Below, piece by piece: positions 1 through 64,000 of a stretch of 64,000 bases of DNA. The position numbers and the translations under genes are program-made. The stretch is from NCBI RefSeq assembly GCF_900090325.1, contig NZ_FMHW01000002.1, positions 4,713,001 through 4,777,000 of the forward strand. Reading direction: 5' to 3'. The DNA comes from Micromonospora pallida. Its GTDB lineage: Bacteria > Actinomycetota > Actinomycetes > Mycobacteriales > Micromonosporaceae. Under the pieces are notes generated by a model, which had not been told where the DNA came from, did no database searches, and was given only the letters and a program-made list of their open reading frames with translations. Every line of letters starts with the position of its first letter. Positions within the stretch are counted from its first letter, which is position 1.

Positions 1-827
1 ATGGTCTGGTCGACGTCCACCCGCTCGGCCGGGGGCGGGTACCGGGTGGCCAGGCCGACCAGCAGGCAGGTCAGCGGCCAGCCCAGGTCCACCAGGTGCC
101 CGGGGAGGTAGGTGTCGTGCGCGAGCAGCCACACGTAGCCGATGTCGGCGACGGCCCGGACGGCGAGGCTGCCACCGAGCATGGCCAGGGGCCGCCACAT
201 GGCGCGGGCCGGTCCGGCCACCGCCGCCAGGATGGTCAGCTGCACCAGGTCGAACGTCGGGTAGACCAGGGCGAGCGCGTGGTCCGGCTCGGTGAGCTGA
301 GCCGCGGCGACGTCCCGGAAGACCACCACCCAGCCGATCGGCACCAGGGCGAGCCCGACGATCACCCCGTCGAGGATGACCCGAACCCGGCCGGCGGTGC
401 TGTGCGGCGCGGCGGGGTTGGACAGGATGCCGACGGTGCCGAGGACGATCCCGGTGATGAAGACCAGCCCGACCAGCGGGGTGTTCGGTGTCTCGCCGCT
501 GACCACGCGTTGCAGCGCCCACAGCGCCCGGGTAAAGGCGGACAGCGCCATGGTGACCGCGAGGAAGTTCCAGAAACGGCGCAGCGACGGTGGGTGACGG
601 CGGGCCACCCCGACGCAGGCGGCGCTGGCCCAGACGGCCACGACGAACGCACCGAGGTCGGCGACGAGCCCGGCCGCGGGCAGTCGGGCGGCGAGCCAGA
701 CCACCTCGACAAGGACGGCGGCCAGGGCGACGAACAGGCCGACGCGCCCGGGGTCGAACGACCCGGGCGACATCCGGGTGGCACCGGTCGCCCCCACGGC
801 GTCCCGGTTCACCTCCAGCGACGGCAC
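1..827 (-). CDS. multi-pass membrane protein, N-terminal part (runs off left edge)
   Basis: The frame is open from a GTG at 827 to the window edge, giving 275 residues with no stop. A GGAGCG ribosome site lies about 7 nt upstream of the GTG. An internal ATG at 773 is the alternative start. The translation has about eight hydrophobic stretches, for example VGLFVALAAVLVEVVWLAA and LVGLVFITGIVLGTVGIL, separated by short Arg-rich loops. Such eight-helix modules often precede GGDEF/EAL cyclic-di-GMP domains in Micromonosporaceae, but the catalytic part would lie left of the window, so the function is an inference. It is in the same orientation as the unknown gene at 1042, 214 bp away, with no obvious terminator between them. 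Confidence 0.65.
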   Translation of the reverse strand, partial: MPSLEVNRDAVGATGATRMSPGSFDPGRVGLFVALAAVLVEVVWLAARLPAAGLVADLGAFVVAVWASAACVGVARRHPPSLRRFWNFLAVTMALSAFTRALWALQRVVSGETPNTPLVGLVFITGIVLGTVGILSNPAAPHSTAGRVRVILDGVIVGLALVPIGWVVVFRDVAAAQLTEPDHALALVYPTFDLVQLTILAAVAGPARAMWRPLAMLGGSLAVRAVADIGYVWLLAHDTYLPGHLVDLGWPLTCLLVGLATRYPPPAERVDVDQT

Positions 828-1041
828 GGCGATTCGCTCCGACTCTCTCTGCTGAGTCCACGCGGGACGGCGCGTACCGGTCACGGGTGGGCGAACGAGC
901 AAAGCCTAGCCAGCGTCCCGCGCCCCCGCTAGCACCCAGACTGACCCCCTGCTCAGCGGGCGCGCCCAGGAGCTGCCCAGTCGACCGCTTTGTGTGCCTT
1001 CACCAGGTTAGATCCGGGCATGCGGTGCCGGCCGGGTCCGG

Positions 1042-2553
1042 TCAGTCCCACTCCTCGGCGGTAACTTCCTCGGGATGGTCCGGGTCGACGGCGGTGGGCG
1101 GGGGGCCGCCGTGCGTCCACGGGGTCTCCTCGGCGGTGGGGAACACCCCGGCCGGCAGGAACGCGTCCGACAGGGTGGTGTAGCAGAGTCGCTCCCCGAC
1201 CTCGGGCACGCTGCCCGGCGGCGGGGTCAGCCCGCGGCCCATCCCGCCGGAGAGTTCCAGCACCACCTCGGTCTTCGCCTCCCCCACCGGGTTGACGAAG
1301 ACCACCTTCGCCTTCTGGTTGGGCCGGGCCGGTGACCAGAGGGTCGCGCCCGCCGGCATCGGCACCGGCTCGTCGGTGACCACCTGGATCCGGGGACGCA
1401 GCACCGGTCGCTTCCCCGTGTCGTCCACCCGGGTCGGGTCGGCCAGGGTGACGTCGCCGACAAACGCCTCGCCGGTCAGCCGGTGCTCGGCCATCACCAG
1501 CGGGTCGTCGTACGCGCGCTGGACGGCGTACCCGGTCAGTGCCCGTTCCAGCCGGTGCAGCTTCTGCGCGGCGGCGACCGCCCCGTCCCGGCGGGGCTGG
1601 GGTGCCCCGCCCCCGTCGACGTGCTCGGCGAAGGCGGTGAACGCGTCCCGGTCGCCGTCCCACCGGCCGGCGACCCGGGCCCCGGGCGGCAGGGCGTACA
1701 GCAGCGCCAGGCCGCGCCACATCAGGTCCCAGGTCGGCGCGAGCTGGCCGCGCAGCAGCTCCGCCAGGTGCGCGTACGCGGCCCGGCGGGCCGCCTCGTC
1801 GTCACCGGCGGCCGTGTACGCCTCGATCGCCGGGTACAGCCGGGCGTTGTCGAAGTCCGGGTCGGTGGCCGGGCCGGCCGGCGGGCAGACCGCCGGGTCC
1901 TCGACCCGGGCGGCGGCCTGCGCCCCGGTCAGCCCGGGCGGCGGGTCGATCCAGTTGAGCAGCGCCGGCAGGTGCTGGTCCTCCAGCACGCTCTGCCCGG
2001 TGGCCCAGTGCAGGGTGAGCGCCTCGGTCAGCGCCAGCAGGGCCGACGAGCCGGGGTGCTCAGCCCGGTCGGCGAAGAAGGTCAGCCAGCGGCCGAGCAG
2101 CGGCACCGACGGGTGCACCGGGTAGTCACCGTCCGGCCGGCGGAACCGGGTGGCCCGTCCGAACAGACGCAGGTAGCTCACCCCGGCCAGGTTCGGCACC
2201 ACCAGTTGCGGCGCGTCGACGTACCGCTGGCGCACGTCCCGGCCCCGGTCGATGGGGACGTCCTCGGTCGCGCCCCGGTGCCCGTCGAGCCAGGGCAGCA
2301 CGATCCCGGCCAGTTCGGCGGCGAAGGCGAACCGGTGGTCCCGGTTGCGGGGCTGCGGCACGACCAGCAGCCGGGGATCGTCGTGTGCGGTGCCGACCAG
2401 GGCAGCCAGGGGGGCGTTCGCCTCACCGGCCAGTGCCAGCGGGACGAGCACCAGTGGCTGCGCGGACAGGTGCAGGTGCCGGACGGTGGCGACCGGTTCG
2501 GCCCGTCCGGTGGCGAGCGCCCGGGCCCGGGCGAGGGCGCGCAGCGTACTCAC
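1042..2553 (-). CDS. hypothetical protein, partner of a Cas4-like nuclease
   Basis: This encodes 503 residues and I do not recognise a family. The N-terminal half looks globular, with beta-rich segments and several Trp/Phe motifs. The C-terminal half has a helical region (residues about 230-380) followed by a Pro/Gly-rich beta region containing KAKVVFVNPVGEAKTEVVLE. No signal peptide or membrane segment is visible, so it is probably cytoplasmic. It follows the Fe-S nuclease gene by 51 bp, and that junction carries a 55-bp tandem duplication. The GTG at 2553 is in frame with the body. A near-identical start at 2608 lies in another frame and leads to a short dead-end frame. The pair may act together in nucleic-acid processing, but this rests on adjacency only. 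Confidence 0.75.
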   Translation of the reverse strand: MSTLRALARARALATGRAEPVATVRHLHLSAQPLVLVPLALAGEANAPLAALVGTAHDDPRLLVVPQPRNRDHRFAFAAELAGIVLPWLDGHRGATEDVPIDRGRDVRQRYVDAPQLVVPNLAGVSYLRLFGRATRFRRPDGDYPVHPSVPLLGRWLTFFADRAEHPGSSALLALTEALTLHWATGQSVLEDQHLPALLNWIDPPPGLTGAQAAARVEDPAVCPPAGPATDPDFDNARLYPAIEAYTAAGDDEAARRAAYAHLAELLRGQLAPTWDLMWRGLALLYALPPGARVAGRWDGDRDAFTAFAEHVDGGGAPQPRRDGAVAAAQKLHRLERALTGYAVQRAYDDPLVMAEHRLTGEAFVGDVTLADPTRVDDTGKRPVLRPRIQVVTDEPVPMPAGATLWSPARPNQKAKVVFVNPVGEAKTEVVLELSGGMGRGLTPPPGSVPEVGERLCYTTLSDAFLPAGVFPTAEETPWTHGGPPPTAVDPDHPEEVTAEEWD

Positions 2554-2618
2554 ATGGCCCCCCGGTAGCGAACGCCCGGACGCGGGCGAGGGCGCGCAGC
2601 GTACTCACGTGGGCCCCC
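2511..2618 (-). repeat. 55-bp-period tandem duplication covering a start codon
   Basis: Segments 2511-2563 and 2566-2618 are near-identical with a period of 55 bp. Each contains the start GTGAGTACGCTGCGCGCCCT on the minus strand, at 2553 and 2608. Because 55 is not a multiple of three, the two starts are in different frames. Only the one at 2553 reads into the long downstream gene. The one at 2608 overlaps the nuclease stop in the GTGA manner typical of coupled genes, so it may be the ancestral start. Confidence 0.8.
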
Positions 2619-3696
2619 CGGCCAGTGCCTCGGCCCGCAGCCGGGCCGCGGCCCGCAGCAGCGCGGCGGCCTCCGCCTGGTCCGGTTCTCCGGGGTGGTC
2701 GCCGTCGGCCAGGGCCAGCGCCTCCGCCACCGTGGCCACCCCGCCGAGCGCCTCCCGGACCGGGCGGCCCAGCGCCGCGGTGTGCCCACCCGCCTCGTGC
2801 CGGCAGAAGAACGCCAGCTCGCAGGCGGCGAGGCAGTCCGGGGCGTAGTGCGCGTCGACGGTACGCAGCGCCGCGACCAGGGTCTCCGGCTCGGCGGTCG
2901 GGTCGGCGGTGAAGTCCGCCGGCACGCCGGCCAGCAGCGCGTCGATCCGCTCCATCCGGGCCAGTTGCCGGCGCAGCACCAGCAGTTGTCGGCGTACGTC
3001 GACCAGGCTCGCCACCGGCTGGTTGGCGAAGTCGCGCGGGCAGACCAGCACCACGTCGGTGGAGACCAACTCCGGGTCGTGCCCGGCGGCGGCGACCAGC
3101 TCACGCAGGGCCAGCACGTAGACGGCGGACTGGATCGCGGCGGCGGCCACCTTGCCCGGATCGGCCTGGCCGTCGACCACCGGGAAGGACTTGACCTCCA
3201 CGACGTGGTAGCGACCGGCAAGCCGGGCGGCGACCAGGTCGGGTTCCAGGTACACCCGCTGTCCGGCGATCTCCAGACCGAGCAGCGGGTGGTCGAAGAG
3301 GGCGGGCGACGCGTCGGCGACGGCGGCGGTCAGTAGCTCCCGGGACCGCTCGTGCCGCTGCGCCGGGCCGTCGGCGTTCAGGTCGGTCCAGGTCGCCGGC
3401 CCGCCCGGCGACACGCCGAGCCGCTCGGCGACCAGCCGCAGCAGCTCCGCGCCGCCGTCGGCCTTGACCTGTGCCTCGAACGCGTTACCCCGGCTGATCG
3501 CGAACCGGGACTGGCCGAACCGGGCCGGAAAGCCGATCCGCTCCGCCAGCCGGGTCTTGTCGACGCCCGCGCCGTCCAGCACGGCCCGCCGAGTACAGCC
3601 CGGGTTGCCGGTCAGCGCGGCGATCGTCCGGGCGTTGTGCCGGCGGGCCGGCATGTCGCCCCGGATGGCGGCCAGTCGCTGCTCGGTGGTCGTCAC
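2605..3696 (-). CDS. Cas4/RecB-like PD-(D/E)XK nuclease with Fe-S cysteines
   Basis: This encodes 363 residues from the GTG at 3696; further upstream the frame runs through a hairpin repeat and Pro/Gly-rich sequence, so the later start is preferred. The nuclease core is visible as EPD at 151-153, EVK at 167-169 and a following Gln at 189 (IQSAVYVLA), the order expected of RecB/Cas4-type PD-(D/E)XK enzymes. One N-terminal Cys in GCTRRAV (34) and three C-terminal cysteines (288, 292, 298; C-x3-C-x5-C) match the four-cysteine iron-sulfur pattern of Cas4 and AddB-like nucleases. It is probably a DNA exonuclease. No cas1/cas2 or CRISPR array is nearby, so an adaptation role is unlikely. It is coupled to the unknown gene at 1042. 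Confidence 0.8.
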   Translation of the reverse strand: MTTTEQRLAAIRGDMPARRHNARTIAALTGNPGCTRRAVLDGAGVDKTRLAERIGFPARFGQSRFAISRGNAFEAQVKADGGAELLRLVAERLGVSPGGPATWTDLNADGPAQRHERSRELLTAAVADASPALFDHPLLGLEIAGQRVYLEPDLVAARLAGRYHVVEVKSFPVVDGQADPGKVAAAAIQSAVYVLALRELVAAAGHDPELVSTDVVLVCPRDFANQPVASLVDVRRQLLVLRRQLARMERIDALLAGVPADFTADPTAEPETLVAALRTVDAHYAPDCLAACELAFFCRHEAGGHTAALGRPVREALGGVATVAEALALADGDHPGEPDQAEAAALLRAAARLRAEALAGGPT

Positions 3697-3778
3697 GACA
3701 GGCCACGATAGGCGCTCGGCTCCCCCACCGCCCGCACCGGCACCCGGGCGTCGCGGTGGCGGGTGGGCGGGGTCGGGT

Positions 3779-3837
3779 GGTAGCAGGGGTCCCCTGTTAC
3801 CGCTTTTTGTCGAGGAGGGGACCCCTGCACACACCTC
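3779..3837 (+). repeat. dispersed hairpin repeat, copy 1
   Basis: An 11-bp perfect stem, CAGGGGTCCCC (3784-3794) with GGGGACCCCTG (3817-3827), encloses a 22-nt loop containing TGTTACCGCTTTTTG. A second copy with the same arms and nearly the same loop lies at 12265-12323. Copy 1 sits in the 317-bp stretch upstream of the nuclease gene, which otherwise shows no convincing gene. From memory, this sequence type is common in Micromonospora genomes; that needs a search to confirm. Confidence 0.8.
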
Positions 3838-4013
3838 AGCGGCCGGTGGACCGGTTCCGGGGGGAGCGGGGTAGCCGCGCCCCGGCGGTTGGCCGGCGGT
3901 GCTGGCGGCGACGCCGGCCGGGCGTGCAGGGCGGCCGGAACACGATGTGGCTGGGCGGTGCGTCGGGCAGGGTCGGGCCGCGACCGATCAACCAGCAGAG
4001 GAAGCGGGTCATG

Positions 4014-4121
4014 TCAGCCCACCGTGGGGCGCCGCGCGGCGTGGTTGCCGCAGTGGGGGCAGACCGCAGCGACCACCCCCGACCGGCCGACCGAGGTACG
4101 GAGTCCGAGGATGAGGAACAT
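4014..4121 (-). pseudogene. possible truncated zinc-ribbon protein
   Basis: A 35-residue frame from ATG 4121 reads MFLILGLRT and then VCPHCGNHAARR before a stop. Small actinobacterial zinc-ribbon proteins commonly start with a similar MFLxxGxRT segment and a CxxCG knuckle, then continue to a second CxxC that is missing here. Downstream sequence in another frame does not restore a recognisable second half. The ribosome site is weak. It is either a decayed copy or chance. Confidence 0.35.
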
Positions 4122-4158
4122 CGCCCGGCAGTACCCCGATCGACCGGTCGATAACTGG

Positions 4159-4989
4159 TCAGAGCCAGATCGGCTGCCAGTCGGGCACCTCGTGGAACCG
4201 GCGCAGCTCGGCCAGGCCGGAGACGGAGCCAGCCCAGGCGGCGTACGGCGGGTTCTGCTCGTCGAAGCCGCTCTGCACGAAGGTGAGCCGGGTCTTGCCG
4301 GCGGACTCGTCCAGTTCCCAGGTGGTGACGCCGGTCGGTCCCCAGTCGACCGACATCCGCCGGCCGGGCTCCAGGTCGACGACCTTCGCCGCGTACCCGG
4401 ACTCGAAGCCGCCCATCGCGTACCGGCCGCCGACCCAGGGCTCGATGCCGATCGGGTACCCGAACCAGGCGCTGGCCTGCTCGGAGTCGGTGAGCGAGGT
4501 GTAGACGGCGTCCATCGGCGCGTCGATGAGCAGCTCCCCGCGCAGGTCGGTGGAGGTGAAGTCGACCTTGGGCAGCAGCGGCCGCCCCTCCAGGTAAGCA
4601 GCGAGGTTGGCGAGGCCCAGCGACCACCAGGTCTGGAACACACCCCGGATGTTGCTGCCGCTGATCGCCTCGGCGAAGTCGAAGTGGGTCTGGGTGAGGG
4701 TGAGGATGGTCGTGTCCGGCCCCTCCTCGGCCAGGTTGATCGTGGTGGTGGTCTCCTCGCCGCCGAGCAGCCAGTTGAACCGCAGGTCGTGGTCGTCGGC
4801 GTGCAGCAGCCGCTGGTGCGGGGCGTCCCCCTCCGGGGTGTTCCGGCCCCAGAACTCGTACCGGTGCGGCAGCTCCACCTCGGCGTACTCGGTCAGCCAG
4901 GTGCGCAGCTCGGCCGGGTCGGTGAGGGCGTGGTGGACGGTCTTCGCCGACGCGGCGAGGCGGACCCGGATGGTCAACGGTTCAGTCAC
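4159..4989 (-). CDS. tandem SRPBCC (AHSA1-like) domain protein
   Basis: This encodes 276 residues containing two START-like AHSA1 domains. The first covers about 5-130, with PAELRTWLTEYAEVEL and the WWSLGLANLAAYLEG end motif. The second covers about 145-265, with APMDAVYTSLTDSEQ, WVGGRYAMGG and TTWELDE. Each would form a helix-grip hydrophobic cavity able to bind a small hydrophobic ligand. No catalytic residues are evident. The GTG at 4989 overlaps the end of the upstream ArsR-type regulator gene by 8 nt, and GGGAGAAGAAGACC precedes it, so the two are translationally coupled. ArsR regulator plus AHSA1 protein pairs are a common actinobacterial arrangement, and the regulator probably controls this gene. 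Confidence 0.87.
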   Translation of the reverse strand: MTEPLTIRVRLAASAKTVHHALTDPAELRTWLTEYAEVELPHRYEFWGRNTPEGDAPHQRLLHADDHDLRFNWLLGGEETTTTINLAEEGPDTTILTLTQTHFDFAEAISGSNIRGVFQTWWSLGLANLAAYLEGRPLLPKVDFTSTDLRGELLIDAPMDAVYTSLTDSEQASAWFGYPIGIEPWVGGRYAMGGFESGYAAKVVDLEPGRRMSVDWGPTGVTTWELDESAGKTRLTFVQSGFDEQNPPYAAWAGSVSGLAELRRFHEVPDWQPIWL

Positions 4990-5545
4990 GGTCTTCTTCT
5001 CCCTTGGGATAGCAGGCGACAGCGAGCTTGAAGGCGTCGCCCTCGGCACCGCCGTAGCGGGTGAACAGGTCCTGGAGGGTGTTCCGCAGGTCGGTCAGGA
5101 ACTCCTGCCGGCGTTCGGCCGGCACCCGGATCTCCCCGGACACCCCGATGCTGGGCAGCTCGGGGGCGGACCGGTCGAGCGCCGCCACGTCGGCCTGGAC
5201 CTGCTCCATGAGGTCGAGCAGGTGGCCGAGGCTCATTTCGTCGCGGGCCCGGCGCAGGCCGCCGAGCCGCCCGACGAGCCGGGGCGAGAGCCAGTACGAC
5301 CGGGCGACAGCCTGGTAGATGCCCTCGTTGATGCCGCGCACCCGGCGCTCGGACACCTGCTCGGCCAGGCCGGCCGCGACCAGTTGCTTGACGTGGTAGT
5401 AGACCCGCTGCGGGGTCTGCCCGAGCCGGGTCGCGACCTCGGTGCAGGTGCGCGGCTCGGCGAGCTGCCGTAGCACCTCGACCCGCTGCGGCTTGAGCAG
5501 GGTCTCGGCCTGGGCGATCTCTTCGAGGTACAGAACGTCTCTCAT
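4982..5545 (-). CDS. ArsR/HTH_20-type winged-helix transcriptional regulator
   Basis: This encodes 187 residues from ATG 5545. Thirteen further in-frame residues upstream fall inside the AT-rich promoter and are unlikely to be translated. Residues about 10-85 form a winged helix: AQAETLLKPQRVEVLRQLAE, then TEVATRLGQTPQRVYYHVKQ as the recognition helix region, then the wing. No metal-binding Cys pairs are seen. The C-terminal half (about 95-187) is helical, with LGHLLDLMEQVQADVAALDR and LRNTLQDLFTRYGG, and may serve for dimerisation or ligand sensing. Its stop overlaps the start of the double SRPBCC gene. The AT-rich upstream block with a palindrome at 5553-5562 suggests autoregulation. Confidence 0.87.
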   Translation of the reverse strand: MRDVLYLEEIAQAETLLKPQRVEVLRQLAEPRTCTEVATRLGQTPQRVYYHVKQLVAAGLAEQVSERRVRGINEGIYQAVARSYWLSPRLVGRLGGLRRARDEMSLGHLLDLMEQVQADVAALDRSAPELPSIGVSGEIRVPAERRQEFLTDLRNTLQDLFTRYGGAEGDAFKLAVACYPKGEEDRD

Positions 5546-5552
5546 GGCAAAA

Positions 5553-5584
5553 ACAAGCTTGTACGTAAAAACTCTCTTTGTCAA
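5553..5584 (-). promoter_or_regulatory. putative promoter/operator of the ArsR-SRPBCC operon
   Basis: On the minus strand a consensus TTGACA (5584-5579) lies 34 nt upstream of the ATG at 5545. It is followed by an unusually AT-rich block with TACGTA and the perfect 10-bp palindrome ACAAGCTTGT (5562-5553). The -10 is not clear; CAAGCT lies 17 nt from the -35. The palindrome overlaps the expected RNA polymerase site, which fits autorepression. Confidence 0.45.
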
Positions 5585-5591
5585 TGGGGAT

Positions 5592-5630
5592 GACGAAGAC
5601 GGGACGGCGAGTCGCCGTCCCGTCTTCGTC
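5592..5630 (-). terminator. strong hairpin terminator after tmsB
   Basis: Arms 5592-5610 and 5612-5630 are a perfect 19-nt inverted repeat (GACGAAGACGGGACGGC and its complement, loop GAGTC). It starts 60 nt after the tmsB stop and ends just before the -35 of the next operon, so it would insulate the two. There is no U-tract, as is usual in actinomycetes. Confidence 0.72.
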
Positions 5631-5689
5631 GATGGAGGTCTCGCTCCGACCGGCGACCATCGCGACCTGGGCGTGACCGTCCGGTCCGG

Positions 5690-7087
5690 TCAGGGCGTCC
5701 AGTCGGGACGCAGCGGATAGTGGTCCGCTCCGACCGGGCCGTTGCGGGTCGCCAGTACCTGGTGCAACTGGATGTCGTTGCGCTCGAACGCCAGCCGTGA
5801 GCCGGCCATGTAGAGGCCCCACACCCGGCCGGTGCCCTCGCCGACCTCCGCGACACAGTCGTTCCAGTGCGCGACCAGGTTGCGACACCAGGCGGCCAGG
5901 GTCAGCGCATAGTGCCGCCGCAGGTTCTCCTCGTGGTGCACCTCCAGCCCGGCGTCGTGGATCTCGCTGATCAGCCGGCCCGGACCGGCCAGCTCACCGT
6001 CCGGGAAGACGTACCGGTCGATGAACACGCCGGAGCGGTGCGGGGCCCGGTTGTCCGGCCGGGTGATGCAGTGGTTGAGCAGCCGGCCGCCGGGGCGCAG
6101 CCGGTGCCGCAGCGCGCCGAAGTACGCCGGGTAGTTGCGCACCCCGATGTGTTCGGTGAGCCCGATCGAGGAGACCGCGTCGAAGGGGCCGGCCGGGGCG
6201 TCCCGGTAGTCCAGGTGCCGCACCTCGGCCAGCCCGGTCAGCCCCTCCCGCTCGATCGCCGCCCGCGCCCACTCCGCCTGCGCCCGGGAGAGCGTCACCC
6301 CGAGCGCCTGGACGCCGTACTCGCGGGCCGCGTGCCGCACCATGCCGCCCCAGCCGCAGCCCACGTCGAGCAGGCGCATTCCCGGCCGCAGCGCCAGCTT
6401 GCCGGCGACCAGGTCGTACTTGGCCGTCTGGGCCTGCTCGAGGGTGTCCTCCGGGCTGTGGAACACCGCGCAGGTGTACGTCATGGACGCCCCGAGCACC
6501 CGCTCGTAGAAGGCGTTGGAGACGTCGTAGTGGTGCGCGACGGCGCGGCTGTCCCGGGACCGGGAGTGCCGCAGTCCGTCCGCCACCCGCCGCCAGCGCG
6601 GCATGGCTTCCTGCGGCGGGGGCGGTGGCGGACGCAGCCGATCCCAGCCCAGTCGGCGTACGAGGGCCAGCCCCTCCGACAGCGACGGCGGGCGTAGCGT
6701 CAGCTCGTCCTTGAGCACCCGCAACGCCTCGTACGGGTCGCCCGGGTGCACCCCGGACACGGCCAGGTCCCCGCTGACGTACGCCCGCGCCAGGCCGAGG
6801 TCCCCCGGCGCGGTCAACAGGTACGACAGCCCCCGCTCGGAACGGATGGTCAGGGTGATCCCGGCGTCGGCCGGCCCCACCGTGCTGCCGTCGTACCCGA
6901 TGATGCGCAGGGGCAGGGGCCCGGCGGTGAGGGCGCGGACGACGTCGGCCACGGTCGGGCCCGGCCGGCGACGCCCCGCTGGTGTCGGGCGTTCTGGTGG
7001 TGTCGGGCGTCCTGGGGGTGTCGGGCGCCCCGGTGGTGTGGACGGCCCGTCGTCCGCCGTCCCCTGTTCCCGATCGGTCAGGCTCAC
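5690..7087 (-). CDS. tmsB: SAM-dependent fatty-acyl methyltransferase (TmsB/BfaB-like, CFA synthase family)
   Basis: This encodes 465 residues from GTG 7087. The cyclopropane-fatty-acid synthase fold is clear: YDVSNAFYERVLGASMTY, the SAM-binding LLDVGCGWGG (239-248), GVTLSRAQAEWA, and the C-terminal GLYMAGSRLAFERNDIQLHQ. The gene overlaps the stop of the FAD oxidoreductase gene by 4 nt (GTGA). That pairing is the known layout for 10-methyl branched fatty acid synthesis, in which this enzyme methylates an oleoyl-type phospholipid acyl chain at C10 to a 10-methylene intermediate. An ordinary cyclopropane synthase is the alternative, but the coupled reductase argues against it. Residues 16-40 are a Pro-rich tandem repeat. 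It is probably membrane-associated on phospholipid substrates. Confidence 0.88.
   Translation of the reverse strand: MSLTDREQGTADDGPSTPPGRPTPPGRPTPPERPTPAGRRRPGPTVADVVRALTAGPLPLRIIGYDGSTVGPADAGITLTIRSERGLSYLLTAPGDLGLARAYVSGDLAVSGVHPGDPYEALRVLKDELTLRPPSLSEGLALVRRLGWDRLRPPPPPPQEAMPRWRRVADGLRHSRSRDSRAVAHHYDVSNAFYERVLGASMTYTCAVFHSPEDTLEQAQTAKYDLVAGKLALRPGMRLLDVGCGWGGMVRHAAREYGVQALGVTLSRAQAEWARAAIEREGLTGLAEVRHLDYRDAPAGPFDAVSSIGLTEHIGVRNYPAYFGALRHRLRPGGRLLNHCITRPDNRAPHRSGVFIDRYVFPDGELAGPGRLISEIHDAGLEVHHEENLRRHYALTLAAWCRNLVAHWNDCVAEVGEGTGRVWGLYMAGSRLAFERNDIQLHQVLATRNGPVGADHYPLRPDWTP
6975..7035 (-). repeat. 15-bp tandem repeat in the tmsB N-terminus
   Basis: About 3.5 copies of a 15-bp unit (plus-strand GGTGTCGGGCGTCCT-like) encode TPPGRP-type pentapeptide repeats near residues 17-38 of the methyltransferase. 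The unit length keeps the frame, so copy number could vary without breaking the gene. Confidence 0.65.
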
Positions 7088-8598
7088 TGTCGTGCCACCG
7101 CTTTCTCGTACAGTCCGGTCAGCCGGTGCTCGGGGTCGTAGCGGTCCTTGACGGCGCGGTACGTGGCCCCGCCGTAGAGCCGGTCGAACTCGGCCCGGTC
7201 GTAGTAGGCGTCGGAGTAGAGGGACTTGTGCCCGCCGGTCCGGGCCACCGCCCGCTCCACGGCCCGGTTGACGTCGCCGTCGGCGGCACCCCCGGCGATC
7301 GGCACGCTGCCCCAGAAGCCGACGTTGACGTAGGTCTCGCCGGGGCCCAGCGGGTAGAGCGGCCAGACCCGGGCCGAGCCGGGGCCGGCCGGTTCGCGCA
7401 GCCGCAGGGGGCAGAGCCAGACCGGCGACATGCCCACCTCGCGGGCGAACCAGCGCAGGAAGGCGGCAGTGCCGTCGAGCGGGATCTCGACGTCCTGCAC
7501 CACCCGTTCCCGGGCCGGCCGACCCCGCCAACGGTCCACCCGGGCGGCCACGCCGTACCGGTGCTCCCACCGGACCAGCCGGTGGTAGACGTCGCTGCGC
7601 CGCCAGCGGGCCGGCCAGAGTCGGCGGACCACCGGGTGCTGCGCGCCGAAGGCCCGGGAGCACCAGAACCAGTCGGTGTCCCAGCGCCAGAGGTAGTCGT
7701 GGGTGGTCAGCAGGTCGGCGGTCCGGCGGGGCAGCGACCGGTAGTAGATCTCCCGGCCGGTGTAGTCACTGGTCGGCCCGCGTCCACCCCCGGCTGGCCC
7801 AGCATTCCTGGCCAGTCCAGCATTCCTGGCCAGTCCGGCACCCCTGGCCGGTCCGGTGCCGCCGGCGCCGCCGGGGTCGTCGGTGAAGGTGCCGAGCACC
7901 AGGTACGCCTCGTCCGGGGCGAACACCACCCCGTCCATCGCGTCGACCGGCCGCCCCCACCACGCCCGGGTCGCGGTCACCTCGCCGATCGCGTCGACCA
8001 GCGCGTCCAGGTCGGTGAAGCGGACGTTGCGCAGCGCCACGTACCGGTGGACCGGTTGCAACTCGATCCGGAGCCGGGTGGCGTACCCGAGGCTGCCCAG
8101 CGAGTTCGGGAAGGCCGCGAAGAGGTCGGCGTGCGGGCCGTCCGGGTCGGTGGTGAGCAGGTCGCCCGCGCCGGTGAGGACGTCCATCTGGACGACCGAC
8201 TCGTGCGGCAGACCGTTGCGGAACGAGGTCGACTCGATGCCGAGGCCGGTCACCGCCCCGCCGAGCGTGATGGTGCGCAACTGCGGCACCACCATCGGCA
8301 TCAGCCCGTGCGGCAGGGTGACCGCGACCAGGTCCTCGTACGTGCACATGCCCTGCACGTCGGCGGTACGGGCCACCGGGTCCACCCCGAGCACCCCGGT
8401 CAGGCCACTGACGTCCAGCCCTGGCACGGCGGTGGCCGCCCGGGGGCGGAACAGGTTGGAGGTCCGCTTTGCCAGCCGGACCGGCTCGCCGGCCGGCACC
8501 GCCGCGTACGACCGGCGGAGCGCCTCGACCGCCCGGCCGTGGCGGCCCCCCGCCGCCCCATGGGGATCACCCACCCGTTCCACTCGCAGCGCACACAC
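7084..8598 (-). CDS. tmsA: FAD-binding oxidoreductase for 10-methyl fatty acids (TmsA/BfaA-like)
   Basis: This encodes 504 residues. The N-terminal half carries an FAD_binding_4 (PCMH) fold, with VDPVARTADVQGMCTYEDLV, PHGLMPMVVPQLRTITLGGA and the HESVVQMDVLTGAG strand pair. The whole resembles the DHCR24-like reductase that partners the CFA-type methyltransferase. Its expected role is NADPH-dependent reduction of the 10-methylene acyl chain to 10-methyl (tuberculostearate-type lipids, typical of Micromonosporaceae). The start at GTG 8598 lacks a clear ribosome site; in-frame GTGs at 8583 and 8574 are alternatives. A variable loop near residues 250-275 holds tandem GLARNA units encoded by an 18-bp repeat at about 7795-7860. 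It is translationally coupled to tmsB. Confidence 0.85.
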   Translation of the reverse strand: MCALRVERVGDPHGAAGGRHGRAVEALRRSYAAVPAGEPVRLAKRTSNLFRPRAATAVPGLDVSGLTGVLGVDPVARTADVQGMCTYEDLVAVTLPHGLMPMVVPQLRTITLGGAVTGLGIESTSFRNGLPHESVVQMDVLTGAGDLLTTDPDGPHADLFAAFPNSLGSLGYATRLRIELQPVHRYVALRNVRFTDLDALVDAIGEVTATRAWWGRPVDAMDGVVFAPDEAYLVLGTFTDDPGGAGGTGPARGAGLARNAGLARNAGPAGGGRGPTSDYTGREIYYRSLPRRTADLLTTHDYLWRWDTDWFWCSRAFGAQHPVVRRLWPARWRRSDVYHRLVRWEHRYGVAARVDRWRGRPARERVVQDVEIPLDGTAAFLRWFAREVGMSPVWLCPLRLREPAGPGSARVWPLYPLGPGETYVNVGFWGSVPIAGGAADGDVNRAVERAVARTGGHKSLYSDAYYDRAEFDRLYGGATYRAVKDRYDPEHRLTGLYEKAVARQ

Positions 8599-8683
8599 AG
8601 CGTCACCATACGCTCACCAGGCTGTTTTGGGCGCGTTGTCCACGATGGCTTTTCCCAGCTCAACACCCCCATCCCCTCCCCTC

Positions 8684-8771
8684 TCACCCCGTCGATCATG
8701 GAGTTCGGGCACCACGCAAGTCTCACAATCACCGCAGAGCAGGCGCCACAACTTCATGATCGACGGGGTGA
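8684..8771. repeat. 22-bp inverted repeat pair containing GATCGACGGGGTGA
   Basis: The arms 8684-8705 and 8750-8771 are inverted copies matching at 21 of 22 positions (core CATGATCGACGGGGTGA), separated by 44 nt. They lie in the divergent interval between tmsA and the DUF427 gene. The right arm ends 16 nt before the DUF427 start. It looks like a REP-type element pair and could also act as a regulatory hairpin. Confidence 0.75.
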
Positions 8772-8787
8772 GCACTAGCCTGAGGCC

Positions 8788-9072
<285 letters not shown>

Positions 9073-9085
9073 CAGCCCGTACCGT

Positions 9086-9116
9086 ACGGCGGCTGACCGG
9101 GCCGGTCAGCCGCCGT
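9086..9116. terminator. bidirectional hairpin terminator
   Basis: ACGGCGGCTGACC (9086-9098) pairs perfectly with GGTCAGCCGCCGT (9104-9116) around GGGCC. It begins 14 nt after the DUF427 stop and lies in the interval between convergent genes, so it can serve both strands. Confidence 0.8.
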
Positions 9117-9177
9117 CGTGTCGGTGCCACGGACTACGAGCCACGAGGGGTGTCGGCAGCGCCCGGAGCCGGGCAGG

Positions 9178-9234
9178 GTGAGCCGCAGTCGGGCGGCCCG
9201 GTCAGAGTGAGCCGCAGTCGGGCGGCCCGGTCAG
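9178..9234. repeat. 29-bp-period tandem duplication
   Basis: Two identical 28-bp copies (9178-9205 and 9207-9234), starting GTGAGCCGCAGTCGGGCGG, lie directly before the stop of the DinB-like gene at 9236. They look like recent slippage or unequal crossing-over and code for nothing recognisable. Confidence 0.85.
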
Positions 9235-9235
9235 G

Positions 9236-9703
9236 TCAGCGGTGGTCGCGTAGGGCTCGAAGTTGGCTCAGGTGCAGCGGCAGGTGCACCCGTCCGTGCA
9301 GGTCGAGAGTGCGCCCCCAGGGCAGCGCCTCGTCCACGGTCAGGTCGAACCCCTCCCGCAGGTGGGTCTCGACGAGGGTCTGCGCCGCCGGGCCGAGCTG
9401 GTCGGCCAACGCGCAGAGCCGTCGGCTGGTCTCCCGGAACAGGGTGATCAGCCCGGCCAGGCCCCCGTGCTGCACGGCCATCGCGTCGAGCTGTGGCCGG
9501 TGGATGTCCTCCAGGTCGTAGTACGCGTAGGTCGAGCCGGCCAGCACCGCCTCGGTCGCCTCGCTCATCAGCTCGTCGTTGGCGGCGAGGTGGGCCACGA
9601 TCTGCTCGGCGCTCAACCCGCCGTCCCCGGGCGGGCCGAATCCGCCCATCTCCACCTCGGCGAGCAGGACGTCGTACGTCCGACGCAGCTCGACGGTCTC
9701 CAT
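9236..9703 (-). CDS. DinB-like four-helix protein
   Basis: This encodes 155 residues predicted as a helical bundle of the DinB/mycothiol-dependent type. The spaced histidines expected of the metal site are visible: AEQIVAHLAANDEL in helix 2, the mid-protein DIHRPQLDAM, and HLPLHLSQLRALRDH at the C-terminus. Some family members are mycothiol S-transferases or isomerases, but no substrate can be read from the sequence. The ATG at 9703 is the only reasonable start. It is probably cytoplasmic and monocistronic, convergent with the DUF427 gene. Confidence 0.75.
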   Translation of the reverse strand: METVELRRTYDVLLAEVEMGGFGPPGDGGLSAEQIVAHLAANDELMSEATEAVLAGSTYAYYDLEDIHRPQLDAMAVQHGGLAGLITLFRETSRRLCALADQLGPAAQTLVETHLREGFDLTVDEALPWGRTLDLHGRVHLPLHLSQLRALRDHR

Positions 9704-9771
9704 CCGCCCAGCGTAGGCGCGGCGGCCCGGGCGCCGGGGCGATTCCCGCCCGGAGTAGGCGGCGGGACGCG

Positions 9772-11724
9772 TCAGCGACGGCCCCGGCGGGCGCGCAGGT
9801 AGTCGGAGACCACGTACTCACCGAGGTCCTCGGTGTCCGGGGTGAACAGCCGTCCCTTCGAGCGGCGGGCCACCGCGTCCATGAACCGGCGCAGCCCCGG
9901 ATCCTCGCCGAGCATGAAGATGTTCAGCGTCGCTCCGTACCGGGTCAGCCGGTCCACCTCCCGGATGGTGGCCTCGACCGTCTCGGGCAGCGGCGGCCAG
10001 TGGAAGATCGGCTCCCCGTCGTCCGGGTCCAGGTGGGCGGTGGGTTCGCCGTCGGTGACCACCAGCACCACCGGTTCCGCCCCCGGGTGCCGGCGCAGGT
10101 GCCGTCCGGCCAGCCGGAGCGCGTGCTGGAGGTTGGTGCCCTGCACCATGTCCGGCTCGACCGCCGCCAGTTCCTGCTGACTGAGCGGCAGCGCCGCCTT
10201 GCCGAAGCCGACGATCTGTAGGGCGTCCTGCGGGAACCGGGTGGCGACCAGGTGCGACAGGGCCAGCGCGGTCTGCTTCATCGGCCCCCACCGTCCCTCC
10301 GAGACCATCGAGAAGGACAGGTCGACGCAGAGCGCCACCGCCGCTGACGCGCGCCGCTCGGTCTCCACCACCTCGAAGTCCTCGACGGCGAGCCGTACCG
10401 GCACCGTCGGGCCGGCCCGGTGCACGGCACGGGTGAGGGTACGCACCACGTCCAGCGGCTGCTCGTCGCCGTACTGCCAGGGGCGCGACGCCCCGCTCAC
10501 CTCGCCGGCCGCCCCGGCGGAACGCAGGTCGTGCTGGCCGCGCGGCCCGGCGGTCAGGTCGGCGAAGACCCGGCGCAGCGCGGTGCCGGCGAGCCGGCGC
10601 AGAGCCTTCGGGCTGAACGTCAGGCCGTCCGGGGTCCGGCTCACCCAGCCCTGTCGGCGCAGCTCCCGCTCCAGCTCCCGCAGCCGGCGTACGTCGTCGG
10701 CGGCGTCGCGCCCGAGGGTACGGGCGACCGCGTCGACGTCCACGTCGTCCAGGGTCGCCCCCGGGTGTTCCTGGCCGAGCTGGTCGAGCAGGTCGTCCAG
10801 CTCACCGATCTCGCCGAGCGCGGCGGTCGCCTCGCCGTACCCCAGCGGCTGGTCGCCCCGGATCCGCTCCCCCCGGGACCAGGCCAGGTCCGGCCGTAGT
10901 GCCCGCAGGTTGGCGTCGAGCGCAGCCAGCTCACCGGTGAGCCGGTCGCCAAGGGACTGGCGCATCAACCCGGCCAGCTCCTCGCGCTGCCGGTCGGAGA
11001 GCGAACGCGCCAGCCGCTCCCCCGCCGCCGCCCGGCGGGCCAGCACGTCCACCAGCTCGTCGACGTCACGCGGCTGCTCCGGAAAGAACTCGCCGTGCCG
11101 ACGCATGAACTCGGCGAACGCGTCGGTGGTGTCCTCGGCGCGGGCATGCCGGGCCAGCAGGTCGTTGAGGTCCCGCATCATCTCGGCGAGCTGCTGCTGG
11201 ACCCGAGGGTCACCGGCGGCCCGCGCCGCGTCCCGCAGGCCGGCGAAGCGCTGCTCCAGCACCTCGCCACGCAGCCCGTCGAGGATCCGCTGGTACGTCT
11301 GCCGGGCCTCGGTGCTGGCCCAGTCGTACCCGGCCAGTTCCTCGACCGCGCGGGCGGTGGAGCGGGGCAGGTTGTCCAGCATCGCCTCGGCGAACCGGGC
11401 GTCGTCGCCGTCCCGTCCGCGCAGTTCGTCGCGCTCGGCGGCGAGCGCCTGGTCGAGCAGGGCGCGGGCCCGGGTCACCGCCCCGTCCAGGTCACCCCGG
11501 CGCAGCGCCTCGCGGCGCAGCCGGCGAGCCCGGGCAGCCAGGTCGTCCAGGCCACGCCGCCCCTGCGGCCCCCGGCGCAGCAGGTCGCGCAGCGCCGCGC
11601 GCAGGCTCCCGCCGGCCAGCACCTCCGCGCCGACCTGGTCGACCGCCGCCCGCACGTCGTACGGGGGCGCCAGCGGGTCCGGTCCGCCCCGCCACTGCCC
11701 GTACCGGAACCGGTTGCCGGCCAT
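9772..11724 (-). CDS. VWA-domain protein, partner of MoxR ATPase
   Basis: This encodes 650 residues from ATG 11724, where the conserved MAGNRFRYGQW begins; an ATG at 11763 is a longer alternative. Residues about 40-400 are long charged helices with coiled-coil character. Residues about 450-640 form a von Willebrand factor A domain with the metal-ion-dependent adhesion site DLSFSM (DxSxS), followed by QGTNLQHALRLAG and VVLVVTDGEPTAH. It lies 80 bp after the MoxR-family ATPase gene. MoxR-VWA pairs usually act as cytoplasmic chaperone-like machines that insert cofactors or remodel complexes. The client is not evident here. Confidence 0.88.
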   Translation of the reverse strand: MAGNRFRYGQWRGGPDPLAPPYDVRAAVDQVGAEVLAGGSLRAALRDLLRRGPQGRRGLDDLAARARRLRREALRRGDLDGAVTRARALLDQALAAERDELRGRDGDDARFAEAMLDNLPRSTARAVEELAGYDWASTEARQTYQRILDGLRGEVLEQRFAGLRDAARAAGDPRVQQQLAEMMRDLNDLLARHARAEDTTDAFAEFMRRHGEFFPEQPRDVDELVDVLARRAAAGERLARSLSDRQREELAGLMRQSLGDRLTGELAALDANLRALRPDLAWSRGERIRGDQPLGYGEATAALGEIGELDDLLDQLGQEHPGATLDDVDVDAVARTLGRDAADDVRRLRELERELRRQGWVSRTPDGLTFSPKALRRLAGTALRRVFADLTAGPRGQHDLRSAGAAGEVSGASRPWQYGDEQPLDVVRTLTRAVHRAGPTVPVRLAVEDFEVVETERRASAAVALCVDLSFSMVSEGRWGPMKQTALALSHLVATRFPQDALQIVGFGKAALPLSQQELAAVEPDMVQGTNLQHALRLAGRHLRRHPGAEPVVLVVTDGEPTAHLDPDDGEPIFHWPPLPETVEATIREVDRLTRYGATLNIFMLGEDPGLRRFMDAVARRSKGRLFTPDTEDLGEYVVSDYLRARRGRR

Positions 11725-11804
11725 GCCCTCCACCGCCGTCCTCGCTCGCGGCCCGACCGCCATGGCGGCCCGGCCGTCAGTTGCCGATCGCTACCGGGCC
11801 AGCG

Positions 11805-13385
11805 TCAGCCCCGGCCGCCGTAGCGGGTCCGGCCGTCGTCGGTGACGTCCTTGCCGAGCCGACGGGTCAGGTGCAGCCCCTCCAGGACGAACTCGATCCC
11901 GGCGGCGGCCTCGTCCGGGGTGGGCGCGTCGCCCAGGCCGAGCCGGTCCAGCACCTTGGCCAGCCCGGGAACCGTGCCCACCTGGCCCAGCAGTTCGGCG
12001 GCGGCGACCAGCTCACCGGTCTCGATCACCGCGTCGTCGGCGACCAGCGCGGTGAAGCCGGACAGGTCGATCCCGGCCAGCCGGGCGCGGAACGTGTCGG
12101 CGGTGGCGGTCCGCAGCAGGTGGCCGAGGATCTCCGCCTCCCGGCCGTCCTCACCGCTCTCGAACTCCACCTTGCCGCGCAGGGTGCTCACCACCGACAC
12201 CGCGTCCCCGACCCGCGCCACCGGCTGAGTTGACAGGTGGGCCGGCTGGGTTGGGGGCCGGGCTGGTAGGAGGGGTCCCCTGTTACCGCTTTTTGAGGAG
12301 GAGGGGACCCCTGCAGGCACCTCGGACGAGGCGGGTGACGAGCCGAGTGCGGGTGCGGGTGCGGCGGGTGCTGCGGGTGCGGTCGCGGCGAGCAGGCCGG
12401 ACCGGCGCAGGGCAGCGGCGGCCACCGTCTCAGCGGCGGCGATGGCGAACCGGGCGGAGACCCCGGAGCGCTGGTCGACCGAGGGCGAGTCGCGCACCCC
12501 GCGGGCGAAGCGGGCCAGCACCTCCAACACGTGCTCCGGCACCTCGGCGACGAGCTGCGCCTCCTGCCGGATCAGCGCCAGCTCCAGGTCCAGGTCAAGC
12601 GGGTAATGGGTACGGATCTCCGCGCCGAAGCGGTCCTTCAGCGGAGTGATGATCCGACCCCGGTTGGTGTAGTCCTCCGGGTTGGCGCTGGCGACCAGGA
12701 GCAGGTCCAGCGGCAGCCGGAGCTGGTAGCCCCGGACCTGGATGTCCCGCTCCTCCAGCACGTTCAGCAGCGCCACCTGGATCCGCTCGGCCAGGTCGGG
12801 CAGCTCGTTGACGGCGAAGATGCCCCGGTTCGTCCGGGGCACCAGCCCGAAGTGGATCGTCTCCGGGTCGCCCAGCGACCGGCCCTCGGCGATCCGGATC
12901 GGGTCGATGTCGCCGATCAGGTCGCCCACGCTGGTGTCCGGGGTGGCGAGCTTCTCGCCGTACCGCATCGACCGGTGCAGCCAGCCGATCGGCAGGTCGT
13001 CGCCGGCCTCGGCGACGGCCGCCCGGGAGGCCGGGGTGAGCGGGTGCATCGGGTGCTCGTTGAGCACCGAACCGGGGATCACCGGCGTCCACTCGTCGAG
13101 CAGCCCTGCGAGGCTCCGGATCAGCCGGGTCTTGCCCTGGCCCCGCTCGCCGAGCAGCACCAGGTCGTGTCCGGCGAGCAGCGCCCGCTCGACCTCGGGC
13201 AGTACCGTGTCGTCGTAGCCGACGATGCCGGGGAAGCGCTCGCCGCCCGCCCGCATCCGGGCGAGAAGGTTGTCGCGGAGTTCCTGCTTGACCGTACGGT
13301 GCTGGTGTCCGGCCGCACGCAGCTCGCCGAGCGTGCCGGGCAGGTCGGTCGGCGGGACCGGAGGTACCTGGGAAGGCGCAGTCAC
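11805..13385 (-). CDS. MoxR/ChlI-type AAA+ ATPase
   Basis: This encodes 526 residues. Walker A is GERGQGKT (near 78-85), the Walker B region is GIFAVNELPDLAERIQVALLNVLEE, and sensor 1 is LLLVASANPEDYTNRGRIITPLKDRFGAEIRT, as in Mg-chelatase/MoxR ATPases. It probably remodels a client together with the downstream VWA protein. Between the AAA+ core and the C-terminal helical domain lies an Ala/Pro-rich linker (about residues 340-395). Part of this linker is encoded by a copy of the dispersed hairpin repeat, read in frame as VPSSSKSGNRGPLLP. The start is GTG 13385, with no strong ribosome site visible. Confidence 0.9.
   Translation of the reverse strand: MTAPSQVPPVPPTDLPGTLGELRAAGHQHRTVKQELRDNLLARMRAGGERFPGIVGYDDTVLPEVERALLAGHDLVLLGERGQGKTRLIRSLAGLLDEWTPVIPGSVLNEHPMHPLTPASRAAVAEAGDDLPIGWLHRSMRYGEKLATPDTSVGDLIGDIDPIRIAEGRSLGDPETIHFGLVPRTNRGIFAVNELPDLAERIQVALLNVLEERDIQVRGYQLRLPLDLLLVASANPEDYTNRGRIITPLKDRFGAEIRTHYPLDLDLELALIRQEAQLVAEVPEHVLEVLARFARGVRDSPSVDQRSGVSARFAIAAAETVAAAALRRSGLLAATAPAAPAAPAPALGSSPASSEVPAGVPSSSKSGNRGPLLPARPPTQPAHLSTQPVARVGDAVSVVSTLRGKVEFESGEDGREAEILGHLLRTATADTFRARLAGIDLSGFTALVADDAVIETGELVAAAELLGQVGTVPGLAKVLDRLGLGDAPTPDEAAAGIEFVLEGLHLTRRLGKDVTDDGRTRYGGRG
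12265..12323 (+). repeat. dispersed hairpin repeat, copy 2, inside the MoxR gene
   Basis: Arms AGGGGTCCCC (12271-12280) and GGGGACCCCT (12303-12312) enclose a 22-nt loop nearly identical to that of copy 1 at 3779-3837. The element is in the same orientation as copy 1. Here it is inside a coding sequence and is translated as part of an inter-domain linker without breaking the frame. Confidence 0.85.
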
Positions 13386-13490
13386 CTGACCAAAGCTAGC
13401 TCACACCGGGGAACTCTCCGTCGCACCAGCCGTCCGACGAAAAACCGTTCAGCAACGTTCACTCATCCACCGCCCATCACCAGGAGTGCC

Positions 13491-14024
13491 ATGATGAACG
13501 ATCCGGTCGTTACCCGGTACGCCACGCTCGCCGACCTGGAGCACGTCATCGACCTGCACACCCGGGCCCGGCTCGCGTACTACCAGGCGGGCGGGCTCAC
13601 GGCCGACGCCGTCCAGGGGCCGGCGGTACGGGAGGCGCAGCGGACCGGCTGGGCCGAGGCGATCGAGTCACCCCACAAGCGGGTGCTCTGTGCCACGGTC
13701 GGGGACGACATCGTCGGCGTGGCCGCGATGGGACCGCCGCTGGCACCTACCCCGGACACCAGCCGGGCCGGTCAGCTCTACCAGATCCACGTCGTCCCCG
13801 GCAGGTGGGGAAACGGCATCGGCAGCGTCCTGCACGCCGCCTTCGTCGACTACCTGACGGAGGCCGACCTGCCGCTCGGCATCATCGAGGTGTGGGAGCG
13901 CAACACCCGCGCCCTGGGCTTCTACGCCCGACACGGCTGGCGACCGGACGGAGGATCCCGCCCCGGCCCGGAATCCTCCCGGCACCTCTTCCTTCGCCTC
14001 GACCCGGCAGCGAGCCTCCGGTAG
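13491..14024 (+). CDS. GNAT family N-acetyltransferase
   Basis: This encodes 177 residues (or 176 from the ATG at 13494, which is better spaced from AGGAG at 13482-13486). It has a GNAT fold with RYATLADLEHVIDLHTRARL at the start, QLYQIHVVPGRWGNGIGSVL as motif A with the acetyl-CoA R/Q-x-x-G-x-G/A loop (GRWGNGIG), and EVWERNTRALGFYARHGW as motif B. The acceptor substrate is unknown. It is divergent from the MoxR-VWA operon and convergent with the aldo/keto reductase gene. Confidence 0.92.
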   Translation: MMNDPVVTRYATLADLEHVIDLHTRARLAYYQAGGLTADAVQGPAVREAQRTGWAEAIESPHKRVLCATVGDDIVGVAAMGPPLAPTPDTSRAGQLYQIHVVPGRWGNGIGSVLHAAFVDYLTEADLPLGIIEVWERNTRALGFYARHGWRPDGGSRPGPESSRHLFLRLDPAASLR

Positions 14025-14160
14025 CCACCGCACCGCCGTTTCGTCGATATCGGGGCATCGGAACGGCCGGACAGGCCCATTCCGGCGATATGGAGTGGAT
14101 CATCCGGGGCCGGGGGGGGTGGAGGGCGCGACGCGCCGTGGATCAACCCGGCCGGGCGGG

Positions 14161-15126
14161 TCAGCGGGTGCGGGCGCGGAGGAGGCGGGGCACCGCGGCC
14201 AGGCCGGTGACCGGCTGGAAGCGGCGGGCGGCCGTGAGGAGGGCGTCGTACTCGTCGTCGGTCAGGTCGATCTCGGCGGCGGCGGCGTTGCGTTCCATCT
14301 GCTCGACGCCGGACGCGCCGGGGATGGCCACCACGTTCGGGTGCCGCAGCAGGTAGGCGAGGGCGGTCTGGCTGGGCGTGGCGTCGTGCGCGTCGGCCAC
14401 CTCGCGCAGCGTGTCGATGAGCGCGGCCCCGCGTTGCAGGTTCTCGGGCAGGAAGTACGGGTTCGCCTTGCGGATCGCCCCGGTCGGCGGGTTGGTCGCG
14501 TCATACCGCCCGGAGAGGAAGCCCTGGGCGAGCGGGCTGTAAGCGATCACGATCCGGCCGGTCCGTTCGGCGTACGGCAGCAGGTCGCTCTCCGGTCCCC
14601 GGTCGACCAGGCTGTAGCGGACCTGGTTGCTCAGCACCCGCCGACCCAACGCGACCTCGGCGAACTGCCACCGGCGGAGGCTGTAGTTGCTCACGCCCAC
14701 CTCGCCGACCAGACCGACGTCCTGCAACGCGCGCATGCCCCGCATGATGGTGTGGTCGCCGACCACCGGATTCGGCTGGTGGACCTGGTAGAGGTCGAGG
14801 TGGTGGACGCCGAGCCGGGCCGCCGAGGCGACCGCCCGCTGCTGCACCACCGGCGCGATCGGGAACGCCGGGAACACCTTGGTGGCCACCACGGCCTTCG
14901 ACCGGTCGTCGCCGAGCGCCGCGCCGAGGATCCGCTCGCTGCGGCCGAACCCGTAGATCTCGGCGGTGTCGAAGAGGGTGACCCCGAGTTCCAGCGCCCG
15001 CCGGACGATCTGCGCGGCCCGCTGCTCGTACTCGGGACCGTAGCCCCACTCCCGCGAGCCGAACTGCCAGGTGCCGAGGCCGATCTTGGAAATGGGCTTG
15101 GGGGTGTTCAGCGGGACATAGCGCAT
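14161..15126 (-). CDS. aldo/keto reductase
   Basis: This encodes 321 residues, the usual AKR length. The tetrad motifs are present: Asp and Tyr in FDTAEIYGFG, Lys in VVATKVFP, and His in DLYQVHQPN. The C-terminal IPGASGVEQMERNAAA region is the NADPH-binding segment. It is a cytoplasmic NADPH-dependent carbonyl reductase; the YajO/IolS-like subclass seems closest, and the substrate is unknown. The ATG at 15126 begins MRYVPL. It stands about 90 bp downstream of the secreted beta-helix gene and may be read through from that locus, though its function does not obviously belong there. Confidence 0.92.
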   Translation of the reverse strand: MRYVPLNTPKPISKIGLGTWQFGSREWGYGPEYEQRAAQIVRRALELGVTLFDTAEIYGFGRSERILGAALGDDRSKAVVATKVFPAFPIAPVVQQRAVASAARLGVHHLDLYQVHQPNPVVGDHTIMRGMRALQDVGLVGEVGVSNYSLRRWQFAEVALGRRVLSNQVRYSLVDRGPESDLLPYAERTGRIVIAYSPLAQGFLSGRYDATNPPTGAIRKANPYFLPENLQRGAALIDTLREVADAHDATPSQTALAYLLRHPNVVAIPGASGVEQMERNAAAAEIDLTDDEYDALLTAARRFQPVTGLAAVPRLLRARTR

Positions 15127-15219
15127 GAAGCGACGCTACCCCGGACCGCCTCGGTCACCGCCGACTTCCGGCGAGGGTACGGCAGGGGCGCCCCACAACC
15201 GGGACGCCCCTGCCGGCGG

Positions 15220-16857
15220 TCACTGGTAGACGGTGTTGGTGCCGACGTCGCGGATCGCCCCGGAACGGTTGCCGGTGAAGTCGTTGCCCGGTCCGACCAC
15301 GGTGACCAGACACCGGCTGGTGGCGATGTTCAGGCCGAAGCGCTGGGTCTTGGTCTCCTGGTCGTCGGTGGACACGTTGCCGGCGACGACGTTCTCGACG
15401 CAGACGACGTCGACGGGGCTGGTGAGCCGGATGCCGTCCCGGCCGGACGTGTCGTCGGCGCTGTTGGTGACGTGGTTGTTCATGATCTGGTTGGCGGTGC
15501 CCCCGTCGACGTTGATCCCGTCCTGTCCGGCCTGGTCGACGACGTTGCCGGAGATCACGTTCCGGTCGGAGGTCTTGTTCGGCTGGTCGGCGTCGGCCGA
15601 GGAGCGGTTGATCTGGATGCCGTGCCCGCCGACGTCGCTGATCGCGCAGCCGGTGACGGTGTTCCGGCTCGTGGCGAGCAGTTCGATCCCGTCGCCGGCG
15701 GCACCGGTGATCACGCAGTCGCGCACGGTGTTCCCGGCGGAACTCCAACCCTGGTTCTTGCCGTCGAAGACGATGCCCCGCCCCCGGGCGGCCGTCACCC
15801 GCACCCGCTCGACCAGCACGTCCACCCCGTCGTCGAAGTCGAGGGCGTCACTGGTGGACCGGGGCGCACCAGCGGCGACGACGGTGAGGTCCCGGACGAC
15901 CATCCGTACCGCGCCCTTGGTGTTGAAGGGCTCGGTGTCGGCGGCGACGTCGCTGTGGTTCCGGATGAGGGTCTCGGCCATGCCTGCTCCGGCGATGGTG
16001 ATGTCGGCGATCTGGACGAGCTTGAAGTACTCGCCGCCGAGGTCGAATTCGCCGGGGCCGAAGGCGACCGTGCCGCCGCCCCGGCCGTCCAGTTCGCTTA
16101 TCGCGCTCTCCACGACGGCCTTCAGGCTGCCCCGGTAGGTGTGGCCGGTGACCTGCGAGACGGCCTCGTAGGTGTTCTCCCCGACCCGAGCGACCAGGTA
16201 CGGCGAGGGGCTCGGTGGGGCCGGCACGAGCAGTTCCGGCTTGGCCGTCCCCTCCCGGCTGGTGATCCGTACGCCGGTGTCGTTGCCCGTGGTGAGCGCC
16301 AGCGTGACCGGCCCGTCCTCGGTGACCAGCGCGGACACGTCCACCGAGACCCAGGTGCCGGCGGAGACCGGCCCACTGCTGCCGACGACGGCACCGACCG
16401 GCGGCGCGTCGTGGTAGGTCAACGTCGTCTCCTGCCACGGTTCGTCGCCGACCGCGCGGACCTCGACGCCGGTGCTGCTGGCGGTCTCGACGTGGAAGCG
16501 GAGCAGCGCGGAGGGGACAGCGTCGACGCCCTGGACGTCGAAGCGGAGGTACGCCACCGCGACCGGCAGGCCGTCCACCTTCAGGTAGCCGTTCCCGTGG
16601 TTCGTGGTCGGGGCCATGCTGTCCACCCAGGCGTCGGCCGTCGGGACGATCGCGGCCGGGGCGTCGCCGGCCGCCTGGACCGGAACAGTCGTCGGGCCAC
16701 GCGTGTCGGCCGGCGTCGGGGTGTGGGCCGGGATCGGGGTCGGTGCGTGGGGCGTCGCGGCGGCTGCCGTCGGGGCGGGCCCGGAACCCACCGCGACGAC
16801 CAGCCCCAGCACCGCCACCACTGGCCGGACCAGCCGGCCACGTGTCGTCCGCATCAT
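15220..16857 (-). CDS. secreted DNRLRE + right-handed beta-helix protein
   Basis: This encodes 545 residues. A Sec-type signal peptide (RLVRPVVAVLGLVVAVGSG, then an Ala-rich cleavage region) is followed by a Pro/Thr linker. Residues about 70-210 form a DNRLRE/CBM96-like jelly roll (YLRFDVQGV, ETTLTYHDAP, WVSVDVSALV). From about 230 the chain is a parallel beta-helix with rungs such as NTVRDCVITGAAGDGIELL and NVISGNVVDQAGQDGINV, as in pectate-lyase-like and NosD folds. This suggests an extracellular polysaccharide lyase or epimerase, but catalytic residues cannot be assigned with confidence. It is the last gene of the surface-glycan locus, separated from the GH99-like gene by a hairpin terminator. 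Confidence 0.85.
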   Translation of the reverse strand: MMRTTRGRLVRPVVAVLGLVVAVGSGPAPTAAAATPHAPTPIPAHTPTPADTRGPTTVPVQAAGDAPAAIVPTADAWVDSMAPTTNHGNGYLKVDGLPVAVAYLRFDVQGVDAVPSALLRFHVETASSTGVEVRAVGDEPWQETTLTYHDAPPVGAVVGSSGPVSAGTWVSVDVSALVTEDGPVTLALTTGNDTGVRITSREGTAKPELLVPAPPSPSPYLVARVGENTYEAVSQVTGHTYRGSLKAVVESAISELDGRGGGTVAFGPGEFDLGGEYFKLVQIADITIAGAGMAETLIRNHSDVAADTEPFNTKGAVRMVVRDLTVVAAGAPRSTSDALDFDDGVDVLVERVRVTAARGRGIVFDGKNQGWSSAGNTVRDCVITGAAGDGIELLATSRNTVTGCAISDVGGHGIQINRSSADADQPNKTSDRNVISGNVVDQAGQDGINVDGGTANQIMNNHVTNSADDTSGRDGIRLTSPVDVVCVENVVAGNVSTDDQETKTQRFGLNIATSRCLVTVVGPGNDFTGNRSGAIRDVGTNTVYQ

Positions 16858-16886
16858 CTTCGGTTCCTCCTCACCGGCCCCGGCGG

Positions 16887-16923
16887 CCCTGGCGCGGAGG
16901 GTGTCGCGCCCTCCGCGCCAGGG
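16887..16923 (-). terminator. perfect 15-bp hairpin after the GH99-like gene
   Basis: CCCTGGCGCGGAGGG (16887-16901) pairs with CCCTCCGCGCCAGGG (16909-16923) around a 7-nt loop, starting 2 nt after the upstream gene's stop. It would end or attenuate the operon before the beta-helix gene. Confidence 0.8.
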
Positions 16924-16925
16924 CG

Positions 16926-19538
16926 TCAGAGGTCCACTGGATCCACCCGCGGGGCGGCGCCCCGCTGGGTCGGTGGGGTGACCGCGGACCGGGCCCGGCG
17001 TCGGCGGTACACCAGCCAGAGGGGCGGTACGGCTGCCACGGCGACGGCGGAGAGCAGCGCTCCCCAGGCGGGCAGCCCCCAGGGCCGCTCGTCGGACGTG
17101 GCGTGGCTCTCCAACAGGACGTCGTGGTCGACGGCACGGCCGAGCAGGTCGGCGAGGACGTCCAGGTACGCCCCGCCGTGGCGTTCACTCGGCTCGATGT
17201 GGGTGTTCTCGCTGAACTCGTTCCAACTGATCACCCCGAGGGCGTCCGGCGCGGAGCGCCGCGCGGCGGTGAACGAGGCTCGCAGCGTCCGGCCGTCCCG
17301 CCGGTCCACCTCCCGCCGGCCGCCGATCATGCGTGCGTCGAAGCCGGGCGCGACCGGGGCGATCCAGAGCCCACCGGTACGCTTCACCGCCTCCGACATG
17401 GCGGTCAGCTTCCGCTCGGTCTGCTCCTCGACGGGGTCGGCGGAGGACCAGTAATACGCCTGGCCGTCCAGCGCGCCCCGGGCGGCGGCCACCCCGTCGA
17501 CGTTCTTGGCGTTGCCGAGCACGAGCAGTCGGCGGCGGGCCTGTTTGACGGTGTCGTCGATCTGCTCGGCGGTGAACTTCTCGCTGCCCGTCCAGACCAC
17601 CACCGGGCGGCCGAAGACGTCGAACACCGGGTCGGTGGCGTACCGGTCGGCGAAGTGCGCCAGGTCCGCACGGACCGTCGCCAACGGCAGCGGGTCGCGG
17701 GCGAAGTCGAGCCCCTGGTAGACGATGCCCAGCTTGAAGCTCTCCCGCCGGGCGATGTCGACCAGCGCGGCGAGCCGTGCGTCGAGCTGCGGGGTGTGCT
17801 TCCAGGAGACCAGGAACCCGTCGATGCCGGCGGCCTTGGCCATCCGGACGTGCCGGCGCAGGATCTCGGTGTCGTCGCTGGAGTACCGACCGAGGGTTGG
17901 ATAGTCGGTCTTGGCCCGGTTCCACGAGGTCGGGTTGAACCAGATGTAGTAGTAGGCGAGGACGGGCACCTCGGCGGAAGCCGCCTGGGCCGACATCCCG
18001 GCGGAAGCCGCCTGGGCCGACATTGCGATGGGAGTCGCCTGGGCTGACACGGTGGCGGGAGTCGTCCGGGTCGGCGCGGCGGACGCCGGTCGGTCGGCGA
18101 CCGGCACCGGGGCCAGCAGCGCCAGCAGCGCGGTGACCGCGACGGCCGCGCCGGACCGGCCACCGACCGACCGGGCCTCGTTCGCTGGCACTCCGGCTTC
18201 CGCGCCGTTTGCTGCCGACGGCACCTCCGGCGGGTCCGCCGATCGGGCCGCCACCGGCCGCTTGGCCTGGGACGGAGTTGGCTGCCCGGTGGGCGGCTGT
18301 TCCGAAGGAACGGCGGTGGGCACGGGAGTCGGCTGCCCGGTGGGCGGCGGGGCCGGCTGTTCCGAAGGAACAGCGGTGGGCACGGGAGCTGGCTGCTCCG
18401 GCACGGCCGGCTCGATGCGCGGCGGATCCGCCGGCTCGGGGTGCGGCGGGGCGGCCGGACGTCGGGAACCGGGAAGCCGGAGCCAGGCGGGGCGACGTGC
18501 CCGGCCAGGACGACGGGAATGGGCAAGACGGCGGGCCCAGGCAGGACGACGGGCGCGGACGAGCCGCCGGCACAGGTGTGGTCGGCCGGCCAGGACCAGA
18601 CCGAGCGCCACGACCAGCACGCCGAGGACCACCAGGCTCAGGTCGAGCGGGCTGATCACGCTGAGCACCACCTGCTGGTCGCGGCTGATGCTGACCGGAC
18701 GTCCGAAGGAGACGCCGCCCCCGTCGACCCGCACCTCGTACGTGCCTCGGGGCAGGTCGGGGACGAGCACCGTACCGTCGGCGGCGAACCGGAGGTCCTC
18801 GACGCGGCCGTCCGCCCGGGTAAGTCGCACGGCCTCCCCCGCCTGGCGACTGAAGATCATGTCTGCCGCGCTGAACCTGACCTTGAAGAACAGCAGCTCG
18901 ATGATCCACGCCTGCTGGTCCCACGGCACGAACCGCTGGGCGGCCCGGTTGACCACCGAGGTGCCGTCCACGACGACGCTGTCCACCACGTAGTAGAGCT
19001 GCTTCGACGCCAGCCCGCGCGGTCCCTGCTGGGTACGGCTCTCGGCCACCCAGCGGGGCCGGGCGAGGTCCGCCCCACTCAGCTCGTGGATCTCCCCGGT
19101 GCTGCTGCGCAGCCGCAGGCTGGTGATCCGGTCCACCGAGACCGGGGTGCCGACCCGTTCCACGAAGCTCCACGAGACCCGGCGGACGGTCCGCAGCCCG
19201 ACCTCGACGACCCGGCGCACCCCGGCGTCCGGGCTGCCCCGGAAGCGGTCGAAGACGACCCGCCGGTCCGGGCTGACCGCCGCCGGGGCGACCGCGATCC
19301 GGTCGGCGAGGCCGAGGAAGTTCCGCACCCGTACGGCGATCCGCCCGTGCGCGTCGGAGCGGGCAGTGCGGCCGTCCACGGTGACCTGCACGCCGGGCAG
19401 CGGTGGCACGGTCTGCATCCGCAGCACGCCCGGCCGGCGGGACGCGGGACCGTCGGCCACGGCGGCGACCGGGGTGAGCGCCAGCAGCGCCGCCACCACG
19501 GCCAGGGGCAGCAGCAGGCGACGAAGCGGCCCGGTCAT
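16926..19538 (-). CDS. membrane-anchored GH99-like (WbsX-type) protein with N-terminal beta domain
   Basis: This encodes 870 residues in several parts. A signal peptide (about 1-28) is followed by an extracytoplasmic beta-rich domain (about 35-300), a transmembrane helix (SLVVLGVLVVALGLVLAG), an Arg-rich then Pro-rich linker with tandem PVPTAVPSEQPAPPPTGQPT-like repeats, a second hydrophobic segment, and a GH99/GH71-like barrel (about 540-790) with VLAYYYIWFNP, DGFLVSWKH and the signature SWNEFSENTHIEPS. A final transmembrane helix (AWGALLSAVAVAAVPPLWLVY) and a basic tail close the protein. Family members cleave alpha-mannoside-type links or are found in glycan synthesis loci. The ATG overlaps the phosphoesterase stop (ATGA) and is preceded by GGAGGT. 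The fusion of all these parts is unusual. Confidence 0.82.
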   Translation of the reverse strand: MTGPLRRLLLPLAVVAALLALTPVAAVADGPASRRPGVLRMQTVPPLPGVQVTVDGRTARSDAHGRIAVRVRNFLGLADRIAVAPAAVSPDRRVVFDRFRGSPDAGVRRVVEVGLRTVRRVSWSFVERVGTPVSVDRITSLRLRSSTGEIHELSGADLARPRWVAESRTQQGPRGLASKQLYYVVDSVVVDGTSVVNRAAQRFVPWDQQAWIIELLFFKVRFSAADMIFSRQAGEAVRLTRADGRVEDLRFAADGTVLVPDLPRGTYEVRVDGGGVSFGRPVSISRDQQVVLSVISPLDLSLVVLGVLVVALGLVLAGRPHLCRRLVRARRPAWARRLAHSRRPGRARRPAWLRLPGSRRPAAPPHPEPADPPRIEPAVPEQPAPVPTAVPSEQPAPPPTGQPTPVPTAVPSEQPPTGQPTPSQAKRPVAARSADPPEVPSAANGAEAGVPANEARSVGGRSGAAVAVTALLALLAPVPVADRPASAAPTRTTPATVSAQATPIAMSAQAASAGMSAQAASAEVPVLAYYYIWFNPTSWNRAKTDYPTLGRYSSDDTEILRRHVRMAKAAGIDGFLVSWKHTPQLDARLAALVDIARRESFKLGIVYQGLDFARDPLPLATVRADLAHFADRYATDPVFDVFGRPVVVWTGSEKFTAEQIDDTVKQARRRLLVLGNAKNVDGVAAARGALDGQAYYWSSADPVEEQTERKLTAMSEAVKRTGGLWIAPVAPGFDARMIGGRREVDRRDGRTLRASFTAARRSAPDALGVISWNEFSENTHIEPSERHGGAYLDVLADLLGRAVDHDVLLESHATSDERPWGLPAWGALLSAVAVAAVPPLWLVYRRRRARSAVTPPTQRGAAPRVDPVDL

Positions 19539-21043
19539 CGTGACCTCCGTCCCCGCAGCGCCGCCGTGGCGACCAGCGCCCCGACGAGGGCCACCGCGAC
19601 GGCGTAGGAGGCGTAGACCGGTTCCGGCCGGGGCCGCTGGACCTCCGGTGGGTGCCGTTCGGCGTCGAGCAGCACCGCCGGGCGGGGTGGCGCCGCGAAG
19701 TCGAACGCGCCGAGGAAATTGGCCGCCTTCCGGTCCCGCTCGGCCAGCGGAGCGAGTCCCCAGTTGACCTGGATGAACTTCAGCACCGAGGCGAAGTCGA
19801 GGGTGGTGGAGTCGACGTGACCCCGGCGGGCGTACGGGCTGACCAGCAGGGCGGGCACCCGGAAGCCGTAGCCGTACCGGTCGACCTGCGGCGGGGTGAC
19901 GTGGTCGTACCAGCCGCCCCAGTCGTCGTACGACCAGAAGAACGCCGAGGAGTCCCAGGCCGGGGAGCGCATGAGCTGGGTCAGCAGGGACCGGACCAGG
20001 GTCTGCCCGGCCCGGATGTTGCCCGGCGGGTGTTCGCTGTTGCCGGCCGGGGCGACGAACGCGACCGCCGGCAGTTCGCCCTTCGCGGCGTCCTCGTAGT
20101 ACTCGTCCAGGTCGACGATCCGGCTGAACAGCTTCGGGTCGTCGATGTAGCGGGCGTACGCCAGCAGCGGCACCCAGATCACCTGCGCGCCCCGGTCGAT
20201 CTCCTCCTCGGCGGTACGGGTCCGGAAGGTGATCGTCGGGTCGTAGTTCTGCACGTAGAACTTCCAGCTGATCCCGGCCGCCTCCAGCCGGTCGAAGATG
20301 GTGGGGATTTCCCCCCAGCCGGTCGGCGGGATGGTCTCCGCGTCCCCGTACGCGCCGGGGCCGCCGGTGACCCGGAACATGTGGTTGCGGATGCTGCCCG
20401 AGTTGGACGAGCTGAAGAAACGGTCGAAGACGACGTACTCGTCGGCGACGTTCCAGTAGTAGGGCAGGTCCCGGTCGTCGTAGTAGGCCATCGCCATGGT
20501 GCCGTCCTTGCCCTGCTTGCTCACCCCCTCGACGAAGCCGTCCATCTTCCCGCCGTGGTATTGGGTGCGGAACGCCTCGGCCGAGTGGTCCAGGTCGATC
20601 GCGCCTCGGTCGCCGATGTGGAAGGGCTCGACGCAGGGCTCGGGCTGGCCGCGTTTCACCGGCATGCAGACGCCCTCGGGGATGCCGTCGACGCCCGGTC
20701 GGGTGCCGAAGTAGTTGTCGAAGGTGTGGTTCTCCTGCATCAGGTAGACGAGGTGCCGGATCGGCGTACTGGTCGCCGGCCCGTTGGGTGGGGCGACGGC
20801 CGCGCCGGCCCCGGCAACGGCCGGCAGACCGGGCTGGGCGGCGGCAGCCGGCGCGTCCAGCGGCGCGGCGGAAGCGAAGGCCGGCGCGGCGGAAGCGAAG
20901 GCCGGCGCAGCGTCCAGCGGCGCGGCGGACGCGGGGCCGGGGACGGCGGCGATCGGTGCGGCGGCGGCCAGCAGCAGGGCGAGCGCCGCGCCGAGCGGAC
21001 GGCGGAGTGGGCAGCGGGTCTGCCGGGCGGTGGGGGATGTCAC
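19535..21043 (-). CDS. secreted phospholipase C-like phosphoesterase
   Basis: This encodes 502 residues starting at GTG 21043, overlapping the preceding glycosyltransferase stop by 4 nt. A signal peptide (LGAALALLLAAAAPIAAV) is followed by an Ala-rich linker, then the phosphoesterase family domain with HLVYLMQENHTFDNYFGT at its start, SSSNSGSIRNHMF, and FFWSYDDWGGWYDHVTPP, the metal-binding and catalytic core of PLC/AcpA-type enzymes of the alkaline phosphatase superfamily. A C-terminal transmembrane helix (YASYAVAVALVGALVATAAL) with a basic tail would anchor it outside the membrane. Within this operon it may cleave a lipid- or polymer-linked phosphodiester, for example releasing glycan from a phospholipid-type carrier. 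That role is inferred. Confidence 0.88.
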   Translation of the reverse strand: MTSPTARQTRCPLRRPLGAALALLLAAAAPIAAVPGPASAAPLDAAPAFASAAPAFASAAPLDAPAAAAQPGLPAVAGAGAAVAPPNGPATSTPIRHLVYLMQENHTFDNYFGTRPGVDGIPEGVCMPVKRGQPEPCVEPFHIGDRGAIDLDHSAEAFRTQYHGGKMDGFVEGVSKQGKDGTMAMAYYDDRDLPYYWNVADEYVVFDRFFSSSNSGSIRNHMFRVTGGPGAYGDAETIPPTGWGEIPTIFDRLEAAGISWKFYVQNYDPTITFRTRTAEEEIDRGAQVIWVPLLAYARYIDDPKLFSRIVDLDEYYEDAAKGELPAVAFVAPAGNSEHPPGNIRAGQTLVRSLLTQLMRSPAWDSSAFFWSYDDWGGWYDHVTPPQVDRYGYGFRVPALLVSPYARRGHVDSTTLDFASVLKFIQVNWGLAPLAERDRKAANFLGAFDFAAPPRPAVLLDAERHPPEVQRPRPEPVYASYAVAVALVGALVATAALRGRRSR

Positions 21044-22668
21044 GGACGCACCTCGTAGATGACGATCACGGGGACCGGAGTCCGGTCGGGGCTTTCCACG
21101 TACTCGGTGTGCACCACCCGGCCGTGGTAGCGCCGGACCAGGGTCAGCAGCCGCTCGGAGAAGTACGTCGAGCGTCGGGCGGAGAACGAGTCCCAGACGA
21201 CGTAGTGCAGGTCGTTGGCGCGCATCGACGCGTCCGGGTTGTGTAGCGGCGTGTAGGACGGGTTGCGGTGCAACGGGTTCGGGCTGACCGACAGCCCGTA
21301 GCTCTGCCGGCTGCCGTAGTAGCGCACGATGTTCGCCATCGAGGGGCCGACGGTCAGCACGACCGAGCCCTTCGGGGTGTTCGCCGCCAGCCAACGGCCG
21401 GCCTCCCGGCCACCGGGCACGCCGCCGGAGCCGGCCAGGAAGGTGGTCCGACCGGCGTGGTTGACCGCGTTCCAGCAGGGCCAGAGGAGGCTGACCGCGA
21501 CCACGGCGACGACGACCAGCCGGACCGCCGGGACGAGCTGGGTCGGCACCGGCCGGTTCGGCCACGCCCGCCGGAGCAGCCGGGTCGGCACCGGCAGCGT
21601 CACCAGCGCGCGGGCGGCCAGCAGCACCAGCGGCACCACCACCGGCAGCAGGTACTGGAAGCCCTTGACCGGCCAGAGCTGGAAGAACACCACGGGTACG
21701 GCGATCCAGGTCAGCAGCAGGGTCTCCCGCCAGGACCGGCGTCGACGGGTCCACCAGAGGCCACCCAGCGCGGCCGCCAGCACCAGCAGACCCACCGCCG
21801 TCGGGACGTTGTCCAGGTAGAAGTCCATCGGGTGGTTCGGGCGGCGGAGGAGCTGCCACACCAGGTAGTTGCGGCCGGTGCTGCTGCGCCCGGCGAGGGC
21901 CTGGGAGATCGGGTGCACCGCGAAGATCGCGGCGAGCACCGGCAGCGCGGCCAGGGTGACCCGTACCGGCCGGCGCACCATCGGGGTGAGCGCGAGGAAC
22001 GCGTACACGCTGCCGGCGAGGACGACGCTGGTCTCCTTGGTCAGCATGGTCAGGCCGAGCATCGCGGCGGTGGCCAGGTACCAGGTCAGCCGTTGCCCCT
22101 GCACGAACCGGACCAGGCAGTACAGGGTCAGGGTCGCGAAGAACACCATCGGCCCGTCGAGCAGGACCTGCCGGGTCACCACCACGTGGTACGGCATGAC
22201 CGCCAGCAGCAGCGCGGCAACCAGCCCCACCCGCCGGCCGTAGAGGCGTACGCCGAGCGGATAGACCGCGAGCACGGTGGCGACGCCGAAGACGACCACC
22301 ACCACCCGCCCGGCCAGGTCCACCTCGCCGGAGTGGAAGAACGGCGACAGCAACGCCTGGAAGAGCATCGGGTGGGCGCGGAAGACGGGAAAGAGTTCGG
22401 CGTACCGCGGGTTGCCGGCCAGGGAGGCGGCCTGCCCGGCGTAGACGGCCTCGTCGCTGTTGAAGCCGAGCGCGTCGAGCTGCCAGGCCCGGACGACGGC
22501 GGCGACCACGGCGATCGCGGTGAGGACGCCGAGCGCGGCCGGACGACGCTGGGCGGCGGCGCCCGGCCAGGCCGGCGTCGACCACCAGCCCCCGGCGGAG
22601 TCGGTCGACGGCGACGTCCCGATCCGCTGTCCGGGCGGGCTCGTCGGAGAGGTGTCGGTGGTGCTCAC
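21040..22668 (-). CDS. GT39-type polyprenyl-phosphate-sugar glycosyltransferase (membrane)
   Basis: This encodes 542 residues from GTG 22668, which overlaps the previous stop by 4 nt. It has 10-12 transmembrane helices. The first extracytoplasmic loop carries the acidic motif GFNSDEAVYAGQAASL, matching the catalytic Asp-Glu loop of GT39/ArnT/PMT enzymes. The cytosolic and periplasmic pattern and the C-terminal soluble domain (from about 430) fit the PMT_2 family. It would transfer a sugar, often mannose, from a polyprenyl phosphate donor outside the membrane. The adjacent GT2-GtrA fusion could make and flip that donor, so the two probably work in sequence. Confidence 0.88.
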   Translation of the reverse strand: MSTTDTSPTSPPGQRIGTSPSTDSAGGWWSTPAWPGAAAQRRPAALGVLTAIAVVAAVVRAWQLDALGFNSDEAVYAGQAASLAGNPRYAELFPVFRAHPMLFQALLSPFFHSGEVDLAGRVVVVVFGVATVLAVYPLGVRLYGRRVGLVAALLLAVMPYHVVVTRQVLLDGPMVFFATLTLYCLVRFVQGQRLTWYLATAAMLGLTMLTKETSVVLAGSVYAFLALTPMVRRPVRVTLAALPVLAAIFAVHPISQALAGRSSTGRNYLVWQLLRRPNHPMDFYLDNVPTAVGLLVLAAALGGLWWTRRRRSWRETLLLTWIAVPVVFFQLWPVKGFQYLLPVVVPLVLLAARALVTLPVPTRLLRRAWPNRPVPTQLVPAVRLVVVAVVAVSLLWPCWNAVNHAGRTTFLAGSGGVPGGREAGRWLAANTPKGSVVLTVGPSMANIVRYYGSRQSYGLSVSPNPLHRNPSYTPLHNPDASMRANDLHYVVWDSFSARRSTYFSERLLTLVRRYHGRVVHTEYVESPDRTPVPVIVIYEVRP

Positions 22669-25130
22669 ACGATGCCTCCGGCGCCGGCCATCTCGGCGTC
22701 GTCCCACCGGGGCCACACCGGTGCCGGCACGGCGGGGCGGCGGGACGCCTCGCCCCGCTCCTCGCGGAGCAGCCGGGGGATCTCGTCGGCCCAGCCGAAG
22801 CAGTCCGAGGAGACGACCCGGGCGCGCACCGTGGACAGGAACTCGGCGAGGATCTCCCGCTCCCGGTGCCGCAACTGGGTGTAGCCCTGCCCGGCGATGG
22901 TGATGGACGGGGCGAGGTACCGGAACGGCGGGAAGCCGTACGCGTCGTCGGTGTTGTCGATCATCCGTTCCAGCGTCTCGGCGGGGTCGAGATCGCTGAT
23001 CCCGGGCGCGCCCCGCTCGATGACGAAGAGTTCCTCCACCCGGGTGCTGGTGCCCATCCGGCACGGGACCAGGCGGTCCACGCTGTACTTGGGCGGCGGC
23101 ACGAGCAACTGGGTGACCGCGTTGATGCCCATGATCGGCAGGTTGAAGCGGGCCAGGGCCAGCGCCAGCGACCGGCCGCCCTTGGAGTGCAGCCGACTCT
23201 GGATCTGGAGCCGCCGCCACTCCCGTGGGGTGAGGTCCTGGGCCTGCACGGCACGCAGCGTGTGCGCGCTGATGGTGAGCGGCTTGGGGAAGCAGAGCGC
23301 CGTCCCGTCCGGCCGGACGATGGTCATGTCGTCGGAGAGGAACAGTCCACCGTGGTCGCGCAGCAGACGCAGCACGGTGGCGGTCTTGCCGGTGTCGGTG
23401 AGCGCCGAGAGCATCACCCCGACGCCGTCGAGGGTGACGCAGGCGGAGTGCAGCAGCATGTGCCCCCGGGACACCATCACGAAGCGCAGCAGCGCCTCGA
23501 TGATGTTGGTGTAGACGACGTGCGGGGAGCGGGCCAGCAGCGGACCGACCTGGATGTCGATCGGGGGGCCGAGCTGGATGCGGAAGTTCGCCCCGAGCCG
23601 GCCGAGCTGTTCCTCGTACCGCAGCACCGCCTGGCTGGCGTACTGGGTCATCGCCGCACGGCGCTGCGGGCCGCGACCGCCCACGTCGGCGACCCGGACG
23701 GCGATGTCCACGTCCTTCTCGGCCACCCACTGGGCGCGGAAGAACTCCAGTTCGGGCAGGCGGATCTGGGAGCCGATGGTGACCACGCCGGCCACGTCGT
23801 ACCGGTACTTGAGGTACTGGTAGCGGTGACGCGACGGCGGGGCGACCGCCTCCGTGCCGCCGACGCTGACCAGCATCCGTACCGGGTCGCGGCGGCCCCG
23901 GTCGTCGGCGGTGTAGATGACCCGGTCGTTGACCAGGAAGCGGACCAGGAAGAGCCCGACCAGGGTGACCGCGTTCGCGGCGAGCACGCCGACGCCCGCC
24001 CAGACCAGTGCCTGGAGCACCGGCAGGCGCAGCAGCAGCAGGACGTTGTTGAGCAGGAAGAAGCGGGTGGCGCGGGCGGGCAGTCCGGCCCGGCGGTTGC
24101 GCCGGTAGATCAGGTTGTCGACCAGGAGGAAGTTCCAGGTGGTGGAGACCTGGGTGGCGAGCGCCGCGCCGAGCAGGTGGTGCAGTTGGGCGGGCTCGTA
24201 GAAGAACCAGAGGGCGGCGGTGTTGACCGCCATCCCGGTGAGGCCGACCAGGCCGAAGGCGACCATCCGCCCCACCTCGTGCAGGCGTTCCCGGACGGTG
24301 CGGGGGCGGGTGCGGATCTGACCGACCAACCGCTGGCCGCGCAGCCGGGACAGGTGGCGCAGGAAGGCCAGCCCCTCCCGCAGCGTGGCCTTGGAGCGAC
24401 CGGCGTGCCGGGCCGCCATCTCGTACGCGACCTCGGCGACCCGCGCGGCCGGGTGCCGTACCAGCAGCTCCAGCAGGACCTTGAAGCCGACCGGGTTCAT
24501 CCGGTCCAGCCGGACCACGTCGCGACGGAAGGCGAACAGTCCGCTCATCGGGTCGCTGACGGTGGCCAGCCGACGCGGGAACAGGCTCTTGACCAGCCGG
24601 GTCGCCCAGGACGAGGTGGCCTCCCGGACGAGTCCGTCCAGGCCCGCCCGGGAGCCGTCGCCGGCGTACCGGGTGCCGACCACCACGTCCACGTCGTGAC
24701 GCATGGCGATGGCGGCGAGCATCGCGGCGGTCTCCGGCGGATGCTGGAGGTCGGCGTCCATGACCAGGACCCAGTCGCCCCGGGCGTGTCCGGCGCCGAG
24801 CAGCACCGCGCCGCTGAGGCCGCCGGTCCGAGCGGCGGCCGGGCGGTGCAGCAGCCGTACCGGCAGTGGGGCGTCGGCCGCGACCCGGGCGACCACGGCG
24901 GGGGTGTCGTCGTCGCTGTCGTCGACGACCACGATCTCCGCGCCGAGCGAGGTGACCAGTGGGACGAGCCGGGCGATCAGCACCGGCACGTTCTCCGCCT
25001 CGTTCCGGGTGGGCACCACGACGCTCAGCCGGGGTGGCCGGTCGTCGGCCGCTCTCCCGAGCTCCTCGGGCACCGCCGTGGAACTGTCCGGCGTCTGCCT
25101 GATGGTCGGGCCGAGTACGGCTCTGGTCAT
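22665..25130 (-). CDS. GT2 (dolichol-P-mannose synthase-like) + GtrA + HPr-kinase-like P-loop fusion
   Basis: This encodes 821 residues with three modules. Residues about 33-260 form a GT2 polyprenyl-phosphate mannosyltransferase (LSVVVPTRNEAENVPVLIAR, VVVDDSDDD, WVLVMDADLQHPPE). Residues about 290-425 form a GtrA-like four-helix membrane domain (MVAFGLVGLTGMAVNTAALW). From about 460 a soluble domain carries LLHSACVTLDGVGVMLSAL and the P-loop TDTGKTAT (about 577-584), then LFLSDDMTIVRP, resembling HPr kinase/PqqD-linked ATP-binding proteins. The first two parts would make and translocate a polyprenyl-P-sugar. The third could phosphorylate or sense something in the pathway. The next gene overlaps by 4 nt. 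A single chain with all three is unusual; the start at ATG 25130 is clear. Confidence 0.85.
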   Translation of the reverse strand: MTRAVLGPTIRQTPDSSTAVPEELGRAADDRPPRLSVVVPTRNEAENVPVLIARLVPLVTSLGAEIVVVDDSDDDTPAVVARVAADAPLPVRLLHRPAAARTGGLSGAVLLGAGHARGDWVLVMDADLQHPPETAAMLAAIAMRHDVDVVVGTRYAGDGSRAGLDGLVREATSSWATRLVKSLFPRRLATVSDPMSGLFAFRRDVVRLDRMNPVGFKVLLELLVRHPAARVAEVAYEMAARHAGRSKATLREGLAFLRHLSRLRGQRLVGQIRTRPRTVRERLHEVGRMVAFGLVGLTGMAVNTAALWFFYEPAQLHHLLGAALATQVSTTWNFLLVDNLIYRRNRRAGLPARATRFFLLNNVLLLLRLPVLQALVWAGVGVLAANAVTLVGLFLVRFLVNDRVIYTADDRGRRDPVRMLVSVGGTEAVAPPSRHRYQYLKYRYDVAGVVTIGSQIRLPELEFFRAQWVAEKDVDIAVRVADVGGRGPQRRAAMTQYASQAVLRYEEQLGRLGANFRIQLGPPIDIQVGPLLARSPHVVYTNIIEALLRFVMVSRGHMLLHSACVTLDGVGVMLSALTDTGKTATVLRLLRDHGGLFLSDDMTIVRPDGTALCFPKPLTISAHTLRAVQAQDLTPREWRRLQIQSRLHSKGGRSLALALARFNLPIMGINAVTQLLVPPPKYSVDRLVPCRMGTSTRVEELFVIERGAPGISDLDPAETLERMIDNTDDAYGFPPFRYLAPSITIAGQGYTQLRHREREILAEFLSTVRARVVSSDCFGWADEIPRLLREERGEASRRPAVPAPVWPRWDDAEMAGAGGIV

Positions 25131-25592
25131 GCCTACCCCTCACGGTCGAACTGAACGCTGATCGAGCCATTCGTCCGACCGACGGGCAGCACGTGAGGAA
25201 TTCTCTTTCGAGGAAAACGTCACCGCCGACGCGACTGCGCCATATCCGCCGACCAATGGCCCGGGCAGCGAGAGCGTACGAGCGGCGAACCAGACGCGTC
25301 CATTGCGGAAACAGTCGACAACGCGACATGCGGGCAGGCGTGTTCCTCCGCGACGCGTTCACGTTTTTCTGATCGTTTCACCAGCTCAAGCGCTACGAAG
25401 ATCAGATTGACGCGATCATTTGCAACAATTCCTCACCGGGGCTTCGGCGACATCGGTAAGGGAATTTCCATAGGCGAGTTCCATTCTCGTTCTGGTGGCC
25501 TTTTCGCGGTCCGAAGAACGCCGGATCGGCCGGAGAAACGCACCCGGCCGGCGGCCGGGAGTCAGTCGAACACGCCCGGCGTCACGGGCCGG
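25131..25592 (-). promoter_or_regulatory. AT-richer intergenic region, likely promoter of the GT2-GtrA operon
   Basis: This 462-bp gap contains no convincing gene on either strand. Positions about 25170-25510 are clearly lower in GC than the surroundings, as expected of an upstream regulatory region for the four overlapping genes that begin at 25130. No consensus -10/-35 pair could be fixed. Confidence 0.4.
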
Positions 25593-26924
25593 TCATCGGG
25601 ACGGAGGGCCGGCTGACGGCGGTTCGGCCGGACCGGCGGGCGGACGGACCGGCTCCGGCGACGGATCGACGGGCCGACGCGCGGACGGCGGCGCGGCGGC
25701 GGGCGGCGGGGCGGGCGCGCCGGGCGGCGGCAGGTCGCGCAGGTCCGCGACGAGATCGGAGACCTCGTCGCCGCGCCAGTCGCACCAGGTCCCGGCCGGG
25801 GCCGGGGCGCGACACCCGGCGGACGCCTCGATCGCGGTGCCCTCGCCCCACTCGTTCCAGGTGGTCACCAGTTGCCAGCGTGCGCCGGAGGCGTTCATCC
25901 GGGCGAGGTTGGACCGCCAGCGGTCCTGGTCGCGGGCGAGGAAGGGCGTCTGCCCGTACGCCAGGCCGGCCTTCCAGTAGCCGGGCGAGACGCTGAACGA
26001 CCCCTCGCCGGGGGCGGTGCTGAAGTCGTGCTCGGCGCGGGCCGGGCCGTACTGGTGCCACCCGTCGATCCGGGCGATGTCGGGGCAGGTACGGAAGCCG
26101 GGGAAGACCTTCAGGTTGATGTGGACGCTCTCGCCGTACCGCTGGGCCAGCAGGTCGCGGACCTGGTTCCAGCGTTCCACCGTGGCGCAGCCCCGTTCGG
26201 TGGTGCTGTCTCTGGCGTTGTAGACGAAGACCACCATGCCCCGGCCGGGCAGGACGGCCAGCGGGGAGCGCGCGCCACCGTAGGTGATTCGCAGGTAGTG
26301 CAGGTCCTCGACGATCCGCTCGGCGTCCACCTCGGCGGCGCCCTCCGGCTCGTAGTAGGGAGCCCAGGCGAAGCCGGTGTTCCGCGCGCCGGCCATCAGC
26401 GCCGCCCAGTGCCGGTCGGTGGTGGTGCCCCGACCGAACCAGGAGGCGATCCCGACGGTGATCCAGCCCTGGCGCATCTCGGCGACCTGCTCCCGGACGG
26501 TCGCCTCGTCGACCGGGTAGAACCCACGGGCGGGCCGGTAGTTGGTGAACGGGTCCAGTCCCTGCTGCTTCCACGCCTCGGGGAACCACGGGTAGTAGAA
26601 GGCGGCCCGGACGACCGGTGCGGCGCGGACGACCAGCCGCACCTCGACCTGACGGGTCACCGAGGCACCCCGGCCCTCGACGGTCAGGGTGAAGGTGCCG
26701 GGGCGGGTGGAGATCGAGGTGTGCAGGGTCAACTCGGCCGACGCGCCGGCGGTGACGACGGCCGGGGTCGCCTCGGCGGTGGTCCCGGCGGGCAGGTCGG
26801 TGACCCGCAGGGTGACCGGCTGGGCGGTGCCCGCGGTGACGGTGGTGTCGACGGTGAACCGGGCCGGATGGCCGGCGGTGACGGTCGCCGACCTCGGCGC
26901 GGCGGCGAGCGCGAAGTCGCTCAC
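25593..26924 (-). CDS. GH99-like (WbsX-type) enzyme, body of a split secreted protein
   Basis: This encodes 443 residues from GTG 26924. It begins with an Ig-like domain (VSDFALAAAPRSATVTAG to about residue 95) and continues into a GH99-like barrel, with AAFYYPWFPEAWKQQG, GIASWFGRGTTTDRHW, IDGWHQYG and the active-site signature TTWNEWGEGTAIEAS, then a Pro-rich tail. It should be extracellular but has no signal peptide of its own. The missing signal peptide is in another frame directly upstream (26921-27142), with a GTGA overlap at the junction. Either a frameshift (or sequencing error) in the linker split one gene, or translation re-initiates. The frame stays open further up to a GTG at 26945. 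The family is often found beside glycosyltransferases and acts on alpha-linked polysaccharide. Confidence 0.82.
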   Translation of the reverse strand: MSDFALAAAPRSATVTAGHPARFTVDTTVTAGTAQPVTLRVTDLPAGTTAEATPAVVTAGASAELTLHTSISTRPGTFTLTVEGRGASVTRQVEVRLVVRAAPVVRAAFYYPWFPEAWKQQGLDPFTNYRPARGFYPVDEATVREQVAEMRQGWITVGIASWFGRGTTTDRHWAALMAGARNTGFAWAPYYEPEGAAEVDAERIVEDLHYLRITYGGARSPLAVLPGRGMVVFVYNARDSTTERGCATVERWNQVRDLLAQRYGESVHINLKVFPGFRTCPDIARIDGWHQYGPARAEHDFSTAPGEGSFSVSPGYWKAGLAYGQTPFLARDQDRWRSNLARMNASGARWQLVTTWNEWGEGTAIEASAGCRAPAPAGTWCDWRGDEVSDLVADLRDLPPPGAPAPPPAAAPPSARRPVDPSPEPVRPPAGPAEPPSAGPPSR

Positions 26925-27142
26925 CGGGACACCCCGGGCGAGCACGGGTCGCCCGCGGGAAGCACCGCCCGGTTCGGGCCGGCAGCGGGGAACGCAGCCC
27001 GGTCGGGGCTGATGGACCGGTCGGGGCCGGCCGGCGCGGAGGGAGCCGCTCCCGGCGGCGCGGACCGCGCCGGGGTGGGGTCGACGACAGGGAACACCAT
27101 GGTCAGCACGACGGTGACGACCACAACCAAACGACGAGACAT
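26921..27142 (-). CDS. orphaned signal-peptide segment of the GH99-like protein
   Basis: This encodes 73 residues: MSRRLVVVVTVVLTMVFPVV is a classic Sec signal peptide, followed by PARSAPPG and a Pro/Ala linker that ends at a TGA (26923-26921). Nothing globular follows. The next gene starts in the same 4-nt GTGA window in another frame, with the Ig-like domain that would normally follow such a linker. I read it as the 5' part of a frame-disrupted secreted enzyme. Confidence 0.6.
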   Translation of the reverse strand: MSRRLVVVVTVVLTMVFPVVDPTPARSAPPGAAPSAPAGPDRSISPDRAAFPAAGPNRAVLPAGDPCSPGVSR

Positions 27143-27209
27143 TCGCCCAATTTAGAGGGCTATGTCCGTTTTTTGATTACGACGCGCCGCTCCCGCCCCT
27201 ACGACGAGA

Positions 27210-28103
27210 TCACGGGCGTGACCAGTCGAAGGTCATGCCCAGCCGGGCGGCGAGCGCGTCGTTGTGCGGCGCGAAGTACCCGGTCAGCTCCGCCCGGACC
27301 GCCGGGTCCATCGCGCTGCTGCGCCGGTCGTTGAACACCTCGTACCGGTCGAGCTGATGCGTCGGCAGGCCGAGGAACTCCAGGACCCGGGCGTACGTGG
27401 CGGCCGGCTCACGGTAGAGCGTCTCGCTGGGCAGGAAGAGCATCTGCTCCCGGTCGAACCGGGCCAGCCAGGGTTCGAGGTGCTCCAGGTACCGGCCCCG
27501 GGCCCGGTAGGTGTACCAGTCGTACGGCTCACTGAAGTACGTCTGGTCCGCGACGAGCCGCTCCCGCTCGCCGGCCGTCCGCTCCTCCTCGCGGGCCAGC
27601 GCCTCGGCGAAGTCCAACGGCTCCTTCCCCTCGGTACGCCGCTCCTTCCAGTGCGAGTACGCCCGCTCCACCGGATCCCGGAGCAGGAAGATCAGCCGTA
27701 CGTCGGGCAGCAGGTCGGCGACCCGCTGCGCGGCCAGCGGGTGGAACATGTACAGCGGTGCGGCCTCCCCCACCCGGCTCGGCCCGTCGTGTCGCCGTTC
27801 CAGCGCCCGGCGCTGCCGCGCGGTCGGGAAGTGCGACCGGTACCACGCCTCGCCCCGGCCCCAGTTCTCCTCGAAGTAGTGCGAGGTCTTGGTGTTCCAC
27901 GCCGGGAAGAGCCGGGGCACCAGCGGGTGCGCCAGCAGATACCGCCAGAGCGAGGTGGTCCCGCCCCGCTTGGTCCCGGTGATCAGGAAGTCCGGCAGCG
28001 GACGCTGGTCGCTGGTCCACTCGCCGTAGCGCACCAGCGAGCCGCGCACCCGCGTACGTACCCCGGTGGGCAGCGCCGCCTTGGCCCGATCCCGGATCGT
28101 CAT
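27210..28103 (-). CDS. PAPS-dependent sulfotransferase
   Basis: This encodes 297 residues from ATG 28103, overlapping the flippase stop as ATGA. The 5'-phosphosulfate-binding loop is PDFLITGTKRGGTTSLW (residues about 38-53) and the 3'-phosphate-binding segment is FLLRDPVERAYSHWKER (about 145-160). The rest matches Sulfotransfer_1/heparan-type enzymes, with YLEHLEPWLARFDREQMLFL and RVLEFLGLP at the C-terminus. It would transfer sulfate from PAPS to a glycan or lipid-linked sugar. Its position directly after the flippase and GT2 genes points to a sulfated surface polysaccharide. Confidence 0.92.
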   Translation of the reverse strand: MTIRDRAKAALPTGVRTRVRGSLVRYGEWTSDQRPLPDFLITGTKRGGTTSLWRYLLAHPLVPRLFPAWNTKTSHYFEENWGRGEAWYRSHFPTARQRRALERRHDGPSRVGEAAPLYMFHPLAAQRVADLLPDVRLIFLLRDPVERAYSHWKERRTEGKEPLDFAEALAREEERTAGERERLVADQTYFSEPYDWYTYRARGRYLEHLEPWLARFDREQMLFLPSETLYREPAATYARVLEFLGLPTHQLDRYEVFNDRRSSAMDPAVRAELTGYFAPHNDALAARLGMTFDWSRP

Positions 28104-29692
28104 CCCATCTCCTTCGTTCCGCCGGCTCCGGCCACCGCCGTCCGGTCGGGTGCACCCTCGTCGTGCCGGTTCCCGGCGGTCGGTCGCAGCGTCGCCGCAG
28201 CGGCCCGCACCACGCGACGGACCCGGCGGTCGAGCAGCAGCAGTAGGCCCCCGGCCAGCAACAACGCCACGGTCAACGTCAGTCCGGCGACCCCCCGGCC
28301 GGCCACCGTCGCACCGACCGTGGCGACCACGGCGGTGCCCGCGCCGGCCAGCGCACCGGCCCGCAGCACCGCACCGGTGAGCAGCGGCTCGCCGACGGCG
28401 GTCCGGGCGGCCCGCGCAGCGAGCAGGTTCTCCACCACGATCCCGACCGCCCAGGCGACCGCCGCGCCCAGCACACCGTGCCGAGGCACCAGGACGACGG
28501 CCAGGCCGACGTTGAGCACCAGACCGGTCGCGGCGGCCATCAGGTGCCGGCCGCTGTTGCCGCTCATCAGCAGCATGGTCTGCACGATCCCGACCCCGGA
28601 GTTGACCATCATCGCGCCGGCCAGCACGGTCATCGCGGTCGCGCCCGCGCCGAACTCCGGGCCGAACAGGCTCAGGAAGCCCGGGGCGAAGAAGCCGAGG
28701 ACCAGGTACGCCGGCCAGGAGAGGACGATGATCATGATGGTGGTCCGGCGGTAGACCAGGGCGGCGTCGCCCGTCCGGCCCTGCCCCAGCAACCGGGAGA
28801 GCTGCGGCGCGACCGCCACCCGGAGCCCCTGCATGACCAGCAGCCCGGCGAGCACGTACCGACCGACCCCGCCGAGCACGCCCGCGTCCGCCTGCCCGGC
28901 CAGCGCGGTGGTGAGCAGCACGCTGAGCCACATGCTGCTCGCGTCGATGGCCGCCGACGCGGCGCGGGGCAACGCGAAGCCCCAGAAGGTCCGCCAGTCG
29001 GCCCGCTCGGGGCGCAGCCCGGCACCCGAGGTCAGACCGAGCGGGCCGAGCAGCATCAACGCGCAGGCCAACGCCGCCAGGGCCGCCGGGAACAGCCAGC
29101 CGCCGAAGGCCAGCACCACCCCGGCGCCACCGGCCACCGCCGCCAGCACGAGCAGCGGCCGGACCAGCGGCACCAGCACGTACTGGACGGCCACCACCGC
29201 GGTCACCGGGCGGACCGCACGGACCGCGGCGATCAGCACGGTCATCGCCACGGTCAACGGCAGGGTGGCGAACGCCAGCCGCAGCAGCGCCGGCCCGTCG
29301 CCGCCGGGCCGGTCGAACAGGACCGGGGCGAGCGGGCCGACCAGGGCCACCCCGACCACGGCGACCACGACGGACCCGAGCAGGGTGGGAATCAGCGCCA
29401 CCGGGAGCAGTCGGGCGGCGTCGCCCCGGGTGCCCAGCCGTCGCCGGGGCATCGCCCAGACCAGAGCGGTGTCCGCGCCCGCGCAGCAGAGCACGCCGAC
29501 GATCGTGACGACACCGATCGCGGTGAAGATCGCCCCGGAGCCGGTCGGGCCGAAGCCGCGCACGATCACCAGGGTCAGTACGAACCCGAGGAGCCCGTTG
29601 ACGGCCGCGCCGACCAGCCCGACCGCCCCGCTGCGGGTGCCCCGCCGGACCTCACTCCCGGCCGTGGTGGTCGGAGCAGGGTCAGACACCAC
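28100..29692 (-). CDS. Wzx-type polysaccharide flippase (MVF/MATE-like)
   Basis: This encodes 530 residues with about 14 transmembrane helices, beginning GAVGLVGAAVNGLLGFVLTL and including the RGFGPTGSGAIFTAIG motif near the N-terminus that is typical of polysaccharide exporters of the oligosaccharidyl-lipid flippase superfamily. The C-terminal 40 residues are polar. It would move the undecaprenyl-linked repeat unit across the membrane. Its start overlaps the end of the GT2 gene by about 11 nt (GTG 29692, or the next codon), and its end overlaps the sulfotransferase start. Confidence 0.88.
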   Translation of the reverse strand: MVSDPAPTTTAGSEVRRGTRSGAVGLVGAAVNGLLGFVLTLVIVRGFGPTGSGAIFTAIGVVTIVGVLCCAGADTALVWAMPRRRLGTRGDAARLLPVALIPTLLGSVVVAVVGVALVGPLAPVLFDRPGGDGPALLRLAFATLPLTVAMTVLIAAVRAVRPVTAVVAVQYVLVPLVRPLLVLAAVAGGAGVVLAFGGWLFPAALAALACALMLLGPLGLTSGAGLRPERADWRTFWGFALPRAASAAIDASSMWLSVLLTTALAGQADAGVLGGVGRYVLAGLLVMQGLRVAVAPQLSRLLGQGRTGDAALVYRRTTIMIIVLSWPAYLVLGFFAPGFLSLFGPEFGAGATAMTVLAGAMMVNSGVGIVQTMLLMSGNSGRHLMAAATGLVLNVGLAVVLVPRHGVLGAAVAWAVGIVVENLLAARAARTAVGEPLLTGAVLRAGALAGAGTAVVATVGATVAGRGVAGLTLTVALLLAGGLLLLLDRRVRRVVRAAAATLRPTAGNRHDEGAPDRTAVAGAGGTKEMG

Positions 29693-30626
29693 GCCCCCGC
29701 CGCTGCGCCAGGCTCAACACCCGTTCCCCGGAGATCAGACCCAGCGCCACCGGCAGGGTGACCAGCACCCGCTTCTCGACCGGGTTGAGCCGGACCACCC
29801 GGACCAACTCCCGCAGCGCCTCCCCCCGACGGTGCCCGGAGGCCAGCGCGAAGGCGATCTGACCGTGGATCCGGGCCAGCCCGGTCCGGCTACCGGCCAG
29901 CTCGGGGTGCTTGTCGAGCAGATAGCGGGACGCCTCGACGATGGTCGCCCAGCGTCCGAAGAAGAACGACCCGCCGTGCCAGTCGACCACCACCAGCACC
30001 TCGGGGGCGATGACCACCGGCCCGTGCGCGGCGACCCGCAGCAGCCACTCGTAGTCCTCCCCGTAGCCGCCGGGGATCTCCTCGTCCACCGGGCCGATCG
30101 CGTCCCACGTGGACCGCCGGACCAGCATCGTGCTGGAGTGCACCTCCATCACCCGGTCGGCGAGGAAGTCGGTCAGGGTGACCTCGTCCCGGTCGAGCCG
30201 GCGTTCCTTGGCGATGCCCGGCCCCTGCAACCGGATGCCGCAGCTCGCCGCCGCCGCGTCCGGCCGGGCCCGGAGCAGGTCGACCTGCCGGGTCAGCCGG
30301 GCGGGGAGCCACAGGTCGTCGTCGTCGCAGAAGGCGATCAGCTCGCCGGTGGCCACGTCCGCGCCGGTGTTGCGGCCGCCCGGCAGTCCCTGCCGGTGGG
30401 TGTTGTTGACGTACGTGAGGGTCCGTCCCCGGTCCGGCACCCGGACCTCCAGCGGCCGGATGTCGCAGTGGTCGTAGACCACCACGCACTCGACCTCGCC
30501 CGGGTAGTCCTGGTCCAGCACCGCCTGCACGGCCCGTTCCAGCAGGCCGGGGCGGTCCCGGGTGGCGATCACCGCGGTCACCCGGGGGTACGTCTCGTCG
30601 GTCGGTGCCAGGTCAGTCACGTCCAT
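29682..30626 (-). CDS. family 2 glycosyltransferase
   Basis: This encodes 314 residues. The GT-A fold is shown by RVTAVIATRDRPGLLERAVQ at the start, GGRNTGADVATGELIAFCDD with the metal-binding DDDD (AFCDDDDLW), and GGYGEDYEWLLRVAAHG as the acceptor/catalytic acidic motif. It has no membrane segment, so it acts at the cytoplasmic face on the lipid-linked repeat unit. It overlaps the Wzz-like gene by 14 nt and the flippase by about 11 nt, marking a tightly coupled block. Confidence 0.92.
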   Translation of the reverse strand: MDVTDLAPTDETYPRVTAVIATRDRPGLLERAVQAVLDQDYPGEVECVVVYDHCDIRPLEVRVPDRGRTLTYVNNTHRQGLPGGRNTGADVATGELIAFCDDDDLWLPARLTRQVDLLRARPDAAAASCGIRLQGPGIAKERRLDRDEVTLTDFLADRVMEVHSSTMLVRRSTWDAIGPVDEEIPGGYGEDYEWLLRVAAHGPVVIAPEVLVVVDWHGGSFFFGRWATIVEASRYLLDKHPELAGSRTGLARIHGQIAFALASGHRRGEALRELVRVVRLNPVEKRVLVTLPVALGLISGERVLSLAQRRGRGV

Positions 30627-32370
30627 CCCTCGTCAACACGAAGCCGACCGGGTTCACCCCGGCGGCGCGGAGTCGCTCCACCAACCGGCTGAGGCGGGCC
30701 GTCCGGGTCTTGTCCCGGGCGGTCACCAGCACCGCGAAGCCCGCGCGGGCGATCCGCACCCCACGGTCGTCGCGGGTGGCGGCCGGCGCGTCGAGCAGCA
30801 CCAGGCCCCGGTCGTCGCCGGAGTCGAGATCACGGATGAGCCGGACGACGCCGGCGCCGATCCGCACCGTCCGGTCGTCGGCCGCCGGAGCCGAGGCGGT
30901 CGGGGTGACCGGGGTGACCGGAACGCTGGCCGAGGCGGTCGCGGCCGGCGGCATGGCCGGCTTCGGTGCCTCGGCCGTGGTCCCGGACCGGTACACGCCG
31001 CCGTTCTTGGGCTCCGGCCCCGGGCTGGGCCGGGGCTTGCGGACCGGGGGAATCAGCACCGTGTCGTCGGGGCCGGCGGCCGGGGCGGCCCCGCCCGCCG
31101 GTCGGGGCGTACGCACTGCCGAGATCTGCACGGTGTCGTCCATCGAGCGGGGCGGGGCGGCACCGTCGGTCGCGCGCGGCTTCGCGATCAACTCGACGGG
31201 GGGCGGCGTGGGGAGAGGGTTGGTGAGCTGGGGCCGGGTGGCTGGTGCCACCGGCGGGACACGTCGCTGGGCGGCGAGCAGGACCGGCCGGATCTGCTCC
31301 AGACTCTCCGGGGAACTGCCCAGCCGCACGTCGTGGCCGGACTCGGCCAACGCGGCGGCCAACCCGGCGCTCACCTGGGCGCGGCCCTCGTCCTCGTCGC
31401 TGGAGAGCACCACCAGGGGCACCGGTCTCGGCCGTTCGACCCACTGGTTCAGGGCGAGAACGAGGTAGCGCATGTCGGACGTGGCGGTGTCGCCCGTGCC
31501 CCGGTGCACCGTGCCGAGCAGCGGCGAGCCGATGATCTCGGACGCCTCGTTGGCCGAGCGCACCCGGCGGTCCATCGCCTCCCGGACGAAGGCCAGCAGC
31601 GTGCCGACCAGCACGCCGCCGAGCAGCCCGGCGAGGACGAAGATCGGGGCGGAGTCCCGGTTCGAGGGGACCGGCGCGCGGGCGGCGCTGGTGACCGAGC
31701 CGGGGCTCAGGTCGGCCGAGGCGATCTTCGAGCGCTGCTCGGCGAGCTGGGCGAGCTGGTCGTTGAGGGCCCGGATCTGGTCGAGCAGGGCGCTGGTCCG
31801 GGGGCCGCTGTTCGAGCCCTCCTCCGGCAACTGCCGCTGGGTGGTGGCCCGCTGTGTGGTGACCAGCGCGATGGTGTCGTCGTACGACTTGAGCACGGCG
31901 CCGCGCTGGTCCTCGTACATCCCCTTGCGGAGGCTGAGGTATGTCTCGGCCGCGCCGTTCGCGCCCGCGACCGCGCCCTGTTCGCTCTGCCCGGCGTAGG
32001 TGAACCGCAGGAGCTGCCCGCCGACCGGGGTCTCCACCTTGAGCGCGGTGGCCACTTCCTCGACCTCCCGGCCGGTGATCTGGGCGACCCGGTCGATGAC
32101 GTCGTTGCTGGTGGCGATGCCTGTCTCGGCGGTCATGTTGACTGCCCGGTCGGCGCCACCGGCGGGCAGCGAGAACGGGTCGGTCACCACCGGCCGCACC
32201 ACGACCACGGTCGTCGCGGTGTAGACGGCCGGAATGAAGACGAGGTAGGAGACGACCAGGAGCAGCAGCAGCCCCGTCGCGGCCAGCACGGTACGCCAGC
32301 GACGCAGCGGGATCCGCGCGAGATCTGCCACCCCGACAGGGCGTGGCCGGGCGACGTCGGTCGCGTCCAT
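30613..32370 (-). CDS. Wzz-like chain-length protein with degenerate BY-kinase region
   Basis: This encodes 585 residues from ATG 32370, preceded by GAGGA at 8 nt; 20 more in-frame residues exist upstream but look untranslated. Two transmembrane helices (AATGLLLLLVVSYLVFIPAV and APIFVLAGLLGGVLVGTLLAFV) bracket an extracytoplasmic coiled region (residues about 40-240), as in Wzz/CapA. The C-terminal part begins like a CpsD kinase (PLVVLSSDEDEGRAQVSAGLAAALAESGHDV), but the Walker A Gly-Lys-Ser/Thr is absent. A long Pro/Ala-rich disordered stretch with repeated DDTVQI/DDTVLI motifs is inserted before a last Rossmann-like strand. It probably sets polymer length without kinase activity. Confidence 0.85.
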   Translation of the reverse strand: MDATDVARPRPVGVADLARIPLRRWRTVLAATGLLLLLVVSYLVFIPAVYTATTVVVVRPVVTDPFSLPAGGADRAVNMTAETGIATSNDVIDRVAQITGREVEEVATALKVETPVGGQLLRFTYAGQSEQGAVAGANGAAETYLSLRKGMYEDQRGAVLKSYDDTIALVTTQRATTQRQLPEEGSNSGPRTSALLDQIRALNDQLAQLAEQRSKIASADLSPGSVTSAARAPVPSNRDSAPIFVLAGLLGGVLVGTLLAFVREAMDRRVRSANEASEIIGSPLLGTVHRGTGDTATSDMRYLVLALNQWVERPRPVPLVVLSSDEDEGRAQVSAGLAAALAESGHDVRLGSSPESLEQIRPVLLAAQRRVPPVAPATRPQLTNPLPTPPPVELIAKPRATDGAAPPRSMDDTVQISAVRTPRPAGGAAPAAGPDDTVLIPPVRKPRPSPGPEPKNGGVYRSGTTAEAPKPAMPPAATASASVPVTPVTPTASAPAADDRTVRIGAGVVRLIRDLDSGDDRGLVLLDAPAATRDDRGVRIARAGFAVLVTARDKTRTARLSRLVERLRAAGVNPVGFVLTRDGRD

Positions 32371-32522
32371 CAAACAGGTCCTCTTGGGTGCGGCGGGGGC
32401 TGTACGGGAGTGCCGGTGGTCGACCCACACTCGCGGACGGCCGTTCCTCCCATTGTCGTCGACTGGCGGCCTCAGGTCCCTCCCCCGGTCGCCCGGACGT
32501 CAGTCGGATCTCCTACGGACAT

Positions 32523-32549
32523 CCGGCCGGCCCTCGTGGGGCCGGCCGG
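32523..32549 (-). terminator. hairpin after the beta-propeller gene
   Basis: CCGGCCGGCCC (32523-32533) pairs with GGGCCGGCCGG (32539-32549), loop TCGTG. It lies 45-71 nt past the propeller stop on the minus strand and upstream of the Wzz-like gene, consistent with termination or attenuation between them. Confidence 0.65.
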
Positions 32550-32593
32550 GTGTCGTCGTCGTGCCCGGTGCGCCGGGGCGCACCGGGGCGTGG

Positions 32594-34549
32594 TCAGGAC
32601 GTGGCGTAGAACAGCGTCGGGCTGGACCAGTCCACATCGCGGGTTCCGCTGGCGATCCGCACCGCGGCGGCCCCGTCCACGGCCGTCCCGTCGAACGGCA
32701 CCGTCCACAGGTCGCCTCGGCCGAGGAGCGGCTTGACACCGTAGACGATCTTGCCGTTCGCCCAGGTCAACCCACGCGCCTGCCCCCAGTTCACGCCCTG
32801 GCTGGGGACGGTGAACTCGGAGGCGCCGACGGTGTAGCCGTCCGGCTCCAGGTAGCGGTAGTACAGCGTGTTCTGGCCGGCCTTGGTGTAGTACATCCGA
32901 CCGTTGAGGTAGAAAGCCCCGCTCATGGTGGCCGTGTTGTACCAGTCGTTGTAGCCGCTGCCGACCCAGGGGCCGCCCACCGTGCCGCCGGTGAACATCG
33001 AGATGTTCAGGTCACTGTTCTTCGACCAGTAGAGCTTGTTGTGCACGATGAACGCCGCGCCCGCGTCGACCATGTTCGGCTGGTCGACCACGGTCGGCGT
33101 GCCGAGCGTCGCGCCGCCGTCGAAGGGCAGCCGGGTGAGTTCGCCGTCCTCGTGCCCGAGGTAGAGGTAGCCGGGGGTGGTCTGCGGCGCGTTGACCGCC
33201 GGGGTGACCCGACCGCCGGCCAGCGGGAAGAGGGCCATCCGGCCGTGGTACTCGTTGCCGGTGCCGTCGTTGTCGAAGCCGGCGTGGATGCCGGTGCTGC
33301 CCCGCCACAGCTCCCAGACGATCGGGCCCCAGTTGGTGGTGCCCGCCGGTGCGCCGCTGCGCTGCGGGTTCCAGACCAGCGGCATGCCGTTGATCGGGTC
33401 GAGCGCGCCGTAGCCGTACCGGTCGATCGCGCCCGGACCGGCCGCGTCGTTGCCGTTGGAGTTGTTCAGCCAGCGGAAGTGCCCGCCGGCGTAGACCACG
33501 TTGTCGGCCACCTCGACCGAGGTCACCGAGTCGTGTCCGGTGTAGTTGACCCAGGTGCCGTCGATCGCGCTGCCCCGGGTCTCGGTCTCGAAGCGGGCGA
33601 TCGTGTCGCAGTACGCCCCGGCCGCCCGGCCGCCGTCCGCGACGATCACGAAGTAGCTGCCGTCGTCGGAGAAGTCGACGTCCCGGGCGTAGAACGGGAA
33701 GCTCGCGCTGGAGCAGGGGTGCACGTAGCGCTGCGTGCTCCAGTCGGCGACCGCCGGGGTGCCGTCCAGCTCGACCATCACCACCTGGTTCCGGGACAGC
33801 CCGTTCACCAGGGTGAAGTTGCCGACCGCGACCAGCGTGCCGCCGTCCGGCGACACGTCCAGCCCCCAGACCAGCTCGCTGCTGGTCCGGGCCACCGACG
33901 CGTCGATCTGGAAGGTCGAGTCGATCGCGCCGGTGGTGGCGTTGAGCCGGGCCAGCAGCGAGTGCTCGGTGCCGTTGATCCAGTGGAAGGCGCCGGCGAT
34001 GTAGAGGTCGTTGCCCCGGACGATGGTGCGCCGCACCTGACCGCCGTCACTGCGACCGACCCAGGAGGCCACCGTGGCGCCGGTGGCCGGGTCCAGGGCG
34101 ACCAGGTTCTTCCGGGACACCCCGTTGACGTTCTTGAAGTTCCCGCCGACGATCAGCTTGCCGTCCGGGTTGACGGCGAGCGCGTGCACCGCGCCGTCCA
34201 GCACCGGCACGAACGAGGTCTTCAGCGCGCCGGTCGCCCGGTCGTACGCGAAGAGGTAGTTGCGCGTCGTCCAGCCGGCATCACCGGGGCTCTTGACCGA
34301 GGTGAAGCTGCCGCCCGCGTAGACCGTGTCACCGATCTCGGCGAACGCCTTGACGTCGCCGTTCTGGGCGTGCGGGGTGGTGTCGACCGGGTTCGGCGAC
34401 GTGAGGGTGCTGGCCACCGGCGTGAAGTCGGCGGCCCCGACCGGAGTGGACACCAGCAGCGTGGTGACCAGGGCCGGAACGGAGAGCGCGGCGAGCCAGC
34501 GGACTGCGGCCCCGCTCCGTCCCGCTCGGATTGACGTTCTGCGTGACAC
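32594..34549 (-). CDS. secreted beta-propeller protein
   Basis: This encodes 651 residues from GTG 34549 (VSRRTSIRAG), preceded by a GGGGG stretch; an ATG at 34612 is an alternative. A twin-Arg-containing N-region and the hydrophobic core ALSVPALVTTLLVSTPVGA form a signal peptide. The mature part is built of repeats such as VYAGGSFTSV, KLIVGGNFKNVNGVSRKNLVALDPATG, LYIAGAFHWINGTEHSLLARL and VVYAGGHFRWLNNS, the delta-60/Kelch-like pattern of a beta-propeller. No catalytic motif is visible. It may bind surface glycan or protein outside the cell. It lies between the GT28-type transferase and Wzz genes with its own terminator. Confidence 0.85.
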   Translation of the reverse strand: MSRRTSIRAGRSGAAVRWLAALSVPALVTTLLVSTPVGAADFTPVASTLTSPNPVDTTPHAQNGDVKAFAEIGDTVYAGGSFTSVKSPGDAGWTTRNYLFAYDRATGALKTSFVPVLDGAVHALAVNPDGKLIVGGNFKNVNGVSRKNLVALDPATGATVASWVGRSDGGQVRRTIVRGNDLYIAGAFHWINGTEHSLLARLNATTGAIDSTFQIDASVARTSSELVWGLDVSPDGGTLVAVGNFTLVNGLSRNQVVMVELDGTPAVADWSTQRYVHPCSSASFPFYARDVDFSDDGSYFVIVADGGRAAGAYCDTIARFETETRGSAIDGTWVNYTGHDSVTSVEVADNVVYAGGHFRWLNNSNGNDAAGPGAIDRYGYGALDPINGMPLVWNPQRSGAPAGTTNWGPIVWELWRGSTGIHAGFDNDGTGNEYHGRMALFPLAGGRVTPAVNAPQTTPGYLYLGHEDGELTRLPFDGGATLGTPTVVDQPNMVDAGAAFIVHNKLYWSKNSDLNISMFTGGTVGGPWVGSGYNDWYNTATMSGAFYLNGRMYYTKAGQNTLYYRYLEPDGYTVGASEFTVPSQGVNWGQARGLTWANGKIVYGVKPLLGRGDLWTVPFDGTAVDGAAAVRIASGTRDVDWSSPTLFYATS

Positions 34550-34665
34550 TGGGCGGCCCCCAAGGAGTGAGTGAGACAGGCGTAGCTTGCTGCGCCGGTG
34601 ACCGGCGCGCATCACCCGACCGGTCTGGCCGTTCGGTAACTCGGCCGTCGCGGACCGTGCGGGAA

Positions 34666-35610
34666 TCAGGTCGGGTCCGTCCATCGGAACGGCGTCACCT
34701 CCTTCCGGGCGGTGACCGTCCACCGGGTCGCCAGGTGCAGGTCCGCCTCAGTGACCTCGTCGGCCTCGCGGGCCTGGACGAGTCCCCGGCGGTCCAGCTC
34801 CCGGGCCATCTCGAGCTGGTGGTCGTCGACGTGTTCGCCGTGGCACCGGCGACGGGGTACGTAGACGGCCCGCTGGCCGGCCCGCAGCGCGGTCAGCGCG
34901 GACCCGACCCCGGCGTGCGTGACCACCACGTCCGCCTCCCGCATCGCCTGCTGCATCTCGGCGAAGGGCACCTCCGGACGGGCGTCGACGGGCATCCGGG
35001 GAATCCGGGTCGGCCCGACCTGCCACAGCACCTCGGCCGACGGCGGCATGATCCGCACCAGCCGCTCCAGCAGCCGGGGGAACCCGTACGTCTGGGTGCC
35101 GAGGGTGACGACGACCCGGGAGACCGGCCGGGCGACGGACAACTCCCGGGGCACGTACGCGTCGAAGATCGAGCCGCCGTAGCGCCAGCGGCCGTCGGCC
35201 CAGGAGGGGTACTGGGTGTAGAGCCCCGTCCCCGGCAGGCGGGCGACCATGCGTCCGGTGAGCGAGGGTCCGGTGGTCCGGGTTGCGCTCTCGATGTACT
35301 GGCAGGCCATCCCGGACCGGAGGGCGGGCAGGAAGAACGAGGCCGCGACGCTCGCCCCCGTGCTGATCACCCGGCTGAACCGGCCGCCGCGCAGCACCCG
35401 CCGGGCGGCCATCAGGTCGCGTACCGCGCCGACCAGGTCCCGGCTGGCGGCCGGGGGCACGTGGATGACCTCCGCCCCGTCGAGCAGCGACCGGCTCTGT
35501 GGTGAGTCGAAGGTGACCCAGACGCAGTCGTCCCGTACGCCCAGCCGGGGCACGAGGTCGTGCAGTTCGGCGAGGTGACCGCCGGTGGAGGCGACGAGCA
35601 GCGTGGTCAC
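34666..35610 (-). CDS. fused ALG14/ALG13-like (EpsF/PssD-PssE type) glycosyltransferase
   Basis: This encodes 314 residues from GTG 35610; upstream in-frame sequence is low-complexity and not protein-like. The N-terminal half (about 1-155) is ALG14/PssD-like, with TTLLVASTGGHLAELHDL and RRVLRGGRFSRVISTGA. The C-terminal half (about 160-300) is a GT28 ALG13/PssE-like domain, with SRVVVTLGTQTYGFPRLLER and VVVTHAGVGSALTALRAG as the donor-binding region. In two-subunit homologues these halves are separate. It would add a sugar, often glucuronic acid or GlcNAc, to a lipid-linked intermediate at the inner membrane face. Confidence 0.88.
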   Translation of the reverse strand: MTTLLVASTGGHLAELHDLVPRLGVRDDCVWVTFDSPQSRSLLDGAEVIHVPPAASRDLVGAVRDLMAARRVLRGGRFSRVISTGASVAASFFLPALRSGMACQYIESATRTTGPSLTGRMVARLPGTGLYTQYPSWADGRWRYGGSIFDAYVPRELSVARPVSRVVVTLGTQTYGFPRLLERLVRIMPPSAEVLWQVGPTRIPRMPVDARPEVPFAEMQQAMREADVVVTHAGVGSALTALRAGQRAVYVPRRRCHGEHVDDHQLEMARELDRRGLVQAREADEVTEADLHLATRWTVTARKEVTPFRWTDPT

Positions 35611-35884
35611 GGGTGCCGGACCCGGCCGGTCGGCACCGCGCGGACGGTGCGGAGGTGGGGCAACGCCACGGGCGTCCTTCCTGGATGGTACGGACGGTCG
35701 GCCGGCTGGGACCGTCGGAACGAGGAGCGACGACACGACCACCGGCACGTCGGCGTCCGGCGCGGGGTCGGGTCCGGCCGGCGATGTGCCCACCGGGTCA
35801 CGTCCGGGCCCCCACCCGGACGCTCCGGTGGCAGGCCGACACGGCGAACCACGACCGAGCGCTGAAACATTAGAGGAATACTCG

Positions 35885-35902
35885 CGATCCCGAAAGGGAT
35901 CG
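35885..35902 (-). terminator. GNRA-type hairpin in a 346-bp gap
   Basis: CGATCCC (35885-35891), GAAA, GGGATCG (35896-35902) form a perfect 7-bp stem with a tetraloop, 55 nt after the APH-like kinase stop. The rest of the gap 35611-35956 shows no credible gene. Positions 35870-35940 are AT-richer, so a promoter for the glycosyltransferase gene may also lie here. Confidence 0.5.
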
Positions 35903-35956
35903 ATCTGATGATTGCCTACGATGTGGAGGGTTCGCGCGGTCGGCTTCCCGACAGTG

Positions 35957-37231
35957 CTACGGCAGCCGGGCGGCCAGCAGGTCCAGTAGCGCCGGATGCA
36001 GCTTCGGACTCCAGCCGCCACCACCGGCGGCGAGTTCGGCCGTCCGTAGCCAGAGTTCGATGAGATAAGCGTCACCCACCAGCCGGCGCCGGGGGGCGTC
36101 CAGCCCGAGAGCCGGCCCGTGCCGGTCGAGGAGGGTCCGCATCTGCTCGGCCGCCTCGGCCGCAGGCCGTCCGCCGAGGGACAGCGCGGTCTGGAAGCCC
36201 TGGTGGGCGAGGTCGAAGCCGACCGGCCGGTCGGTGCCGCCGTTCTCCCAGTCCCAGGCGATCAGGCGGCCCCGGTGGGTGCCCAGGTTCCACGGCACCC
36301 AGTCGCCGTGCCAGTCGCCGAACTCCAGGGCCACCTCGCCGTCCCGGGCGGCCAGCGCGGCCACGGCCGCCCGGATCGGACCGCCCGCCACCTCCGCGCG
36401 GGCGGCCAGGTCGGCCAGGAACGGCGAGCCACGCAGTGGGCGGTCCGGGTTGGGCGGGCCACCGCGCCGGGCCACCGCCAGCATCGCGGTGAGCCGGGGT
36501 TCCTCCGGTCGGCGCAGGCCACGCACCCCGGCAGGCATCGGCTCGACCACGGTCACCGCGAGATCACCCCAGCTCACCTCGCCCAGCAGCCGGGGCGCGT
36601 CGGGCAGGTCGCCGCCGTCGCGAGGCAGGCCGCGTAGGGCATCCGCCTCGGCCCGGACCATGGCGCGGGTCGCGTCGTTCCAGCCGATCTTCGCGTACCC
36701 CCGGGGGCGGCCCCGGTCGTCGAAGAGTTGGAGGGTCGGCTTGTGGTGCGGGTCGGGCGGGCGGATGCCGATGGCGGCGTGCAGCCGGCCGCCGAGCGCG
36801 GCGGCCAGGTGGTCGACGAGGAGCACCTCGGCCGGTTCCACCCCGGCCGGCACGGCGACGGTCAGCACCGGCATGCCGGCCGCCCCGGTGGCCCCCACTC
36901 CCGCCAGCAGGCCGACCGCGAGCCGGTTGAGCCGCACCCGGGGCGGTCTCAGGGCGTTGTACGCCCACGTCGAGGCCGCGCCGACCCGCCGCGAGGCCAG
37001 CGGCAGGAGGAACCGGGCGCGCTCCACCGACGGCACCACCGCGTACCGGACGGTCGTCGCCCCGGCCGCGTCCCGCTGGGTGGCGGCGGACTGCTCCCGG
37101 GAGACCGACAACCGCAGGCGCGGGTCGGGGAAGACCGCCCGGGTCACCCAGCCGATGCCGTCCTGCCGCTCCCGGGGGTCGCCGTCCCGCCGCTGCGCCA
37201 CCGTGCCGCCCCCTGTCCGCGCCCGCCCCAC
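35957..37231 (-). CDS. aminoglycoside phosphotransferase-like (APH) kinase
   Basis: This encodes 424 residues. The C-terminal lobe carries the kinase signature FGDWHGDWVPWNLG (Brenner HxD...N motif) followed by LIAWDWENGGTDRPVGFDLAH, where the Asp of WDWEN takes the DFG role. The N-lobe Lys may be that in YAKIGWND. This is the fold of APH/choline/fructosamine kinases, so the substrate may be a sugar or an amino-alcohol on the glycan pathway rather than an antibiotic. The start at GTG 37231 is uncertain, with a GTG at 37201 as an alternative. It is soluble and lies between the GH16 and GT28-type genes. Confidence 0.8.
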   Translation of the reverse strand: MGRARTGGGTVAQRRDGDPRERQDGIGWVTRAVFPDPRLRLSVSREQSAATQRDAAGATTVRYAVVPSVERARFLLPLASRRVGAASTWAYNALRPPRVRLNRLAVGLLAGVGATGAAGMPVLTVAVPAGVEPAEVLLVDHLAAALGGRLHAAIGIRPPDPHHKPTLQLFDDRGRPRGYAKIGWNDATRAMVRAEADALRGLPRDGGDLPDAPRLLGEVSWGDLAVTVVEPMPAGVRGLRRPEEPRLTAMLAVARRGGPPNPDRPLRGSPFLADLAARAEVAGGPIRAAVAALAARDGEVALEFGDWHGDWVPWNLGTHRGRLIAWDWENGGTDRPVGFDLAHQGFQTALSLGGRPAAEAAEQMRTLLDRHGPALGLDAPRRRLVGDAYLIELWLRTAELAAGGGGWSPKLHPALLDLLAARLP

Positions 37232-37273
37232 GCCGACGCCTGCGCCGACACCATAGGGGACGGTCGCCGCCGC

Positions 37274-37297
37274 CCCGCACCGGGCGGCCAGTGCGGG
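37274..37297 (-). terminator. possible hairpin after the GH16 gene
   Basis: CCCGCAC (37274-37280) pairs with GTGCGGG (37291-37297) around a 10-nt loop, 35 nt past the GH16 stop. The stem is short and there is no U-tract. Confidence 0.4.
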
Positions 37298-37331
37298 CCG
37301 GGTGCAGGCCGGGTACGGGTGTGTACGGCCC

Positions 37332-38792
37332 CTAGCGCTGCCAGACCCGGATGTAGTCGACGCGGAAGTCGGCCGGGAAGACCGTCCCGGCGTCCGGGTC
37401 GCCGAGCCAGCCGCCGACCTGGAAGTTCAACCGCAGGTTGTACGGCTTGTGGAACACCTCGTCGAACCAGGGCGTGGTGGCGCGGTTGCGTTCGTAGACC
37501 TTGCGGCCGTCGATGTACCAGCGGATCGCGTCCGGCTCCCACTCCGTGGTGTACGTGTGGAACCCGTCGCCCGGGTGGCCGTCGTTCGGGAAGGTCCACC
37601 GCTGGTCCTGCTTGACCGGAGTGTAGTCGTAGAAGATCGCCTGGGTGGCGGACCGGTAGTACTGGTTGCCGCCGGGCAGCTCCACCACGTCGATCTCGCC
37701 CCGGCCGCCGTCCTCCGGGCGCAGCCAGAACGCCGGCCAGAGCCCCCGGGAGTCGTACGGGCCGTTCGGCGACTCGGCCCGCATCTCGAACCGGCCGTAC
37801 GTCCAGGAGTGCCGACCGATCGTGTCCAGGTAGCTCTGGGTGTAGTGCCGGGTCTGCGAGCCGCACTGGGTGGTCTGGCGCAGCGCGCGCAGGGTCAGCA
37901 CGCCGTCCGCGACGAAGGTGTTCTGTGGACTGTTCGTGTTGCAGCCCTTGTCGATGTCCCGCGCCTCACCGGTGCGCAGGTTCCACTTGGCATAGTCGAC
38001 CGACCGGCCGTTGAACTCGTCGTTCCAGACCAGCCGCCAGCCGGGCACCTGGCCGGGCGCGGTCCGGGTCGGGCTCGGCGTGGGTCGGCTCGGGCTGACC
38101 GACGGACTGGGCTTCGCCGTGGTCGGCGCCGGGGTCGGTCGGGCGGTCGTCCGGCTCGGGGACGGCTCCGGGGCGGCCGTCGTCCGCGACGGTGTGGGGG
38201 CTGCTCCCCCGCCGTCCCGGTAGGTCAGGACGAGCTGGGGACGCAACTCCGGGCGGGAGTTGTCCCGGGACGCCCAGTAGATCCGGGTGTGGTGACTCTG
38301 CTGGGTCAGCGCGAAGGTGTAGGAGCCGTTACCGGTGACCGCCCGGCTGACGTCCCACTCGTTGTGCCCCTTGCCGACCTCGTTGACACCGTCCAGGGCC
38401 GGGCCGAGGGAGGGCCGCTCGGTCCAGTCGCCGCCGAAGTTCGCCGCGCCGACGGCGAAGTGGGCGAACACCCGGGCTGTGAAGGGCTGCCAGGCGTGCA
38501 CCCGCAGGACCGCCCGGACGTCCCGGGCGTTGGCGGGCAGCGCGGTCACGTCGAACTGCAACAACGCGTCCCGCCGGCCGTTCGGGTTGCGGTCGCAGAG
38601 CCGGGGGCAACTGGACAGCGTCGTCTTGACGCTGGTGTCCCCGTCATGGACCACCTGGGTCGCGGTGGTGTCCGCGACCGCGCCCATCGTGACCGAGGTG
38701 TCGTCGTCGGCGAAGAGCGGCAGCACGGACAGGGTCAGCAGGGCCGTGGTCCCCGCCGCCACCAGGGCGATCGCTGAACCTCGTCGTAACAT
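37332..38792 (-). CDS. secreted GH16 glycoside hydrolase with DNRLRE domain
   Basis: This encodes 486 residues from ATG 38792, with GGGGAG five nt upstream. A signal peptide (SAIALVAAGTTALLTLSVLP) is followed by a DNRLRE/CBM96-like domain (about 35-190) and a Pro/Ser/Thr linker of SPSRTTARPTP-like units (about 195-245). A GH16 beta-jelly roll (about 250-486) follows, with LVWNDEFNG at the start, the active site GEIDVVELPG (ExDxxE nucleophile and acid/base), and TTEWEPDAIRWYIDG. GH16 enzymes cleave beta-1,3/1,4-glucans or galactans. Here it may trim or release the locus's own polymer or degrade environmental glucan. It shares its accessory domain type with the beta-helix protein at the other end of the locus. 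Confidence 0.92.
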   Translation of the reverse strand: MLRRGSAIALVAAGTTALLTLSVLPLFADDDTSVTMGAVADTTATQVVHDGDTSVKTTLSSCPRLCDRNPNGRRDALLQFDVTALPANARDVRAVLRVHAWQPFTARVFAHFAVGAANFGGDWTERPSLGPALDGVNEVGKGHNEWDVSRAVTGNGSYTFALTQQSHHTRIYWASRDNSRPELRPQLVLTYRDGGGAAPTPSRTTAAPEPSPSRTTARPTPAPTTAKPSPSVSPSRPTPSPTRTAPGQVPGWRLVWNDEFNGRSVDYAKWNLRTGEARDIDKGCNTNSPQNTFVADGVLTLRALRQTTQCGSQTRHYTQSYLDTIGRHSWTYGRFEMRAESPNGPYDSRGLWPAFWLRPEDGGRGEIDVVELPGGNQYYRSATQAIFYDYTPVKQDQRWTFPNDGHPGDGFHTYTTEWEPDAIRWYIDGRKVYERNRATTPWFDEVFHKPYNLRLNFQVGGWLGDPDAGTVFPADFRVDYIRVWQR

Positions 38793-38849
38793 CGGACTCC
38801 CCGGGACAGGTCGAACTCGGGCTGTCGATGACAAAAAGTAGCTGCACGC

Positions 38850-38875
38850 TAACCAGGTAGCTGGGATTTAACCAG
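38850..38875 (-). promoter_or_regulatory. direct-repeat site upstream of the GH16 gene
   Basis: Two TAACCAG heptamers (38850-38856 and 38869-38875) are spaced 19 bp apart in an AT-richer patch 58-83 bp before the GH16 start, with CCAGGTAGCTGG forming a short dyad between them. This could be an operator, but no matching regulator is known. Confidence 0.3.
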
Positions 38876-38940
38876 CGCCGAACCGCAACTTCACCCTCTG
38901 CTAAGACTCGCCCCCGACTGCGAGCGTCGCTCCGCTGCTT

Positions 38941-38984
38941 CTGCCGGGTGGCGTCCCATGCTATTCGACCGTGCCACCCGGCAG
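38941..38984. terminator. 12-bp stem hairpin in the gap between GH16 and the caspase-helicase gene
   Basis: CTGCCGGGTGGC (38941-38952) pairs perfectly with GCCACCCGGCAG (38973-38984), with a 20-nt loop. It is 129 nt past the caspase-helicase stop on the minus strand and could end that operon. The remaining gap 38793-39112 shows only a 31-residue frame that I do not accept as a gene. Confidence 0.45.
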
Positions 38985-39112
38985 GACGTCGTGCAGAGCA
39001 GGGGTCACGTCGACCTGCTGCGCGAACGGATCGACGGCTGCATCGGCCAGTAGGCGTCGACCGCTTCTACCCGGTCGGCGTTCCCGCGTTCCCGCCTCCT
39101 CGTTGGTCTGGA

Positions 39113-42100
39113 TCATCCGCTCACGCTATGCCCGGTCTGATTGTGCTCTGATCGGCGGAGGTCCTCAGTCACCTCTGCGGCCACCTGCTCCGGCTCGGCC
39201 AGGCAGCGCCATGCTGGTACTCGACGAACAGGCATGACGCCACCAGTGATGTCGAGACGCGCAAGCGCCTTACGCAGTTCCCGACCATCGGAATCGCCTG
39301 CCGGATCGTCGATGACCATGGCCAGCTCGACATTCGCGCTGCGCACCACGAGGTCGACCATCCGTCCGGCTACGGGGACGTCACGGCGGACGACGAGACC
39401 GGTGCTGCGAAGGGCACGGTGCAACAGGTCAGCTGGCCCCGTAGTGGCGTCAGGCGCAGCACGAGCGACATCGCTGCCGCGGGCCAGAGCGGTGAGCAAC
39501 CCGCGTTGACCAGACCACCATGATTGGTCACCTACCACGACAAGCTGGGATCGGGCCCGAGTGATGGCAACATTCCACAGGTTGGTCTGATGGGCGAGCC
39601 AGCCTCGGGTGCGATCCGGAATCCCGTGCGCCCCAACTGGCGAGACGACCATGATGTCCCGTTCGCTTCCCTGGAATTTGTGAATGGTCGCGCAGAGAAG
39701 GTTGTCGGTCAGGCCGGCGCTGCTCAGGGCCGCAGCCAGGCGACGCTGGTGCGCGGCAAGCGGCGTGACCACCCCGATCGAGACATCAGGATAGGTCGCC
39801 CGCAGGCGCGCCACCTCGGCGACAACCTCATCGATCTCCACCTGGTTCAGCCCGGAACCGGTGGTCCCAGGGTTGAACCTTCCGGGGACGTTGTGCCAGC
39901 GCACCGCCGGCTCGGCCGGGGCGGCCAGCCGGGCCGGATCGGTCAGCACGGTGAGCCGACTCTGGTAGACCTCCCGGTTCGGTGCCTCGACGATGTCCGG
40001 GTGGCATCGATAGTGCTCATCCAGGAGATACGTCGCGCCCGCCGCGGCGGCAAACGCATCGTACGCGGAGTGGCCGGTGTAGGTCAGTCGTCGTGGCGTC
40101 AACCATCCGGTGCTCAGGTCGGCCCGGGCCCGTTCGGCGACGTCGTCAGCCTCGGGCAGGTCCACGACGGGCGGGAGCTGACGTGGGTCGCCGATGATCA
40201 GTGCGCGCTTGGCGCGGTAGAGCATGGGCAGGATCGCGGGAATGGTGCACTGCGCAGCCTCGTCGATCACCACAAGGTCATACAGGGCGGGGCTTCTGCG
40301 CAGCCGCCGGGCAGACAGTGCGGTCACCGCCCAGCCGGGCAGCACCTGCAGCAGTTCGGGGAAGTAGGACCAGCTGTCCGACTGGGACTTGGCCATCTCG
40401 TCGGCCCTGTCCTGCAGGATGCGTGCTCCCGCAGCCACCCGGCGGGCGATCTGTACGCGCAGCAGTTCGACGCTGCGGGCGGGGCGTTCGGTGCCGATCA
40501 GGGCGACCAGTCTGCGCCAGGTGACGTCGGCATCGGGCAGTTCGGCGAGGCGCTGCCGCCGTTCCCGCCAGCGCAGCTCGATCACCGCCCGCCCGGCCAG
40601 CGCCTCAATGGCGTCCCGGTCGATCAGCCGGTACGACCGCAGCCGCCACCGGTACCACCACCCGAACCACCTGCTGGCGAGGGCTCGGTCGGTCAGATGG
40701 ACGAGCCGGGCCAGATTGACGTCGTCGTCTGGCAGCGCAACCGCGTCTGCACCCGAGTCGGAGTTGCGCTCCATGGCCAGGTCAGCGAGATCGCGTTCAA
40801 TCAGACGCCGCTGGTTCAGCGTCTCACGGAGGGCGCCAGCTTCGTCAGCCAGCAGGCGCAACTCGTGCAGGACCGTGCGGTCGTCCGGCATCATCCGCTG
40901 CTCTGCTGCCGGATACGCCGCAAGAATGTCGGCAAGATGTTTGGGTTCCTGCTGCCGGTGCTCCTTGTTGCCGGTCCGCAGCAGCAGGCCCGGACCGATC
41001 AGGTCGGTGACCCGGCCGAGCACGGAGTCGACGGCCTGGTTGCTGGTGGAACCGATCAGCACGCTCTCACCGGCGGCGGTGGCGGTGGCCAACAGGGCGG
41101 TGACCAGTTGGCTCTTACCGGTGCCCGGCGGCCCCTGGGCGACGGTCAACGGTTGTGACATCGCCGCTTGGATGATCTCTTCCTGTGCTTCGTTCGCCGC
41201 GCTCAGCGCCACTGTCACGACCGGCTTCGCAGGTGCCTCGTCCGGACGGAGCGCCAGCGCGCCCAGCGCGGTCCGTTCGATGAGCTTCGGATTCTTGATC
41301 ATCCCCCGCAGGTCATCGATGAGCTGCCGCTGTGGCGATTCGGTCGCGTCGACGGCATAGAGGATGGCCGCGTTCTGTGCCCCGTTCAACCGTCCCAGCT
41401 GGATAACTCCGGCGAGCATCGCCGGATCGAGTTCAACCACCGGATTCAGCCCGAACGTCTTCATGAGCAGATCGACGGTGGCGGCGAGGGCGACGAGATC
41501 ACCCGCCACGAAGACCTGCTCGACGCGTTGCAGCAGTTCGTCGGTCTCCGCCTCAGAGAGCTGGAACAGGTCGACGAGGGCCGGGCTGGGACGGGGTGGG
41601 AAGGAGGGGTGCAGGACGTCGTCCGTGCCGACCGTGACGTCACAGACCAGTAGCGGAGCCAGCCGTGGTGCCTGCTGCCGACCGGGACGGACGGCGACGA
41701 CCGGATAGCCGTACTGCAGTTCCCGGCCATCGGCTCGGGCTCGCGCGGCGAGTTTGGCAGCCGTACCGCTGAGCCGAACGGGCGTTTCCGAGGTAAAGAC
41801 GGCCTCCGGCCCGGGCGGAGCCGCCACGTACGTGTTGGTTGCCCGGGGATCGATGAACGACTGCAGCACCGTCGACCGCTGCATGCACCTGACGTAGTAG
41901 GTCACCAGGCGACGCCACTGGTCCGCGTCGAACGGTGCCTCGTCCGCCGCGCTCGCTGTGGCGGTTACGGTCTGCTCCGCGGCAGCGACCGAACCCGGTA
42001 TCGCCACCAGTCGGATGGGCTCGGTGATTCCCTCGCTCGACTCGACGGGCCGGTGCTGACGGCGTCGGGCCATCTCGGTCGGAACGTACCGGGAGAGGTC

Positions 42101-42721
42101 GTTGGTGGTGATCCAGCCGTCGTCCGACGTCCCCCCGGCCGCACCGGACAGACCGGTCAGGAGCACCTCGGTGAAGACCGATGGCCGGTCTTCCCCCTGC
42201 GTCTTGGACGCCTTCATGTGGTTGCTGGAGGTGAGGATGAAGGTGCCGCGTTCACGCTTGGTGCGCCGCGGCTCCTCGCGCGCACCGCCACGGAAACGGT
42301 GTCTGGCCGTGAACGCCCCGGAGAAGCAGCAGTCGAACAGAACCACCTTCTGGCTGGCCTTCGTGTGGTTGAGCAGATGACGCAGGGCACCGTCGACGTC
42401 GAAGGCGGTCGCGTGCAACTGCCCGCACACGGTGTCGGTCGCAGCCAGGAACAGTGACTGTCCGTCGCCGTGCAGTACGCCATGACCGGAGTAGTAGAGC
42501 AGGGCCAGGTCGCTGGTGGTCCGCGCGCTGTAGAACTCCTCGACGACCTGACGCAGATGCGCAGCCGGCAGGTCCAGCTCGGTGCGAACGGAGTCGAACT
42601 GGCCGGCAGCGTCCAACAATGCCTTGAGCTGCGCCACGTCCTGTCGTACCGCGGGAAGAGGCTGAAGCTCGCGCTCGACGTGGCAGATTGCCGTTCCGAG
42701 CAGCAGGGCGTGCCGCCCCAT
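39113..42721 (-). CDS. caspase-like peptidase fused to SF1 (UPF1/DNA2-like) helicase and nuclease-like C-terminus
   Basis: This encodes 1202 residues. Residues about 1-230 are a caspase/metacaspase C14 domain with the catalytic His in LALLYYSGHG (His80) and Cys in VVLFDCCFSGAF (Cys132). A linker region (about 230-480) follows. From about 505 it is a superfamily 1 helicase of the AAA_11/AAA_12 type: Walker A GPPGTGKS (about 529-536), Walker B VVIDEAAQC (about 815), then IGDPRQLPPV, DEHYRCHPDI, IHKFQGSERDIMVVSP and NVAITRARSQLVVVGD. The C-terminal about 100 residues (LVVRRDVPVAGRMVDLVV) resemble restriction-endonuclease-fold tails of similar helicases. Its ATG overlaps the stop of the EACC1-like gene (TGATG). 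It is probably an effector that senses nucleic acid and triggers proteolysis in phage defence or programmed death. That role is inferred. Confidence 0.9.
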   Translation of the reverse strand: MGRHALLLGTAICHVERELQPLPAVRQDVAQLKALLDAAGQFDSVRTELDLPAAHLRQVVEEFYSARTTSDLALLYYSGHGVLHGDGQSLFLAATDTVCGQLHATAFDVDGALRHLLNHTKASQKVVLFDCCFSGAFTARHRFRGGAREEPRRTKRERGTFILTSSNHMKASKTQGEDRPSVFTEVLLTGLSGAAGGTSDDGWITTNDLSRYVPTEMARRRQHRPVESSEGITEPIRLVAIPGSVAAAEQTVTATASAADEAPFDADQWRRLVTYYVRCMQRSTVLQSFIDPRATNTYVAAPPGPEAVFTSETPVRLSGTAAKLAARARADGRELQYGYPVVAVRPGRQQAPRLAPLLVCDVTVGTDDVLHPSFPPRPSPALVDLFQLSEAETDELLQRVEQVFVAGDLVALAATVDLLMKTFGLNPVVELDPAMLAGVIQLGRLNGAQNAAILYAVDATESPQRQLIDDLRGMIKNPKLIERTALGALALRPDEAPAKPVVTVALSAANEAQEEIIQAAMSQPLTVAQGPPGTGKSQLVTALLATATAAGESVLIGSTSNQAVDSVLGRVTDLIGPGLLLRTGNKEHRQQEPKHLADILAAYPAAEQRMMPDDRTVLHELRLLADEAGALRETLNQRRLIERDLADLAMERNSDSGADAVALPDDDVNLARLVHLTDRALASRWFGWWYRWRLRSYRLIDRDAIEALAGRAVIELRWRERRQRLAELPDADVTWRRLVALIGTERPARSVELLRVQIARRVAAGARILQDRADEMAKSQSDSWSYFPELLQVLPGWAVTALSARRLRRSPALYDLVVIDEAAQCTIPAILPMLYRAKRALIIGDPRQLPPVVDLPEADDVAERARADLSTGWLTPRRLTYTGHSAYDAFAAAAGATYLLDEHYRCHPDIVEAPNREVYQSRLTVLTDPARLAAPAEPAVRWHNVPGRFNPGTTGSGLNQVEIDEVVAEVARLRATYPDVSIGVVTPLAAHQRRLAAALSSAGLTDNLLCATIHKFQGSERDIMVVSPVGAHGIPDRTRGWLAHQTNLWNVAITRARSQLVVVGDQSWWSGQRGLLTALARGSDVARAAPDATTGPADLLHRALRSTGLVVRRDVPVAGRMVDLVVRSANVELAMVIDDPAGDSDGRELRKALARLDITGGVMPVRRVPAWRCLAEPEQVAAEVTEDLRRSEHNQTGHSVSG

Positions 42722-43101
42722 CAGCGACGGGATCCTTCGATCGCTGCCTGCACCGTCCTGATCAGTTCGTCGGTCTGGCTGCGCGTGGGTCGGTCGATGA
42801 TGAGCTCGATATCGCCGACCCGCAGGTGCGCCCGGCGACCGGTGTGGCGTTGCAGGAAGGCCAGGACCACGTCGACCAGAGCCTGCACGTACCCGGGCTC
42901 GGCGCCCGCCAGTACGGTCACCACGCCGAGCGCCAACTCTCCGACGCCCTTGGCATCCGGGTCGGTGACGGGCTGCTCGACGCGCTCCACCTCACCAACC
43001 TCGCGGAGGTCGTCCGCCAGTTCATCGGTCAGCTGGCCAAGGACGAACTCGTCGTCGTCGGCCACCGGCGTGAAGTCGACCTGGATTCGGACGTGAGACA
43101 C
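42721..43101 (-). CDS. EACC1-like small partner of the caspase-helicase
   Basis: This encodes 126 residues from GTG 43101, with a strong GGAGG 5 nt upstream; a longer in-frame extension to 43188 lacks support. The N-terminal part (VSHVRIQVDFTPVADDDEFV) is a beta-strand and acidic region. The C-terminal half has a long helix (YVQALVDVVLAFLQRH) followed by RAHLRVGDIELIIDRPTRSQ and a last helix. This helix, two-strand hairpin and helix ending is the pattern I associate with EACC1 (effector-associated constant component 1), a small protein found beside variable effectors such as caspases in actinobacterial conflict systems. The stop overlaps the caspase-helicase start, so the two are made together. 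Confidence 0.75.
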   Translation of the reverse strand: MSHVRIQVDFTPVADDDEFVLGQLTDELADDLREVGEVERVEQPVTDPDAKGVGELALGVVTVLAGAEPGYVQALVDVVLAFLQRHTGRRAHLRVGDIELIIDRPTRSQTDELIRTVQAAIEGSRR

Positions 43102-43301
43102 GCAACCTCCTCGATGTGCGGCGTTGGCAAGGCTACGGAGGCCGCCGGGCGAGTGGCCCCATCTGTCAGCTTCCCGATCGTTGTCCAATATGGATCAGAT
43201 ATTCCAACACGGAGTGGTCGTCTCTCTGATGTGGAGGGTCGCCGGGCCAGACTCCGCACCTGGTCACGCTGGTCGAAGTGGAAGACGACGCCCCTGACCG
43301 G

Positions 43302-43925
43302 TCAGATCAGGCCCTCGCGGACGGCGTACGCGACCGCGTGGGTTCGGTTGCGGAGCTGGAAGCGGGTGGTGATGTCGTGCAGCACGTTCTTCACGGTCCG
43401 CTCCGAGTAGCTGAGCCGGGTGGCCACCTCCCGGGTGTCCATCCCGTCGGCGACCAGCCGGAGCACCTGGCTTTCCCGGTGCGACAGTCCGTTGACGTCG
43501 ATGCCGCGCGGGGCGAGCACCGTCTGCTGCAACCGGGTCACCTGCTTGACCAGCCGTCCGAGCACGTCCGGCGGCATCGCGGCGCCGCCGGAGGCGGTGC
43601 TGACGACGAGCTGCGCCAGCCGGTGGCTGGTCGCCTCGGCCCGCGAGGCGAGGGCGCGTACGCCCAGCTCCACGGCGGGGATCAGGGCCGTGTCGGACTC
43701 GACGGTGGCGACCAGCACGAACCGCCGGCAGCCCAACCGGCGGACGGCCCGGAGCAGGTCCAGCGCGTCCTGGTCGAGCGTGTCGGCGGCGACCACGCCG
43801 ACGGTCTCGGCGGTGATCCGGTCCTCGACGACCTCGATCTCCATCCGCCCGCGCAGCGCGGCGGTGATACCGGCGGTGGAGATCGGGTCGGGGGTACGGA
43901 TGTATGCCTGCGTACGACCGGTCAT
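43302..43925 (-). CDS. LuxR-family (GerE-type HTH) regulator with receiver-like N-terminus
   Basis: This encodes 207 residues. The C-terminal 60 (about 147-207) are a LuxR/GerE helix-turn-helix: GLSHRESQVLRLVADGMDTR, EVATRLSYSERTVKNVLHDI. The N-terminal part is alpha/beta like a response-regulator receiver (AYIRTPDPISTAGITAAL, GVVAADTLDQDALDLLR, RFVLVATVE), but the usual acidic pocket and phospho-acceptor are not clear, so it may be an atypical, phosphorylation-independent receiver. No histidine kinase is adjacent. It is divergent from the SARP-type regulator across a 461-bp interval with a palindrome, and both flank the injection-system operon, which they may control. Confidence 0.85.
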   Translation of the reverse strand: MTGRTQAYIRTPDPISTAGITAALRGRMEIEVVEDRITAETVGVVAADTLDQDALDLLRAVRRLGCRRFVLVATVESDTALIPAVELGVRALASRAEATSHRLAQLVVSTASGGAAMPPDVLGRLVKQVTRLQQTVLAPRGIDVNGLSHRESQVLRLVADGMDTREVATRLSYSERTVKNVLHDITTRFQLRNRTHAVAYAVREGLI

Positions 43926-44165
43926 GACAGTTCCTTACCTGTGGTGTCGAACGGGCTTCGGGGTACGGCGTCCCCGGTCGCCGGGTTGCGGCCGGCCGTC
44001 GGGTCGCCGAAGCGTTGAGATCACGGGTGGCGGGCGGGACCAGCAGGCTGTGGTGGTCCGACCCGGCCTCAAACGGTAGAGAATTCGGGGGCTCGGACAC
44101 TGGCGGCGTACTGGACGCGGCCCCATCGACCGCCCTTCCCGATCACACCCGCGTCGAGCTGGGTG

Positions 44166-44183
44166 GTTGCCCGTACGGGCAAC
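44166..44183. promoter_or_regulatory. perfect 18-bp palindrome in the LuxR/SARP divergent region
   Basis: GTTGCCCGTACGGGCAAC is a perfect dyad lying 241 bp from the LuxR start and 204 bp from the SARP start. Immediately to its right are a GGTGCC/GGCACC dyad and two CCGGCAGAA repeats spaced 10 bp, with a third near 44311. The gap 43926-44386 shows no gene. An operator for one of the two flanking regulators is likely. Confidence 0.5.
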
Positions 44184-44386
44184 GGGGTGCCGGACGGGCA
44201 CCGGCAGAAACCGGCAGAAGCGTTGCCCGGCCGGACCGTCCACCGTGCGCGGTCGGACCGCTCACACTCCACTGTCGCTGCCGGTCCCGGTAGAGGATCA
44301 TGGTCAACTGACCGGCAGAACCGGCGGAGCACCTGCCCCGGCGACGGCCGGTGAGTCACGGGGGTCCAGACAGGGGAGCCGGGTTG

Positions 44387-46303
44387 ATGGCGGACAACGG
44401 CGCTGAGTTGCGGATCCGGCGGTTGCGCGCCGGGTTGACCCAGGAGCAGTTGGCCCGCCGCGCGGGGATCAGCGTCCGGGCGGTGCGGGACATCGAACAG
44501 GGCCGGGTACGCTCGCCCCGCCCGGAGTCGCTGCGCCGGATCACCGAGGCCATCGGGACGCCCGATTCGGAGCCGCCGGTCCCGGAGCCGCCCGACCGGG
44601 CCGGGGCGCTGGCGATCGGGGTACTCGGTCCGCTGAGTCTGCGGGTCGGCGCGGAGCCGGTGGCCCTGGGCTCGGGTCGGCAGCGGATGCTGCTCGGGCT
44701 GCTCGCCCTGCATCCGGACACGACCGTCTCCCGGCAGGAGATCGTCGACGTCCTGTGGGGGCACGACCCGCCGGACAGTTGCCTGAACCTGGTGCACACC
44801 TACGTGGCCCGACTACGCCGGGCACTCACCCAGCCCTCCAGCGGCAGCGGCAGCGGCAGCGGCAGCGGCAGCGGCAGTACGACGATCGTCCACACCGGCG
44901 GCGGCTACCAGCTACGGGTCGGTCCCGGTCAGCTCGACCTGTCCCGGTTCACCGCCCTGATCGGTCGGGCCGAGGGCAGTGTCGCTGGCGACCTGCCGAG
45001 CCTGGACCGGCTGGCCGAGGCGCTGGCCCTGTGGCGGGGGCCGGTGCTGACCGACCTCGGCCCCGGGCTGGCCCAGCACCCGACCGCCGCCGCCCTGAAC
45101 CGCCGTCGGATCGCCACCGCCGTCACGTACGCGACCCTCGCCGTCGAGCTGGGGCTGCCCGACCGGGCGGTCCGCGAACTCAGCGCGGTGGCCAGCCACG
45201 AACCGTTGCACGAGCAGGTGCACGCCCGGCTGATGCTCGCCCTCGCCGCCTGCGGTCAGCAGGCCCGGGCGCTGGCCCTGCACCGGAAGCTGCGGGACCG
45301 GCTCGCCGACCAGCTCGGCGTCGAGCCCGGACCAGAACTGCGCGAGGCGCAGCTCCGCATCCTGCGTCAGGACCTGCCGGTGATCGCGGCGCGGACCGCG
45401 CCGGCCGCCCCCGCCCCGGCTCGTCCGGCCGAGCCGCCCCGGGTGCCCGACCATCGGCCGCCGGCCCAACTGCCGACCGACGTCGCCCACTTCACCGGCC
45501 GGAGCAGCCAGATGGCCGCGCTGGACGCCCTGCTGGACGCGTCGACCGGAAGCAGTGGACCGGTCGTCGTCGCCACGCTCACCGGCATGGCCGGGGTGGG
45601 CAAGACCGCCCTGGCGGTGCACTGGGCCCACCGGGTACGGCGGCATTTCCCGGACGGGCAGCTCTACGTCAACCTGCGGGGTTACTCGACGGCCAGCCCG
45701 GTCCGCGAGGGCGAGGCGCTGGCCGGATTCCTGCACGCGCTGGGCGTGCCGGCCGAGCAGATACCGGTCGACCCCGGCCAGGCCGCCGCGATGTTCCGTA
45801 CCCTGCTCGACGGCCGTCGGATGCTGCTGCTGCTCGACAACGCGGCCACCGCCGACCAGGTACGGCCACTGCTGCCCGGCACCCCCGGCTGCCTGGCGCT
45901 GGTCACCAGCCGGGACCGGCTCAGCGGGCTGGTCGCGGTCGACGGCGCGCGCCGGATCGCCCTCGACGTGCTCACCGGGGCCGAAGCCAGCGACCTGCTC
46001 ACCCGGATCATCCCGGCCGACCAGGTGGCCGCCAATCCCGCCGAGATCGCCGAACTGGCCGAGGTGTGCGCCCGGTTGCCGCTCGCGCTGCGGATCGCCG
46101 CCGCCGACCTCACCGACCATCCGGGGCGGCCGATCAGCGCCCACACCGCCCGGCTCAGCGCGGGCAACCAGCTCGCCGGGCTGCGAGTCGAGGGGGACGA
46201 CCAGGCCGCCGTCCGGGCAGCCTTCGACCTGTCGTACGCGGCGTTGCCCGCCTCGACCCGCCGGCTGTTCCGGCTGCTCGGGCCGACGCCCGGGCGGACG
46301 TGA
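44387..46303 (+). CDS. XRE-SARP(BTAD)-NB-ARC regulator, N-terminal part (frame-disrupted)
   Basis: This encodes 638 residues from ATG 44387, with GGGGAG upstream. Residues about 8-56 are an XRE helix-turn-helix (LRIRRLRAGLTQEQLARRAG). Residues about 75-165 form an OmpR-type DNA-binding domain, followed by the BTAD helical domain (about 170-320) of SARP activators. An NB-ARC ATPase has P-loop GMAGVGKTALAVHW (about 400-410) and LLLLDNAATADQV. The frame ends in the middle of the NB-ARC winged helix at LFRLLGPTPGRT, and the natural continuation appears immediately in another frame (46300-48003). Loss of one base near 46291-46300 explains it. AfsR-like proteins activate secondary metabolism or other clusters. 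This one sits beside the injection-system operon. Confidence 0.82.
   Translation: MADNGAELRIRRLRAGLTQEQLARRAGISVRAVRDIEQGRVRSPRPESLRRITEAIGTPDSEPPVPEPPDRAGALAIGVLGPLSLRVGAEPVALGSGRQRMLLGLLALHPDTTVSRQEIVDVLWGHDPPDSCLNLVHTYVARLRRALTQPSSGSGSGSGSGSGSTTIVHTGGGYQLRVGPGQLDLSRFTALIGRAEGSVAGDLPSLDRLAEALALWRGPVLTDLGPGLAQHPTAAALNRRRIATAVTYATLAVELGLPDRAVRELSAVASHEPLHEQVHARLMLALAACGQQARALALHRKLRDRLADQLGVEPGPELREAQLRILRQDLPVIAARTAPAAPAPARPAEPPRVPDHRPPAQLPTDVAHFTGRSSQMAALDALLDASTGSSGPVVVATLTGMAGVGKTALAVHWAHRVRRHFPDGQLYVNLRGYSTASPVREGEALAGFLHALGVPAEQIPVDPGQAAAMFRTLLDGRRMLLLLDNAATADQVRPLLPGTPGCLALVTSRDRLSGLVAVDGARRIALDVLTGAEASDLLTRIIPADQVAANPAEIAELAEVCARLPLALRIAAADLTDHPGRPISAHTARLSAGNQLAGLRVEGDDQAAVRAAFDLSYAALPASTRRLFRLLGPTPGRT
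44840..44875 (+). repeat. AGCGGC hexanucleotide repeat (6 copies)
   Basis: Six perfect AGCGGC units encode a Ser-Gly run between the DNA-binding and BTAD domains of the SARP-type regulator. Slippage would change linker length in steps of two residues without frameshift. Confidence 0.9.
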
Positions 46304-48003
46304 CGGTGCCGGCCGCCGCCGCTGTCGCCGCGGTCGACGAGGCCACGGCCGCGCGGGAGCTGGACCGGCTCGCCGCCGCGCACCTGGTGCAGCAGCCGCG
46401 CACCGGCCGGTACACCTTCCACGACCTGCTGCGGATCTACGCCGTGGAGCGGGCCACCGCCGAGGATCCGGCACCGGAGTTGAGTGCGGCGACCCGACGT
46501 CTCTACGCCTGGTGCCGGCGACGCACCGAGGCCGCCGCAGCGGCGACCTACCCGCAGATGGTGCGCCTGCCGTCGACCGGGGACCTCGGCACCGACGACG
46601 CGGCAGGGTTCGCCAGCGCGGGCAAGGCGGTGGGGTTCGGCTCGGCCGACGACGCAGCAGGGTTCGGCTCAGCCGACGACGCGGCGGGGTTCGCCTCGGC
46701 CGGCGAGGCGATGGCCTGGCTGGAGGCGGAACGCACCAACCTGGTCCGGGTCGTCGCGCACGCCGCCGAACACGCGGACCCGGCCGCCTGGCGGATCCCC
46801 GACGCGCTGCGCGGGTACTACCAGTTCCGCCCGCACAGCGACGGTTTCCTGGCGGCAGCCCACGCGCTGCGGGCCGCGCAGGCCGCCGGGGACGAGGCGG
46901 GCGAAGCCGCGAGCCGGCTGGGACTGGCCAGCCTGCACCTGCGCCGCAGCGAGTACCGGGTGGGCCTGGAGCACGCGACGGCGATGATCGACGCGGCGAC
47001 CCGGGCGGACTGGCCGGAGGGACTGGCGGCGGCGTACGGCACCTGCGGGTTAATGCACCTGCGGGCCGGACGGCTGGCCGACGCGGCGGAGCTGACCCGG
47101 CGGGCGGTGGAGATCCACGAGCGGCTCGGCGGAGCCGAACGGCTGAGCACCAGTCTCGGCAACCTCGGGGTGATCTACCGCGACATGGGCCGGCTACGCG
47201 AGGCCGAGGAGGTCTTCCGGCAGGGGCTGGCGCTGACCCGGCGCACCGGAATGCGGATGAACACGGGGATCAGCCTGAGCAATCTCGGGGACGTCGAGCA
47301 CGCCCTCGGCCGGTACGACGACGCCCTGGCCCACCTCGGCGAGGCGCTGGAGGTGAGCCGGGAGACCGGTTACCGGCCGACGGAGGTGGAGAGCCTGCGG
47401 CGGCTGGCCGCGCTGCACGTACACGCGGACGACCTGACCCGGGCGGTCGAACTGGCCGAGTCCGCGCTGGCCCTGGCCGAGCTGGTCGGCGACCCGTCCC
47501 AGCAGGCCGCCGCCCGCAACGTGCTGGGCACCGTGCACCTGCGGCGGGGGGACGGCGACGCCGCGGTGGCGGAGCACCGGCGGGCGCTGGCGCTGGCCCG
47601 GGCCGCCGGCGCCCACGGTGAGCAGGCCGAGTCCCTGATCGGGCTGGCCGAGGTGCACCGGCGGACCGATCCGGTCGAGGCGCTCGCCGTGGCGGGGCAG
47701 GCGTGGGAGGTGGCCCGAACCGCCGGATACCGGGTCTGGATGGGCCATGCCCTGGTCACCAGGGCCGAGGCGCTGAGCGTCCGGGATCCGGTGGCGGCGG
47801 CACGGACGGCGCGCGACGCGCTGGCGACGCACCGGCAGACCGGTCACTTCCTCGGCCGGTTACGCAGTCTGCGGCTGCTCGCCGGGATCGGCCCGGCCGC
47901 CGGCCTCACCGCCGTCGAGCAGGCGACATATCGGCGGGAGGCCGACCGGATCGACGACCTCGGCCGGTGGCGGACCGCCGGCCGACCGCCCGGCATCGGG
48001 TGA
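46300..48003 (+). CDS. NB-ARC end plus TPR sensor half of the SARP-type regulator
   Basis: This encodes 567 residues in the frame that continues the preceding gene. It begins GTG 46300 in a GTGA overlap with the previous stop. The first 60 residues (VPAAAAVAAVDEATAARELD, then RYTFHDLLRIYAVER) are the rest of the NB-ARC winged-helix region. Near residue 105 is a tandem GFGSADDAA repeat. From about 180 to the end are tetratricopeptide repeats, with LGNLGVIYRDMGRLREAEEV, LSNLGDVEHALGRYDDALAH and ARNVLGTVHLRRGDGDAAVA. In intact homologues this is the sensor part that gates the ATPase. As a separate gene it would start in mid-domain, so a frameshift or sequencing error is more likely than a true boundary. 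Confidence 0.78.
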   Translation: MTVPAAAAVAAVDEATAARELDRLAAAHLVQQPRTGRYTFHDLLRIYAVERATAEDPAPELSAATRRLYAWCRRRTEAAAAATYPQMVRLPSTGDLGTDDAAGFASAGKAVGFGSADDAAGFGSADDAAGFASAGEAMAWLEAERTNLVRVVAHAAEHADPAAWRIPDALRGYYQFRPHSDGFLAAAHALRAAQAAGDEAGEAASRLGLASLHLRRSEYRVGLEHATAMIDAATRADWPEGLAAAYGTCGLMHLRAGRLADAAELTRRAVEIHERLGGAERLSTSLGNLGVIYRDMGRLREAEEVFRQGLALTRRTGMRMNTGISLSNLGDVEHALGRYDDALAHLGEALEVSRETGYRPTEVESLRRLAALHVHADDLTRAVELAESALALAELVGDPSQQAAARNVLGTVHLRRGDGDAAVAEHRRALALARAAGAHGEQAESLIGLAEVHRRTDPVEALAVAGQAWEVARTAGYRVWMGHALVTRAEALSVRDPVAAARTARDALATHRQTGHFLGRLRSLRLLAGIGPAAGLTAVEQATYRREADRIDDLGRWRTAGRPPGIG

Positions 48004-48066
48004 CGCGGGGCGGCCGGCGCGGGACCGGACCGGCGGATCCGGCCGGTGGCGGGCCGGGACCGTCTG

Positions 48067-48807
48067 TCAGACCAGGTCGAACTCGCGGGCCAGGTACTGG
48101 AACTTCTCGACGGTGAGCACGGTGGCCAGGATCTGCTCGTCCTCCGTCGAGAGGTCGTCCGCCTCGTCGTCGAGCACCTTGGCGAGGACCTGCCGGGCGG
48201 CATCCGGGTCGACGTGGCTCAGCGGCTCCTGCTGGGCGAGGTCCGGCTGGTCGCCGGTCCCGGTCTCCGGGTCGACCACCGGGTCGTACTCCGCCTCGGG
48301 GTGCTGACCGACGGACGGGTCATGGCCGTTGCCGTGATCCTGCTGCGTCCACTGGTCCTGCCCGGTGGTCCACTGGTCCGGCTCGACCCACTGGCCCTGT
48401 TCGTCGTAAAACTGCTCGTCGTAGGACTGCTCGTCGTAGGACTGCTCGTCGGCCTCCGGGTCCTGGTGGGCGGCGGCGGTCGTCCAGGTCTGCACCACCG
48501 AGTCGATCACGCGGGCCATGTCCGTCGCCGGCTCGTCCAACTCGTCGACGGCGAAGATCTCGACCGGCGGCAGCGAGCTGGTGTACTGGTAGACGGCGTC
48601 GTAGAAGTCAGCCAGCCACTCGTTGTTCTGGTACCAGTTCGGGTCGCCCCAGTTCTCGCCGAGCAGGCTGGGCAACAGCTCCCAACTCGTCTCCGGCTGC
48701 TCGGCGAGGATCCGGGCGGCGCTCACCGCCGTCCAGTTCAGGTAGTAGTGCGCCTCCTCCAGGCCGGCTGGTCCGGTGGGGTCGAAGGTCTCCGGGTAGT
48801 TGCTCAT
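48067..48807 (-). CDS. acidic hypothetical protein at the distal end of the eCIS operon
   Basis: This encodes 246 residues, very rich in Asp, Glu, Gln, Trp and Tyr. Residues about 1-110 look globular and helical (GLEEAHYYLNWTAVSAARIL, NNEWLADFYDAVYQY, DMARVIDSVVQTW). Residues 113-210 are a disordered acidic/Gln stretch with tandem DEQSYDEQSYDEQFYDEQ repeats. The last 35 residues form helices (ARQVLAKVLDDEADDLSTED). There is no signal peptide and I recognise no family. It is the last gene of the operon, 16 bp after the 471-residue unknown. Possible roles are an injected cargo, a cargo chaperone or an accessory factor; its charge and modular form fit cargo loading but prove nothing. Confidence 0.75.
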   Translation of the reverse strand: MSNYPETFDPTGPAGLEEAHYYLNWTAVSAARILAEQPETSWELLPSLLGENWGDPNWYQNNEWLADFYDAVYQYTSSLPPVEIFAVDELDEPATDMARVIDSVVQTWTTAAAHQDPEADEQSYDEQSYDEQFYDEQGQWVEPDQWTTGQDQWTQQDHGNGHDPSVGQHPEAEYDPVVDPETGTGDQPDLAQQEPLSHVDPDAARQVLAKVLDDEADDLSTEDEQILATVLTVEKFQYLAREFDLV

Positions 48808-48823
48808 CTCGGCTGCTCCCCTG

Positions 48824-50239
48824 TCAGGCCGTCACGGTGAAGTACTTGTTGCTGTCCTCGTCGAGCAGGCGCAGCACCGGGTTGCCGGACTGGTCGACGC
48901 CGAGCCGGAAGTTGCCGGTGTTGTCGTGGGACTGGGACTTGCCCACCACACCCGCGTGCTGGGCCCGCCAGCTGATCTTGACCTGGGCCCCGACCTGACC
49001 GTTGACCTCCTCGACCCGCGCGCCGAACCGCAGCGTCGACGTCTCGTGGAACCGGTTCTTGATCGCCTTGATGTCGTACTTGGTGCCGTCCTCGCCGACC
49101 ACGAGCGGATCCCCCGCGACGGTGTCCAGCACGGTGAGCGACACGTCCCGGAAGCTGGCGTACCGGACGCCGTTCTGTTGGACGACCTGGCGGTGGCCGC
49201 GCTGGTCGGGATCGGTGAAGTAGTGCACCAGGGTGTAGCGGAGCAGCAACAACACCCTGATCTTGGTGCGGACCTGGCTGCCCAGCACGGCGCCGTTGCG
49301 GATGTACTCCAGCCGCATCGCCCCCTGGCGGCCGTTCTGGCCCGCCCGGGCCACCACACCGTTGGCGGCGGCGCTGTCGACGGTGAGCGTGTCCGGGCCG
49401 TCGAGCTGGTCGAACCCGATCACCCGCAGGCTGTCGTGCTCGTGGGCGGCGAGCGCGTTCGCGGCCTGCCAGGGACTCCGGGTGATCTGGGTGGCGGTGA
49501 GCAGGGACACCCGGCCGGGGGCCGGGGCGTTCGCCGCGCCGATCAGGCTCGGCCGGTTGTGCACCCGTCCACTCAGCGGCGTGATGCGGAAGTGCTTCTC
49601 GGTCCGTCCCTCGCCGGGGGCGATCTCCAGCAGGCCGTTGCTGTGCACCAGGAACGCGCCGACGTCGTTGTGGTTCAGCGCGAGCGTGGCCCCCATGACG
49701 GTCTTGGCCTGGTGCTGGACCCGGTAGTTGATCCGGAAGTGCGGCAGCCCGCCGGTCACCGGCGTGACGTCGAAGGCGAGGCTGCCGACCTCGTTGAACT
49801 TGTTGAACGGGTTCCGGCCCCGGCCGGTGGCCATCAGCGAGATGCTCAGTCCCGAGATGCCCCACATCGGGTAGTCGGCGAGCGCGTTCAGGTGGCGGTC
49901 CTTCAGGTCCTGGCCGGCCTTCGGCACGTAGTCGAAGGTGGTGAACCGCACCAGCAGTTCCACACAGACCCGCTTCCGGTCGGTCACGCCGACCTTGCCC
50001 CGGCGCAGGTAGCGCAGCCAGTACACGTGCTCCACGGACTGGCTGCCCCGGACCATGACGACCTGCTTCTCCCCGAGCGGGTTCGGCGACGCCAGCATGT
50101 CCAGCGGCATCTCCTTCTCGAAGCGGGCGTCGTTGAAGCCGGTGACCTGGAACAGACCTTCGGTCAGACCGCGTGCCTGCCCGGTGATGAATCCGGTCAG
50201 GCCGGCGGTGGTGTTCAGTACGATGGCTGCTTCTGCCAC
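48824..50239 (-). CDS. unrecognised eCIS-operon protein (471 aa)
   Basis: This encodes 471 residues from GTG 50239, with GGAGGT upstream. It is largely beta-strand rich, for example KQVVMVRGSQSVEHVYWLRY, RVCVELLVRFTTFDYV, LPHFRINYRVQHQAKTVMG and IRVLLLLRYTLVHYF. The mildly hydrophobic N-terminus (VLNTTAGLTGFITG) is not a clear signal peptide. I do not recognise it. It follows the CisA-like membrane protein gene by 125 bp. It might be a tail-fibre-like, capping or cargo protein; the conserved operon position is the only support. The gap contains no gene but may hold a promoter for the two distal genes. Confidence 0.75.
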   Translation of the reverse strand: MAEAAIVLNTTAGLTGFITGQARGLTEGLFQVTGFNDARFEKEMPLDMLASPNPLGEKQVVMVRGSQSVEHVYWLRYLRRGKVGVTDRKRVCVELLVRFTTFDYVPKAGQDLKDRHLNALADYPMWGISGLSISLMATGRGRNPFNKFNEVGSLAFDVTPVTGGLPHFRINYRVQHQAKTVMGATLALNHNDVGAFLVHSNGLLEIAPGEGRTEKHFRITPLSGRVHNRPSLIGAANAPAPGRVSLLTATQITRSPWQAANALAAHEHDSLRVIGFDQLDGPDTLTVDSAAANGVVARAGQNGRQGAMRLEYIRNGAVLGSQVRTKIRVLLLLRYTLVHYFTDPDQRGHRQVVQQNGVRYASFRDVSLTVLDTVAGDPLVVGEDGTKYDIKAIKNRFHETSTLRFGARVEEVNGQVGAQVKISWRAQHAGVVGKSQSHDNTGNFRLGVDQSGNPVLRLLDEDSNKYFTVTA

Positions 50240-50364
50240 GGACGTACCTCCGTCTCAGGTGGACCGCCGGACGGATGGCCGACGGTGGTGGTCGAGGTAG
50301 TGGCGCGGCGGACCGCGCCACCGGGATGTGATGGCCCAGCGAGCCGCGCCACCGGGGAGCGGTG

Positions 50365-52404
50365 TCACTCCCGGGCGAAGAACTCGAGTTCGCTGACGGC
50401 CACGTCGGTGCCCTTCTCCGCTCGGTACACGTCGGTGACCTGGATCTGCACGCTGGTGACCCCCTTGGCGGCGGTCAGCGTGAGGGTCTGCGGCTCGCCG
50501 GTGTCCTGCACGGTCAGCGTGTCCGAGCGGTTGGTGGACCAGACCAGGTGCAACTTCGCCGGCCGGTGCGAGGCGGTGTAGTCCTCCGCCGTACCGGCGA
50601 TGACGATGAGCCGTTCCAGGTCGACCTCGGCCCCGAAGCGCAGGGTCACCGTGGGCGGCCGTTCGGCGTTCCAGCGGACCTGCCAGTGCGTGTTGCGGTA
50701 CTGATCGACGGTGAGGTCCGGCCCGTGCTCGGAGACCGACGCGCTCCCCGTCACCTCCACCGGCCGGGCCGCCACGAACCGGGGGTTGAGCTTCCGGTCG
50801 ACCCAGGCACGGGCGTCCCGCACCGGCGGCATGACCACCGCGTTCACCCGTTCCCGCAGCGGCGGATAGATCAGGTACGCAATGCCGAGCGCGAAGAGCA
50901 GCATCGCGGCGACCGCGTTCGCCCGCTGGTAGACGCGGTGGAGCACGCCGACGGCACCACCGCCCGAGCCCCCGCCTGGGGTGCCCGGACGGGTGCCCGC
51001 CGCGGTGACCTTCGGGCCGCGCCGGGGCAGCAGCCGTTGCCACCACCGACGGCGGACCACCTCGGCGGTACGCAGCGAGTCGCCGCAGCGGCTACAGAAC
51101 CGGCGGGTCGGCGGGTTGCCCTCGCCGCACTCGCCGCAGATCAGATCACCCGGTTCCAGCCGGCGGGTCGGAGCGCGTCGGCCGGTGGTGGTGGTCCGGG
51201 GCCGGACCGGCTGGGGCGTCACCTCCTCCGGTTCGGAGCCGACCGGGGAACCGGCGCGGGGCCGCCCGGAGGTCCGCCCTGCGGTCGTCCGCCCGGCCGG
51301 GCTGGCCGGGTCCGCGCCGGTCGCTACCAGAGGGCTGGTGTGCGGTGCGGCGAGCGCACGCCGGGGCCGCATGGACTCCGACGGCTCCTCGTCCGGACCG
51401 TCGGTTCGGTCCGTCGCGTCGGTCGGTTTCGACCCGACGGCGGTGACCTCGACCGCGTCGTCCAGCTCGTGCTCCGGATCCGCGCCGACCAACTCGGCGT
51501 CGCTGCCGGACTCCCGGTCGTTCCCGGGCTCGCCGGGTGCCGGACGCGTCGGACCGGGCGGCGGGCCGTCGGGCACGCCGAGCCGGGCGCCGGCGGGACG
51601 TTCGACCGGTCGGGGCAGCCGCGCGTTCGCCACTCCCGGTGGCGGTGGGGGCAGGCGGCGCGGCGGCGCACCCACACCCGGCGGCTTCGGGCCCGGCGCG
51701 TCGGCCAGCCCGAGCGGACCGGAGCGGAGCCCGGGGGCCGCCCCACCGCCGGTGCCGGGCGGGCCAGGGCGAACTCCCGGTACGCCCGCGCCGCCGGTGC
51801 CCGGCGGGCCGGGACGGACGGTCGGGGCAGCCGGGCCAGCGGTGCCCGGCGTAGCCGGACGAACGCCCGGCGGACCGGGGCGGCGTGGGGCCGCCGAGGC
51901 AGTGCCGGGCGGGCCGGGACGCACCCCCGGAGACGATCCCGGCCCGCTGCTTCCCGGCGGACCGGGACGGGACACCCCGGGCGGACCGGGACGAGACGCA
52001 CCCGGCGGGCCAGAGCGGGACACCCCGGGCGGACCGGTACGGGGACCGGGCGGCGATCCCGGGCGGCCGGTGCCGGGTGGACCCGGTCGGGCCCCACCGG
52101 GTCCACCCGGCACCCCGGGGGGACCACCCAACCCCGGGCGGGCTCCCGCCCCTCGCGTGGACCCGTCCGAGACCCGGACCACGCCCTGGTCGACCGGGGA
52201 ACCGCCCGGGGCCGGCGCGATCACCCCGGCGATGCGTTGCAGCAGGGTCGGACGCAGACGGTGCTCCGGCTCGGGCTCCGGCTCGGGCGCCTCGGTGATC
52301 TTCGGCGTGGTCTTCTCGCCGGTCCACTCCAGGAAACTCCCACAGGAACCGCAGAAGGTGTCCGCGTCACCGTTGTGATTGCCGCACTCACGACAGACGA
52401 TCAC
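50365..52404 (-). CDS. CisA-like zinc-ribbon/TM/discoidin membrane protein
   Basis: This encodes 679 residues. Two zinc ribbons are visible: VCRECGNHNGDADTFCGSCG at the N-terminus and ICGECGEGNPPTRRFCSRCG near 445-465. Between them lies a collagen-like Pro/Gly-rich stretch (about 70-300). A single transmembrane helix (AVAAMLLFALGIAYLIYPPL, about 515-535) is followed by an F5/8 type C (discoidin)-like domain outside the membrane (ASVSEHGPDLTVDQYRNTHW to ISELEFFARE-type ending). The layout recalls CisA, the membrane protein reported for Streptomyces contractile injection systems, which links the intracellular particle to the membrane and to cell death. That match is by layout and memory. It overlaps the tail protein I gene by 17 nt. 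Confidence 0.82.
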   Translation of the reverse strand: MIVCRECGNHNGDADTFCGSCGSFLEWTGEKTTPKITEAPEPEPEPEHRLRPTLLQRIAGVIAPAPGGSPVDQGVVRVSDGSTRGAGARPGLGGPPGVPGGPGGARPGPPGTGRPGSPPGPRTGPPGVSRSGPPGASRPGPPGVSRPGPPGSSGPGSSPGVRPGPPGTASAAPRRPGPPGVRPATPGTAGPAAPTVRPGPPGTGGAGVPGVRPGPPGTGGGAAPGLRSGPLGLADAPGPKPPGVGAPPRRLPPPPPGVANARLPRPVERPAGARLGVPDGPPPGPTRPAPGEPGNDRESGSDAELVGADPEHELDDAVEVTAVGSKPTDATDRTDGPDEEPSESMRPRRALAAPHTSPLVATGADPASPAGRTTAGRTSGRPRAGSPVGSEPEEVTPQPVRPRTTTTGRRAPTRRLEPGDLICGECGEGNPPTRRFCSRCGDSLRTAEVVRRRWWQRLLPRRGPKVTAAGTRPGTPGGGSGGGAVGVLHRVYQRANAVAAMLLFALGIAYLIYPPLRERVNAVVMPPVRDARAWVDRKLNPRFVAARPVEVTGSASVSEHGPDLTVDQYRNTHWQVRWNAERPPTVTLRFGAEVDLERLIVIAGTAEDYTASHRPAKLHLVWSTNRSDTLTVQDTGEPQTLTLTAAKGVTSVQIQVTDVYRAEKGTDVAVSELEFFARE

Positions 52405-52936
52405 GGCCGAGCACCTCCAGGGTCGTCGCGACGTGGGCCGGCACGGCCGCGCGGATCAGCTCCGCCAGGGCGTACCGGGCGACCCGGTCGGGTTCGGCCA
52501 CCCGGACGCGGACGTGCAGCCGGGGCGGCGGGACCGGCCCGGTGTCCGGTCGCGGGTGGGTCGACCAGGAGACCTCGGCCGAGTCCACGATCTCCACCTC
52601 GCCGTCGGTGGCCAGTTCCAGCAGCATCCGGAGCCCGCTCACGGTGCCGCGGAGCCGGTGCGCGGTGGCTGCGGCGGCGACCATCGCGCGCTGCCGTTCC
52701 ACCGGCCAGTTCTCGTCCAGGTGCGCGCCGACCCACTCGCCGAGCCAGAGCAGAAAGTCCGGCGGCGTCAACCAGGGATCGAGGTACGCCTCGAGGCAGT
52801 CCAGGGTGGACACCACCGGGGCGAGCACCTCGTCCAGGCCCTCGGTCCAGCGGACCAGCAGGTCGTCCTCCTGCAACAGGGCGGGCAGGAACCCGGCGAC
52901 CGGGTACGGCATCCGTACGTCGACCAGGCCGCGCAT
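52388..52936 (-). CDS. phage tail protein I-like baseplate component (Afp12-type)
   Basis: This encodes 182 residues. The N-terminal PYPVAGFLPALLQEDDLLVR, then LDCLEAYLDPWLTPPDFLLW and MVAAAATAHRLRGTVSGLRM, match the tail protein domain (TIGR02242/gpI-like) found in eCIS and contractile tails, where it joins the baseplate wedge to the tail fibres. Its ATG overlaps the baseplate J stop by one nt (TGATG). It ends inside the next gene's start, consistent with strict stoichiometric coupling. Confidence 0.88.
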   Translation of the reverse strand: MRGLVDVRMPYPVAGFLPALLQEDDLLVRWTEGLDEVLAPVVSTLDCLEAYLDPWLTPPDFLLWLGEWVGAHLDENWPVERQRAMVAAAATAHRLRGTVSGLRMLLELATDGEVEIVDSAEVSWSTHPRPDTGPVPPPRLHVRVRVAEPDRVARYALAELIRAAVPAHVATTLEVLGRDRLS

Positions 52937-54876
52937 CAGTGCTCCTCGACCCGGAGCTGGTGGTCGAAGGAGAAGACCAGGCTGTCCGGTTCCAGGTCGA
53001 TCCGGCCCGCCTCGGCGCCCCGTTCCCCGGTCACCGGGTTGGCGGTGAACAGCCGCAGGTCCTCGACCAGCTCCACGCCCCGGACCCGTTGCAGCACGGC
53101 GAAGAGTTCCCCGGCCTGCACCGGACGGCCGAACGGCCAGCCCCGCCCGTCCGGACCGCCGCCGGCCAGCGGGCTGAGGAAGCCGTACAGGGCGGCCAGG
53201 CCGTCCTCGCGGACCCGGTCGACGCGGACCCGGGGCCGGGCGACCACCCTGGCCACCACGGTCACTCCCCGGTAGCGGGGCGGCTCGACGACCACCCGGG
53301 TGCCGATCAGCCGGGTGGCGTCCAGCCGCTCGGCCACCCGGGTCAGGCTCGCCTCGGCCGGGATCAGGTCCTCCAGTCGCAGCCGGCCGTGCTCAACCGG
53401 GGCCGCCGGCACCACCAGGATCCGGGCCACCGGCGGGCCGTCGCCGTCGCTCGGTACGCAGCGCACCCGGGCCAGTTCGGGGGCCGCCTCGCGGGCCAGC
53501 ACCTCGTGGTCCTCGGCGGTCACCGCCCGGTCCCGGCTGCGTAGCGTCAGCGGGCCCCGGCGGCGGGCCTCGTCCAGGGTCTCGCCGTCCACGCCGCCGC
53601 CGGCCGGGTGGCGGTTCTCCACCCCGGCGACGTACGGGACGCTGGTGCGCAACGCGCGGACCGCACCGGCGGCGACGTTGCCCCGGCTGCCGCCACCGAC
53701 CGCGTAGCGGCGCAACCGCAGCCGACTGCCCCGGGCCGGTACGGCGCCGTGGCGGCGCAGCGTGCCGTCCGGCTGACGGACCGCCGGGCCGAACACGACC
53801 TCCCCGGTCACCCCGTCGAGCAGGAAGTGCCGGTCGTCCGGGCCGCTGCCGGCGAAGTGGCGGACCGGGGTCCACGGCTGCCAGCCGTCGTCGGAGCTGA
53901 CCTCGAGGACCGGGTCACCGAGGTTGGCCAGCACCGGTCGGCGGGACAGCGCGAACCGCTGGCCGGGCACCCCCTCCGAGTCGCCGATCTCCTCGTCGTC
54001 GACCAGGTCGGCGTGCACGGCCTCGGTGGTACCGCCGACGGTGTTGGCGGCCAGGCCGAGGATCACCGGGGTGGCGCTGTAGGCGGGCTGGCCCTCCTCG
54101 GGCTCCACCACCCGGGCCCGCAACCACCCGGCGAGGACGCCGTCGACCAGGGTGGCCTGGTGCCCCTCGGGTACGTGCAGCAGGATCGCCCCGGGCCGGT
54201 TGAGCGCGCCGGTCTCGTCCAGGCTGACCTCGCACTCCCGCCAGCCGTCGGCGACCCGCGCGTCCCAGCGCAGCGGCGGGTGCTGCGGGTTGACCCCGAC
54301 GCCGTCCACCCGTCCCTCGAACTCCAGGCGCACCGCGCAGCCACCCACCGGCCGGTCCAGGCCGACCAGCAGTTCGTCGCCGGGCTGCGGTACGGCGGAG
54401 AAGGCCGCCACCGGGCCGCCGAGTTCCAGGGCGGCGGTCTGGTCGGTGGTTCCCTCGGCGGTGCGGACGCGTAGCTGGGTCAGGGCGCAGGGCGGCACGG
54501 TGAGGTCGGCCAGGGTGGTGAAGACCAGCGGGTCGTCGCCGTCGGCGACGGTGACCGCCCGGGTGCCCGCCGGGACGACCTGGGTGGCCCGGGCCGGCGT
54601 GGAGAGCCAGAACGTCAGCGGGGTACGGGCCGGGGTGGGCGGCACCAGGCGCACCCCGACCAGTTCCAGGAACTTGACGTAGAGCCGGTCGGGCACCCGG
54701 TTGAGCCGGTAGATGAGCTGGTCGGTGAGGGACGCGAAGGTCTCGATCAGGGTCACGCCGGGGTCGGCCGGATGCAGGTCGGTCCACTCCGGGCAGCGGT
54801 CGGCGATCAGCCGGCGCGCGTCGGCGACCAGGTCGTCGTAGCCGCGGTCGTCGAGGGCGGGGGCGGGCAGCGCCAT
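52936..54876 (-). CDS. baseplate J-like protein
   Basis: This encodes 646 residues from ATG 54876. The opening LDDRGYDDLVADARRLIADR and WTDLHPADPGVTLIETFASL is the hallmark of eCIS baseplate J/gp6-like proteins, and TDQLIYRLNRVPDRLYVKFL follows. The later GSRLRLRRYAVGGGSRGNVA and ENRHPAGGGVDGETLDEARR, then LTLRSRDRAVTAEDHEVLAR, are the second conserved block. It forms the baseplate wedge that triggers sheath contraction. It is coupled at both ends by TGATG overlaps with gp25 and tail protein I. Confidence 0.93.
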   Translation of the reverse strand: MALPAPALDDRGYDDLVADARRLIADRCPEWTDLHPADPGVTLIETFASLTDQLIYRLNRVPDRLYVKFLELVGVRLVPPTPARTPLTFWLSTPARATQVVPAGTRAVTVADGDDPLVFTTLADLTVPPCALTQLRVRTAEGTTDQTAALELGGPVAAFSAVPQPGDELLVGLDRPVGGCAVRLEFEGRVDGVGVNPQHPPLRWDARVADGWRECEVSLDETGALNRPGAILLHVPEGHQATLVDGVLAGWLRARVVEPEEGQPAYSATPVILGLAANTVGGTTEAVHADLVDDEEIGDSEGVPGQRFALSRRPVLANLGDPVLEVSSDDGWQPWTPVRHFAGSGPDDRHFLLDGVTGEVVFGPAVRQPDGTLRRHGAVPARGSRLRLRRYAVGGGSRGNVAAGAVRALRTSVPYVAGVENRHPAGGGVDGETLDEARRRGPLTLRSRDRAVTAEDHEVLAREAAPELARVRCVPSDGDGPPVARILVVPAAPVEHGRLRLEDLIPAEASLTRVAERLDATRLIGTRVVVEPPRYRGVTVVARVVARPRVRVDRVREDGLAALYGFLSPLAGGGPDGRGWPFGRPVQAGELFAVLQRVRGVELVEDLRLFTANPVTGERGAEAGRIDLEPDSLVFSFDHQLRVEEH

Positions 54877-55301
54877 CAGTTCGGCACCTCCGCCCCGGTC
54901 GGGGCCTCGTCGCCGGGCAGGGTCCGCAGGTCGAGCTGGAGGCTGTACGGGTCCTCGGTGCCGCGTACCCGGTAGCGGATGTCGATGTGCAGCAGCCCGT
55001 CGCCGGTCGGGTCGTCGGTGACGGCGACCTCGTCGATCTCGGCCCGGGGTTCCCACCGGTCCAGCGCGGTACGGATCTCCACCGCGACCGCCCGCCGGGT
55101 CGCGGCGGTGGCCGGCTCGAAGACGAAGTCACGCAGCCGGGAGCCGAACTCCGGCCGCATCGGGCGTTCGCCGGGGTAGGTCGCCAGGATCACGTGCATC
55201 GCCTGCTCGAGCAGGGCGGTCCCGCTGACCGTGGCGAGCCCGCCGTGGGGTTGGACGCGCAGCGGGAAGGCACACCCGGTGCCGATGACGTCGGTCTGCA
55301 T
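54876..55301 (-). CDS. gp25/GPW baseplate wedge protein
   Basis: This encodes 141 residues from ATG 55301, with AGGAG upstream. The gp25-like lysozyme-fold core is present: the N-terminal GTGCAFPLRVQPHGG, ALLEQAMHVILATYPGERPM, and the conserved RPEFGSRLRDFVFEP, followed by VEIRTALDRWEPR. In contractile tails this small protein initiates sheath assembly at the baseplate. Its stop overlaps the baseplate J start. Confidence 0.93.
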   Translation of the reverse strand: MQTDVIGTGCAFPLRVQPHGGLATVSGTALLEQAMHVILATYPGERPMRPEFGSRLRDFVFEPATAATRRAVAVEIRTALDRWEPRAEIDEVAVTDDPTGDGLLHIDIRYRVRGTEDPYSLQLDLRTLPGDEAPTGAEVPN

Positions 55302-55309
55302 GGCACTCC

Positions 55310-57229
55310 TCAGTTGAGCTGGATGGGTTTGCCCTTGATGGCGGTCGCCGCGGTGCCGCTGATGTTGATCTGCGTACCGTCGATGTCGACCGTCTTGGCC
55401 TTGAGCTTCAGGCTGGTGCCGCCGTCGAGGGTCAGGCTGCCGCCGGGGCCGGCCTTGATCTCCACGGCGGTCTGCCCGGTGCACTCGATGACCAGCTTCC
55501 CGGGCTTGTCCGGGGCGCAGCGCAGGGTGACCTCGCCGGCCACCTGGTCCATCGTGAGAGCGAGCTTGTCGTCCTTGGTGCCAAGGACCAGGTTCGCGGC
55601 GGTGGGCTGACCCTTGCCGCCGGGCGGCACCTCGTCGTGGAAGACCAGCCGGTTGCCGGACGGCGAGAGCAGCCCACGCCGGATCACCGAACCGGTCTGG
55701 CCGACCGACTTGACGCCGCTCGTACCCGGTTTCGTGGACGAGGTCTGCGCGCCGTCCAGTCCGTACCCGGTGTGCGTACTGGGCAGGCTGCCCAGCACGT
55801 ACGGCCGGCGCACGTCGCCGAACTCGAAGGCGACGAGGACCTGGTCGCCCGGCTCGGGGACGAAGAACGCTCCGCCGACCGGGCCGGCGAAGAGCTGCCC
55901 GACCGGCGCCCAGTCGGTCTCGTGCTCCGGCGACAGCCAGGGCAGGACGAGCTTCACCCGGCCCAGGTCCTGTGGGTCCCGGACGTTGCTGACCACCCCG
56001 CAGACCACCCCGTCGATCCGGCCGGACCCGGTGTCGCCGGTGTCGGTGAGGCCGAGCAGCGACCGGTCCTGGGTGCCGCCGACGGTGAACTCAGTGCGGT
56101 ACCCGTCGGCGGTCTCGTCGAAGACGTGCCGGGCGGCGCTGAGCGTCCAGGTGCCGGCGAACGGGGCCGGTACCCCGTCCACCCGGACCGCCGCTCCGGC
56201 GACCAGCCGGGCGTCGCCGAGCGCCTCCCCCTCGGCCTCGGCGAACGAGCCACCGACGCTGGCCGCGAGGCTCGCCGCCACCGCCCGGACGGCGCCGTCG
56301 GCCCGGTCCGGGACCGGCAGGCCCCGACCGACCAGGACGTGCGCCCGAGGCCCCGGGGCCGGCCCGACGTCACCGACGGCGCTGTTGCCGGCGCGCGGCG
56401 GGGCCGGCGCGGCCCGGGGCACGAAGAGGTCGGCGGCGTCCGCCGGGGTCCGGCCCGCGCCCAGGCTCACCCCGTCGGCGGTGGTCGCGGTACGGCTCGC
56501 GACCACCGTCGCCGCGACCGGGTCCCAGGCCCGCACCTCGACCTCGGGAGCGAGGTTGCCCGCGGTGACCCGGGGCAGGAACCGGCGCAGGTTGCCCCGG
56601 AAGGTCAGCGGCAGCGGGGTGCCGGCCCGGCCGGCGGTGGTGGCCCGCCGGAAGTGGAACTGATCGCCGTCGGCACCGACCTCGTAGCCGAGTTCGCGGG
56701 CCCGGCCGGACAGGAACTCCCAGTCGGTCTGGTCGACCTGGGCGAGATGGGCGAGCGTGCCGCCGGTCGCGTCGATGGTGCCGACGGTGAGTTTGGCGTC
56801 GGTGGCGACCTGGCGGGCGATGTCGGAGTCGGACTGGTTGAGGAAGGTACGGGTCCGGCGGACCCGGTGCAGCCGGTGGTCGTGGGTGTAGCCGCGCACC
56901 ACCACGTACGCGGTGAGGTCGACGAAACGGCCCTCCAGGGCGGTCACCTCGCCACTGACCAGCCGGTGCTCGGCCGCGCCGTTCTGGGTGGGGCCGAAGA
57001 CCCGCACCGCCGTGCCGAGTTCGAGACCGGCCCGGGTGAGCAGGTCGCCGTCCAGGTCGGCGAAGGTCAGCTCGAACATGTCCGGCAGCGAGAGCTGGGT
57101 GTCCACCACCACCCGGACGAGAGCGGCGGCGATCGGCGACGGCAGGTCCCGGTCGGCCGTGCCGGTGGTGACCCGGGGACGCAGGGCGGTCGTACCCCAG
57201 AGCAGGTGGTGCCGGTCGACGTTGCTCAT
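55310..57229 (-). CDS. VgrG-like central spike protein (Afp8-type)
   Basis: This encodes 639 residues from ATG 57229 (ATGA overlap with the upstream gene). The N-terminal part has the gp27-like domains, including TRTFLNQSDSDIARQVATDA and VDQTDWEFLSGRARELGYEV. The middle is an OB-fold gp5 region (VRDPQDLGRVKLVLPWLSPE, AFFVPEPGDQVLVAFEFGDV, RRPYVLGSL). The C-terminus is a triple-stranded beta-helix needle (VTLRCAPDKPGKLVIECTGQ, SLTLDGGTSLKLKAKTVDID). It sits under the tube and pierces the target membrane. No enzymatic extension is seen after the needle. Confidence 0.93.
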   Translation of the reverse strand: MSNVDRHHLLWGTTALRPRVTTGTADRDLPSPIAAALVRVVVDTQLSLPDMFELTFADLDGDLLTRAGLELGTAVRVFGPTQNGAAEHRLVSGEVTALEGRFVDLTAYVVVRGYTHDHRLHRVRRTRTFLNQSDSDIARQVATDAKLTVGTIDATGGTLAHLAQVDQTDWEFLSGRARELGYEVGADGDQFHFRRATTAGRAGTPLPLTFRGNLRRFLPRVTAGNLAPEVEVRAWDPVAATVVASRTATTADGVSLGAGRTPADAADLFVPRAAPAPPRAGNSAVGDVGPAPGPRAHVLVGRGLPVPDRADGAVRAVAASLAASVGGSFAEAEGEALGDARLVAGAAVRVDGVPAPFAGTWTLSAARHVFDETADGYRTEFTVGGTQDRSLLGLTDTGDTGSGRIDGVVCGVVSNVRDPQDLGRVKLVLPWLSPEHETDWAPVGQLFAGPVGGAFFVPEPGDQVLVAFEFGDVRRPYVLGSLPSTHTGYGLDGAQTSSTKPGTSGVKSVGQTGSVIRRGLLSPSGNRLVFHDEVPPGGKGQPTAANLVLGTKDDKLALTMDQVAGEVTLRCAPDKPGKLVIECTGQTAVEIKAGPGGSLTLDGGTSLKLKAKTVDIDGTQINISGTAATAIKGKPIQLN

Positions 57230-58371
57230 CGCCGCGCTCCCGGCGCTCCCCCGGCGCGGGCCTGGGCCCGGGTCGGGTCGTCGATGCCGCTCGCCGCGGC
57301 CCGTTGCCGCCACTGCGCCGGGTCGGTCCACACCGAGCGGGCCGGCGTCGGGGCACCGGGCTGCTTGGGGAAGATCTCCCCCTTGAACACGACCAGGTCC
57401 AGGGTGGCCTGGGCGCGGACCGGCTGGCCGTCCCCGTCGAACCGGGTGAGGTTGACGTTCAGTGTGCTCAGCTTGACCGCCATCGAGAGCTTGCCCCAGG
57501 TGAAGGTGAGTTCGGGCAGCTCGGCGTCGCTGGCGGTGGCCGTGCCTTGCTGCCCGTCGAGGGCGGGCGCCCCGGAGAAGGCGATCAGTTTCTGTACGTC
57601 CTGCGCGACACCGGGCCCGACCAGGAGCACCTCGCCCGCCGACACCCGCAGCGCGGTGTCCGAGGCGATCACCAGCCCCTTGCCCTGCCCGACGAGCTGA
57701 CTGGCCCGGGAGGAACGGGTGATGTTCATCTTGGCCGGGTTGTAGGCGAAGGTGACCGTGCCGAGCTTCGGCGACGAGAGCGTGGCCGACGCCGCCCGGG
57801 CCTGGAGGTCGGGGAAGAAACCCTCGTGTACCAGCTCCAGGCGTTCCACCGCCACCTGGTTGGTGTCGGCGGAGAGGTCCGGGCCGGACCACGAGGACGG
57901 CCGTACGCCGTAGAGCAGCCAGCTGTCGACCGGTTCGCCGTCGGCGTCGAGCAGGGTGATTCGGGCGGTGGTCCGGGTGTCGTCGCCGGTGCCGTCCCGC
58001 CAGGAGCCCAGGACGTCGACCAGCCAGCGCTGCAACCGCGCGGAGTGCTCGCGGTGGACGGCCCGTTCCAGCACGATCGGCGGGTAGCTCACCTCGCCCG
58101 GCAGGTGGTACTGGCCGACGTAGTCCCCGGTCACCCGGACCACCTCGGGCTTGAAGTCGGCCCGCAGGCCCCGGCAGGAGCGCCACAGTCCGAGTTGGAC
58201 GCCGCCGATGGTCACCTGGAACCGCATGGCGAGGCCGAGCTTGTCGGTCCGCCGGACCCCGGGCCCGCTGCGGAACAACTGCGCCAGGCCGCCGGAGGCC
58301 AGCCCCTTCGCGGTCTGGCTCGGGTCGCCCAGCATTCCGCCGAGCTGTCCCGCGGAGATCGCCGCCATCAC
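57226..58371 (-). CDS. tube-like/adaptor fusion protein (Afp7 region)
   Basis: This encodes 381 residues. Residues about 45-190 resemble a gp19-type tail tube protein: FQVTIGGVQLGLWRSCRGLR, the YPPIVLERAVHREHSARLQR loop, and VAVERLELVHEGFF at the end. Residues about 195-345 resemble the CIS spike-tip adaptor (TVTFAYNPAKMNITRSSRAS, ELTFTWGKLSMAVKLSTLNV, ARATLDLVVFKGE-type end), though no LysM repeat is evident. In many related systems these are separate genes. The fusion would connect the tube to the spike. The C-terminal tail is Ala/Arg-rich. The ATG has a duplicate immediately after it. Confidence 0.83.
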   Translation of the reverse strand: MMAAISAGQLGGMLGDPSQTAKGLASGGLAQLFRSGPGVRRTDKLGLAMRFQVTIGGVQLGLWRSCRGLRADFKPEVVRVTGDYVGQYHLPGEVSYPPIVLERAVHREHSARLQRWLVDVLGSWRDGTGDDTRTTARITLLDADGEPVDSWLLYGVRPSSWSGPDLSADTNQVAVERLELVHEGFFPDLQARAASATLSSPKLGTVTFAYNPAKMNITRSSRASQLVGQGKGLVIASDTALRVSAGEVLLVGPGVAQDVQKLIAFSGAPALDGQQGTATASDAELPELTFTWGKLSMAVKLSTLNVNLTRFDGDGQPVRAQATLDLVVFKGEIFPKQPGAPTPARSVWTDPAQWRQRAAASGIDDPTRAQARAGGAPGARR

Positions 58372-58410
58372 GGTCCTTCCTGGTCTGGTCGGGCTGCGGA
58401 AAGGGTCAGG

Positions 58411-58896
58411 TCAGAGCGAGAACGAGACGTCGTCGTTCAGGAAGCCGGTGTGGGCCAGCTCCAGGGTCTCCACGGCGATCCCGGCCCGGCTCGGGTCGAG
58501 TTCGGACACCGACCAGCCGACCGGGAAGAAGTGCTTCAGCTCCCAGCCGACGATCTTGATCCCGAGGCTGTCGACGAGCTGGATGCTGCCGCTGAGCGGC
58601 TGGTACCGCCGGGCCTGCTGGCAGAGCCACTCCTGCACCACCTGGGAGTCGAAGCAGACCGCCCGGCTGAGCCGAATCCGGCTGTAGGTCGGGGCGCCCA
58701 CGAAGGCGTGCACGTCGTTGCTGTCCCCGGCGCGGTACTCGCAGACCTGCCAGGTCACCCCGAGTCCGGACACCCGTGACCAGGAGCCGAGGTTGTACCG
58801 CTCGTCGTCGATGACCACGAGGTACCGGTGGTTGACCCCGGTGACCTCGAAGAAGCCGCCCATGAACCGGGCCGCGGTGGAGAGACCGCCTGCCAT
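58411..58896 (-). CDS. tail tube-like protein (gp19 family), second copy
   Basis: This encodes 161 residues from ATG 58896, with GAGGAGG upstream. The gp19 fold is seen in FFEVTGVNHRYLVVIDDERY, LGSWSRVSGLGVTWQVCEYR, TYSRIRLSRAVCFDSQVVQE and VETLELAHTGFLND. It differs enough from the tube protein at 62584 to be a specialised ring, probably the tube-initiation ring near the spike, as in other eCIS with several tube paralogues. It lies 87 bp after the DUF4157 gene. Confidence 0.9.
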   Translation of the reverse strand: MAGGLSTAARFMGGFFEVTGVNHRYLVVIDDERYNLGSWSRVSGLGVTWQVCEYRAGDSNDVHAFVGAPTYSRIRLSRAVCFDSQVVQEWLCQQARRYQPLSGSIQLVDSLGIKIVGWELKHFFPVGWSVSELDPSRAGIAVETLELAHTGFLNDDVSFSL

Positions 58897-58983
58897 CGTC
58901 TACGTACCTCCTCGTCGCCTGCGTCGTCGTGCTCGTGGCTCGTCGTGTGCGGTGGGTTTTTTCGCGTACGGGGGATCGTCGGG

Positions 58984-61900
58984 TCAGGGGAAGCGGGCCA
59001 GTCGTCCGCCGCGTTCCCGGTCGACCAGCAGTTCCTGTCGGAGCCGGCCACGCAGCCGTCCGTACAGCCGGCCGGCCAGTTCCTCCAGGTCGTCGGCGCT
59101 GTCCAGGTCCACCGCCCGCCCCGGCAGCCGGTCACCGACCCAGGACCGCAGCAGCGCCGCGTCCCGATCGAGGCGGGCCGTGGCGGCCTCCTCCCGTTCG
59201 GTCGCGGTCCGTAGCTCGTCGCGGAGCCGCTCCACCGCGTCGCGGACCTCGGCGAGGCGGCCGGCACCCCGGTCGAACGCGGGCGGGGCGGTCGCGGCAG
59301 CCACCTCGGCCCGCAGCGCCGCCAGGGCCGCCGCCTCCGGCGCGGGCTCGGACGACCCGGTCCGCTCCGACGATCTGGTCTGCTCGGACGACCCGGTCCA
59401 CTCGGACCGCCCGGTCCGCTCAGACGATCCGGCCTGCTCGGCCTCTTCCTGCCGGGTCACCTCGGCCCGCACCAGGTCGCGCAGGTCGGCCAACGCGTCG
59501 GCCGAGCCCCCCACGGGGGCCCGCTGGACGGGGTGACCTGTGGCGGCCGGGCCAGCGGCACCGGCCCGCCAGGTCAGTCCGCCGTCCGGCGTGATCCCCC
59601 AGGTACCTCCGCCGGGCGTCGAAGCCGGTTCACCGGCGGGGACGGTCATGCCGCCGGCCACCAGGGGCACCGGCGGGGACAGCGGGCCCACCCCGTCCGG
59701 CGCGGACCCGTCGCCGAAGGCGTACTCGGCGGCCAGGGCGCGTGCCTCCAGGTCACGCCCGGCGGCCGTCGACTCCGCCGGGGTCGTCCCACCGAGCGCG
59801 CGCTGCTGCACCACGTGGGCCAGCTCGTGGGCGAGCAGGGCCCGGGCGGGGGCCGTGTCGAGTGGGCCGGCCTCCGCCGGCAACAGGACCTCACCGTTCC
59901 GGGTGGCGGCGCGGGCACCGGCCTGCCGTACGACGGCGGTCGCCTCGGGGTCGCGCCGGACCGGTACGTCCGACACGTCGACGCCGTACCGGCGGCGGAA
60001 CCCGTCCACCAGCGCGGCCGGCACCGGGGTCACCGGCTCGGGCGAGCCGCCACGCTCCGGGGACACCGATTCGCCAGCCGAGGCGGTCACCGGAGTCGAC
60101 CAACCGTCCAGAGTGAATGGAACGGTTGCCCCGGAGGTGACCTGGTGGCGCTGCGCTCGGCGGTCGGCCGGGACGTCGTCCGTGGCCGGTGCCGATGCGG
60201 TGCCGGGCGCCGGCACCGGCCACGGGTCCGCGACCACCGGCGTACCGATGGCGGGCCCGGCCGGGGAAACCGGACGCCACGCGGGCGGGGTGGGCGCGCT
60301 CGTTGGCAGCTGAGCTACACGACACGCCGAGCAAAGTCCACCGCAACCGCACACGAACCCCGCCCCGCCGCCCGCTGGGGTGAGCACGGTGGCGGGATCG
60401 GAACGCCTCGGTGGTCTCGGCGAGAAGCTTGCGGACGTGCTCCCAGATGGGGAGAACGCGCCCGAAGTCGCCGTCCCGTCGGGACGCGGATCGGCGTACC
60501 CGGCGACGGTGGGTGGGGTCGAGGACTGCGGATCACCGGCCCCCGGACCGCCAGCCGGCGCAGGGCTGGCCGGCGCTGTGGCGGTGACCGGCGGAGAGGC
60601 GGGGTACCGGGCCGGCAGTTCCGTGGGGGTGACCGGTGCCGGGGCGCCGGTCGTGGCGGGTGGCACCGCCAACTGTTCTCCGGTGCCGACCGACGAGGTG
60701 TCCGTACGCCGGGTCAGGAACCGGGCCGGCGACAAGGCGGGCTGGTCGCCCACCCGGCGTACGACGTCCCCACCCTGCGCCACGGCGATCGGGCCGCCCT
60801 CCGACGACTCATCCAGGCCGGCGGGCGACCCGGTCCACTCGGCCCGACGCGTAGCCGACGGGCCAGCCGGGCAGGACGCCGCCGGGTTGGTCCAGTCGTC
60901 GGAAGGCGGCACGGCCGGGCTGGTCAGGTCATCGTGGCGGGACACAGACGGGCTGGGCTGGTCGTCGGGGCGGCACACGGCCGAGTTGGTCGGCGGTACG
61001 GGCGGTGTGCCGTGCGTCGGGTGCGGGGCGGTGTCGGTCGCGGACGCCGCTGCCGGGTGCTCGGCACGGTCCCCCGGGGTGCTCGCCACGTCCACCGGTC
61101 TGCCCTCCGGGCTGAAGGTGGCTGGCGTCCCCTCCCCTGCCGGGGCCGGCCGGGACGGCCTGGGCCGGGCGCGGGAAACCACCTCGACCGGGCGGACCGC
61201 GCGACTGTCCGGCAGTGCCGAGCCGGCACTGTGCTGTCCGGACGGCGGATCGGTGGGTCGCTCGTCCCGCTGTCGGGCGGGCCTCGGCGTGCCGGTCGGG
61301 CGAGCCGCCTCCGCCGCCCGGGTGACCTCAGCCGCTCGGTAGACGTCCTCGAAGCCGGGGGGCGGCCAGACGGGCGCGATCGGCAGTCCGGCAGCGGCGA
61401 ACCGGGCGGCGGTCTGGGCCGACGCCTCGGCAGGCCAGCCACCGTCACGCTCCGGTCCCGAACCCTCGATCGGCTCCTGGTGGGTTTCCGATTCGACCGG
61501 GCCCACACCGCGTTCCGGCCCGGTAACCCGGTCCAGGTCACGCCGCTGCCCGGGGACCCGGTCGCCACCATGCTGGCTCGGGTCGTCGAACCCGGTCAGC
61601 GGGGTTGTGTGGGGGGCCGGGACGTCCGACGGCAGCACGCGGGGCGCGGCCAGCGGACGGTCGGGGTGACCGGTGCGCAGCGGTACGACGGCGGACCGGA
61701 GAACGGCCGGGACACCGGTGGCCGCGTCGGAAAGAGCCGGCCCGGACGACGGGACACCCGCCACCACCGGGGGCAGGGCGAGCGTGACCATGGTCGGGAC
61801 CGGTGCCACGGTCAGCAGAGGTGTGACGGGCCCGGTCCACTCCTGACCGGTGTGCGCCGACCGAGCGGGGTACGCCGATGCGGCGATCGTCCCGGGCACC

Positions 61901-62076
61901 CGCGCCAGCGCGGCTTCCGCCCGCAACGACCGTCCCCCAGCGGTCGACGCCGGGGCCGCCGCCGACGCCGGGACGGATGCCGAAGCCAGGGCCGCTGCTG
62001 ACACCGGGGCGGACGCCTCGGCGGCCGGCTGACGGCCCGGCCGGAACAACCGGTGGGGCCGGAGAGACCAGGCCAT
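58984..62076 (-). CDS. giant DUF4157 (HExxH) eCIS-associated protein
   Basis: This encodes 1030 residues from ATG 62076, with GAGGAGGTGG 6 nt upstream; GTG 62079 is possible. The first about 640 residues are low-complexity, rich in Ala, Pro, Arg, Thr and Ser with scattered DDxxSP motifs. A CGCGGLCSACR cysteine cluster (about 590) follows. The DUF4157 domain is at about 690-780: GFRRRYGVDVSDVPVRRDPE, EVLLPAEAGPLDTA and the zinc-peptidase-like ALLAHELAHVVQQRALGG. DUF4157 is one of the most common eCIS-linked domains and marks toxins or processing peptidases. The C-terminal 250 residues hold Ser/Glu repeats and a long coiled coil. It may be a loaded effector or a processing factor. Confidence 0.87.
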   Translation of the reverse strand: MAWSLRPHRLFRPGRQPAAEASAPVSAAALASASVPASAAAPASTAGGRSLRAEAALARVPGTIAASAYPARSAHTGQEWTGPVTPLLTVAPVPTMVTLALPPVVAGVPSSGPALSDAATGVPAVLRSAVVPLRTGHPDRPLAAPRVLPSDVPAPHTTPLTGFDDPSQHGGDRVPGQRRDLDRVTGPERGVGPVESETHQEPIEGSGPERDGGWPAEASAQTAARFAAAGLPIAPVWPPPGFEDVYRAAEVTRAAEAARPTGTPRPARQRDERPTDPPSGQHSAGSALPDSRAVRPVEVVSRARPRPSRPAPAGEGTPATFSPEGRPVDVASTPGDRAEHPAAASATDTAPHPTHGTPPVPPTNSAVCRPDDQPSPSVSRHDDLTSPAVPPSDDWTNPAASCPAGPSATRRAEWTGSPAGLDESSEGGPIAVAQGGDVVRRVGDQPALSPARFLTRRTDTSSVGTGEQLAVPPATTGAPAPVTPTELPARYPASPPVTATAPASPAPAGGPGAGDPQSSTPPTVAGYADPRPDGTATSGAFSPSGSTSASFSPRPPRRSDPATVLTPAGGGAGFVCGCGGLCSACRVAQLPTSAPTPPAWRPVSPAGPAIGTPVVADPWPVPAPGTASAPATDDVPADRRAQRHQVTSGATVPFTLDGWSTPVTASAGESVSPERGGSPEPVTPVPAALVDGFRRRYGVDVSDVPVRRDPEATAVVRQAGARAATRNGEVLLPAEAGPLDTAPARALLAHELAHVVQQRALGGTTPAESTAAGRDLEARALAAEYAFGDGSAPDGVGPLSPPVPLVAGGMTVPAGEPASTPGGGTWGITPDGGLTWRAGAAGPAATGHPVQRAPVGGSADALADLRDLVRAEVTRQEEAEQAGSSERTGRSEWTGSSEQTRSSERTGSSEPAPEAAALAALRAEVAAATAPPAFDRGAGRLAEVRDAVERLRDELRTATEREEAATARLDRDAALLRSWVGDRLPGRAVDLDSADDLEELAGRLYGRLRGRLRQELLVDRERGGRLARFP
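59345..59440 (-). repeat. 18-bp coding repeats in the DUF4157 protein
   Basis: About five degenerate 18-bp units encode SSERTG/SSEQTR hexapeptides before the C-terminal coiled coil. The unit length keeps the frame, so it is an expandable linker. Confidence 0.75.
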
Positions 62077-62133
62077 CACCCACCTCCTCAGTCAGCTCAG
62101 AAACGGCGGTTCGCGGTCGGAGCGGTTCACGAT

Positions 62134-62177
62134 CGATACGGCCGGCCCGAGCGGTCGATACGGTCGGCCCTAGCGGT
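62134..62177. repeat. 22-bp tandem repeat between eCIS genes
   Basis: Units 62134-62155 and 62156-62177 match at 20 of 22 positions (CGATACGG at the start, AGCGGT at the end), flanked on both sides by ACGGTTCACG/GCGGTTCACG-like sequence. They fill most of the 110-bp gap before the DUF4157 gene and may be a regulatory array or slippage. Confidence 0.75.
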
Positions 62178-62186
62178 CGGGACGGT

Positions 62187-62597
62187 TCACGGGTGGGACG
62201 CGGCGGCCAGGTCCACTGCGAACTCGTCCCCGCAGTACGGGCAGGTGACCTCCGCCCCGGTGTGCCCCTGCTGGTTGACCCGCCGGTAGAGGTCCTGGAG
62301 AAACGCCAGGTCGGAGGCGAAGAGCCGCTCGATCACCGTGGTGTCGACCGGCTGCACCGCCCCGATCCGGGTCACCGTCCGGGCCAGCAGCAGCACGGTG
62401 AGGTACGCCGGGTTCTGCCGTACCCGGGGGTCGGCCTGGGGGTTGATCTCGTCACGGGCGGTGGCGAGCCGCAGGACGCCCTCCCGGTGCACCGCGCCCC
62501 GGTCGTCCACCAGCCCTCGGGGCAGCACGAACGGGAACTCGGTGCGCAGGCCCGCCGCCGGTGCGGCGGCGGGCTCGGCGAGGTCAGATCCGCGCAT
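62187..62597 (-). CDS. tail-assembly-like protein with CPYC zinc knuckle
   Basis: This encodes 136 residues. The N-terminal two-thirds (RTEFPFVLPRGLVDDRGAVH, RLATARDEINPQADPRVRQN, LTVLLLARTVTRIG and VIERLFASDLAFLQDLYRRV) resemble phage tail assembly chaperones. The C-terminus carries VTCPYCGDEFAVDL, a single CxxC knuckle. Between tube and tape-measure genes such proteins normally guide tube/tape-measure assembly. The start overlaps the tube gene's end by 14 nt. Confidence 0.83.
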   Translation of the reverse strand: MRGSDLAEPAAAPAAGLRTEFPFVLPRGLVDDRGAVHREGVLRLATARDEINPQADPRVRQNPAYLTVLLLARTVTRIGAVQPVDTTVIERLFASDLAFLQDLYRRVNQQGHTGAEVTCPYCGDEFAVDLAAASHP

Positions 62598-63066
62598 TGA
62601 AGTCGAACAGGTCGTCGCACATCAGCGTGACCGTCTGGTAGACGATGTCGGTCGCGCCGGCCTTGACCCCGCTGACCTCCACCTTCGCCGGCCAGGCGTT
62701 GGTCATCATGTACGTCAGCCGGGCGTCGCCGTTGAGGTCGTCGCCGGGCCCGTAGAGCTTCAGCGCGCAGTCCCGGTACGCGTCGTACATCAGGTTGCGC
62801 ACCTTCTGGTGCCAGAGCCAGAGGTCGCCGTTGAGGTCGAGTCCCCGTTTGAGGGTGACCGTCGGCGGCTTGGTCCGGCCGAAGTGCCGGGAGAAGATCG
62901 GCCCGGTGGGGCCGGCGGCCATGTACTCGGCGTTCTCCACCTCGCTGCTGATGCCGACCAGCTCGGCAAAGTTGATCGCGTTCATGCCCGGCACCTCCAG
63001 CCGGAACACGGCGGCGCTGATGATCTGGGTGTTCTCGCGTGCGTCCTGGGTGCCCTGACCTGCCAT
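62584..63066 (-). CDS. tail tube protein (gp19 family), main copy
   Basis: This encodes 160 residues from ATG 63066, with GAAAGGA upstream. It is a gp19/T4-like tube fold: FRLEVPGMNAINFAELVGIS, AGPTGPIFSRHFGRTKPPTV, TLKRGLDLNGDLWLWHQKVR and VYQTVTLMCDDLFDFN. It directly follows the sheath gene, the position of the major tube subunit that stacks into the inner tube. Cytoplasmic assembly with no signal peptide fits an eCIS. Confidence 0.92.
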   Translation of the reverse strand: MAGQGTQDARENTQIISAAVFRLEVPGMNAINFAELVGISSEVENAEYMAAGPTGPIFSRHFGRTKPPTVTLKRGLDLNGDLWLWHQKVRNLMYDAYRDCALKLYGPGDDLNGDARLTYMMTNAWPAKVEVSGVKAGATDIVYQTVTLMCDDLFDFNARI

Positions 63067-63100
63067 GATCGTCCTTTCTGGTTACGTCGTCGGGTCGGGG

Positions 63101-64000
63101 TCAGTCGTCGCCCGCGCCGTGCGAGAGCTGGGAGAGCCGGAACACCACGAACTCGGCCGGCTTGACCGGTGCGATGCCGATGTCGACGGTGAGGATCCCG
63201 GCGTCGAGGTTCTCCGGCGGGTTGTTCTCCGCGTCGCACTTGACGAAGAACGCCTCGGACCAGGTGTCGCCCATCAGGGCGCCGCTGCGCCACACCCGGC
63301 GGAGGAACATCGTGATGACCCGGCGCACCGCGTCCCAGAGCCGGGGATCGTTGGGCTCGAAGACCACCCAGTTGGTGCCGAGCAGGATCGACTTCTCGAT
63401 CCAGTTGAACAGCCGCCGGACGTTCAGGTAGCGCCACTCGGCGTCGCTGGAGAGCGTACGGGCGCCCCAGATCCGGATGCCCTGGCCGGGGAAGGACCGG
63501 ATGCAGTTCACCCCGATCGGGTTGAGCTGGTCGTGCTCGCCCTTGGTCAGGCCGCTCTCCAGGGCGAGCGCGCCCCGGATGATCTCGTTGGCCGGGGCCT
63601 TGTGCACGCCCCGGGTGTCGTCGTTGCGGGCCCACACCCCGGCGACGTGGCCGCTCGGCGGCATGAACACCGCCCGCCCCTGCGCCGGGTCCATGACCTT
63701 GACCCAGGGCCAGTAGAGCGTGGCGTACTTCGAGTCGTAGCCGGCGACGTCCTGCCGCCACTCCTTGAGCCGCTGCGGGTGCAGGCCGGGCGGCGGGTCG
63801 AGAATGGCCACCCGGTCGCCCATCAGCTCGCAGTGCGCGATCATCGCGAGCTGGACGGCCTTGAACGCCTCGTCGTCGATGGCTCCCCGCTGGTAGGCGG
63901 CGGCCAGGTCGGGCACGCTGAGCATGGTGACGTCCTCGATCGCCTCCAGCCCGGCGAACCCGGTCCGGTCGCTGACGTCCCCGACGTAGTCCTGGGCCCG
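63101..64000 (-). CDS. contractile tail sheath protein (cut by right edge)
   Basis: The frame is open to the window edge, and 299 C-terminal residues are visible. The conserved end of sheath proteins is clear: SKYATLYWPWVKVMDPAQGR, MPPSGHVAGVWARNDDTRGV, the KAPANEIIRGALALESGLTK strand, NPIGVNCIRSFPGQGIRIWG and the subtilisin-like-fold end VDIGIAPVKPAEFVVFRLSQ. The N-terminal half lies outside the window. This subunit forms the contractile outer cylinder. It is the first visible gene of the operon read right to left. Confidence 0.93.
   Translation of the reverse strand, partial: RAQDYVGDVSDRTGFAGLEAIEDVTMLSVPDLAAAYQRGAIDDEAFKAVQLAMIAHCELMGDRVAILDPPPGLHPQRLKEWRQDVAGYDSKYATLYWPWVKVMDPAQGRAVFMPPSGHVAGVWARNDDTRGVHKAPANEIIRGALALESGLTKGEHDQLNPIGVNCIRSFPGQGIRIWGARTLSSDAEWRYLNVRRLFNWIEKSILLGTNWVVFEPNDPRLWDAVRRVITMFLRRVWRSGALMGDTWSEAFFVKCDAENNPPENLDAGILTVDIGIAPVKPAEFVVFRLSQLSHGAGDD

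Follow-up and report, generated by a model that had tools for sequence, protein, structure and literature searches.

Two genes on the minus strand of the window, by which we mean the whole 64,000-nucleotide stretch of Micromonospora pallida DNA analysed here, probably form an anti-mobile-element conflict unit of the EACC1-caspase kind, in which a helicase would do the sensing and a caspase, which would have replaced an original nuclease effector, the execution. Such a unit would act as a nucleic-acid-triggered death switch with a caspase in place of a nuclease. The first gene (42721..43101, minus strand), recognized as an open reading frame and through a survey of partners, encodes a small EACC1-like protein of 126 residues; it starts with GTG at 43101, with GGAGG just 5' of it (43106-43110). 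Its TGA (42723-42721) has one base in common with the ATG of the second gene (39113..42721, minus strand), to which it is apparently translationally coupled, and which encodes a fusion of caspase, SF1 helicase and dead nuclease of 1202 residues, delimited by its reading frame, Pfam, NCBIfam and a structure model. The reading frames, strand and coordinates given in the earlier note were all accurate, and all the motifs it quoted were found again (YYSGHG, DCCFSG, GPPGTGKS, VVIDEAAQC, GDPRQLPP and ITRARSQ). The hairpin it placed on one side of the unit is, according to a repeat scan, a perfect 12-bp inverted repeat downstream (38941..38984, no strand assigned), with arms at 38941-38952 and 38973-38984 spaced by 20 nt; a terminator scan gave no terminator-like site. 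The gap of about 200 bp on the other side is also correct, the next gene ending at 43302.

The N-terminal caspase domain (residues 1-240; 42002..42721, minus strand; Pfam and alignment) matches Peptidase_C14 with 57.5 bits (Pfam cut-off 21.4). The catalytic dyad consists of His80 in YYSGHG and Cys132 in DCCFSG, and this dyad, whose conservation among homologs mattered to the earlier reading, is present in all 78 full-length fusion proteins. Two further residues, Asp28 and Asp130, are found in 77 of the 78 fusions, with a gap in the remaining one, and are predicted to line the S1 pocket. They align with Asp residues of the S1 pocket of MALT1, the nearest solved caspase by sequence profile, and the caspase of the unit is predicted from its conserved residues to cut after Arg or Lys. 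The NCBIfam profile NF047832 ('caspase, EACC1-associated type') scores 137.4 bits, just below its cut-off of 140, and aligns residues 4-219 with profile positions 2-210 of 211. Past the catalytic Cys, a disordered basic loop (residues 137-158; 42248..42313, minus strand; model and alignment), with pLDDT below 50 at residues 141-157, contains at least one Lys or Arg in 78/78 fusions and is a candidate autoprocessing site.

The middle region (residues 265-500; 41222..41929, minus strand) is common to the caspase-less helicases L171 and L172, whose matches begin at query residue 256 or 259. It is followed by an SF1 helicase motor of the UPF1 type (residues 505-1082; 39476..41209, minus strand), defined by AAA_11, AAA_12, invariant columns and Foldseek. 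Like Peptidase_C14, AAA_11 (94.7 bits) and AAA_12 (91.3 bits) are above their Pfam cut-offs (27 for the helicase profiles), the Walker and SF1 core motifs are invariant across the helicase alignment, and the best Foldseek matches are senataxin, UPF1 and Sen1. UPF1/senataxin-like proteins work on self RNA and R-loops.

The C-terminal tail had been called endonuclease-like, which holds for its fold but not for its catalytic Glu. Alignment, profile comparison and the model identify residues 1092-1190 (39152..39448, minus strand) as a degenerate PD-(D/E)xK domain of the Vsr/MTES_1575 type, modeled as an alpha-beta-beta-beta-alpha-beta domain, whose homology to intact nucleases hhalign puts at 96.9% (E 2e-10). 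The catalytic Glu is absent in 78/78 fusions, one of which has a gap at that position, whereas the six nearest caspase-less relatives bearing such a tail keep it. The tail is thus very probably a dead nuclease, which moves the effector role to the caspase. A remoter group of caspase-less helicases (L024-L038 type) likewise has a tail without the Glu, and none of the tails listed for L168 and L175-L184, found later and outside both the 85 surveyed loci and the 78 fusions, contains it.

The small protein scores 18.2 bits against Pfam EACC1, below the cut-off of 23.6, and one could therefore imagine an ordinary caspase-helicase protein lying by chance beside an unrelated small frame. We regard this as highly improbable, and the survey contradicts it: a small frame stands beside the caspase-helicase gene in 82 of 85 actinobacterial loci (L010-L015 and L017, on the same contigs as other loci, were omitted from the 85), the small partners align with one another, and the flanks differ. 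In 77 of the 82 pairs the spacing runs from a gap of 6 bases to an overlap of 4, the commonest values being overlaps of 4 (27 pairs) and 1 (21 pairs) and a gap of 6 (24 pairs). At L140 an EACC1 gene was looked for near the fusion gene and none was within reach. The EACC1 type assigned in the earlier note is borne out through the orthologous partners, 51/82 of which match EACC1 (PF19953) at E <= 0.1 (best 1.8e-9). When the small protein is used as query, a weak match (E 2e-5 to 0.02) lies directly 5' of at least 23 of 29 genus matches that cover only the caspase part, a hand count among the matches listed; the 20 of these 29 that were examined head proteins of 456-1941 residues. By comparison of these sequences, the first gene encodes an EACC1-family protein, and the pair is constant, with C-terminal domains that vary between members, both as in System 4 of Kaur et al. 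None of the checks that the earlier note set for itself (EACC1 likeness, conserved pairing, conserved dyad) spoke against its interpretation.

Kaur et al. (2020, PMC7159879) assign the roles differently in their model of EACC1 systems: EACC1, a membrane-associated sensor with a single conserved transmembrane helix in System 4, switches the caspase on, and the effector is the C-terminal domain set loose by autoproteolysis, which in this unit would be the helicase. The linker between caspase and helicase (residues 242-262; 41936..41998, minus strand; model and alignment) contains Lys or Arg in 77/78 fusions, and 50 of 81 helicase-paired EACC1 proteins reach a hydropathy of 1.6, the usual threshold for a membrane segment, as this model would predict. 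Nevertheless, the sole C-terminal nuclease lacks its Glu in every fusion, so that a helicase set free would make a weak effector; the linker of the window copy has neither Lys nor Arg, although cleavage after basic residues is what is predicted for the caspase; and the EACC1 segment of the window reaches only 1.37, the AlphaFold2 model of the small protein (pLDDT 81.4) being a soluble-looking, ferredoxin-like alpha/beta fold. We consider release of the helicase unlikely for this unit. The reading that we favor, with the helicase as sensor, makes the opposite prediction, in which the C-terminal 'variable domain' would be the sensor and the constant caspase the killer.

The genomic context adds weight to a conflict role. 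Full-length copies occur in only 13 of 160 genomes of the genus, with fragments in 2 more, and none of the gene families that flank the window copy, within up to 8 kb, recurs at the 15 loci of its clade with which it was compared. Compared by blastn with two system-less genomes having both flanks, the interval 38906..43298 (no strand assigned) is swapped, the alignments stopping at 43298-43299 and 38896-38905. The slot is marked by two genes outside the unit, recognized by Pfam and blastn and both on the minus strand: a LuxR-type regulator (43302..43925) and a GH16 glycoside hydrolase (37332..38834). In the first system-less genome it holds S_4TM (267.6 bits) and a weak TCAD9 similarity, and in the second a weak TCAD9 similarity. 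Patchiness, unshared flanks and other cargo at the same site make a conflict role more likely. The immediate neighbors of the unit are not defense genes, and PADLOC tallies, made within the flanks, show no clear difference between nearest and farther flank genes.

The same pattern bears on a role outside defense, either housekeeping quality control of nucleic acids or developmental cell death in a multicellular bacterium, in which the helicase would sense self damage such as R-loops or stalled forks and trigger compartment lysis. The structural match to UPF1/senataxin-like folds would suit this role, as would the association of EACC1 systems with multicellularity, which Table 1 of Kaur et al. 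gives for 650 of 671 organisms. But a gene that is full length in so few congeneric genomes, at differing sites, and whose slot elsewhere holds conflict-type cargo would be unusual for development, and we judge this role still less probable than release of the helicase.

In the helicase tree the fusions form one clade (support 100/99), sister to the caspase-less L171/L172/L196 (98/93); without six long rows the topology is unchanged and the fusion clade has 99/98 (L197, a partial frame, is outside the trees). The sister L171 has BrxHI-like and DruE-like genes as neighbors (913.6 and 623.9 bits, respectively). When the caspase domains are analyzed instead, those of the fusions are not recovered as a single clade, although a single clade is not rejected (p-AU 0.236). 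From the helicase tree and the distribution of the Glu, the caspase may have taken over from a nuclease effector that later died. The intact-nuclease relatives found are only a handful, some on long branches, and the absence of the Glu in the L024-L038 type requires two changes, so that nuclease loss alone does not prove replacement by the caspase.

We propose that the UPF1-like helicase would sense foreign or aberrant nucleic acid through binding and ATP-driven movement, which would free the fused N-terminal caspase. Judging from its conserved residues, the caspase would then process itself at the basic loop and cut cell proteins after Arg or Lys, leading to death or dormancy, while EACC1, encoded just 5', would restrain or gate it. 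Evolutionarily, a helicase-nuclease defense protein would have exchanged its nuclease effector for a caspase arriving with EACC1, and the dead nuclease would be a readable record of this change. A fuller version, possible but somewhat short of an even chance, is a single-chain nucleic-acid-sensing caspase: a UPF1/senataxin-like helicase-nuclease of defense islands would have swapped its nuclease for an EACC1-gated, Arg/Lys-specific caspase, converting a DNA or RNA signal into proteolytic death and keeping the dead nuclease as a module binding nucleic acid or a partner. The 85 loci from many actinomycetes make the idea directly testable.

The closest known system is EACC1 System 4, prevalent in actinobacteria (Kaur et al. 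2020, PMC7159879). As in that system, a small gene of the EACC1 type lies 5' of one whose protein opens with a caspase and ends in a part that varies between members; unlike in the published text, this end is a complete UPF1-like helicase followed by a dead nuclease of the Vsr type. The earlier note knew of no experimental description of the combination; EACC1 with a caspase and a variable C-terminus is in print there, which leaves just the version with a helicase as possibly undescribed. The System 4 section consulted names no such helicase, the source data on fused domains (up to 50) may list one, and the superfamily-I helicase passage concerns vWA-MoxR systems, with PIN. Related SF1 helicases occur in Mokosh (MkoA/MkoC) and PDC-S37 of PADLOC, the best match being MkoA (171.8 bits over residues 469-1068). 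According to the part of the source consulted, Mokosh carries a PLD-like domain (PMC10952713); the unit, without a Pfam match to one up to E 1, has a caspase instead. Hhe and MTES_1575-type proteins share the order of SF1 helicase and Vsr/MTES_1575-fold tail (PMC3710099, as far as consulted), whereas the tail of the unit lacks the catalytic Glu and a caspase stands in front; HEPN and DUF4011 have no Pfam match in the unit. The bacterial caspases known from defense work alongside other sensors, as in Canu, where a bacterial caspase is the proteolytic trigger of phage defense and escape mutations fall in a phage SF1 helicase; the sections consulted describe separate genes, an Ig-like domain and a gated MBL-fold pro-nuclease, and name no fused helicase or EACC1 (PMC12799240). 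In the unit, with its fused helicase and EACC1, sensor motor and caspase would instead be one polypeptide, and no MBL-fold Pfam match was found among its two proteins and two neighbors. MALT1, the paracaspase to which the domain of the unit is nearest by sequence profile among solved caspases, is a eukaryotic signaling protease without a helicase. The proposed logic is comparable to that of animal pathways that join nucleic-acid helicases to caspases.

The unit consists of two minus-strand genes: a small ORF of 126 aa, which starts with GTG at 43101 behind a ribosome-binding-like GGAGG (43106-43110), and, downstream of it, a large ORF of 1202 aa, which starts with ATG and ends at 39113. The last base of the small ORF's TGA is the first base of the large ORF's ATG, and Peptidase_C14, AAA_11, and AAA_12 (Pfam) all score well above cut-off in the large protein, confirming the caspase-helicase chain with a coupled small ORF described in the earlier note. 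The NCBIfam family "caspase, EACC1-associated type" gives 137.4 (cut-off 140). Modelled with AlphaFold2 from a 52-row alignment, residues 1-1200 (mean pLDDT 85.1) fold into the caspase, the helicase, and an alpha-beta-beta-beta-alpha-beta tail, in that order; pLDDT falls below 50 at 141-157, 248-257, and 1084-1092. Senataxin, UPF1, Sen1, Aquarius, IGHMBP2, and Dna2 are among the model's top Foldseek matches.

The large protein is full length in 13 of 160 genus genomes, a set that includes Micromonospora and Salinispora records: the window's own copy (genome size 7.76 Mb) and others that share 78-84% identity with it in nine genomes, 62% in one, and 35-37% in two. C-terminal fragments occur in two further genomes of this set. 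The helicase fragments L022 (genome G081) and L023 (genome G130) are C-terminal, with the caspase half unmatched, which may mean that the unit is in decay in some genomes. In a scan covering 84,980 species, each with one genome, 127 stretches were confirmed, and the best 80 of these comprised 79 distinct loci, all actinobacterial by record title. Among 396 genomes drawn evenly from the phylum, the full architecture was found in two (the window's and G393) and a caspase-less version in two, at E <= 1e-60.

Pairing was counted over 85 loci, selected by likeness to the large protein (the 79 scan loci, the window, and five genus loci outside that scan). In 82 of them the large gene is immediately preceded by a small ORF, so the proposed pairing is indeed conserved; two of the other three loci start at contig ends, and in the third, L140, the N-terminus of the large protein is missing and a search for EACC1 found none. 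The two frames are separated by a 6-base gap to a 4-base overlap in 77 of the 82 pairs (overlap 4, n = 27; overlap 1, n = 21; gap 6, n = 24), as would be expected of translational coupling. At E <= 0.1, 51 of the 82 small proteins match EACC1 (best 1.8e-9), which supports the EACC1 type proposed for the small protein, but the window's own small protein scores 18.2 bits, below the Pfam cut-off of 23.6. With this protein as query, weak matches (E 2e-5 to 0.02) lie directly upstream of at least 23 of 29 caspase-only genus matches, by hand count among the matches listed; in twenty caspase-only loci fetched, the caspase heads proteins of 456 to 1941 aa.

Other genes recur around the pair. One immediately precedes EACC1 in 9 of 79 loci, e.g. 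L097:6932-7447 (+), and the single member scanned is a HATPase_c_2 regulator. A second family lies convergently downstream in 17 of 79 loci, mostly Streptomyces, as the first gene in 16, e.g. L096:11941-12993 (-), L126:11956-13035 (-), and L117:11881-12924 (-). All three members that were scanned match Beta_protein (PF14350, 190-213 bits), and the family is possibly a third component in that branch.

The caspase dyad, His80/Cys132, is present in all 78 full-length proteins; the earlier note had named its lack of conservation among homologues as a refutation. Walker A Lys536, Asp820-Glu821, Gln848, Arg905, Gln1017, and Arg1055 of the helicase are invariant in the same proteins. Asp28 and Asp130, conserved in 77 of 78 (one gap), align with Asp residues of MALT1, the nearest solved caspase by profile, which we take to form its Arg-binding S1 pocket; specificity for Arg/Lys is therefore predicted. 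Lys/Arg occurs in the disordered loop after the catalytic Cys in 78/78 proteins and in the caspase-helicase linker in 77/78, the window copy having none there.

Sequence comparison shows the tail to be a homologue of the Vsr/MTES_1575 nucleases. Fusion L084 gives a sub-threshold 17.7 bits against MTES_1575, and the window, L097, and L103 fusions give no match to it; hhalign aligns the fusion tails with those of caspase-less relatives (probability 96.9%, E 2e-10). Three of these relatives, L171, L196, and L198, pass the MTES_1575 cut-off; L172 is below it, but above that of DUF559. The nuclease-motif Glu is present in L171, L172, L194, L196, L197, and L198, and in none of the 78 fusions (Leu 49, Val 17, Ile 7, Met, Tyr, Ala, and His one each, one gap), which retain the two motif Asp residues in 75 and 77 cases. 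The endonuclease-like tail of the earlier note thus stands as homology, but not as an intact catalytic site. Kaur et al. proposed that the caspase releases a C-terminal domain, which acts as effector; this is less likely here, because the sole nuclease in the C-terminal part has lost its Glu. We favor a nucleic-acid-triggered caspase, in which the helicase would sense nucleic acid, the caspase would be the effector, and EACC1 would act as the gate.

The helicase-motor tree places 38 fusions in a single clade (support 100/99), whose sister is L171/L172/L196 (98/93); removing six long rows leaves the topology unchanged (fusion clade 99/98). A tree of the caspase domain only did not recover the fusions as one clade, and one clade was not rejected (p-AU 0.236). 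The remoter caspase-less group L024-L038 likewise lacks the Glu, so that two changes are needed; this, the few known intact relatives, and the long branches of several of them count against a simple story. A related helicase on a plasmid of Leptolinea sp. HRD-7, L195:5896-9522 (+), reads as having a PLD-like C-terminal end in place of the Vsr-type tail.

The caspase-less helicase-nuclease L171:5788-15929 is flanked by BrxHI-like (913.6 bits) and DruE-like (623.9 bits) helicase genes, and this region may be an undescribed defence operon. The window copy has no flanking gene family in common with any of the other 15 loci in its clade; within those 15, just six pairs of loci have families in common (six in L069/L078, four in L072/L074, and one or two in each remaining pair). 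The copy from an Acidimicrobiales MAG (L081) groups with that of a Pseudonocardiales MAG (L080) inside this Micromonosporaceae clade, which points to horizontal transfer. Across the loci, the genes nearest the unit and those farther out in the flanks did not differ clearly in their PADLOC tallies.

Two system-less genomes, G033 and G013, retain the LuxR-type and GH16 genes that bracket the unit (about 82-92% DNA identity to the window), and the alignments break at 43298-43299 and 38896-38905. In G033 (L206) the interval encodes an S_4TM effector (267.6 bits, cut-off 26.9) together with a 780-aa protein of weak TCAD9 similarity (17.5, cut-off 40); in G013 (L209) it encodes a 405-aa protein whose TCAD9 similarity is also weak (25.4, cut-off 40). 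The contents differ, so three cargoes occupy the one slot, in each of which a conflict domain is at least hinted at, and from these two sister genomes the slot may be a hotspot for conflict systems in the genus.

EACC1-caspase systems as a kind are already published (PMC7159879, section 33; PMC8195603). For System 4, the EACC1 two-gene system, that section of PMC7159879 names no SF1 helicase, and the helicase passages found in the paper concern other systems; in the accessible open literature, we found no description of a helicase version or of nuclease loss. What may be new here is the helicase version of this known EACC1-caspase kind, with loss of the nuclease in the fusions as an evolutionary twist on it.
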